Source of the DNA: a virus
Reading direction: 5' to 3' (one strand)
DNA: 22,737 nucleotides
IMG/VR virus record: IMGVR_UViG_3300034190_001393
Span: 1-22,737 of that record
The translations under genes and the position numbers were made by a program. Positions 1 to 22,737 of the stretch are shown here, one piece after another. The notes beneath the pieces were generated by a model, which saw only the letters and a list, made by a program, of their open reading frames with translations, was not told where the DNA came from and did no database searches. How positions within the stretch are numbered: the first letter of the stretch is position 1; each line of letters begins with the position of its first letter.

Positions 1-315
1 CTGGGTGTAGTTACCCAAACGTGTTCTGTTGCCGCCAGCTGTTACTGACAAAGCACCATCACCTGAAGCGGCTGAACCACCTGCAACTACGAAGTCTGTA
101 CCTTCTGCTACACGAGAGTTTCCTGGAGCTGTTAGCTCGTCAGTCTGCCATTCGTGGTAGATGTTTGTTGCTTTTGATTTTCCGATTGAAGACAAGAAAG
201 GAGTCTCATCACGAGTAATCATTGAAATAAAATTTGCTAGATCTTCGCGGTTTGATGCGTCTTTTCCTGACCCTGCACGAGCAGTTGCGATATCGCGTCC
301 ACCTGTTGTTGCCAT
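1..315 (-). CDS. Major capsid (head) protein, SU10-like, N-terminal part
   Basis: This is the first 105 codons of a gene that continues beyond the left edge of the window. The start is ATG at 315, preceded by the strong ribosome binding site TAGGAGG. The protein opens with a short Gly/Ala/Arg-rich arm and then the segment TRDETPFLSSIGKSKA, followed by IYHEWQTDEL. This 'T-x-x-x-TPF-x-x-x-IGK ... HEWQTD' pattern is typical of the SU10 major head protein family (formerly DUF5309), which forms icosahedral heads with an HK97-type fold. It lies directly downstream of a scaffold-like gene in the same transcription direction, the usual portal-scaffold-capsid order. The family call is from memory of the pattern; the C-terminal part, which would confirm it, is not in the window. 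Confidence 0.82.
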   Translation of the reverse strand, partial: MATTGGRDIATARAGSGKDASNREDLANFISMITRDETPFLSSIGKSKATNIYHEWQTDELTAPGNSRVAEGTDFVVAGGSAASGDGALSVTAGGNRTRLGNYTQ

Positions 316-335
316 TTTAAAATCCTCCTAGGATA

Positions 336-1427
336 TTAAGTATTGAGAGATTTGGAGGCATATTGTTTAAGGAAGTTCATTTGGTCATCTTCCGATGCAC
401 CTTCTTTAAATGCACGAGCCTTAATCATTTTTTCTTTATCAACTGCTTTCTTAGTAGCTGACACTGGCTTTTTAGTAGGAACTTTCTTTGTTACAACTTC
501 TTTGCGCTTTGCAGCACCTTTAGTTATTCCAGCTTTTAATCTACGATAGTCATCAATGAATTTAACTACATTAGGATCTACTATCTGATTTAAAAGTTCA
601 TTACTTACACCATTTTCAAGAGCAAAGTCTCGAATTTCTACTGCTAATTTTTCATTAAAGTCTGGGATAATTTCAGGAATTACTTTTTGAAAATGTTTGA
701 TTTGTTCTGCAAACTTTTCCTCAGTCAACTTTACTTTCTGTTCTTCAACAGTTTTTAAAAGCGACTCACGAGAATTACGAGCTTCCCAATATTTTGATTG
801 AGATATTTCTCGTTTGTCTTTCAATTCACCCACTTCATAGGTATCACCATTTTCCCTAGCTTCTTTTATTTTAGCTTCAATGTCATGGTATTCTTTAGCT
901 AGTTTTTGTTCTTCCATTGTAAGCATTGCATTAGCAGCGTCAGACATTTTAGTTATTTCGTCTAGCTTACTTGTACGCTCTTCTTCAATGGCTTTACGTG
1001 CCTCTCCGAGTTCACGACCCTTTTTAGAGAGTGAAGCATCTGTTTGATAACCTTTCAGTAAATCAGCAAATGAGACATCCATTTGTTCACCGTCAACTTT
1101 GACAGAAACTTTGGCATCAAGATCTAAATCGTCTACAGAGAATACTTCAACTTCTTGGGTAGGGGCTTCTGCGCCATCCTCATCTGGAGTCTCTTCTGTT
1201 TCTTCTTCAGTCTCTTCATCACTAACGGCTGCGTCTGTATCATCTGGGTCTTCCTCTACAGTCGCTTCCGAGTCCTCGTTCTCGACCTCCTCTTCTGGTA
1301 GCGGTATATCATCATCCTGAAGAAATTCAGTATTTGATAGTACGGCATCTAGGAGTTCTTGTTCGCTTGGACCAGCAGAACTAGGAACATCATCCTTTGT
1401 GGGTAGAGATTCAGTTTGTTCTGACAT
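336..1427 (-). CDS. Putative capsid scaffolding protein
   Basis: This 363-aa protein has the architecture expected of an internal scaffold. Residues 1 to about 100 are very rich in Glu and Asp. Residues about 130-250 are charged and predicted helical, coiled-coil-like. The C-terminal 60 residues are Lys-rich and could dock on the capsid shell. There is no membrane segment and no enzymatic motif. It lies between the portal side of the cluster and the major head protein, 20 bp upstream of the latter, the position scaffold genes usually hold. AGGATA upstream of ATG 1427 can serve as ribosome binding site. Scaffolds diverge fast, so the call rests on position and composition rather than on a recognised family. 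A protease or a minor head protein is less likely because no catalytic motif is visible. Confidence 0.65.
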   Translation of the reverse strand: MSEQTESLPTKDDVPSSAGPSEQELLDAVLSNTEFLQDDDIPLPEEEVENEDSEATVEEDPDDTDAAVSDEETEEETEETPDEDGAEAPTQEVEVFSVDDLDLDAKVSVKVDGEQMDVSFADLLKGYQTDASLSKKGRELGEARKAIEEERTSKLDEITKMSDAANAMLTMEEQKLAKEYHDIEAKIKEARENGDTYEVGELKDKREISQSKYWEARNSRESLLKTVEEQKVKLTEEKFAEQIKHFQKVIPEIIPDFNEKLAVEIRDFALENGVSNELLNQIVDPNVVKFIDDYRRLKAGITKGAAKRKEVVTKKVPTKKPVSATKKAVDKEKMIKARAFKEGASEDDQMNFLKQYASKSLNT

Positions 1428-1433
1428 AATTTA

Positions 1434-1652
1434 TTATCCTTTTTTCTTTGCAGCTGGCTTTGTTGCCGCTGTCGTGTATGTTTGTTCTTTTACTTTGAAC
1501 ATTGAATTATACCTATCTAATAAGCTATACAATGCCTCTAACTGACCAGCATTCATTTTAGCTTTACCTGCAGATCTCATTGAATCATACTCAAGTAAGT
1601 TAATCATTTCCTTAATGTTAGCAGTTAGATGTTCATAGTTAATTTCGTTCAT
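1434..1652 (-). CDS. Hypothetical 72-aa protein
   Basis: I do not recognise this protein. It is mostly helical in appearance, with an amphipathic middle and a basic Ala/Lys tail ending PAAKKKG. There is no membrane segment and no cysteine. Its start ATG overlaps the stop of the upstream 100-aa gene by four bases (ATGA type), which suggests translational coupling, and it ends 6 bp before the scaffold gene. The position between portal and scaffold suggests a role in head assembly or a minor virion protein, but this is only inference from context. Confidence 0.6.
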   Translation of the reverse strand: MNEINYEHLTANIKEMINLLEYDSMRSAGKAKMNAGQLEALYSLLDRYNSMFKVKEQTYTTAATKPAAKKKG

Positions 1653-1951
1653 TCTTCATTGTCCTCAATGTATGGTACGTTCTTTCCGTAAATTTCATAA
1701 TTTATTAATTTTTGTTTTACATCCCCCAACGATAATGCTGAGTTGTATATGAACTCACGAGTCTTTACTTCATGCGGATCTGTCTTTAACCATTCAGTAA
1801 AGTATTGTACAAGTAGTTCTCCATATGCCTCGTTAAAAAAAGTTTCTCTTTCAAGGCTTGCAAAGTTTGCTCTTACCAATGCTTCTTTGGCTTTTAGATC
1901 TGGGTGTATACCTTTCAGCACCTTCTCAGCTGAACTTCGATATTTGTCCAT
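1649..1951 (-). CDS. Hypothetical 100-aa protein, virion-module
   Basis: I do not recognise this protein. It is helical and charged, with an N-terminal half containing KAKEALVRANFASLERE and an aromatic middle (LLVQYFTEWLK), and it ends in an acidic tail, EDNEE. There is no membrane segment. The start ATG 1951 follows AAGGAAAAACT, an acceptable ribosome binding site. It is coupled to the next gene by a four-base overlap. The length and helical character could suit a head-tail connector or small assembly factor. A small-terminase role is less likely because a better candidate lies at 15437-15829. Confidence 0.6.
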   Translation of the reverse strand: MDKYRSSAEKVLKGIHPDLKAKEALVRANFASLERETFFNEAYGELLVQYFTEWLKTDPHEVKTREFIYNSALSLGDVKQKLINYEIYGKNVPYIEDNEE

Positions 1952-1960
1952 AGTTTTTCC

Positions 1961-2194
1961 TTATGCTTTTTTGCGCTTTTTACCAGACGCAGTTGTAGAC
2001 CATTTTACTTTCTTAGGTCCAGTTTTTTTTGCAGCTTCTTTTTTAGTAATCTTAGAAGCTACGCTCTTTGGTCGGCAAGCAGGGTATGCACGTTTTGATT
2101 TCCCTTTAGCACTTTTTCTGCCACAAGGTTTACCTGTTTTAACGTCAACCCATTCTTCACCAAACCATTTACCTAACCCACCTTTTTTATTCAT
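1961..2194 (-). CDS. Lysine-rich small protein, DUF5872-like
   Basis: This 77-aa protein is about 29% Lys and strongly basic along its whole length. It carries the pattern GLGKWFGEEWVDVKTGKPCG followed by PACRP and KKTGPKKVKW. Proteins with this W-x-x-E-x-W-V-D-V-K-T-G-K-P-C-G pattern are widespread in marine phages, and I associate them with the DUF5872 group; that label is from memory. The two cysteines, in KPCG and PACR, could bind metal. Its ATG overlaps the stop of the 60-aa gene by four bases. It is the third of three consecutive basic small proteins. No function is established; binding to DNA or to the acidic scaffold is a reasonable guess. Confidence 0.62.
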   Translation of the reverse strand: MNKKGGLGKWFGEEWVDVKTGKPCGRKSAKGKSKRAYPACRPKSVASKITKKEAAKKTGPKKVKWSTTASGKKRKKA

Positions 2195-2373
2195 TTCTTA
2201 GAAACCCTGTTATCAGGACCACTCCAACTACCACCACGTTTCTTGTACTCTTTAGAAGCCCAAGCATTTGCGTATGCAGATGGATATACTTTAAATTTCT
2301 TCTTTGCTGCAGATTTAACTCTGGACCAAAGGGCTGGATTATTAGGGGTTGGAGATTTTTTTGGCATTACCAT
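2191..2373 (-). CDS. Basic small protein with YPSAYANAWASK motif
   Basis: This protein has 60 aa, or 58 if the second ATG at 2367 is used. That second ATG overlaps the upstream stop as TAATG, so it is a plausible coupled start. The core reads LWSRVKSAAKKKFKVYPSAY followed by ANAWASKEYKKRGG. The pattern 'lysine-rich helix, VYPSAYANAWAS, K-x-Y-K-x-R-G-G' recurs in many marine phage genomes as a small structural-module gene of unknown function. There is no membrane segment. It overlaps both neighbours, and the three genes from 2657 to 1961 form one tightly packed cluster of cationic proteins. Confidence 0.65.
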   Translation of the reverse strand: MVMPKKSPTPNNPALWSRVKSAAKKKFKVYPSAYANAWASKEYKKRGGSWSGPDNRVSKK

Positions 2374-2657
2374 TTCACCTTATTGGCCCAATACGCTGCA
2401 CTGAGCTTACCTTTTGCTATGTTTCTACCATGTCTTGCTTTAAAGCTTGCACGTTTCTTTTTCATTTTATCCGATTCACCAGCTTTAGGTTTACCTGCAG
2501 TTGAGGCTCCTTGCTCACCAAATCGAATAGTTTTAATTGTATCCCCTTCTTTAGCCACAACAATGTGTGATTTTTTAGGGTGTGATGGAGTTCGTTTAGG
2601 TTTATTATAACCAGACACTCCAGCATTGGTTAACCTATAATCTTTTTTCTTTGGCAT
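2367..2657 (-). CDS. Basic small protein with SFKARH motif
   Basis: This 96-aa lysine-rich protein has a middle beta-like stretch (IVVAKEGDTIKTIRFGEQGA) and a C-terminal segment, KKRASFKARHGRNIAKGKLS, then AAYWANKVKW. The 'R-x-S-F-K/R-A-R-H ... A-x-Y-W' C-terminus is a recurrent feature of small phage proteins in marine tailed phages, where the equivalent histidine is often followed by a cysteine. No function is known to me. The start ATG 2657 lies after GGAGCC, a reasonable ribosome binding site. It is the first of the three consecutive basic genes. Confidence 0.65.
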   Translation of the reverse strand: MPKKKDYRLTNAGVSGYNKPKRTPSHPKKSHIVVAKEGDTIKTIRFGEQGASTAGKPKAGESDKMKKKRASFKARHGRNIAKGKLSAAYWANKVKW

Positions 2658-2670
2658 TATGGCTCCTTGA

Positions 2671-2859
2671 TTATACGCTGTCTCCTACTTTAAAGCATTT
2701 TGGCCTAACAGCTATTCCATTACTTACCAGTTTATTAACAACTATTGCTGTTTCATTTTTACATTCTTGTTCAGAATAATATAAGTCTTCTGTATTAGCA
2801 ACCACATCACAACTTGAGACATGGAGAGATGTACAGATTAATAGTACAGATATAAACAT
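2671..2859 (-). CDS. Small exported or lipoprotein-like protein
   Basis: A longer reading from 2949 would overlap the upstream gene heavily. The start at 2859 is preferred because its ATG overlaps the upstream stop as TAATG. The resulting 62-aa protein begins with a hydrophobic stretch, FISVLLICTSLHVSSC, which could be a short signal peptide with Cys17 as a weak lipobox (VSSC). Two further cysteines lie at 33 and 55. The N-terminus lacks the usual positive charge, so export is uncertain. With the two membrane proteins upstream it forms a small cassette between portal and head genes; an outer-membrane spanin is one possibility, unproven. Confidence 0.5.
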   Translation of the reverse strand: MFISVLLICTSLHVSSCDVVANTEDLYYSEQECKNETAIVVNKLVSNGIAVRPKCFKVGDSV

Positions 2860-3332
2860 TACCACCTTCCTTGAGATTTTCCTACGAAATAGATTATTGC
2901 AGAAAAAAGTCCTAGTGATATAATTGCAATTATAATCCCTAGTACCCAATTTATAGCAGTGTCTATTGCTTCTTGTTTTCGATATACCGCTTCTTTTTGT
3001 TCTTTACGCATTTGACCTTCAATCTTAACAAGTTCAGCCCAAGCTGATGGTCCGTACACAAAACTGATATGATCTTTTAATTCTTTACGTAATTCATTAG
3101 CTTTCTGTTTAGCAGTCCAAGCTTCTAATGCTTGACTTTGAGTATTAGAAAACATTTTATAAGCTGGAGGTTTGCTTGCTTTTTCATGTGCAAAATCTAA
3201 ATCTGAGATTGCCTTAGACCAAGTGGTCAGTTGGCTTCCCATAGAACTTAAATCTTTACCTAACTCCACGCCCTTTTTTATTCCATTAAAGGCGGCTGTC
3301 GCTGCTGCTATAGCGGTGAACGGATCAATCAT
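2859..3332 (-). CDS. Single-pass membrane protein, virion or lysis module
   Basis: This 157-aa protein begins MIDPFTAIAAATAAFNGIKK, an Ala-rich helix. It continues with a long charged helical region (about residues 60-120) and ends with one strong transmembrane helix near residues 127-150 (NWVLGIIIAIISLGLFSAII). The 'MIDP-T-A-A-A-A-A' beginning is common among marine phage proteins of unknown function. The topology, a long coiled region next to one membrane anchor, would suit an internal virion protein or a spanin-type lysis protein. GAGGG upstream of ATG 3332 can serve as ribosome binding site. I can support the topology but not a function. Confidence 0.6.
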   Translation of the reverse strand: MIDPFTAIAAATAAFNGIKKGVELGKDLSSMGSQLTTWSKAISDLDFAHEKASKPPAYKMFSNTQSQALEAWTAKQKANELRKELKDHISFVYGPSAWAELVKIEGQMRKEQKEAVYRKQEAIDTAINWVLGIIIAIISLGLFSAIIYFVGKSQGRW

Positions 3333-3341
3333 GTTAAACCC

Positions 3342-3614
3342 TCACCTAACAGAGTTTGCGGCTTGCATCTTATCTACTGCATCTCGTATTGCCTTAATGT
3401 TTTCATCAATGCGACCGAGCATAACAGCTTGTAGTTGTGCTGTCTTTTCTATTTCATTAATACGTATTTCATGTCTTGCTATTTCACGAGCATTGACAGT
3501 TACGTTACTATCTAAATTAGACATATACCATACAAGACCCACAGTCTGTAATACTATAGCTAATACAAAAGTAGCTGGCACTGATTTAGATAAATGCCAT
3601 TGTTGTTTTTCCAT
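3342..3614 (-). CDS. Membrane-anchored coiled-coil protein, lysis candidate
   Basis: This 90-aa protein has an N-terminal transmembrane helix (residues about 12-31, VPATFVLAIVLQTVGLVWYM) followed by a helical, heptad-like region to the end. The tail contains LGRIDENIKAIRDAVDKM, a pattern I have seen in small phage proteins called holin-like or hemolysin XhlA-like. One N-terminal membrane anchor plus a periplasmic coiled coil also matches inner-membrane spanins. A very strong ribosome binding site, GGGGGAGG, precedes ATG 3614. It is followed by the 157-aa membrane protein and the exported small protein, consistent with a lysis cassette, although no endolysin is visible in the window. Confidence 0.55.
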   Translation of the reverse strand: MEKQQWHLSKSVPATFVLAIVLQTVGLVWYMSNLDSNVTVNAREIARHEIRINEIEKTAQLQAVMLGRIDENIKAIRDAVDKMQAANSVR

Positions 3615-3643
3615 AATAACCTCCCCCGATATCTGGGTGTAAG

Positions 3644-3666
3644 GCAGAGTCCTATAAGAACTCTGC
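3644..3666 (-). terminator. Hairpin after the portal gene
   Basis: The 7-bp perfect inverted repeat GCAGAGT/ACTCTGC with a 9-nt loop lies 9 bp past the portal stop codon and about 30 bp before the next start. There is no U-run after it in the minus direction, so it is a weak terminator at best and may instead set transcript stability or processing. The minus-strand loop contains CTTATAGGA, a partial resemblance to the promoter-like motif described elsewhere in this window, but the CTCTAAG half is missing. Confidence 0.4.
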
Positions 3667-3674
3667 TAATTAAC

Positions 3675-5882
3675 TTACTGTTGAGGCATTACCCCAGCTT
3701 GCCCCATTCCCATCGCAGGTTGTTGAGGTGGACTTTCTTCTAACATTGATCTTGCAACTTGTACAATTTCACTAAAGTCAGGTCTTACAGGAGATTCTGC
3801 TCCTTCCTTCTTAGCCTTTATCTCAAGCTCTGCCCAAGTTTGAAAGTGTTTATCTATTGAAATAGCTAACTGTTTAGCATTATCGTCAGATGTATTCTTT
3901 GATTGAGCGTTTGTATATGAAACATTAGCTTCTGCAAGAGATGCATCTGCTTCTAGTTTACGTTGAGATAATTGACTATCTCGTTGAGCTTTTTGAGTTT
4001 GTTGTTGTACAGCTTTTACAGCTTTTTCTTTAAACTCTTGTGTAGTATAGTCTTCTAAGAAATCTTGACTGTCAATTCCCATAGCTTCTATAAGTTTAGT
4101 TGCAAGCAGAGCAGGTGCTTCTGGCTTTACAATAATACCTTGACCTTGACTATTTAATCCTGGCAGAATTTTACTACCTACCATTTCAAGTTTTTTAATT
4201 GCATTTTGATTTGAGTTCTCACCAATATCTAAGAATACTTCTACATCCATTCTTGGAGGAAGTTTCATTGTATCAATATCAGAAAACACACCTTGATAAC
4301 TAAACTTAGAATGAGACTTTAAACATTTACGCATTGTTCTGTAAACGCCAATACACAATCTTTTCATTCCCGTTTCTGCGAAACGTCTAGCTATGTGCTG
4401 TATACGTTTCTGAGAAGCAGATTGAACTGCAGCTAATTTTTGTTCACTGTTACCTGAAACATATAAAGAATCATTAAGACCCTGTGCAGCTTTAGACATA
4501 CCAGTAGCTTGTTCTTTTATTGTTTGTAAATGAGACAACAAAGGAACTGTACCTGTGCTAATAGTTTCAGGTGGAAGTGTAGACACTGCACCATTAGGAT
4601 TACCATTAGTAGGTATAATTTGTTTTGGCTTCATGTTCTGAAGTGCAGAGAAATCAACAACATTAGGATCAGCAAGCTTTGGTGAGTAGTTTGTTAAGTA
4701 TGTATTTTCAACAAACCCTCTTAAGATTGCAGTAGATGCAAGTGTTGAAGATCTTGTAAAGTCTGCTATAGACAATCCATAAAACTCATACGGAATATCA
4801 ATAGGGGATAGACAAGCTATAGGAACCATATCCACATCTTGCTCATACAGGATTGTTTCACCTGCTACAATAATATGCTTTAGTTCTGCAACTCCATCAC
4901 CATCCCTATCTACATTAATCCAACATTCGGTAATAGTAACTTCACGATTGGCCTCTAGTAATGTAACGTCTTGAGACATCCTACCTTGCATGTAGCTCTG
5001 ACCTGTAACCATTTTTCTTGCAGCAATATCTTCTGCAAAGTTTGAGTTACCATCCCATGTGCCATCATCGCCAAGCTCATCCCACTCTTCTTCTGCAATA
5101 CCATCAGCAATCTCAGGCCACATCTTACGAATCTCAGAACGAGTTAGTAAGGATTGTATACCTACAAAGTTTGCATCATCTATTGACTTAGCATCACGAG
5201 AAATTCTAAAAGCTTCAGGTGGAATGTTTTCTATTTTAACACGAGAGTTATCATTCTTACGCCTAATACGAACATTAACATAGACCAGTTTAGCAGATTG
5301 CTCTCCTGTTTCCATATTTAAATCACCTAGATCATTTTCATATTCTAGGTTGCCAATGATCTCAACTCCTTCTTCAGCAAGGAGGTTATCTAATTGACCT
5401 TGAGAAATTCTGTCGTACTCTTCAAATTCGTAGTCAAACCCTTCTTCATAATCCCAACGAATAATACCATTCTTCCAAAGTAATGCACTTTTAATCCAAG
5501 TTTGAATTAATTCCCATCCATTATTTTGTTTAAAGATAGCGTAGTTAGTAATCATTGAGGCATCTCTCGCATGTTGGAAAGATCCTGGGGAACTATCATA
5601 AGGTACAAACCTAGCTAACTTCCCATTGTTTAGAAACAAATCTGATAGTATTGCAGTATAAGCTTCTATTGTTTCTGTAGTAGAAGTATCTACAATACTA
5701 GATACGCCTTGAGGTGCTAGATGATCTTCAGCTACCCCTGCAAATTCATATGTAGAACGCTGTCGTTCTCTTGTAAGATCAGACGAGTTTAACCATTCAC
5801 CAGTAGACGATTGAATACCAGTTTCTATAAGATTAATTAAACTTTCGTCAGATACTTTTTCTTTGTATCCACTACCTTTCAT
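3675..5882 (-). CDS. Portal protein (P22-like head-tail connector)
   Basis: This 735-aa protein is close to the size of the P22 portal (725 aa). Portals form the dodecameric ring at the head vertex through which DNA is packaged and ejected and on which terminase docks. Recognisable features are the N-terminal segment with STTETIEAYTAILSDLF and FVPYDSSPGS, an alpha/beta core with ITECWINVDRDGDGVAEL, the wing-to-stem segment LSPIDIPYEFYGLSIADFTR (about residue 370), and a long Gln/Lys-rich helix near residues 620-670 that suits the C-terminal barrel of long portals. The protein ends Gln-rich (MPQQ). It lies downstream of the large terminase and upstream of the scaffold and capsid genes, the canonical order. 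Its ATG overlaps the upstream 48-aa gene stop (TAATG). Confidence 0.85.
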   Translation of the reverse strand: MKGSGYKEKVSDESLINLIETGIQSSTGEWLNSSDLTRERQRSTYEFAGVAEDHLAPQGVSSIVDTSTTETIEAYTAILSDLFLNNGKLARFVPYDSSPGSFQHARDASMITNYAIFKQNNGWELIQTWIKSALLWKNGIIRWDYEEGFDYEFEEYDRISQGQLDNLLAEEGVEIIGNLEYENDLGDLNMETGEQSAKLVYVNVRIRRKNDNSRVKIENIPPEAFRISRDAKSIDDANFVGIQSLLTRSEIRKMWPEIADGIAEEEWDELGDDGTWDGNSNFAEDIAARKMVTGQSYMQGRMSQDVTLLEANREVTITECWINVDRDGDGVAELKHIIVAGETILYEQDVDMVPIACLSPIDIPYEFYGLSIADFTRSSTLASTAILRGFVENTYLTNYSPKLADPNVVDFSALQNMKPKQIIPTNGNPNGAVSTLPPETISTGTVPLLSHLQTIKEQATGMSKAAQGLNDSLYVSGNSEQKLAAVQSASQKRIQHIARRFAETGMKRLCIGVYRTMRKCLKSHSKFSYQGVFSDIDTMKLPPRMDVEVFLDIGENSNQNAIKKLEMVGSKILPGLNSQGQGIIVKPEAPALLATKLIEAMGIDSQDFLEDYTTQEFKEKAVKAVQQQTQKAQRDSQLSQRKLEADASLAEANVSYTNAQSKNTSDDNAKQLAISIDKHFQTWAELEIKAKKEGAESPVRPDFSEIVQVARSMLEESPPQQPAMGMGQAGVMPQQ

Positions 5883-6028
5883 TATATAGAACCCCTACCT
5901 GTTAGGATTTTTTTTGTTGTAATTAAGTTTGAGTAATCATAATCCTTTGACCCTGCTTTAATTACAGGTTTTTTCTTCTCAGGTTTAGGTTCTTTCTTTG
6001 GCGATGTGCCGTGTTCTATAAAACGCAT
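5882..6028 (-). CDS. Small hypothetical protein upstream of portal
   Basis: This 48-aa ORF is supported by an excellent ribosome binding site (GGAGGGAGCT directly before ATG 6028) and by a one-base TAATG overlap with the portal start. The protein is basic and Pro/Lys-rich near residues 8-22 (SPKKEPKPEKKKPV), followed by KDYDYSNLITTKKILTG. There is no membrane segment. The sequence suggests a disordered peptide. I do not recognise a family. Its placement between the EF-hand membrane protein and the portal, with coupling to the latter, argues that it is translated. Confidence 0.6.
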   Translation of the reverse strand: MRFIEHGTSPKKEPKPEKKKPVIKAGSKDYDYSNLITTKKILTGRGSI

Positions 6029-6074
6029 AGCTCCCTCCGTGGGTCTGACTAACTAACTTTGGGACTATGCCCTT

Positions 6075-6386
6075 TCATTTCTTTTTAACTAAGTTTGAAA
6101 CTCCCATAAATACAGAAACAACACCAGCAACAGATACAAAATATATGGAAGCCATACTTCCTATAATTTCTGATGCTTGATGTAATCCAAGGAATCCTGT
6201 TACGACAACTCCAGAAGGATAGAGAAGCATACCCCATAGAGCAAACCAAGCCATTTTTCTGATCTGATCTCTATGAGCATCTTCATCTTCAATCCTTCTG
6301 CGCTTATCATCAAGTAACAAGGCATCCCATTCTTCCTGATCTATGTGACCACTACTGTCTTTATCTACATCAGGAAAACTATTCAT
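6075..6386 (-). CDS. EF-hand protein with two transmembrane helices, holin-like topology
   Basis: This 103-aa protein starts with a canonical EF-hand calcium-binding loop: D8, D10, S12, G13, I15, D16 and E19 in DKDSSGHIDQEE fit the DxDxSGxIDxxE consensus. A charged helix follows (residues 21-44), then two hydrophobic membrane helices at about 45-67 and 75-97 and a KKK end. Two membrane spans with a charged end are typical of small phage holins, and this gene sits upstream of the portal near other membrane proteins. The visible facts are the EF-hand and the membrane spans; a calcium-responsive holin is inference. Other possibilities are a membrane protein altering the host envelope or an unrelated accessory protein. 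I see no second EF-hand. Confidence 0.65.
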   Translation of the reverse strand: MNSFPDVDKDSSGHIDQEEWDALLLDDKRRRIEDEDAHRDQIRKMAWFALWGMLLYPSGVVVTGFLGLHQASEIIGSMASIYFVSVAGVVSVFMGVSNLVKKK

Positions 6387-6391
6387 TTTGA

Positions 6392-6538
6392 TTATTTGAT
6401 TTTAGGTTTTTTATGAACCAAGTACTTACTACTTTTGGTATGTACGGCCCCTGACATAAGTTTTCCCCTAGCGTCTTTATGAGTTGGTCCTTTGTATTCT
6501 TTACCATTAGGTAAATAATGTTTAGCTTTTGCACTCAT
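6392..6538 (-). CDS. Small basic protein of marine-phage type
   Basis: This 48-aa ORF has a strong ribosome binding site (AAGGAGGAATAG before ATG 6538). It begins MSAKAKHYLPNGKEYKGPTH and continues with KLMSGAVHTKSSKYLVHKK. The pattern 'K-H-Y-L-P-N-G-K-x-Y-x-G-P-T-H-K ... L-M-x-G-x-x-H-T-x-x-S-x-x-L-V-H-K' is one I recall in small proteins of several marine phages, always without known function. It is hydrophilic and rich in His and Lys. It ends 5 bp before the EF-hand gene start and is probably cotranscribed with it and with the terminase. Confidence 0.65.
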   Translation of the reverse strand: MSAKAKHYLPNGKEYKGPTHKDARGKLMSGAVHTKSSKYLVHKKPKIK

Positions 6539-6574
6539 CTATTCCTCCTTAGTCTTTTTATAGTTGATGGTGGT

Positions 6575-6709
6575 TTACCTGCCGCGACCACCAGCGCGTA
6601 TGAGGACAATGCAGGAAACTTTATTCTCTTTAAGGAACTTAGAAGATCTAGGCAAATCCATAATATATCTTGACATATTCATCTTGATCGCTGATATGAA
6701 CCATGTCAT
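6575..6709 (-). CDS. Possible 44-aa ORF downstream of large terminase
   Basis: A short ORF overlaps the end of the neighbouring 44-codon ORF in another frame. ATG 6709 is preceded by GGAAGGAAAGG, a plausible ribosome binding site. The product ends with DLPRSSKFLKENKVSCIVLI then RAGGRGR. The beta-like VSCIVLI and the basic glycine tail look coding. An internal ATG at 6682 would give 35 aa. The overlap of more than 60 bp with the neighbouring ORF is unusual, so either one of them is spurious or the pair is one gene joined by a frameshift. Confidence 0.35.
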   Translation of the reverse strand: MTWFISAIKMNMSRYIMDLPRSSKFLKENKVSCIVLIRAGGRGR

Positions 6710-6782
6710 GTGGAACCTTTCCTTCCATCCAATGTTCTATTACTTTTTCAAAAAATTTATCTTCTAATCTCACTAAATCCAC
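6648..6782 (-). CDS. Possible 44-aa ORF overlapping the terminase 3' end
   Basis: This ORF starts with GTG at 6782, inside the last codons of the large terminase, and ends with TAG at 6648. The product is amphipathic and acidic (DKFFEKVIEHWMEGKVP, then HISDQDEYVKIYYGFA) and has protein-like composition. No good ribosome binding site is close to the GTG, so translation would depend on coupling to the terminase stop. I do not recognise a family. It overlaps the following 44-aa ORF in a different frame. Confidence 0.4.
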   Translation of the reverse strand: MDLVRLEDKFFEKVIEHWMEGKVPHDMVHISDQDEYVKIYYGFA

Positions 6783-8425
6783 ATAGTCTCGTCTGGCTCC
6801 CAATCTGAAATCCGTTCTTTCCATGATACATTCCTTGTGTTAAGTTTATCCCAATGTGTACGTAGTACCTCTGCACATATTGCTAGTGCAATTACAGTGT
6901 CATCATAACATCCTGGAGCAGCTTCGGTTTTCCCACTTGCAGTGGCAATGTAGTCTTTAAGCTCTCTTATAATAATCGGAGAGGGTATCATAATGTCTTC
7001 GTTATCTATGAGATTCTTTAAGTTCCCTATAATTACTGGTTTAGACGCAGATGTTGTTCTAAACCCTAGACGCATACCTTCTTCATTAGACACATTAGCC
7101 ATTTTAGTTTGTTTGTATAGATTTAAATATCCCATATGTTCTAGTTTCTGTAGAGTAGCAATACCCATTGAATTGGATTCTACTGCTAAGAAAGCATTGT
7201 TATAATATCTGCCTAGATAGAAAAGCAACTCTCCCCATAAGCTTGGGTCAATCCTATTGTTTCTATACACAGCTACAATCTCATAGCTATTGTTCATAAC
7301 AACAGCAGAACTGTAGTCTTGACCTACTCCTAGAGAAACATCAGCTCCTATAACATAAGGTTCTTCCCATCTAGGGTACTCATATATAGACAGATTACCT
7401 TCTCTGTTTTCATCAAACATTTTACTAGAGGGGTCCCACTCACTACGCCTTTGTTCTGGTCTAGGTATAAGAGAGTTTAGTCTATCTATATCAAAGACAT
7501 TAGAACCAGACACAATAAATGCTTCATCAGCTGTAGCAGGGTACTCTTGTTGGAATTTTATCTTACCACCTTCAGCAATCTTTAACCTTCTCCAGTAGAT
7601 TTGATCATTGTCTAGATCAAAATGCTCTACAAGTTCCTCTTCTTCTATAGTTAACTCCATTTCTTCAGGAGCTGTACGTCTATATTCATCTGTTATGTAC
7701 CAAGGTAGGAAGATTGGTAAGTATTCATTCTCACCTGCAACAGCACCCTTCCACAATCTGTAGAATTCTCCTTGAGCACCATTAGCTGTAGACTCAAGTA
7801 TTACTTCTGTACCTTTTGCTTGTGATATACCTTGGAATAAACCAGCAAGTATCTTCTCATCATGGGTCCAAAAGGCAATCTCTGAGAGATGTGCTATGGT
7901 TGGGGTAGTTCCCCTACCTGCTTCTGGAGATCCAGCTGTATATAGCCTGTAAGAGCCTACAGCATCTTTATCTTTATAAGCAGGTGATTGGATTTTAATC
8001 TCTTTAGCATTAGATGTAATTTCATTTGGTACTAAGCTACCTTCCATATTCCTAATAAGGTTCTTAGACATACTAAATAATGCATCAGAAGTAGCAGAAT
8101 CATGTGCCATAACTACAGATCTGGAATGTGGAGAGAAATAAGACTTCCAAAAGACCCTACCAGCACAATATGTACTAATGCCTTGCTGTCTAGCCTTTAA
8201 TATAATAGCTCTAACCCTACCAGTGTACTTATATTGTTCATCAAGAGCCTCTGTGATTTGTTTTTGACACTTATTAAACTTAAAAGGTACAAACCCTAGG
8301 CTAGTATCTTTAGTAATTATCTTGATTTGTTCTTGGGCAAAAGAAGAAAAGTCTTTTTCGTACCCCTTTAGCTTATTTCTTTTCTCTTTTTCTTTAAGAA
8401 GAGACATTATCTCCTTGTTATCCAT
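6773..8425 (-). CDS. terL: Terminase large subunit (packaging ATPase and nuclease)
   Basis: This 550-aa protein is the DNA packaging motor and headful or cos nuclease that docks on the portal. The ATPase domain shows a variant Walker A, KARQQGIST (residues 77-85), a Walker B region IAHLSEIAFW with the catalytic SE at 181-182, and the coupling motif ILESTANG (209-216). The RNase H-like nuclease domain shows D362 in IGADVSLGVGQD, E416 in FLAVESNSMG and D508/D509 in CYDDTVIALA, the usual three-acid metal site. Length is normal for the family. ATG 8425 follows AGGAGATAGAG. A promoter-like motif 25 bp upstream would start transcription toward it, making it the first gene of the leftward virion block. 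The portal follows about 0.9 kb downstream. Confidence 0.93.
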   Translation of the reverse strand: MDNKEIMSLLKEKEKRNKLKGYEKDFSSFAQEQIKIITKDTSLGFVPFKFNKCQKQITEALDEQYKYTGRVRAIILKARQQGISTYCAGRVFWKSYFSPHSRSVVMAHDSATSDALFSMSKNLIRNMEGSLVPNEITSNAKEIKIQSPAYKDKDAVGSYRLYTAGSPEAGRGTTPTIAHLSEIAFWTHDEKILAGLFQGISQAKGTEVILESTANGAQGEFYRLWKGAVAGENEYLPIFLPWYITDEYRRTAPEEMELTIEEEELVEHFDLDNDQIYWRRLKIAEGGKIKFQQEYPATADEAFIVSGSNVFDIDRLNSLIPRPEQRRSEWDPSSKMFDENREGNLSIYEYPRWEEPYVIGADVSLGVGQDYSSAVVMNNSYEIVAVYRNNRIDPSLWGELLFYLGRYYNNAFLAVESNSMGIATLQKLEHMGYLNLYKQTKMANVSNEEGMRLGFRTTSASKPVIIGNLKNLIDNEDIMIPSPIIIRELKDYIATASGKTEAAPGCYDDTVIALAICAEVLRTHWDKLNTRNVSWKERISDWEPDETMWI

Positions 8426-8446
8426 CTCTATCTCCTATGTTACATT

Positions 8447-8467
8447 GTCCCTATAAGGGACTTAGAG
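8447..8467 (-). promoter_or_regulatory. T7-like promoter motif driving the terminase/virion block
   Basis: Read on the minus strand this is CTCTAAGTCCCTTATAG followed by GGAC. The same 17-bp block occurs unchanged at 15917-15901 and with one change at 8776-8792. The TATAGGG end resembles the melting and start region of T7-type single-subunit RNA polymerase promoters (TATAGGGAGA in T7). Initiation at the first G would give a 25-nt leader before the ribosome binding site and ATG of the large terminase. GTCCC/GGGAC also forms a short inverted repeat here. No phage RNA polymerase gene is in the window, so recognition is inferred. Confidence 0.55.
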
Positions 8468-8506
8468 GATATATTGTAGTATTTTGTAGAGTTGTAGGTA
8501 TCTGTA

Positions 8507-8524
8507 GGGGGTTTTATAGCCCCC
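8507..8524. repeat. GGGGG/CCCCC hairpin in the control region
   Basis: This is a 5-bp all-GC stem with an 8-nt loop (TTTTATAG). It lies between the two leftward promoter-like motifs. There is no adjacent T-run on either strand, so an intrinsic terminator is not supported; a protein-binding or replication role is possible. Confidence 0.3.
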
Positions 8525-8588
8525 TTAAGAGCTTAAGGACACATGAGAATGACTTATTATTTTCACTATACCCTCTTATAATTCTGCA

Positions 8589-8610
8589 CCCCCCTATAAA
8601 TCTCTTAGAG
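8589..8610 (-). promoter_or_regulatory. Second leftward promoter-like motif
   Basis: The minus strand reads CTCTAAGAGATTTATAGGGG, with more G residues after it. It matches the other copies in CTCTAAG, in the five-base spacing and in TATAGGG, but differs in the spacer (AGATT instead of TCCCT). It points toward the large terminase, about 140 bp upstream of the 8447-8467 copy. Conservation of both ends with a changed middle supports a bipartite recognition site rather than a simple duplication. Confidence 0.45.
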
Positions 8611-8775
8611 GCTCTCTCAGTGATCTAATCAGCATAGGTACTGTGGGACTCCCTGAGACTCTTTAGGGATCTGAGAGGATCTCTAAGGAAGTCTTAAGGG
8701 GTGTGATCACATAGAACCTAGCGAGAGTAGTGGTGTACTGTAAGATTCTGTAAGAGGTACTGTGGGGATCACATT

Positions 8776-8797
8776 CTCTAAGTTCCTTATAGGGAGA
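8776..8797 (+). promoter_or_regulatory. Rightward T7-like promoter motif for early genes
   Basis: The plus strand reads CTCTAAGTTCCTTATAG then GGAGA, one mismatch from the leftward copies in the 17-bp block. The TATAGGGAGA end is identical to the initiation region of the T7 promoter consensus. It faces the plus-strand genes, the first of which starts at 8988, giving a leader of about 195 nt that contains the hairpin at 8922-8947. Confidence 0.55.
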
Positions 8798-8921
8798 GTC
8801 CCTTCCAGCCCTACCCTTAAGTTCTCTATATGTATAGTACATCTTATAGGAATCAAGTAAGATCAGATAGCTATAGTAGAACCTGTCAGGGTAGACACCA
8901 ACTTAGGTTCTTACTGTTTAG

Positions 8922-8951
8922 TCTGGAATCTGTCGGCAAGCTCCAGATTTT
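8922..8951 (+). terminator. Leader hairpin with short T-run before the first early gene
   Basis: TCTGGA (8922-8927) pairs perfectly with TCCAGA (8942-8947) across a 14-nt loop and is followed by TTTT. It lies about 40 bp before the first plus-strand gene, whose ribosome binding site is in CTCTTGAAAGGAG. The form fits a weak terminator, an attenuator or an RNA processing hairpin in the leader. The short U-run makes full termination doubtful. Confidence 0.4.
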
Positions 8952-8987
8952 AGAAGAATTAATTATCTCTCTTGAAAGGAGAATCCT

Positions 8988-9284
8988 ATGACTAAATCAG
9001 CTCCGCTACACACTGTTGTTCGTCCTACTTGGAAAGCCCACAAGGGCCAGAACCATATTGCATACTCTGTTGCATATGGTAACTATGGGGAGTTCACTGT
9101 AACAAACTATAAGGCAAAGTCGAACTGCTTTGATATCTACCTAAAGAAGAACGGATGTCCAATCCAAGTTCGTCTTGGTACTCTTGGTAAATTCAATACA
9201 ATAAAGGATGTTCTTGCTTTCGCAAAGCTTTCTATACAGATAATGATGCTACAATCGCTTTGCAAAACTTCTACTACCCACTAA
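8988..9284 (+). CDS. Hypothetical early protein, possible frameshift near its end
   Basis: This 98-aa protein is preceded by a strong ribosome binding site (TTGAAAGGAG). I do not recognise it. The N-terminal 78 residues look protein-like (HKGQNHIAYSVAYGNYGEFT; RLGTLGKFNTIKDVLAFAK). The last 20 (SIQIMMLQSLCKTSTTH) look out of frame. Shifting by minus one at the TTT near 9230 gives FYTDNDATIALQNFYYPLRN ending at TAG 9299-9301, which reads much more like a protein end. A lost T in that T-run, or a programmed shift, is possible. It is the first gene of the rightward block and so likely expressed early in infection. Confidence 0.6.
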   Translation: MTKSAPLHTVVRPTWKAHKGQNHIAYSVAYGNYGEFTVTNYKAKSNCFDIYLKKNGCPIQVRLGTLGKFNTIKDVLAFAKLSIQIMMLQSLCKTSTTH

Positions 9285-9286
9285 GA

Positions 9287-9361
9287 AATAAATTAAACTA
9301 GCAAGGGCAATTAAGGTTGCCTTTCGTAGTCTAATTTAACAACTCTTGAAAGGAGTAAACA
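9287..9361 (+). repeat. Intergenic module, copy A
   Basis: This is the first of three closely similar modules of about 75 bp that fill the gaps between successive small genes. Each starts AATAAATT(A/G)AACTA, contains a hairpin built on GGCAA/TTGCC (here GGGCAA, loop, TTGCC), continues with TAGTCTAATTTAACAACTC and ends in the ribosome binding site TTGAAAGGAGTA before the next ATG. It acts at least as the translation initiation region of the gene at 9362; the conserved hairpin suggests RNA processing or stability control. Confidence 0.7.
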
Positions 9362-9610
9362 ATGATACACTTATGTAAACAATCACTCTTCAGTGGTGAA
9401 TCTAACTGCATGTCTTTTGATATTGAACCTCAAGTCTTTGAGGAATCTTTTTCAAAATGGGAGAAGGGTGAACTAATACAAAATGCTTTTCCTATGCTCA
9501 ATGCAGATGAGCGTGAGTTCCTTATGACAGGAATGACTGCCTCTGAGACGTTGCTTTGGAATCAAACGATGGTTGAGCCAGTTCAGTCTGGTATGGAGTG
9601 GCGCAACTAA
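9362..9610 (+). CDS. Small early protein with REFLMTGMT motif
   Basis: This 82-aa acidic protein contains KWEKGELIQNAFPMLNADER then EFLMTGMTASE. The pattern 'W-x-x-G-x-x-I-Q-x-A-x-P-x-L-x-A-D-x-R-E-F-L-x-x-G-x-T' is one I recall in small proteins of diverse phages and some plasmids, with no established function. The final ten residues carry no special motif. The start ATG 9362 follows the ribosome binding site of intergenic module A. It is likely an early host-interaction protein, inferred only from position. Confidence 0.65.
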   Translation: MIHLCKQSLFSGESNCMSFDIEPQVFEESFSKWEKGELIQNAFPMLNADEREFLMTGMTASETLLWNQTMVEPVQSGMEWRN

Positions 9611-9612
9611 AT

Positions 9613-9688
9613 AATAAATTGAACTAACAAGGGCAATCGAGGTTGCCTTTTCATAGTCTAATTTAACAACTCTTGAAAGGAGTATACT
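9613..9688 (+). repeat. Intergenic module, copy B
   Basis: This is the second copy of the repeated intergenic module. The hairpin is AAGGGCAA, loop TCGAGG, TTGCCTTT, and the TAGTCTAATTTAACAACTC block and the TTGAAAGGAGTA ribosome binding site are unchanged. It differs from copy A at scattered bases outside these elements, so it is an old duplication kept under constraint rather than a recent one. Confidence 0.7.
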
Positions 9689-10081
9689 ATGACTATTTCT
9701 GAAACAATGACACTTGTGAGAACAGCAAAGAAAGCTCTCAAAGAAGCAGAAGAACGTGAAGAATTGTGTCGTAAAACTGTCAAAAGACTGTTAAACGAAA
9801 TTCCTCACGAATGGGAAGACATAGCTGATGACTTCAATAACTTCTGTAATAACTCACTCTCTGTTATAAATGAGGACTTTGAAGATATCAGAGATCCAAA
9901 TGAAGTATTGAAGGACATAGAGGAAGCTGTTGACATAGTTATTAATAATGAAATGGCTAGATCTACAGAATACCTAGAGCAAAATGAATTAAATCTAATA
10001 GCATTAGCTAGATGCAATGCTTACCTCTCAGTACGAGATAGGTGGTTAGCAGAAATATGTGATGCTATAGAGAAACAATAA
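9689..10081 (+). CDS. Hypothetical helical early protein, 130 aa
   Basis: I do not recognise this protein. It is acidic and almost entirely helical in appearance. Residues 8-35 form a charged heptad-like helix (TAKKALKEAEEREELCRKTV), followed by acidic segments with DIADDFNNF-like and DFEDIRDPNEVL patterns. Two cysteines lie in unconserved-looking positions, and there is no membrane segment. The start ATG follows module B; the stop TAA lies within the beginning of module C. Acidic small early proteins of phages often bind host proteins or mimic DNA, but nothing here proves such a role. Confidence 0.6.
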   Translation: MTISETMTLVRTAKKALKEAEEREELCRKTVKRLLNEIPHEWEDIADDFNNFCNNSLSVINEDFEDIRDPNEVLKDIEEAVDIVINNEMARSTEYLEQNELNLIALARCNAYLSVRDRWLAEICDAIEKQ

Positions 10082-10150
10082 ATTAAACTAGCAAAGGCAG
10101 TTGCGATTGCCTTTCGTAGTCTAATTTAACAACTCTTGAAAGGAGTAAAT
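10077..10150 (+). repeat. Intergenic module, copy C
   Basis: This is the third copy of the repeated intergenic module. The hairpin has a perfect 7-bp stem, AAAGGCA and TGCCTTT, around an 8-nt loop; base changes relative to copies A and B keep pairing possible. The TAGTCTAATTTAACAACTC block and the TTGAAAGGAGTA ribosome binding site are the same. The module begins inside the stop codon of the preceding gene. Confidence 0.7.
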
Positions 10151-10339
10151 ATGGCTAGTGCAAACGGCTACAGCATGACTTTGGTTATGCAAAAAAAAGA
10201 AGATGATGGGAAAGGAAGAAACTCTACTCTCTTCTATCGTCTTGATGATACTAACAGTAAAATCGATCCAATCATCAAAGGTTGGGAAGATGCTGGTTAT
10301 ATTGTAGAGTCTGTAAGCTTCGTAAGAGGTGGTAGATAA
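10151..10339 (+). CDS. Hypothetical 62-aa early protein
   Basis: ATG 10151 is chosen because it lies directly behind the TTGAAAGGAG ribosome binding site of module C; a TTG further upstream sits inside that site. The protein reads as a small alpha/beta fold: MASANGYSMTLVMQKKEDD, then TLFYRLDDTNSKIDPIIKG, then WEDAGYIVESVSFVRGG. I do not recognise a family. The last base of its stop overlaps the next ATG (TAATG), so the next gene is likely coupled. Confidence 0.6.
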   Translation: MASANGYSMTLVMQKKEDDGKGRNSTLFYRLDDTNSKIDPIIKGWEDAGYIVESVSFVRGGR

Positions 10340-10584
10340 TGGAAGATCTAAACAGATTGCGACTAAAGCTAATTGATAACTACGAACTATCTATGATTCA
10401 ACCTAAAGGAGCTACTACTATTGAAGTAGCTCTTATAAATCCAGAAGGAGACATTGAAGAATTTTCGTCTGCGTTCATGGAAGAACCTGATCAAGTACAT
10501 CAGAATCTATCAGCGCATAAATTAATCAGAGCTATCTATAGAGCTGAAACTCATATAAGGAGAGGTAACTACTATGATAAGTAA
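10339..10584 (+). CDS. Hypothetical 81-aa protein
   Basis: I do not recognise this protein. It has a beta-like segment (GATTIEVALINPEGDIEEF) and a helical C-terminal half (HQNLSAHKLIRAIYRAETHI). It is translationally coupled to its upstream neighbour by TAATG and overlaps the start of the next small gene by 11 bp. It is part of a run of four overlapping short genes that ends just before the SSB gene. Confidence 0.58.
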   Translation: MEDLNRLRLKLIDNYELSMIQPKGATTIEVALINPEGDIEEFSSAFMEEPDQVHQNLSAHKLIRAIYRAETHIRRGNYYDK

Positions 10585-10684
10585 TAAAAATGAGGCCATT
10601 AAAGCAACTATGGCTAAGTATCCTCAAATGAATAAGGCAACTGCAACTTACTATGTTGAAGAAGTCTTAGGATACTTTAAATGA
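10574..10684 (+). CDS. Small 36-aa protein
   Basis: This is a short ORF with a clear ribosome binding site (AGGAGAGG, eight bases before ATG 10574). The product contains AIKATMAKYPQMNKATATYY followed by VEEVLGYFK, two short helices that resemble a small helical domain. It overlaps the preceding gene by 11 bp and the next by four bases (ATGA). I do not recognise a family. Its overlaps on both sides and the good ribosome binding site argue for real translation. Confidence 0.5.
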   Translation: MISNKNEAIKATMAKYPQMNKATATYYVEEVLGYFK

Positions 10685-10788
10685 TGTTCTGGCTAGAATG
10701 GCTATTCATCACAAGTTGGATGGTCTTTTGCATATGGTATGCTTGGGATCACTATCAAGAACTTATAGGCAAGCGTCCTAAAAAGTAA
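10681..10788 (+). CDS. Small Trp-rich membrane protein, 35 aa
   Basis: This ORF begins with tandem ATG codons overlapping the upstream stop. The product is one membrane helix rich in aromatics (FWLEWLFITSWMVFCIWYAW) followed by a short polar tail ending GKRPKK. Five Trp residues in 35 are striking. The positive tail suggests a C-terminus inside the cell. Such single-span micro-proteins in phages can be inhibitors of host membrane enzymes or small holins, but no function can be assigned. Confidence 0.5.
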   Translation: MMFWLEWLFITSWMVFCIWYAWDHYQELIGKRPKK

Positions 10789-10789
10789 A

Positions 10790-10823
10790 AGATCTTTTAG
10801 GGGTTCGACCACAGGGGCCGAAC
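10790..10823 (+). repeat. Palindrome and hairpin upstream of the SSB gene
   Basis: Two elements lie in a row. The first is the self-complementary AAAAGATCTTTT. The second is a hairpin with GTTCG (10803-10807) pairing with CGAAC (10819-10823) around ACCACAGGGGC. The sequence TTCGACCACAGGGG recurs at 15859-15872 and in altered form at 11510-11523. There is no T-run after the second hairpin, so RNA processing or a protein-binding site is more likely than termination. Confidence 0.45.
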
Positions 10824-10867
10824 TTCTAAAGAATAATTAATCTAAATCCATATAAAGGAATATAACT

Positions 10868-11362
10868 ATGGAATTCACTCCACGTAACTTTCTAATCAAA
10901 GACATCTCTTATAACTACAGTCGGTTAACTACACCTCACGATCAGTTCAACACTGGTACTAGAGTACTTGAAATTCAAGGTGAATGCTCTAAAGATCAGA
11001 TGGCTTACTTTGTAGAGAACCACGTACCATTTAAAGAAAAAGATGGTAAATGTATTGTCTCTCTAAAACGTAAGGAATTTCGTTCTAATGGTGACCCAAA
11101 CGGACCAGTTAGAGTTGTCGATGGTAAGAATCAACCTCTAGACCCTTCCATAATTGGTAATGGATCTAAAGGTAATGCTATAGTTTACCAAATGGAATAC
11201 AACACCGCTGGACGTAAAGGGATCTTCAACTCTCTTACAGCTGTTCAAATCACTGATCTGGTTGAATACACTGGTGGTGCTAACGATATGGAATTTGATA
11301 TCGTTGGTGGTGGTACTGTTACTCCTAGCAATTCTGCAAGTAACGATGCCGATTTGTTTTAA
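10868..11362 (+). CDS. Single-stranded DNA-binding protein, T7 gp2.5-like
   Basis: This 164-aa protein has the size and end expected for a phage SSB of the T7 gp2.5 type: a beta-rich OB-fold core (for example QPLDPSIIGNGSKGNAIVYQ, then FNSLTAVQITDLVEY) followed by a flexible acidic tail ending NDADLF. In gp2.5 the acidic tail with a terminal Phe contacts the polymerase and helicase, and the same end is visible here. It would coat single-stranded DNA during replication and recombination. The gene has its own leader (hairpins at 10790-10823, ribosome binding site AAAGGAATATAACT before ATG 10868) and a strong terminator downstream at 11408-11449, so it may be a separate, highly expressed transcript. 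The polymerase and primase-helicase partners lie further right. Confidence 0.8.
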   Translation: MEFTPRNFLIKDISYNYSRLTTPHDQFNTGTRVLEIQGECSKDQMAYFVENHVPFKEKDGKCIVSLKRKEFRSNGDPNGPVRVVDGKNQPLDPSIIGNGSKGNAIVYQMEYNTAGRKGIFNSLTAVQITDLVEYTGGANDMEFDIVGGGTVTPSNSASNDADLF

Positions 11363-11407
11363 TACTATAAGATCTGAGCATATCTATAAACTGCTCATGT
11401 AATTAAA

Positions 11408-11449
11408 TCCTAGGAGAACTCGAAGGTTCTCTTAGGATCTATTTTTTTT
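11408..11449 (+). terminator. Strong intrinsic terminator after the SSB gene
   Basis: TCCTAGGAGAAC (11408-11419) pairs with GTTCTCTTAGGA (11426-11437), 12 bp with one G-U pair and a 6-nt loop, followed by TCTA and then eight T residues (11442-11449). This is a textbook Rho-independent terminator on the plus strand. It is also the first of a run of hairpins that continues to 11621. Confidence 0.82.
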
Positions 11450-11458
11450 AAGAAAGGA

Positions 11459-11621
11459 ATCCCCAAGGGGATACTATTTTTCAAAAGTCCTCAAGGGGAC
11501 TTTTAGAAATTCGCCCACGGGGGACGAATTTAAGAAGATTGCATCCTTCGGATACATCTATATTTTAAAAAGTTCCCTATCGGAAACTTTAAGAAGATGA
11601 AAAATCTCTTAGAGATTTTTC
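11459..11621 (+). ncRNA. Array of six tandem hairpins, possible structured RNA
   Basis: Immediately after the SSB terminator come six more inverted repeats with little spare sequence: ATCCCC/GGGGAT (11459-11472), AAAAGTCC/GGACTTTT (11483-11504), AAATTCG/CGAATTT with inner CCC/GGG (11507-11531), ATCC/GGAT with outer TG/CA (11540-11556), AAAGTT/AACTTT with inner CC/GG (11569-11590), and GAAAAATCTC/GAGATTTTTC with a 3-nt loop (11599-11621). Short purine-rich linkers, AAGAAGAT twice, separate them. No ORF fits. This may be a non-coding RNA, an RNA stability element, an origin region, or a binding array. The 412-bp gap between genes (11363-11774) is otherwise filled by the terminator, one copy of the 16-bp repeat and a possible micro-ORF. 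Confidence 0.5.
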
Positions 11622-11637
11622 AAAATAACTGGTGAGG

Positions 11638-11653
11638 ACCGACAAAGCGCACT
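11638..11653 (+). repeat. 16-bp direct repeat, copy 1
   Basis: ACCGACAAAGCGCACT lies 16 bp after the last hairpin of the tandem array. Two identical copies in the same orientation are at 15369-15384 and 15402-15417. The sequence is more GC-rich than its surroundings and contains the palindrome GCGC. Confidence 0.7.
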
Positions 11654-11675
11654 CAAAATATTAGAGGCAAAAACA

Positions 11676-11747
11676 ATTTTATCATTTACAATTTACTTAG
11701 CTATGGCAATATATGTGCTCATAGCTGTTATACTTAAAAAACCTTAA
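11676..11747 (+). CDS. Possible 23-aa membrane peptide with ATT start
   Basis: An open frame reads LSFTIYLAMAIYVLIAVILK and then KP before TAA, a perfect small transmembrane helix with a positive end. The only ATG (11703) gives just 14 residues and has no ribosome binding site. However, ATT at 11676 lies eight bases after AGAGG, so a rare ATT start is conceivable. The frame is open back to 11613 without another start codon. It may be translated or may be chance; the hydrophobic run followed by KKP is the only support. Confidence 0.25.
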   Translation: MLSFTIYLAMAIYVLIAVILKKP

Positions 11748-11774
11748 CTTAATTAGTCCAGAAAGGCTATCACT

Positions 11775-11987
11775 ATGACAACAGTAAATCCAATCGGAAG
11801 ACATAACTTACAATTCAGACGTACAACAAAACGATACGGTAAACCAATAGGATCTTTCTCTAATCATCAAGGATACCTTTCTGTAGCTCGTGACACTGAA
11901 ACAGGACAGTTCGTATCTCGTGCTAAACTATCTGTGGCTACTGTAGATCGTATTCGTAACGTAATCAAACTACGAGGTTTCAACTAA
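11775..11987 (+). CDS. Hypothetical basic 70-aa protein
   Basis: I do not recognise this protein. It is basic and Arg-rich, with predicted short beta strands (SFSNHQGYLSVARDTETGQF) and a C-terminal helix (VATVDRIRNVIKLRGF). The ribosome binding site AGAAAGGC lies before ATG 11775. It starts a chain of overlapping small genes (11775-12585). The basic character could indicate nucleic-acid binding, without direct evidence. Confidence 0.6.
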   Translation: MTTVNPIGRHNLQFRRTTKRYGKPIGSFSNHQGYLSVARDTETGQFVSRAKLSVATVDRIRNVIKLRGFN

Positions 11988-12202
11988 TGGACAAACAAAA
12001 TATCTTCTGGACAGCAGAAGGTGAAGTAGTAATAGAAATAGCAGAACGAGCATTGATACTAAGTCGTAAAGAAGCAGAGGATTTGTTCGTTGATCTTGGT
12101 TTCGTATTAAAAGATATGGCTCACGCAACTGATGTATTAGAAGTTGCAGAAGCTATTGCACTAGACGAAAAGGAAACTCTGGCTGAATTGGCTAATGGGT
12201 GA
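11987..12202 (+). CDS. Hypothetical acidic 71-aa protein
   Basis: This acidic protein is coupled to the previous gene by a TAATG overlap. It begins with a beta-like segment (FWTAEGEVVIEIAERALILS) and continues with two helices containing KEAEDLFVDLGFVLKDMA and VLEVAEAIALDEKETLAELA. There is no membrane segment and no cysteine. I do not recognise a family. Opposite charge to its upstream neighbour (basic) raises the possibility that the two products pair. Confidence 0.58.
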   Translation: MDKQNIFWTAEGEVVIEIAERALILSRKEAEDLFVDLGFVLKDMAHATDVLEVAEAIALDEKETLAELANG

Positions 12203-12431
12203 CATAGTAAACTTTGAAGAACAAAAAAGAGCTATGGAATATCGTAGGATTGCCCAACTCTTCAATGTTATAGTTCACATAGGCACAAATGATGAATACG
12301 AAATTGACATGGAATGCAATGATGAATATGATAATTGGGCAATCTTCAAAGGTATAGAAGTTCTTTACGCTAAGTTCGGAATTGAGCATGGATTTCTTGG
12401 AGCAGATGATGATCAAAAGAAAGATGAATAA
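12195..12431 (+). CDS. Hypothetical acidic 78-aa protein
   Basis: I do not recognise this protein. It overlaps the preceding gene by 8 bp and is rich in Asp and Glu, with IGTNDEYEIDMECNDEYDNW in the middle and an acidic-basic tail, GADDDQKKDE. The N-terminal half has a helix, EEQKRAMEYRRIAQLFNVIV. There is no membrane segment. Its context is a tightly packed block of short early-type genes. Confidence 0.55.
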   Translation: MGDIVNFEEQKRAMEYRRIAQLFNVIVHIGTNDEYEIDMECNDEYDNWAIFKGIEVLYAKFGIEHGFLGADDDQKKDE

Positions 12432-12585
12432 TTTCAGTGTAACTATCACTATATCTAAAACCTTCACGCTTGCAGCTTATGATAAAGAAGCTGCCGTATC
12501 AAAAGCAATTTCTTATGGGATTGACAGAACTTTAAAAGATGCAGAATTCTCTACATCTGTCAAAAAAGTAAACAGCTACGATTAA
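12424..12585 (+). CDS. Hypothetical 53-aa protein
   Basis: The start is placed at ATG 12424, which overlaps the preceding stop by 8 bp; a longer frame from 12382 would lie wholly inside the previous gene. The protein has an N-terminal beta hairpin-like stretch (MNNFSVTITISKTFTLAAYD) and a helix (KEAAVSKAISYGIDRTLKDA), a simple alpha/beta layout seen in many small phage proteins. I do not recognise a family. Confidence 0.5.
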   Translation: MNNFSVTITISKTFTLAAYDKEAAVSKAISYGIDRTLKDAEFSTSVKKVNSYD

Positions 12586-12603
12586 CTTCAGAAAGGACTA
12601 ATC

Positions 12604-13116
12604 ATGCCTAACCATTGTTATCAACAAGTGACGTTAAGTGGTCCTCTAGATCTTATGAGAGAGATACATGAGGAACTCTTCAAGTCATGCAGAGAAGGAT
12701 TTGAACCACAACTTCTTCAACTTATACTACCAATGCCTTTCAGTATGAACAAGTATACTGAAGATGAAAATGGTAACTTCAATGCTGGTTGGTATGATTG
12801 GCGAGTAGAAAACTGGGGTTGCAAATGGGATGTTGCAGATGTAGAAATCCATGACTCTTCGTGGGATGATGATAATAATTTATTACCTTCGTTCATCACA
12901 AGAATACCTCAACACAGTCGAACAGATTATCATGTCAGCTTCAACTGTTGGACTGCTTGGGGTCCACCTATCCACGTATGGGAACACTTACACGAACTTG
13001 GAATCCATGTAGATGCTGACTATCAAGATGAAGGTGGTATGTTTGAGGGTTCATACAGAAATGGTCTACATGATCAATGGGAACCTGATGAAGGTGAAGA
13101 CTACGATGATGAGTGA
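12604..13116 (+). CDS. Api92-like protein with YubB ferredoxin-like domain
   Basis: This 170-aa protein starts MPNHCYQQVTLSG and has the core WYDWRVENWGCKWDV (about residues 63-77), then FNCWTAWGPPIHVWEHL and YQDEGGMFEGSY. This set 'MPN-x-C-x-N/Q-x-V ... WY-x-W-x-x-x-NWG-x-KW-D ... F-x-TAW-x-PP ... Y-x-E-x-G-x-F-x-G' marks the Api92/YubB family, named after the aphid phage APSE protein and plasmid YubB and found on phages and conjugative plasmids. The molecular role is unknown to me; the fold is ferredoxin-like. The C-terminus is very acidic (EPDEGEDYDDE). Ribosome binding site AGAAAGGAC precedes ATG 12604. Confidence 0.75.
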   Translation: MPNHCYQQVTLSGPLDLMREIHEELFKSCREGFEPQLLQLILPMPFSMNKYTEDENGNFNAGWYDWRVENWGCKWDVADVEIHDSSWDDDNNLLPSFITRIPQHSRTDYHVSFNCWTAWGPPIHVWEHLHELGIHVDADYQDEGGMFEGSYRNGLHDQWEPDEGEDYDDE

Positions 13117-13291
13117 TATATTAGAATTAGAACTCTTCAATTATCTAAACGAAATGGAAGAAAGAGGAGATGGACAAGCCACTTACTTATTAAACTTGTG
13201 GCAAATGGATGGACTACCTGAGAGTGTCTTAGATTATATAAACGAAGAGGAACATCTAAAACATTGGAGAAAAGGTTGGAACAGTCAATGA
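13106..13291 (+). CDS. Hypothetical acidic 61-aa protein
   Basis: The start is ATG 13106 (or the adjacent ATG 13109), overlapping the end of the Api92-like gene; a longer frame from 13013 lies inside that gene. The product is a helical acidic protein (LELELFNYLNEMEERGDGQA; VLDYINEEEHLKHWRKGW). AAGGTGAAG upstream can act as ribosome binding site. The stop overlaps the next ATG as ATGA, so it is coupled to the GP88-like gene. I do not recognise a family. Confidence 0.5.
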   Translation: MMSDILELELFNYLNEMEERGDGQATYLLNLWQMDGLPESVLDYINEEEHLKHWRKGWNSQ

Positions 13292-13917
13292 CCCATGCTT
13301 CTGTACACATATCAAAAATGACAGGTAAACTTGAAGGGTTTCGTGCTATCAGTACTAACACTCGTACTAATACGTACTGCCTTGAACAACATGAACGTGC
13401 TGTAGAACACAAAACAGATAACATCTGTGGGGATTGTTACAGTCACACAATGCTCAAAGGCTATCGTAAAAACATGGCTCCAGCCCTTCAACGTAACAGT
13501 GATCTGTTGTCATCTCGTCCTTTGGAACCACAAGAAATCCCCAGGATAAATGATGCAGTATTTCGTTTCTCTGCTCATGGTGAACTCATCAACGATCAAC
13601 ATATGCAGAACCTTATGGCTATCACTGTTGACAATCCTTGGTGTACCTTTGCTTTATGGACTAAACGTGTAGATATTGTATATCGTTGGTTACGTAACAA
13701 TCCTAAACCAGCTAACTTAAATCTTATATACTCTAATCCTAAAAAGTCACACATACTTTCAAAACCACCAAAAGGTTTTGATAAAACATTCAACAATGTA
13801 CTAGCAGATGAGTATATAGACAGACAAAACTGCACTGGTCAAAAATGTCAAGACTGTCGTATCTGCTACACAACTAATGATATAACAACTATTATAGAGA
13901 AGGTTAAGAAATACTAA
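13288..13917 (+). CDS. GP88-like cysteine-rich phage protein
   Basis: ATG 13288 is chosen because it overlaps the upstream stop as ATGA; a TTG at 13264 is the only longer start. The 209-aa product shows Cys31 in NTYC, the motif CGDCY (47-51), then the segment FRFSAHGELINDQHMQNLMA, WCTFALWTKR, and a C-terminal cluster with four cysteines in CTGQKCQDCRIC. This layout matches the phage 'gene product 88' family first named from mycobacteriophages. The two cysteine groups could bind a metal or an iron-sulfur cluster; that is inference. The order of invariant elements (CGDCY, R-F-x-x-x-G-E-x, ALWTK) supports the family call, but no biochemical role is known to me. Confidence 0.68.
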   Translation: MTHASVHISKMTGKLEGFRAISTNTRTNTYCLEQHERAVEHKTDNICGDCYSHTMLKGYRKNMAPALQRNSDLLSSRPLEPQEIPRINDAVFRFSAHGELINDQHMQNLMAITVDNPWCTFALWTKRVDIVYRWLRNNPKPANLNLIYSNPKKSHILSKPPKGFDKTFNNVLADEYIDRQNCTGQKCQDCRICYTTNDITTIIEKVKKY

Positions 13918-14135
13918 TGAAAACTATAATACACGTTAATCAACATAAGATAAAAAGCAACAGCAAAACAGGTTCAAAAGATCCTGTCTTGACTGTAAAA
14001 ACTTACAAATCTAATACTTACACTAACAGAGTAAAAATTGATGGACCATGCACTGTTGTGTATAGTCCTGATAAACCACTATCATGTGGTGCTAAAGTCT
14101 GGATAGAAACACAAGAAAAGGTGACATGCGAATGA
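13917..14135 (+). CDS. Hypothetical 72-aa beta-rich protein
   Basis: This small, basic, Thr/Lys-rich protein looks all-beta: KTIIHVNQHKIKSNSKTG, DPVLTVKTYKSNTYTNRVK, then IDGPCTVVYSPDKPLSCGAK and VWIETQEKV. It is coupled to the GP88-like gene by a TAATG overlap and overlaps the MazG gene by 10 bp. Similar short proteins with 'K-S-N-x-K-T-G ... V-x-x-x-P-x-x-P-L-x-C-G-A-x-V-W' are frequent in marine phages next to nucleotide-metabolism genes; function unknown to me. Confidence 0.6.
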   Translation: MKTIIHVNQHKIKSNSKTGSKDPVLTVKTYKSNTYTNRVKIDGPCTVVYSPDKPLSCGAKVWIETQEKVTCE

Positions 14136-14467
14136 CTATGTATATGAATCAATATCAAACTCAAGCACTAACAACTGCAATCTTTCCAGACGAAGACCCA
14201 ACTGTCGCAATAGCATACCTAAGTCTAGGTCTATGTGGGGAAGCTGGAGAAGTTGCTAATAAAATCAAAAAATGTATTCGTGATGGTAACTCCTATGATG
14301 GTATAGCAGACGAACTTGGAGATGTACTGTGGTATATTGCAGTACTTGCTCATTATCTAGAAGCTGATACAGCTATAAACCTAGATGAAATTGCTGCTAG
14401 AAACTTATACAAACTATCGGAACGAGCGAAGAGAGGAACGCTCCAAGGATCAGGCGATAACCGCTGA
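14126..14467 (+). CDS. mazG: MazG-like nucleotide pyrophosphohydrolase
   Basis: This 113-aa protein is the size of single-domain phage MazG proteins. It has the metal-binding signature of the all-alpha NTP pyrophosphatase fold: E39 and E42 in GLCGEAGEVANKIKK and E63/D66 in ELGDVLWYIA. The family hydrolyses (d)NTPs to monophosphates and pyrophosphate. In marine phages it is a common auxiliary gene, proposed either to recycle host nucleotides or to influence stress signalling. The ribosome binding site AAAAGG lies just before ATG 14126. The chain of overlaps with the neighbours indicates one operon. The substrate cannot be inferred from sequence. Confidence 0.85.
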   Translation: MRMTMYMNQYQTQALTTAIFPDEDPTVAIAYLSLGLCGEAGEVANKIKKCIRDGNSYDGIADELGDVLWYIAVLAHYLEADTAINLDEIAARNLYKLSERAKRGTLQGSGDNR

Positions 14468-14529
14468 TGATGGGCGTCTTGTTTGGACTATGTGTACTAA
14501 TAATAATTCTAGCAGCTAACATAAGATAG
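14467..14529 (+). CDS. 20-aa membrane micro-protein
   Basis: This very short ORF starts with tandem ATG codons overlapping the mazG stop (TGATG) and encodes little more than one hydrophobic helix (MGVLFGLCVLIIILAANIR). Coupled placement and a clean transmembrane profile are the only support. Such one-helix peptides may be membrane effectors or chance ORFs. Confidence 0.4.
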   Translation: MMGVLFGLCVLIIILAANIR

Positions 14530-14537
14530 GATAAACT

Positions 14538-14660
14538 ATGCAAAGTAAAGTAAATATTCTTGAAGTACTAGTAACAGTTATGGAAGAACAAATAGATGAA
14601 CTTTACGAAAGAATTAAATCTATTGAGATCCAACTAAGAAAAGAGAAGACTCATGGCTAA
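14538..14660 (+). CDS. Small 40-aa coiled-coil protein
   Basis: ATG 14538 is preceded by AGGAT and the stop overlaps the next gene by 8 bp. The product is one amphipathic helix with heptad spacing (KVNILEVLVTVMEEQIDELY, then ERIKSIEIQLRKEK), suggesting a short coiled-coil oligomer. I do not recognise it. It fills the gap between the 20-aa micro-protein and the 98-aa gene, with no spare sequence, which supports translation. Confidence 0.5.
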   Translation: MQSKVNILEVLVTVMEEQIDELYERIKSIEIQLRKEKTHG

Positions 14661-14949
14661 AAATCTATTAGGTAAATCAAGATCAACGCAAGACCCATAC
14701 GCTATCTATAAAGGTGATGGTCCATTTGGTCTTACTGAAATGAGACTGCTAAAAACATATCAACTTCCAAAAAACGAATCAACTAATCAATATGCTCGTT
14801 GGTTCGTAGCAGTTAAAACAGATGCAACTTTTGGTAGTTACGAAATGGGTGATAGTTACATCCATGAAGCAACACATGGACTCAAGCTAAACTATGCTAG
14901 TCCAGAGTTTAAAGAACAATATGGTGATACTGTAGGTATCTTGCCATAA
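14653..14949 (+). CDS. Conserved phage protein, 98 aa
   Basis: The protein contains DPYAIYKGDGPFGLTEMRLL, KTYQLPKNE, NQYARWFVAVKTDATFGSYE and MGDSYIHEA. The motif 'L-K-T-Y-Q-x-P-x-x-E ... N-x-Y-A-R-W-F-V-A-V-K-x-x-A-T-x-G-S-x-E-M-G-D' is one I recall from small proteins in many marine podoviruses and siphoviruses, always unnamed. It is globular, without membrane segments, and ends at TAA 14949, just before a structured non-coding stretch. Its wide spread suggests a core phage function, which remains unknown to me. Confidence 0.65.
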   Translation: MAKNLLGKSRSTQDPYAIYKGDGPFGLTEMRLLKTYQLPKNESTNQYARWFVAVKTDATFGSYEMGDSYIHEATHGLKLNYASPEFKEQYGDTVGILP

Positions 14950-14958
14950 CAGACGTGT

Positions 14959-15116
14959 ACCAGTTGTTCTGGTCCTAGTTGGTGGGCAAGATCACCAATG
15001 ATATGAAGCGGCTCACTACCGCAAAAAAATAGCCGATAGAAGTATCTCGCAGATCAAGCTGCGTTAATGTTGGGGGATAATGTGGAGGCAATTTGTTCCT
15101 GAGAAGCACCCCCAAC
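14959..15116 (+). ncRNA. Candidate structured RNA: five consecutive hairpins
   Basis: The gap between genes is filled by perfect inverted repeats: ACCAG/CTGGT (14959-14973), TTGGTG/CACCAA (14979-14998), GCGG/CCGC (15008-15022, or the alternative CGGCT/AGCCG ending at 15035), CGCAG/CTGCG (15048-15063) and GTTGGGGG/CCCCCAAC (15069-15116), the last with a 32-nt loop that can fold further (GGA/TCC). It is more GC-rich than the genes on both sides and has no ORF. I find no tRNA cloverleaf and recognise no known RNA family. The next gene starts at 15143, so it could also act as a leader element. Confidence 0.5.
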
Positions 15117-15142
15117 CTTGATCTAACCATATGGAGATAATT

Positions 15143-15313
15143 ATGATTTCAACATTTCTTACAGCTCTAGTTCATATTGGTATCGGATTAGGTATCAGTG
15201 TAGCAGTTGTCGATATCACTAACACTGTTGTAACTACAGTATCTGAAGAATACTCTAATGCTGTGATTAATGAGACAGTAGATACAGATCTACGTCAACT
15301 AGAAGACGAATAA
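15143..15313 (+). CDS. Small single-pass membrane protein, 56 aa
   Basis: ATG 15143 is preferred because ATGGAGATAATT upstream supplies GGAG at the right distance; the ATG at 15131 would place the start inside that site. The N-terminal half is one hydrophobic helix (FLTALVHIGIGLGISVAVVD). The C-terminal half is polar and acidic (DTDLRQLEDE). I do not recognise a family. It follows the hairpin-rich gap and is convergent with the small-terminase gene, from which it is separated by a terminator and two copies of a direct repeat. Confidence 0.55.
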   Translation: MISTFLTALVHIGIGLGISVAVVDITNTVVTTVSEEYSNAVINETVDTDLRQLEDE

Positions 15314-15324
15314 AAACAAAAAAA

Positions 15325-15355
15325 ACCCCAGAGACTCACACGGAGTCTTTGGGGT
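15325..15355 (-). terminator. Intrinsic terminator for the minus-strand terminase gene
   Basis: ACCCCA-AGACTC pairs with GAGTCT-TGGGGT around ACACG with one mismatch. In the minus direction the hairpin is followed by a run of eight T residues (the A-run at 15318-15325 on the plus strand, which begins at the base of the stem), so it terminates transcripts of the small-terminase gene. For plus-strand transcripts the same hairpin is followed only by CTTATAAT, a weaker signal, but it could act in both directions between the convergent genes. Confidence 0.78.
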
Positions 15356-15368
15356 CTTATAATCTATA

Positions 15369-15384
15369 ACCGACAAAGCGCACT
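15369..15384 (+). repeat. 16-bp direct repeat, copy 2
   Basis: This is an identical copy of ACCGACAAAGCGCACT. It lies between the terminator at 15325-15355 and the small-terminase stop codon, 33 bp (start to start) from copy 3. The extended match with copy 3 includes one more A on the left. Confidence 0.7.
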
Positions 15385-15401
15385 TTCAGGTTTTTTGGTA
15401 A

Positions 15402-15417
15402 ACCGACAAAGCGCACT
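15402..15417 (+). repeat. 16-bp direct repeat, copy 3
   Basis: This is the third identical copy, 20 bp beyond the small-terminase stop codon (15437). Copies 2 and 3 are in tandem in the same orientation. Candidate roles are a packaging (pac) site bound by the small terminase, a replication origin iteron, or a recombination footprint. Confidence 0.7.
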
Positions 15418-15436
15418 GGCAGATTCTTGCAGAATC

Positions 15437-15829
15437 TTACACGATCCGCAAGGCTTTAAGTTTACTGTCAAGCTCTTCATCAGACAAAGCGTCTGTGCCA
15501 AGCTCTTCAATTTGTAATTCTCTGCGTTGAAGTTTGGGTTGCTCGTATTCTGCAACTTTAGCTGCAAGATCACTAGCAGTGTCAAAGTCTTCTTTTTCTA
15601 AAGCTTTAAACATGAGTATCTTCAAGACATCTAAGGAGTTCATATCAACATGATCAAGTACATCTTCCTTATATTTCTTCCAATCTCCCATACTCATCTT
15701 TAAGGCTTGTCTAGCATCACTAGATGCCTTACGAGATGCAGCAGATCTTAATTGCATTTCTTTAGCATTCTCCTTAGTGAATAGGGGAGCTAAATTCTTG
15801 AGACTATTAGGATGTGTTCCTTTGGTCAT
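15437..15829 (-). CDS. terS: Putative terminase small subunit
   Basis: This 130-aa protein has the layout of a small terminase, the subunit that binds the packaging site and loads DNA on the large terminase. It begins THPNSLKNLAPLFTKENAKE, followed by a basic helix (MQLRSAASRKASSDARQALK), a central oligomerisation-like region with DVLKILMFKALEKEDFDTA, and an end resembling many phage small terminases: LAAKVAEYEQPKLQRRELQI, then LSDEELDSKLKALR. It is the only minus-strand gene in the rightward half. A promoter-like motif at 15917-15901 and AGAGGTAATTAAT before ATG 15829 provide expression signals, and a terminator follows at 15355-15325. The large terminase is 7 kb away, which is unusual. Small terminases diverge strongly, so this remains a pattern-based call; a DNA-binding regulator is the alternative. 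Confidence 0.55.
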   Translation of the reverse strand: MTKGTHPNSLKNLAPLFTKENAKEMQLRSAASRKASSDARQALKMSMGDWKKYKEDVLDHVDMNSLDVLKILMFKALEKEDFDTASDLAAKVAEYEQPKLQRRELQIEELGTDALSDEELDSKLKALRIV

Positions 15830-15856
15830 ATTAATTACCTCTTATAGTACTAAATG

Positions 15857-15882
15857 AATTCGACCACAGGGGTCGAATTTTT
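15857..15882 (+). repeat. Perfect hairpin TTCGACC-type with T-run
   Basis: AATTCGACC (15857-15865) pairs perfectly with GGTCGAATT (15871-15879) around ACAGG, followed by TTT. It shares TTCGACCACAGGGG with the hairpin before the SSB gene. It sits in the leader of the small-terminase transcript on the minus strand and ahead of the gene at 15930 on the plus strand. On the plus strand the T5 run would allow weak termination. Confidence 0.5.
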
Positions 15883-15900
15883 AAAGAGAATAACTCCCTT

Positions 15901-15917
15901 CTATAAGGGACTTAGAG
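15901..15917 (-). promoter_or_regulatory. T7-like promoter motif for the small terminase
   Basis: The minus strand reads CTCTAAGTCCCTTATAG then AAGGGAG. The 17-bp block is identical to that at 8467-8451 ahead of the large terminase. Initiation at the final G would give a leader of about 72 nt that contains the TTCGACC hairpin and ends at the small-terminase ATG (15829). The pair of identical motifs would co-regulate the two terminase subunits although they are 7 kb apart. Confidence 0.55.
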
Positions 15918-15929
15918 AAAGGACATTTA

Positions 15930-16184
15930 ATGTCAGATAAAAACGACAATATTGTATACAAACCCGACCATTACACTAGATACGTTATAGAACCTATCAC
16001 ATTTATCATGGAAAACAGACTAGAATTTCACACTGGTAACATAATCAAATATGCTATGAGGGCAGGTCACAAGATCTATGAGGGTGAAGATAAAATTGGC
16101 TCAGAAATTACAGATCTTAGAAAAGTTATGAGATACGCAGAGATGCGGATTGAACAACTAGATCGGGCTGCAAAGAATGAGTAA
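15930..16184 (+). CDS. DUF3310 family protein
   Basis: This 84-aa protein has the family signature KPDHYTRYVIEPITFIMENR followed by FHTGNIIKYAMRAGHK and DLRKVMRYAEMRIEQL. DUF3310 proteins (sometimes called phage nucleotide kinase-like) are common in tailed phages beside nucleotide metabolism genes; the enzymatic label is not well established. The start ATG 15930 follows AGAAAGGAC. It overlaps the next gene by 8 bp. The length matches the core domain without extra domains. Confidence 0.8.
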   Translation: MSDKNDNIVYKPDHYTRYVIEPITFIMENRLEFHTGNIIKYAMRAGHKIYEGEDKIGSEITDLRKVMRYAEMRIEQLDRAAKNE

Positions 16185-16767
16185 AGTTGCAGCATTGTAT
16201 GTTGATACAAAAGGACCATACTCAAAAATAACTAATGTTGATTGTTGGGATGAAAGTAAAGATGCACGTTTATATAATGGACCAGACCCTGTTATAGCAC
16301 ACCCTCCTTGTGGAAGATGGGGTAAAATGGCTCCTGTCAACTTAAAACGATGGGGTGCAAAAATAGGAGATGATAATGGATGTTTTGATGCAGCTTTAAA
16401 ATCAGTTAGAAAATACGGAGGTGTATTAGAACATCCTGCACAAACAATAGCATGGAAAACTTTTGGATTAACAAAACCAAATAAAGAGGGTTGGTTAAAA
16501 GTATCAGAAACTGAATGGGTAGGAGAAGTTTGGCAAAGCGATTATGGACATAAAGCTACTAAGAAAACTTGGTTGTATTTTGTTGGAAATAAAAAACCTT
16601 TAGATTTCATTATGACAAAAACTAAAGGAACCTATCAAGTTGGTGGTGGTGTTCATAAAAACAATAATAAATTACCTAGACTACCTCAAAAAGAAACTCA
16701 CTTAACTCCAATCAATTTTGCTAAGTATTTAGTAAAAATTGCTACAGAAAGTAAACAGAATGGGTAA
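16177..16767 (+). CDS. Methyltransferase-like protein with HPPC and LEHPA motifs
   Basis: This 196-aa protein has HPPCGRWGKMA (H42-C45), GGVLEHPAQTIAW (82-93) and a conserved-looking block SDYGHKATKKTWLYFVG (121-137). The order 'PPC, then a Glu after a hydrophobic strand' resembles motifs IV and VI of cytosine-5 DNA methyltransferases, and homologous-looking phage proteins exist whose function I do not know. A clear SAM-binding FxGxG motif is missing at the N-terminus (LYVDTKGPYSKITNVDCWD is the nearest strand), so catalytic activity is uncertain. It overlaps DUF3310 by 8 bp and the next gene by 8 bp, within one operon. Alternatives are a DNA-modification accessory or an inactive paralogue. 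Confidence 0.5.
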   Translation: MSKVAALYVDTKGPYSKITNVDCWDESKDARLYNGPDPVIAHPPCGRWGKMAPVNLKRWGAKIGDDNGCFDAALKSVRKYGGVLEHPAQTIAWKTFGLTKPNKEGWLKVSETEWVGEVWQSDYGHKATKKTWLYFVGNKKPLDFIMTKTKGTYQVGGGVHKNNNKLPRLPQKETHLTPINFAKYLVKIATESKQNG

Positions 16768-16951
16768 ATTTAAAAAAATAGAAACAGAAATTGATGAGAT
16801 AATTAGAGTTACCTACATGCTAGGTGATTGGTGTACAGAAAAAGAATTTATAGAAATAGTGTATGCAAAATGTTTAGATAACGAAATCTGCAACACATAC
16901 ATGGAATATGCTAACAAAAGAATCAATGAGGTACTATATGAGTTGGATTAA
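16760..16951 (+). CDS. Hypothetical 63-aa protein
   Basis: ATG 16760 overlaps the upstream stop by 8 bp and is preferred to an upstream ATG inside the previous gene. The protein is helical and slightly acidic, with three cysteines (W-C-T, K-C-L, I-C-N) and the segment IETEIDEIIRVTYMLGDWCT. I do not recognise a family. It overlaps the DUF1127 gene by 14 bp. Confidence 0.5.
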   Translation: MGKFKKIETEIDEIIRVTYMLGDWCTEKEFIEIVYAKCLDNEICNTYMEYANKRINEVLYELD

Positions 16952-17177
16952 AGACGTAGCAGAGCTTCTGCGAAAACGAGCTAATATAAACGCAACAGTT
17001 AGAGAATTACACTTATTAAGTGATAATGAATTAAAAGATATTGGCATTTATAGGAGTCAAATTGAAGAAGTTGCACGAGGAATCATTGATTTTCACAGAG
17101 CAGTAAGAGATAAAACAGAAGAGCCAGAAGGTCTTGATGGATTTAAAGATATCCAAGGCTCAAGAGAGGATAAATAG
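16938..17177 (+). CDS. DUF1127 domain protein
   Basis: ATG 16938 has GAGG at good spacing and gives 79 aa, starting MSWIKDV. The body fits the DUF1127 (YjiS-like) pattern: an Arg/Lys-rich helix (ELLRKRANINATVRELHLLS) then DNELKDIGIYRSQIEEVARG, compare 'R-x-L-x-x-L-S-D-x-x-L-x-D-I-G-L/I-x-R-S-x-I'. In Alphaproteobacteria small DUF1127 proteins are abundant, and at least one, from Rhodobacter, has been described as RNA-binding. A copy in a phage suggests host-derived control of RNA or metabolism and supports an alphaproteobacterial host, both as inference. The C-terminal 25 residues are a polar tail without motif. Confidence 0.72.
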   Translation: MSWIKDVAELLRKRANINATVRELHLLSDNELKDIGIYRSQIEEVARGIIDFHRAVRDKTEEPEGLDGFKDIQGSREDK

Positions 17178-17178
17178 C

Positions 17179-17376
17179 ATGTGGATACTCATGTGGATGC
17201 AATTACTATCAGGAATACAAGTAGAACACTACCAATTAGGATCTTTTACAAAAGAAGTTGAGTGCAAAAAAGCAGAATCTCGTGCTCAAGTAATGAAACA
17301 AAACAATGGAACAGCTATCTTTTGTGTAAAGGTAGACATAGAAAGGTTTTTGAATGATAATAGCGACTTATATTGA
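17179..17376 (+). CDS. Hypothetical 65-aa protein with hydrophobic N-terminus
   Basis: ATG 17179 follows AGAGGATAAATAGC; a longer frame from 17134 would overlap the DUF1127 gene. The first 13 residues (MWILMWMQLLSGI) are hydrophobic and could be a short signal or anchor; the rest (QLGSFTKEVECKKAESRAQV, NGTAIFCVKVDIERF) is a small polar domain with two cysteines that could form a disulfide if exported. Its stop overlaps the ThyX start by 23 bp. I do not recognise a family. Confidence 0.5.
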   Translation: MWILMWMQLLSGIQVEHYQLGSFTKEVECKKAESRAQVMKQNNGTAIFCVKVDIERFLNDNSDLY

Positions 17377-18034
17377 CCATATGGGCAGTGATCTGTCTGT
17401 AGTTAATGCTGCACGAGTTAGTTTTGGTAAGAAAAGTGAGTGGGAAAGTACAACTAACCATAAAACAGGTAGTGCATCACATAAAATACTATCTACTCGT
17501 GATCAAAAACTAATAAAATATCTTGCAAAACATAAACATCTGTCACCATTTGGTCATTGCTTTGTATCTTTCCATGTGAAAGCCCCTATTGCAGTAGCAA
17601 GACAACTAGTTAAACATAAATTCTTAAGGTGGAATGAGATTAGTCGTAGATATGTTGACAATGATCCTCAGTTTCACGAACCAAAAGACTTAAGATCTAA
17701 GTCTTCTGATAAAAAACAAGGGTCAGGAGATCCGATAAAGAAACAACATACCTTACAGGAAGTTATTAGACACCAAGGAATAGAATCAGCTAAAGCTTAT
17801 AAGTACCTGTTAAACATGGGTGTTTGTGAAGAACAAGCAAGATTTGTGTTGCCAACTAATACATTCACTGAATGGTACTGGTCTGGTAGTCTTGATGCAT
17901 TTGCAGATATGTGTAGGTTACGTGTAGCAGATGATACACAACAAGAAACAAGACAAGTTGCTGAACAGATTGATACAGTAATGTACGAGTTGTTTCCAGA
18001 GTCTTGGGATGCATTAATGTGGAAAAAACAATGA
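17354..18034 (+). CDS. thyX: Flavin-dependent thymidylate synthase ThyX
   Basis: This 226-aa protein has the normal ThyX length. It would methylate dUMP to dTMP using methylenetetrahydrofolate, NADPH and FAD, supplying thymidine for phage DNA. The diagnostic region is VARQLVKHKFLRWNEISRRY (81-100). This is the ThyX motif RHRxxSxNExSxRY with three departures: KHK for RHR at 87-89 and Arg92 for the first Ser. The conserved S97 and R99-Y100 are kept. Other family elements are LSPFGHCFVSF (63-73), where Glu is usual before His, and DDTQQETR near the C-terminus. The start is ATG 17354 with AAAGG upstream. ThyX beside glutaredoxin and MazG forms a nucleotide-supply set. Activity is likely but the changed motif leaves some doubt. 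Confidence 0.88.
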   Translation: MIIATYIDHMGSDLSVVNAARVSFGKKSEWESTTNHKTGSASHKILSTRDQKLIKYLAKHKHLSPFGHCFVSFHVKAPIAVARQLVKHKFLRWNEISRRYVDNDPQFHEPKDLRSKSSDKKQGSGDPIKKQHTLQEVIRHQGIESAKAYKYLLNMGVCEEQARFVLPTNTFTEWYWSGSLDAFADMCRLRVADDTQQETRQVAEQIDTVMYELFPESWDALMWKKQ

Positions 18035-18165
18035 GTGTGTGTGGAGAAATAGAAAACTTACAACGTGAGATAGATCAGAAAGAAGAAGAGCTATTTGCAC
18101 TCAGTAAAGAATTAACAGATTTAGAAAACAAATTACAGGAGTTGAAAGATGTACGAAATTTATAG
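18031..18165 (+). CDS. Small coiled-coil protein, 44 aa
   Basis: The ATG at 18031 overlaps the thyX stop (ATGA). The product is one long acidic-basic helix with heptad leucines (EIENLQREIDQKEEELFALS, then KELTDLENKLQELKDV). It overlaps the glutaredoxin gene by 17 bp. The helix looks like a dimeric coiled coil. There is no further motif; an adaptor or regulator is possible. Confidence 0.55.
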   Translation: MSVCGEIENLQREIDQKEEELFALSKELTDLENKLQELKDVRNL

Positions 18166-18400
18166 CATAGCTAACTGCCCATTCTGTGAGAAAGCTAAAG
18201 AATTACTTAGAGAAACAGGTGAGGGCATAACAGAATATGCTATAGACATACAAGTAAGTATGGGAAAACAAATAATGAAAAGATCCTTAATGAATACTGT
18301 GCCTATTATATATCGAAATGATCAATTAATAGGTGGGTACAATGACTTAAGGATGTACTTAAACAAAGAAGAAAGGACGCATGATGCGCCTATGTTATGA
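18149..18400 (+). CDS. grx: Glutaredoxin
   Basis: This 83-aa thioredoxin-fold protein has the CPFC dithiol active site at C10-C13 (IANCPFCEKAKELL), the cis-proline loop TVP (50-52) and GG (62-63) in IGGYNDLR, all glutathione-binding hallmarks of class I glutaredoxins. It would reduce disulfides, most plausibly supplying electrons to ribonucleotide reductase, which is not in this window. Spacing and overlaps with ThyX and the polymerase gene indicate one operon. Ribosome binding site ACAGGAG lies upstream of ATG 18149. The alternative CPYC or CPxC variants do not change the call. Confidence 0.88.
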   Translation: MYEIYSIANCPFCEKAKELLRETGEGITEYAIDIQVSMGKQIMKRSLMNTVPIIYRNDQLIGGYNDLRMYLNKEERTHDAPML

Positions 18401-20222
18401 TATTGAATGTAATGGTCTAGACCCAGACACTATCTGGATGATTGTTGCACAAAACCTAGACACTAAACAAGTCTACAAGTTCTCTGATCACGATAACCTA
18501 CATGGATCTATTGCTGATGGAGCTGCACTATTGCAGAACGCAGAGCTTCTAGTAGGCCATAACATTATAGGTTTTGACAATGTGGTAGTAGACAAGATAT
18601 GTGGTACTACCCTCAATGAGAAACGCTTACACGATACGTGGGTGATGTCTCAGGTACTTAGGTACAAACGTGGTCATCGTCATGGACTTGCAGGTTGGGG
18701 TGAAAACCTTGGCAACAGTAAGATTACATATGAAGATGGATGGGATGCATACTCAAGAGAAATGCTTCGCTATTGTGTACAAGACGTTAAAGTTAATGTA
18801 GATGTATACTATAAACTACTTGAAGAATACAAACGCATAGCTTCTGTAAATCCTAAAATTAAATTAGGTATGCAAGCAGAACATGAAACAGCTAGGTTCA
18901 ATGCGTTTTGTAAGACTAAGGGCTGGTATTTCAACATGGAGGAAGCTAAAGAACTTCTAGGAACTATGCAACAACGCATGGCTGAAATCTCTAACACTAT
19001 TGAACCCCAGATGGGTACTAAAGTTGTGTTCATAGATAAAGAACCTAAAAGTCCTAAGTACAAAAAGAATGGTACATACACCGCGACAACTGCCAAACTC
19101 CTTAGTGAATATTTTGAAACGGAAGTCTCAGTCGAGGACACACATCTCGCAGGGCCAGAGTTTCGTTTCCAACGAACGACTAAGGAACAAGCTAAACTTG
19201 GATCGCAAGAAGCGGTCAAGGATTGGTTGGGAACAATCGGATGGAAACCCGATGAGTACAACAGAAAGAAAGTAGGTCGTGAGTGGGTAACTACTGGACC
19301 AAAACTAACAACATCATCCCTGAGTAAACTAGGAGAAGTTGGATTGATGGTAGATGAGTACTATGTACTACGCCACAAAGCATCTCTTATGGAAGGATGG
19401 GTAGAAAGAGTGGAGACTTCAGATGATAAACGATTGCATGGCAATATGTGGACTATTGGTACTCCTACCTTCAGAGTTCGTCACGAAGTTATTGCAAACC
19501 TTCCAAGCATTGAAACACCTTGGGGTAAAGAAATTCGTGGCATGTTACAACCTGATCCTGGTTCTGTTATTGTGGGTGCCGATTCTGCTGGTAACCAGTT
19601 ACGTGGCCTTTGTCATTATGTTGGGAACGATGATTTCACTAACGAAGTCCGTTATGGGGATCAGCACCAACGAAATGCTGATGCACTTGGATGCAGTAGG
19701 GCTATCGCCAAAGGTTATTTATACGCTTATCTTTTTGGTGCTGGCGATGCTAAGTTGGGTAAGGTACTTACAGGTAAATCAAACACCGAAATAGGTAGGA
19801 AGTCACGAGCTGACTTTGCTAAAGGCATTAAAGGATTGGAAGAGTTGAAGAAGAAACTCTTAAATATCTGGAACAAAACATCTAACCAACAAGGTGATGG
19901 ATGGTTCCCTGCCCTTGATGGACGCCCTGTATTCTGTGGGTCTGGTCATCAAACCTTGAATTACTTACTACAAGCAGCAGAAGGTGTAACCTGTAAGGCT
20001 GCACTAATGTGGGCTTGGGATAAGATCAAAGAAGAAAAGCTACGTGCTGAACCTCGTTTATTTTACCATGACGAGATGGCATTTCAATCACACCCTGATG
20101 ACGCTGAACGTGTTGGGGAAATTCTTAAAGAATCATTTACCGCTGGACCAGAACTCTTTGGAGTTACTTGTATGGATGGTGGTGATTACGTAATTGGAGA
20201 AAGTTACGCAGATGTTCACTGA
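18381..20222 (+). CDS. Family A DNA polymerase with 3'-5' exonuclease, T7-like
   Basis: This is the phage replicative polymerase, 613 aa against 704 in T7 gp5. The exonuclease domain has Exo I YDIECNGL (D7, E9), Exo II GHNIIGFD (D66) and Exo III YCVQD (Y131, D135). The polymerase domain has motif A GADSAGNQLRGLCHY (D401), motif B SRAIAKGYLYAYLFGAGD (R440, K444, Y448) and motif C FYHDE (H563-E565), corresponding to the metal and nucleotide-binding residues of T7 polymerase. In motif A the Glu that follows the catalytic Asp by five residues (DxSxxELR) is Gln406, a position linked to sugar selection. F452 replaces the usual Tyr of motif B. The start ATG 18381 (or 18384) follows GAAAGGAC. No DnaJ-type insert is present. 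Confidence 0.93.
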   Translation: MMRLCYDIECNGLDPDTIWMIVAQNLDTKQVYKFSDHDNLHGSIADGAALLQNAELLVGHNIIGFDNVVVDKICGTTLNEKRLHDTWVMSQVLRYKRGHRHGLAGWGENLGNSKITYEDGWDAYSREMLRYCVQDVKVNVDVYYKLLEEYKRIASVNPKIKLGMQAEHETARFNAFCKTKGWYFNMEEAKELLGTMQQRMAEISNTIEPQMGTKVVFIDKEPKSPKYKKNGTYTATTAKLLSEYFETEVSVEDTHLAGPEFRFQRTTKEQAKLGSQEAVKDWLGTIGWKPDEYNRKKVGREWVTTGPKLTTSSLSKLGEVGLMVDEYYVLRHKASLMEGWVERVETSDDKRLHGNMWTIGTPTFRVRHEVIANLPSIETPWGKEIRGMLQPDPGSVIVGADSAGNQLRGLCHYVGNDDFTNEVRYGDQHQRNADALGCSRAIAKGYLYAYLFGAGDAKLGKVLTGKSNTEIGRKSRADFAKGIKGLEELKKKLLNIWNKTSNQQGDGWFPALDGRPVFCGSGHQTLNYLLQAAEGVTCKAALMWAWDKIKEEKLRAEPRLFYHDEMAFQSHPDDAERVGEILKESFTAGPELFGVTCMDGGDYVIGESYADVH

Positions 20223-20961
20223 TAATGCAGTAGTACTTGTAGATTCGGATTCAATATACTTCCGAATGGCATGTGTTACCAAGAAACAGAAAGATATCAG
20301 AGTAGGTATTGATAACACAATGAGAGAAATAAAACAGAATTGTGGATCAGATAAACTACTTGTAGCAATTAAAGGTAGAGGTAATTTCCGAAAGGATATA
20401 TACCCTACCTACAAATCAACAAGAAAGGAACTAGATGATGACGTTAAGAAGGCATTAAACTATGGACATGATTACATTATGGATAAGTACAGTGCTGTCA
20501 TGGCTGACCATATGGAAGCTGATGATCTTGTTAGTATCTGGGCTGGTGAGTGTAGAGATTCTAATAGGGATTACACAGTGGCTGGGATCGACAAGGATCT
20601 CCTCCAAATTCCAGGAACCCACTACAACTTCGTTAAGAAAGAAATCCAAGAAATATCTGAAGATACTGCTAATTATAAGCTTATGCTTCAATGTCTCACT
20701 GGTGATCGCTCTGATAACATTCCAGGAATCAAAGGAGTCGGCCCTAAGAAAGCAGAGAAAATTTTACTTGGAGTACCTATGCAACGCAGGTGGAATAGGG
20801 TGCGGTCTGCTTGGAGAGCAAACAAATCTGGAGATCCTGAAGTTGCAAGGCGTCTACTAACAATGATAACATCTTGGGAAGAATTAGATGACATTAAAGA
20901 ACAAATTGAGAAGCATAAGTCGGAAAAACAAGCGCAAGTTTATAGGAATGTTGAAGACTGA
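20212..20961 (+). CDS. 5'-3' exonuclease (FEN/T7 gp6-like)
   Basis: The start is placed at ATG 20212, overlapping the polymerase end by 11 bp; an upstream TTG at 20194 lies inside the polymerase gene. The 249-aa product has the PIN/FEN metal sites: VDSDSIYFR (D11, D13), YPTYKSTRKE, MEADDLVS, AGIDKDLL and the helix-hairpin-helix-type segment TGDRSDNIPGIKGVGPKKAE. It removes RNA primers and flaps and degrades DNA with 5' ends. In T7 the equivalent gp6 supports replication and host DNA breakdown. The polymerase upstream has no 5' nuclease domain, so this separate gene supplies it. It overlaps the HNH gene, see there. The final helices are Lys-rich. Confidence 0.88.
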   Translation: MFTDNAVVLVDSDSIYFRMACVTKKQKDIRVGIDNTMREIKQNCGSDKLLVAIKGRGNFRKDIYPTYKSTRKELDDDVKKALNYGHDYIMDKYSAVMADHMEADDLVSIWAGECRDSNRDYTVAGIDKDLLQIPGTHYNFVKKEIQEISEDTANYKLMLQCLTGDRSDNIPGIKGVGPKKAEKILLGVPMQRRWNRVRSAWRANKSGDPEVARRLLTMITSWEELDDIKEQIEKHKSEKQAQVYRNVED

Positions 20962-21241
20962 CCTAGGTTGTACTGACTGTGGATATAATAAACACCCTGA
21001 CGCTTTAGCGTTTGATCACTTACCTAAATACGAGAAGCTACACGATGTTTCTCGTATGATCTCTCAAGACAGAGATATAGGTGCAGTTCTTGAAGAGGTG
21101 TTTAAAACAGAAGTAGTATGCCATAACTGTCATGCTATAAGAACAGCGGAGCGTAGGAATGGAACAATTATTCCAGATGAAACCTTTATCGGCAAACAAG
21201 ATGTTTGTGAGGAAGGGGAGAACAACTTACAAAACGTCTGA
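20888..21241 (+). CDS. HNH-type endonuclease
   Basis: The 117-aa protein has two zinc-type CxxC pairs, CTDCG (C28, C31) and CHNCH (C78, C81), and between them LAFDHLPKYEKLHDV, where D43-H44 is the expected first catalytic pair of an HNH/endonuclease-VII fold. It ends with RTAERR after the second CxxCH. The start is uncertain: ATG 20888 overlaps the 5' nuclease by 74 bp but adds a basic helix (NKLRSISRKNKRKFIG) that HNH nucleases of this shape usually have before the first Cys pair, so I prefer it; ATG 20948, with TATAGGA upstream, gives 97 aa. It probably nicks or cuts DNA in recombination or packaging, in the place of T7 endonuclease I. Confidence 0.72.
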   Translation: MTLKNKLRSISRKNKRKFIGMLKTDLGCTDCGYNKHPDALAFDHLPKYEKLHDVSRMISQDRDIGAVLEEVFKTEVVCHNCHAIRTAERRNGTIIPDETFIGKQDVCEEGENNLQNV

Positions 21242-21551
21242 CTATAAGCGTTTTCAAGAAGACATGGGAACTATCTTGATGGGTGAGAAATGGCCCTTCA
21301 AGAATAGTCCAGTTCATTTTATAGTCTATGCTGGATTATCTAACAGAGCATCTGACTTAGACAATATAATCAAACCATTACTAGATACATACCAAAACAT
21401 ATTTGAGGAGTTCAATGACAAAACTGTACAAGGTATCATCTTACAACGAGATAGAGTCAAAAGAGGTGGAGAATACCTCTGGGTTAGAGTTACAAAAGCA
21501 AAAGAACTTGAAGTGGGACTCGAAGCACTCCAAAACTCGGAAGAAACGTAA
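21159..21551 (+). CDS. rusA: RusA-like Holliday junction resolvase
   Basis: This 130-aa protein overlaps the HNH gene by 83 bp. ATG 21159, with CGTAGGA upstream, gives the family start: LFQMKPLSANKMFVRKGRTT then YKTSDYKRFQEDM. The catalytic residues align with E. coli RusA in spacing: D66-x-D68, K72 (four after D68) and D87 (nineteen after D68), in ASDLDNIIKPLLDTY and FEEFNDKTVQGIIL. RusA cuts Holliday junctions as a dimer. In a replicating phage it would resolve branched DNA before packaging. Adjacent HNH and RusA genes suggest a two-nuclease set. The C-terminal end (NSEET) is polar. Confidence 0.85.
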   Translation: MEQLFQMKPLSANKMFVRKGRTTYKTSDYKRFQEDMGTILMGEKWPFKNSPVHFIVYAGLSNRASDLDNIIKPLLDTYQNIFEEFNDKTVQGIILQRDRVKRGGEYLWVRVTKAKELEVGLEALQNSEET

Positions 21552-21591
21552 CAACAATAGAGATATAAAAGAAGAAAGGGATTACTTGTGA
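21415..21591 (+). CDS. Possible overlapping 58-aa ORF
   Basis: This frame begins with ATG 21415, directly behind GAGGAG, and lies mostly inside the RusA gene in another frame, extending 40 bp past it to overlap the primase start. The product is polar and ends with basic residues (KHSKTRKKRNNNRDIKEERD). Its composition looks less like a protein than neighbouring genes. The good ribosome binding site and coupling to the primase start are the only arguments for it. Confidence 0.22.
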   Translation: MTKLYKVSSYNEIESKEVENTSGLELQKQKNLKWDSKHSKTRKKRNNNRDIKEERDYL

Positions 21592-22737
21592 AAACAAATT
21601 GTGAAAGTTGTGGTAGCTCTGATGCAAACCACATATACAATGATGAGAATCCAAGAACACACTGTTTCTCATGTGGAAAAACAGTATTTAAAGAAAGTAA
21701 TAATAATATGAACGAACTTATAGATGACGATGATATAATTGAAAGGTCTTTTGGACCTTCAATGGAACAAATAAAGAGTTATCGGAGTTACCCTATTACT
21801 TCTCGTGGAATATCACAAGAAATTGTAGATCATTTCGATGTTAAAATGTCTGTAGATGTGAATGGGAAACCAGAAGCACACTACTATCCTTGGACAGTTG
21901 ATGGTAACATTGCAGCATACCAAGAACGTAAGTTACCAAAAACTTTTAAAACTTATGGAGACTTTAAAAATGTTGAATTATTCGGACAACGACAAGCAAC
22001 TGGAGGATTTACGTTGGTCATCTGTGAAGGAGCCATTGACACCATGTCAGTTGCCCAAGCGTACAGAGAAAAGTATGGACGTAATTATTCTGTTGTCGGT
22101 GTGCCTTCTTCATCTGCTACCTCTTGTGCTTTGGCTCAAAGGGATTGGATAAATAGTTTCAAAAGTGTTATCATTATGATGGATCAAGATGAAGCTGGTA
22201 AGAAAATGACAGACTTCCTAGGTAAAATGATTAAGCCAGGAAAAGCTAAAATTGCAAAGCTTCCAGAGAATGATGCTAATGATACACTAATGAATCATGG
22301 TTGGAAGACACTAATAGAATGCATATGGAATGCACAGAGTTGGAACCCATCAGGTATTGTAACTGGTCAACCTATATGGGATCAATTTATACAACGTCAG
22401 AATGTTGAATGTGTTCCATATCCTAAATGCCTTAATGGTTTAAACGCAAAGTTAAAAGGAATTAGACATGGTGAGATTACTCTATTCACTTCTGGAACTG
22501 GTAGTGGTAAATCTACTGTTATCAAAGAGATTATCTTGGATCTTCTCACAAAAACGGATGATAGGGTTGGGCTTATTAGTTTGGAAGAGAGCGTTGGAGA
22601 CACGGCAGAGAAGTTCATTGGGATGGCCCTTAAGAAACCTCTTAATGAGGATTCATCGCCATCAGAAGACGAACTTAGACAGGGTTTTGATGAAGTATTT
22701 GGAGATGAACGACTAGTTCTCTTAGATCATCAGGGTT
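21588..22737 (+). CDS. Primase-helicase, T7 gp4-like (3' end beyond window)
   Basis: The reading frame is open from GTG 21588 to the right edge (383 complete codons), with AGAAAGGG upstream. The N-terminal zinc-binding domain has C5, C8, C26 and C29 (CESC and CFSC), as in primases that recognise a template trinucleotide. The TOPRIM primase core shows E147 in VICEGAIDTM and D199-x-D201 in MMDQDEAGKK. The RecA-like hexameric helicase domain begins near 290 with Walker A SGTGSGKST (302-310) and LISLEE after it. One polypeptide would unwind the fork and lay down primers for the family A polymerase, with SSB. A T7-like architecture with all motifs intact makes the call firm; only the end of the helicase domain is missing. 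Confidence 0.93.
   Translation, partial: MKTNCESCGSSDANHIYNDENPRTHCFSCGKTVFKESNNNMNELIDDDDIIERSFGPSMEQIKSYRSYPITSRGISQEIVDHFDVKMSVDVNGKPEAHYYPWTVDGNIAAYQERKLPKTFKTYGDFKNVELFGQRQATGGFTLVICEGAIDTMSVAQAYREKYGRNYSVVGVPSSSATSCALAQRDWINSFKSVIIMMDQDEAGKKMTDFLGKMIKPGKAKIAKLPENDANDTLMNHGWKTLIECIWNAQSWNPSGIVTGQPIWDQFIQRQNVECVPYPKCLNGLNAKLKGIRHGEITLFTSGTGSGKSTVIKEIILDLLTKTDDRVGLISLEESVGDTAEKFIGMALKKPLNEDSSPSEDELRQGFDEVFGDERLVLLDHQG

Follow-up and report, generated by a model that had tools for sequence, protein, structure and literature searches.

A 22,737-nt stretch of viral DNA (IMG/VR record IMGVR_UViG_3300034190_001393, positions 1 to 22,737), here called the window, carries several copies of a short motif, CTCTAAG-N5-TATAG. 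The question raised by this locus is what reads the motif. The original prediction was that four copies are T7-type promoters, served by a phage-encoded single-subunit RNA polymerase with its own specificity that lies outside the window. The exact pattern occurs four times in the window, at the four sites named in that prediction. With up to two mismatches, there are 15 matches against 3.5 expected, and none of 100 shuffled sequences reaches 15. The sequence CTCTAAGTCCCTTATAG is present twice (8467-8451 and 15917-15901, both minus strand), CTCTAAGTTCCTTATAG is found at 8776-8792 (plus), and CTCTAAGAGATTTATAG at 8610-8594 (minus).

To score these sites, a position weight matrix was built from 20 sites of four near-complete relatives (G001-G004), with the window excluded. 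This held-out matrix confirms three of the four predicted strings, those at 8776-8792, 8467-8451 and 15917-15901. It also identifies an additional site that had been missed, TTCTAAGTTCCTTAAAG at 6644-6628 (minus). After these four sites, the next-best match in the window scores 13.6 bits, and the maximum among 40 simulated windows is 15.7. The sites, named by their places in the relatives, and the first target gene are as follows.

8776 to 8798, plus strand: P1, predicted phage promoter CTCTAAGTTCCTTATAGGGAGAG; predicted +1 G at 8792; faces the early block, with genes from 8988 on; 38.2 bits.
8445 to 8467, minus strand: P2, predicted phage promoter CTCTAAGTCCCTTATAGGGACAA; predicted +1 G at 8451; 26 nt upstream of the ATG of the terminase large subunit (TerL); 34.2 bits.
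6773 to 8425, minus strand: TerL, the target of P2; matches phrog_2 (E 4.1e-30).
6622 to 6644, minus strand: P3, predicted phage promoter TTCTAAGTTCCTTAAAGAGAATA; predicted +1 G at 6628; follows TerL and points at the block that precedes the portal gene; 28.1 bits.
15895 to 15917, minus strand: P5, predicted phage promoter CTCTAAGTCCCTTATAGAAGGGA; predicted +1 G at 15901; would drive a probable small-terminase gene, opposite to the surrounding genes; 31.0 bits.

The consensus is TTCTCTAAGTYCCTTATAG(G/A)G, and the predicted promoter would extend from about -18 to +3, with the G of TATAG as the putative start. In the window, P3 deviates at the -2 position (TAAAG). The end of the motif had been equated with the T7 initiation region, which holds for the 8776 site, where TATAGGGAGA is found, but not for the remaining sites, which read TATAGGGACA, TATAGAAGGG and TAAAGAGAAT. 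The 8610-8594 match, proposed as a second promoter facing TerL, is rejected because its score of 10.2 bits is at chance level and it is not conserved beyond a near-identical contig (L008). Outside that contig, the aligned relatives mainly keep AG and a run of G in this region. The surrounding divergent intergenic region (8470-8770) is rich in AGAG and CTCT words, the relatives have runs of ACTGAGAGAT, and this region may serve as a replication origin. The aligned relatives also conserve a TATAG-containing block (8820-8840) that lies a few tens of bases past P1.

The window is a fragment of a marine podovirus of the CRP-7 type, with a genome of ~58 kb. Roseobacter phage CRP-7 (MK613349, 58,106 bp), whose TerL shares 63% identity with that of the window, is the only close isolate in the phage collection. 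The leftward arm encodes TerL, portal, scaffold and capsid proteins. The divergent rightward arm encodes SSB, ThyX, glutaredoxin, DNA polymerase, exonuclease and primase, and the window ends inside the primase gene. This divergent layout is that of the CRP-7 group, and the gene content is similar to that of CRP-7, in which an annotated T7-like RNA polymerase gene directly follows the primase. The CRP-7 polymerase matches the structures of T7 RNA polymerase and mitochondrial RNA polymerase by sequence.

The polymerase of the window's own virus is known from a near-identical contig, L127, rather than from the window itself. Over the last 1434 bp of the window, this contig is 99.5% identical; beyond that match it encodes a complete 764-aa single-subunit RNA polymerase, whose gene starts ~490 bases (about 0.5 kb) beyond the window edge. 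The main element of the original prediction, a polymerase gene outside the window, therefore holds. The polymerase family PF00940 was found in 8 of the 9 relatives reached through TerL, the ninth being a 30.7-kb fragment. The equivalents of T7 D537, K631, Y639 and D812 are conserved in the polymerase, as seen in the near-identical contig and the relatives. In Autographiviridae, the polymerase gene precedes the replication genes, within the early region; here it follows the primase, at the end of the replication block.

The sites are conserved across close relatives. In the four near-complete genomes, there are exactly 20 matches to CTCTAAGTTCCTTATAG with at most one mismatch, five per genome, and their places are identical. 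P1 lies before the early block, P2 lies 18-27 nt before TerL, P3 lies after TerL and faces the block before the portal gene, P4 lies 60 nt before a structural gene of ~584 aa, and P5 lies 73-75 nt before a gene for a 130-aa protein. In the window's virus, P4 would fall outside the window. A genome-wide scan, which had been suggested as a check, thus returned five intergenic sites per genome, each oriented toward its target gene, and no random placement. None lies within a gene of substance, and the few overlaps are with short unannotated frames. A short motif that is repeated, intergenic and gene-directed is what a T7-type polymerase-promoter system has.

Each place has its own record of conservation. 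The orthologous P1 site is found in G001-G004, G008, G010 and G011, and its core is nearly invariant among 12 aligned upstream regions; the P2 core is essentially invariant too. Among loci with a TerL at least 88% identical, P2 is present in 35/35 (with at most two mismatches) and P3 in all 31 that cover the place. As a control, the motif has five to ten mismatches in almost every 100-base stretch of the window. The orthologous P5 site stands before the same gene in G001-G004 and G011.

Related lineages, whose TerL is about 62-80% identical to that of the window, carry different, internally repeated motifs, largely at the corresponding places. These were found by repeat searches that did not use the motif of lineage A, the form in the window.

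Lineage B (TerL 79%): GTATCCGTCCCTTATAG, at P1-P5.
Lineage C (G005; TerL 80%): GTATAAGTCCCTTTAG, five copies.
Lineage D (G006; TerL 73%): TGTAACCCTTATGG, four copies.
Lineage E (L052/L053; TerL 70%): CACTTGGTCCCCTAWTAG, two copies.
Lineage F (G009, L063, L073; TerL 64-66%): AAATGTCYCCTTAAAG, at P1, P2 and P5.
CRP-7 (TerL about 62-63%): TATAGTCCMYTATTAAAAGG, five copies at 2028, 7149 and 14766 on the plus strand and 38262 and 57212 on the minus strand, one of them 10 nt before the polymerase gene.

The P5 place carries lineage-specific sites in lineages B, C and F. In the more distant lineages the places do not all coincide, and some sites of lineage C and CRP-7 stand at further or different genes. 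Twelve-base words present at four or more dispersed places number 16 in G001, 10 in G005 and 26 in G006, with none in simulated genomes; part of these words are gene-internal repeats, not promoters. CRP-7 does not pass this exact-word test, and its motif is drawn from five matches to a degenerate 17-mer. In two fragments (G007 and G016), the repeat searches for promoters found none. Across lineages, the positions nearest the start (CCTTA or similar) are most alike, and the upstream half differs.

The specificity loop of the polymerase, taken as the region aligned to T7 739-770, varies with the motif. Among enzymes of motif A, the loop is 97-100% identical versus 85-96% in the rest of the protein. 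In the two lineage B enzymes, it is 100% identical, with 82% elsewhere. Between lineages, the loop is 12-51% identical, below the rest of the protein in every pair compared. This pattern is as predicted if promoters are recognized through the loop; it is a correlation across six lineages, those with both motif and polymerase known, and the loop could instead be tolerant of change and diverge faster for other reasons. It is likely, with appreciable room for doubt, that the polymerase-promoter pair changed its specificity several times within this single family of marine phages. At least six distinct lineage motifs are found besides that of the window. All copies would have been rewritten in concert at largely fixed places as the specificity loop diverged. 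The outcome would be a series of pairs, possibly orthogonal to one another, that abandoned the CACTATAG core.

The lineage motifs also bear on whether the sites are operators, that is, near-palindromes (CTCTAAG-N3-CTTATAG) to which a dimeric repressor or regulator of the phage would bind, beside promoters of another type. The lineage A 17-mer is a 6-of-7 inverted repeat (CTCTAAG...CTTATAG), as an operator might be. Yet on one side conservation reaches about +3 (G, G/A, G), each site is oriented toward the gene downstream of it, and changes in the motif track the specificity loop of the polymerase. Operators are rejected as the main explanation because the sites of lineages B (GTATCCGTCCCTTATAG) and E (CACTTGGTCCCCTAWTAG) retain their places but lose the symmetry, and only a slender chance is left to them.

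The 17-mer is largely confined to this phage type. The exact lineage A form occurs in 91 stretches among 2.9 million viral contigs, and all of the 80 matches listed belong to this phage type, with the best match of their encoded proteins 80-100% identical. The motif could still be a promoter for a host sigma factor or another common bacterial element, since a TATAG-like sequence stands near the start and a phage needs host transcription early. However, the 84,980 prokaryote genomes (257 Gb) contain just 17 exact matches; three of these belong to contigs of this phage type, and none of the genomes listed is named Roseobacter. Sigma-70-like sites in the window are also below the shuffled expectation. 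The near-chance counts in prokaryote genomes lead to rejection of a host promoter, which is scarcely credible here. The phage matches L273, L278 and L281 (DNHN01000150.1, DNHN01000230.1) are filed under the Bacteroidetes MAG UBA10340, yet they are of this phage type; their TerL is 93-95% identical, and these contigs are apparently mis-binned. That the sites are chance matches of a short AT-rich word is probably true of 8610-8594, but for the other four, which stand at orthologous intergenic places in every close relative covering them and whose scores no simulated window reached, the idea can be dismissed as next to impossible.

The sites are thus very probably recognized by a one-piece RNA polymerase that the virus itself encodes, a reading drawn from comparative sequence evidence. 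With high confidence, the window belongs to a podovirus of the CRP-7 type whose T7-type single-subunit RNA polymerase is encoded just past the window's right edge, and the motif is the predicted promoter of that polymerase, with five copies per genome (four in the window) that would start its transcription units. The evidence is the conservation, placement and orientation of the sites, the polymerase gene, and the co-variation of the motif with the specificity loop; binding, start site, timing and feedback are predicted from these. Host RNA polymerase would most likely make the first transcripts of the early block, although no convincing host promoter to start this cascade was found in the window. 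The phage polymerase would then transcribe the replication block, including its own gene, from P1, and the packaging and structural genes from P2-P5. In this scheme, P1 would serve the early and replication block, P2 TerL, P3 the block before the portal gene, and P4 the structural gene outside the window, while P5 would start a one-gene small-terminase unit running against the surrounding genes. The polymerase gene closes the gene block behind P1, so this promoter probably boosts polymerase expression after host RNA polymerase has made the first copies. The CRP-7 site directly before the polymerase gene likewise suggests self-amplification.

Polymerase-promoter pairs of the T7 type are already known. 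T7 RNA polymerase and its promoters (TAATACGACTCACTATAGGGAGA) resemble this system in having a single-subunit enzyme with the same catalytic residues and promoters of 17-23 bp that end in TATAG, have a +1 G (here predicted) and face phage genes. P1 even starts with GGGAGA. The promoters of T7, T3 and SP6 have the CACTATAG core (-7 to +1) in common (PMC13029058). In the window lineage and in lineage B, this core is instead CCTTATAG, and the upstream half of the window motif is CTCTAAGTT. These are therefore not promoters of the T7/T3/SP6 group, though they appear to work like them. The window's phage type also differs from T7 in having only five sites, on both strands, and in the position of the polymerase gene after the primase. 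The polymerase is only distantly related to Autographiviridae enzymes, at about 25% identity or less (PMC6918029 and our own comparison).

CRP-7 belongs to the same virus group and has similar gene content, with a polymerase 35% identical, but it possesses its own repeated motif and a different specificity loop. Its polymerase has been described as distantly related to Autographivirinae enzymes, at under 25% (PMC6918029), and the word "promoter" is absent from the main text of that paper. The EM1 RNA polymerase and promoter are likewise a phage pair found from metagenomic sequence and distinct from T7, but the EM1 promoter TCAGAAGTCACACTATAA keeps a CACTATA core (PMC9596486), which the window's family does not have. 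A literature search that covered only a minority of subscription papers found the exact motif in no paper and no account of these promoters, and an earlier description is possible. What is new is a form without the CACTATAG core, with a series of lineage-specific forms.

From the sites follows a base-resolution prediction of transcription for a group of marine phages that occurs ocean-wide but has received little study. Related viruses each combine their own motif, at corresponding places, with a different polymerase, and so make up a natural series in which the evolution of such pairs can be studied. The multi-copy promoter and the polymerase appear to have changed together across lineages, so how a multi-promoter regulon changes its specificity without dying becomes directly testable. 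For orthogonal in vitro transcription, too, the lineage pairs would be candidates.

In the lineage B contigs L269 and L268, the polymerase gene is split by a group I intron (RF00028, 96.6 bits in L269, at 1154-1360 of that contig); these contigs are IMGVR_UViG_3300027833_000113 and 3300020185_000175. The insertion lies inside the catalytic motif DGSNNG/WQH, adjoining the equivalent of T7 D537.

The unit behind P5 is composed of a promoter, a leader hairpin, one gene and a terminator.

15437 to 15829, minus strand: gene for the 130-aa protein, the probable terminase small subunit and sole gene of the unit.
15318 to 15358, minus strand: intrinsic terminator ending the unit, a strong hairpin followed by T8 (-24.9 kcal/mol, z -5.1).

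This arrangement is conserved in five genomes, with the terminator 114-133 nt past the stop codon (131-133 nt in G001-G004). The original prediction had assigned the early block, the large terminase and the small terminase as targets, and the last has modest sequence support. The phrog_74 profile matches 4 of the 7 homologues of the 130-aa protein (best E 7.6e-5), with E 0.006 for the window copy, and homologues adjoin TerL in CRP-7 and G007. The protein is probably the terminase small subunit on the basis of this profile and gene adjacency. Its predicted structure is a low-confidence helical model (pLDDT 70, pTM 0.33), with which a search of PDB structures gave no match; this outcome speaks neither for nor against a small terminase.

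Other repeats are present in the window, in which an Rfam search found nothing. The hairpin TTCGACC...GGTCGAA occurs at 10804-10832, 11510-11538 and 15859-15887; the third of these lies in the P5 transcript leader and is retained in G001-G004. Three 73-nt direct repeats (9287-9359, 9614-9686 and 10077-10149) each carry CTCTTGAAAGGAG before an early gene. This leader word occurs four times in the window, the further copy being at 8970, and a similar word, CTTGAAAGGATA, occurs four times in G001.

Follow-up and report, generated by a model that had tools for sequence, protein, structure and literature searches.

Seven tandem hairpins behind the SSB gene of a virus related to Roseobacter phage CRP-7: a possible serial transcription barrier

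Hairpins downstream of the SSB gene

The window, by which we mean the whole stretch of DNA that was analysed, comprises the 22,737 bases of a virus record. The virus is a relative of Roseobacter phage CRP-7 (MK613349), with which it shares 53% identity in the portal protein and 34% in the single-stranded DNA-binding protein (SSB). Its gp2.5-like SSB gene is located at 10868..11362 on the plus strand (PHROG 112, E 2.1e-14), and directly behind it, 3' of the gene, seven inverted repeats follow one another in tandem at 11407-11622, as had been claimed in the original prediction. The first hairpin, h1 (11407-11438, plus strand, with its U-tract to 11449), has 13 pairs including one G.U and is followed by U8 (z -5.24), and the second, h2 (11459-11472, plus strand, with its U-tract to 11481), reads AUCCC-CAAG-GGGAU with U5 after a few nucleotides, its fold alone being not significant (z -1.18). 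With a GC-containing stem, a short loop and a U-tract (U8 and U5, respectively), both look like intrinsic terminators on the plus strand, so that the strong terminator predicted at this position is supported for h1 and also for h2.

The remaining five hairpins were assigned to no strand. They are h3 (11483-11504), a perfect 8-bp hairpin, AAAAGTCC/GGACTTTT; h4 (11507-11531), of the AATTCGCCCAC type with one C.A mismatch, a hairpin similar to which is also found 5' of the SSB gene at ~10803-10824; h5 (11540-11556), which is weak (TGCATCC/GGATACA, 4 bp, a C.A mismatch and 2 bp); h6 (11569-11590), AAAGTTCCC/GGAAACTTT with one C.A mismatch; and h7 (11598-11622), a perfect 11-bp hairpin. Two perfect repeats of 8-10 bp had been announced, and h3 and h7 are indeed perfect, but their lengths are 8 and 11 bp. 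The linker TTTAAGAAGAT has exactly two occurrences, at 11529 and 11588. On the plus strand h3-h7 do not have the form of intrinsic terminators, as few U follow most of the stems and none of the five is listed in the terminator scan; on the minus strand, a loose-consensus scan (15 found vs 7.1 expected) lists h2, h5 and h7 as terminator-like.

The 214-nt segment 11408-11621 folds at -70.7 kcal/mol, compared with -50.6 +/- 4.4 kcal/mol for shuffled sequences (z -4.58), and none of 200 dinucleotide shuffles was as low, as expected from the original prediction. Three other 200-nt stretches of the window score lower still (8601-8800, 15321-15520 and 6121-6320), which places the array fourth in foldability.

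Conservation of the array and selection on pairing

Relatives were gathered from IMG/VR by DNA-pattern and protein scans, and in these the array is found at the same relative position. Clade A (the window, L001, L011, L025, L026, L049, L036, L070 and L072) carries recognisably the same hairpins, while clade B, of which 13 sequences were aligned and further ones exist, has five hairpins at the same relative place with sequences unlike those of clade A. L100, L097, L089 and L173 carry other variants of the array, each with about two to five hairpins. Across arrays the number of hairpins ranges from about 2 to 6, and L088 is without one of them. An h2-type hairpin was present at the corresponding position in every array inspected. 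In L097, two near-identical units of the form GTATCC-N4-GGATAC-TG-U9 stand in series, with a further terminator besides; in L089 two or more hairpins are terminator-like, and these are accompanied by others.

Loops vary more than stems in both clades: variable columns made up 11 of 78 stem and 14 of 22 loop positions in clade B (p 1e-5), and 28 of 124 and 13 of 29, respectively, in clade A (p 0.02). Stems and linkers did not differ significantly (11/78 vs 7/30 in clade B, p 0.26; clade A linkers 17/63, p 0.59). When clade A was aligned with MAFFT, 94.5% of the cells paired, vs 22.7-62.0% when the partners were slid, and the covariation score was above that of all 500 shuffles. When the clade A hairpins were registered by hand (h5 omitted), 10 of 54 pairs varied and 6 of the 54 had compensated changes. 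Three of the compensated pairs in clade A are in h7, whose pair 2 is seen as G-C, A-T and C-G, and h1 has a compensated change from T-A to C-G against L011. The compensatory changes expected in relatives were thus found among the hand-registered pairs, but the count of pairs changed on both sides in the MAFFT alignment (6) is not exceptional, being reached by 100 of 500 column shuffles. Between the clades the hairpins share position and not sequence, which favours structure over sequence as the object of selection. Taken with the constrained stems, the free loops and the partial compensation, this supports the earlier proposal that the array is under selection for structure.

Perfect palindromes with few wobble pairs, the gain and loss of hairpins, as in L088, and the wholesale replacement of sequence between clades could also be produced by neutral turnover, in which template switching during replication creates and perfects palindromes that are tolerated between genes. 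We consider this quite improbable for several reasons. A scan of 1.66 Mb of fetched DNA for stretches of 260 nt with 4 or more strong hairpins, a threshold below which most clade B arrays fall, found 44 such clusters, as against 1 when a 2-mer-block-shuffled copy was scanned, and 33 of the 44 were the array of this locus (13 distinct contigs, several loci being redundant); of the 11 located elsewhere, 9 were in contigs recruited solely via an exact 15-mer match. The order of an h2-type hairpin, further hairpins and a closing element, described below, is preserved across relatives. Furthermore, the block moves as a unit: in L045 the whole block stays together, but gene g70 (the homologue of 11775-11987) is on its other side, and in L097 the block is likewise 3' of g70.

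A variable noncoding block behind the SSB gene

The feature extends beyond the 214-nt segment, with a small stem-loop (SL, 11375-11397) on one side and a conserved element (11639-11653) on the other. SL is on the plus strand and has the form TGAGCA-N11-TGCTCA with a loop ending in AUAAAC; its fold alone is not significant (z -1.28). In the window and two 58-kb relatives, matches to SL are located behind the SSB gene, except for one chance-like match at window position 18875. The form in relatives is AGCA-N-AAAC-TGCT, in which the pair beside AGCA/TGCT may be G-C, C-G or A-T. It follows SSB and precedes several upstream modules, even where the SSB of the phage is no more than ~40% identical. 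A narrow expression, which misses some cases, placed SL at most 260 nt from the SSB match in 31 of the 75 SSB loci that had enough sequence.

In relatives, SSB is followed by SL and by at least one structured stretch; then come a terminator, an h2-type hairpin and a varying count of further hairpins, and finally ACCGACAA with a variable tail. The array is the final part of a variable noncoding block, which ends in the ACCGACAAAGC element. In the window the block is reduced and has no upstream RNA. In L001, a 98% relative, a 125-bp structured element with 23-bp inverted ends (3535-3665) lies just before h1 and is missing at window position 11397; L011, L025, L026 and L049 have a longer version of it with a compensated stem change, and in L025 a tRNA-Tyr (3911-3994) is inserted between this long-stem element and h1. 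Clade B loci (L010, L014, L058 and others) have a conserved RNA of ~200 nt upstream of the array, ACAACAC...GTCAGGG...TTTTT, without an Rfam match, as well as two shorter upstream modules, GTGAGTAG...CTACTCTC and GATACGTAAGGTATC. An outer stem for clade B, AATCGGAG/CTCTGATT, was dropped, as both sides differ in L094 and L095 yet do not pair, and one side is missing from L088.

The Rfam search gave no match in the window at the gathering score, none in the window or L001 at E<=1, and nothing convincing at the locus in 12 further relatives except the tRNA of L025. Two other observations were made in relatives. L173 contains a candidate Type II hammerhead ribozyme at 748-816 (33.9 bits vs a gathering score of 37, E 0.0022), and L187, a distant relative, has a noncoding-looking stretch of ~500 nt behind SSB (~2050-2600) with no Rfam match at E<=1. 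CRP-7, the nearest isolate found, has the same gene layout, with late genes on the minus strand and replication genes on the plus strand, but no array was present behind its SSB gene, and SL, the element and the promoter of the window's type were not found there.

Strand preference of the array and of the upstream RNA

If a plus-strand RNA alone were relevant, G.U pairs would be tolerated and A.C pairs would not. The array departs from this, with 10 G.U and 10 A.C over 45 distinct hairpin forms (8:9 after dropping one form that is part of the upstream RNA, and 1:4 in clade A alone). Hairpins h3-h7 are nearly pure Watson-Crick palindromes, in which pairing is kept while the bases and the loops change. 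In contrast, on the plus strand of the ~200-nt RNA upstream of the clade B array, G.U is seen in 17 pairs and A.C in 1. The structures were fitted for each strand, which favours G.U; the structure fitted to the minus strand has 5 pairs with G.U and 9 with A.C, and since this runs against the bias, it is the stronger sign that the RNA is a plus-strand one. On these small numbers, the clade B upstream stretch is to be read as plus-strand RNA and the array, unlike it, as strand-symmetric.

This difference bears on another reading, in which the SSB transcript is cut to release a noncoding RNA that consists of the array or ends with it, the hairpins binding a protein or protecting the RNA. In relatives the array does come after a series of structured stretches, at least one of which appears to be a plus-strand RNA by its wobble pairs, SL stands behind SSB ahead of several modules, and the distant relatives L187 and L189 carry a different structured-looking stretch in the place of the array. 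However, the array is without strand preference, its loops, which are the usual contact sites, are its fastest-changing part, and the Rfam searches gave no convincing match at the locus other than the tRNA of L025. We therefore regard a noncoding-RNA function of the array as unlikely, although it is the strongest of the alternatives considered.

The closing element and its copies beside a terminase-like gene

The element ACCGACAAAGCGCAC (11639..11653, plus strand) closes the array in relatives, and ACCGACAAAGC is better conserved than anything else observed between the array and the downstream plus-strand genes. The window contains three exact copies of CCGACAAAGCGCACT, at 11639, 15370 and 15403, where 0.16 would be expected with up to 3 mismatches. 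The latter two are on the plus strand, ~33 bp apart, within 15325..15417, 3' of a strong hairpin on that strand. This hairpin (15325-15355) is the next strong one downstream of the array and can form on both strands (z -6.81 on plus and -5.09 on minus), with a U8 tail on the minus strand, which lies behind a small-terminase-like gene, and a weaker U tail on the plus strand. The element pair near 15.4 kb adjoins that gene, and the same arrangement is found in close and distant relatives. The gene itself (15437-15829, minus strand) falls within the early region, is encoded on the opposite strand and has its own promoter-like site; its product is 34% identical to a CRP-7 protein adjoining the CRP-7 large terminase, and it is reversed in L218 (~4000-4170). 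Among loci with at least 900 nt of sequence the element is present in 53 of 70, not every one in an array setting, and its core is strand-biased, with 87 occurrences on the SSB strand vs 14 on the other in 434 kb (redundant loci counted). The flanks of ACCGACAAAGC (GUG/CAC, GAG/CUC, GGUUG/CAACC and others) seem by eye to covary, but the window version folds at the level of chance (z -0.15).

Several roles for ACCGACAAAGC were considered and rejected. The T7-type promoter-like sequence of the group differs from it and occurs on both strands, which argues against a phage promoter, and in distant phages it stands a few bases before a ribosome-binding site, which argues against an ordinary promoter. 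A long antisense site for the small-terminase mRNA is suggested by 15 bases of complementarity in the window, but other relatives share only a 7-8-base core, and the terminase-like gene of L218 is in the opposite orientation. A kissing loop between CCGACA and a leader hairpin with TGTCGG (8931) was seen in the window, but the corresponding leaders of G004 and G001 are without TGTCGG. Two further features were noted nearby and in the leaders: a small membrane-like ORF (11676-11747, 23 aa) with counterparts in relatives, whose start seems by eye to be ATT or ATA after GAGG and not ATG, and near-identical leader repeats, TAGTCTAATTTAACAACTCTTGAAAGGAGTA, at 9327, 9654 and 10117 ahead of early genes.

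TTGTC, a primase site in T7, is contained in the minus reading of the element. It is conceivable that the array acts as DNA, with hairpins in single strands that exclude SSB and load primase or another replication or packaging protein, for which TTGTCGG on the minus strand of the element would be the recognition site. Near-pure Watson-Crick palindromes with equal numbers of G.U and A.C would suit this, as would the recurrence of the element beside the small-terminase-like gene and the fact that its orientation relative to SSB is unchanged in L218, where that gene is inverted. Sites for G4-type single-strand initiation likewise combine several DNA hairpins with a short recognition sequence; they differ from the array, in which hairpin number and sequence vary. 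The U-tracts kept at h1 and h2, the variation in hairpin number from about 2 to 6, and the ease with which a five-base primase site arises by chance all speak against a DNA function, which we consider improbable.

Promoters and RNA polymerase

One T7-like RNA polymerase gene (~770 aa) was found in each of the five longer relatives searched (57-60 kb). A 23-base sequence, ATTCTCTAAGTTCCTTATAGGGA, which ends in TATAGGG, has the look of a T7-type promoter and occurs on both strands. The exact sequence is located at 8773..8795 on the plus strand, reading toward SSB and the array; other sites in the window are at -8470, -6647 and -15920, with 2, 4 and 5 mismatches, respectively, and similar sets are found in G004 and G001. 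It is likely that these sites are T7-type promoters of the phage polymerase. No plus-strand site of the ATTCTCTAAGTTCCTTATAGGGA type was found between the array and the next gene.

The original prediction had also raised the possibility that a virion polymerase, like that of phage N4, uses the hairpins as promoters. Short intergenic hairpins, several of them in tandem, are reminiscent of that phage, and the minus strand of h6 (11575-11596) resembles the phage promoter with 5/21 mismatches, a level (<=5) reached by none of 12 shuffles; in L011 a promoter-like h6 is found at 4000 on the minus strand with 4/21 mismatches. The comparison breaks down on other points, as no promoter-like h6 was found in L036, the stems and loops of the array differ and have no motif in common, and the relatives have a T7-like polymerase gene instead, with T7-type promoter-like sequences elsewhere. 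The N4-type virion polymerase has ~3,500 aa. The longest open frames in two relatives, 1384 and 1427 aa, are too short for it, the window itself being incomplete. N4-like promoters are therefore largely contradicted and very improbable, so that of the interpretation originally offered, selection on structure and the terminator are supported and the N4 promoters are not.

Discussion

Tandem terminators and intergenic hairpins are known kinds of feature in phages. We suggest that the array is largely a bidirectional barrier, made of serial terminators and hairpins, that closes the unit of SSB and noncoding sequence; we put the probability of this reading at roughly 0.45, and it is the least demanding explanation of the array. 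A T7-like phage polymerase that is incompletely stopped by one terminator would be slowed or halted stepwise by successive hairpins, with ordinary terminators first (h1 and h2), followed by hairpins that act both ways by structure only. Most of the inner hairpins are without a proper U-tract and are therefore not textbook terminators, but as they are symmetric, they would also hinder a polymerase arriving from the right, and the lack of strand preference in the array is what would be expected if both strands count. Hairpins remaining on the 3' end might shield the SSB mRNA, and any small RNA upstream, from exonucleases. These three effects of the array, namely polymerase stopping, stopping from both sides and protection of 3' ends, we infer from sequence comparison. 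Since the genes at 11775-15313 are on the same strand and no T7-type promoter was found before them, a tight stop would need a restart, and expression would restart downstream of the ACCGACAAAGC element.

We take the comparison systems for the array to be T7 T-phi, the tandem rrn terminators, the 3' end of T4 gene 32, the N4 promoters and the G4-type single-strand initiation sites. T-phi and the tandem rrn terminators are like h1 and h2 in having a GC-containing stem, a short loop and a U-tract, after a gene and in series; they are unlike the array in that the latter has five further hairpins, mostly without proper U-tracts, which are strand-symmetric and closed by a conserved element. The 3' end of T4 gene 32, which also encodes an SSB, with the stable RNAs C and D in the tRNA cluster, resembles the present locus in its strong 3' hairpin behind SSB, its noncoding RNAs and its tRNA (here in L025), but T4 belongs to another phage class and the array has multiple hairpins.

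A broader and more tentative interpretation, to which we attach less confidence than to the barrier itself, is that the array is the barrier end of a modular noncoding-RNA island in a broad group of marine podophages with T7-type polymerases. SL behind SSB would mark the site of swappable RNA cassettes (~50 to 500 nt, or a tRNA), followed by the strand-symmetric barrier and then by the ACCGACAAAGC boundary element, of which two copies also adjoin the small-terminase gene and which may connect packaging with transcription and replication. The whole block is of more interest than the array alone.

No description of a comparable hairpin array was found in the literature searched, which was not a full search. 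CRP-7 is described in PMC6918029, in the main text of which the words 'hairpin', 'promoter' and 'noncoding' occur 0 times, and PMC12629253 concerns another phage group. A row of seven hairpins, with strand-symmetric ones among them, in a variable noncoding block is thus apparently new in this phage group.

The locus suggests that marine phages have several conserved structured RNAs, with no Rfam match here, which can be sought systematically in the region behind SSB, and it also draws attention to a conserved boundary element. If the proposed barrier is real, the array would represent natural serial terminators for a T7-like polymerase, and would indicate how phages of this kind, with a handful of promoters, insulate their transcription units from one another.
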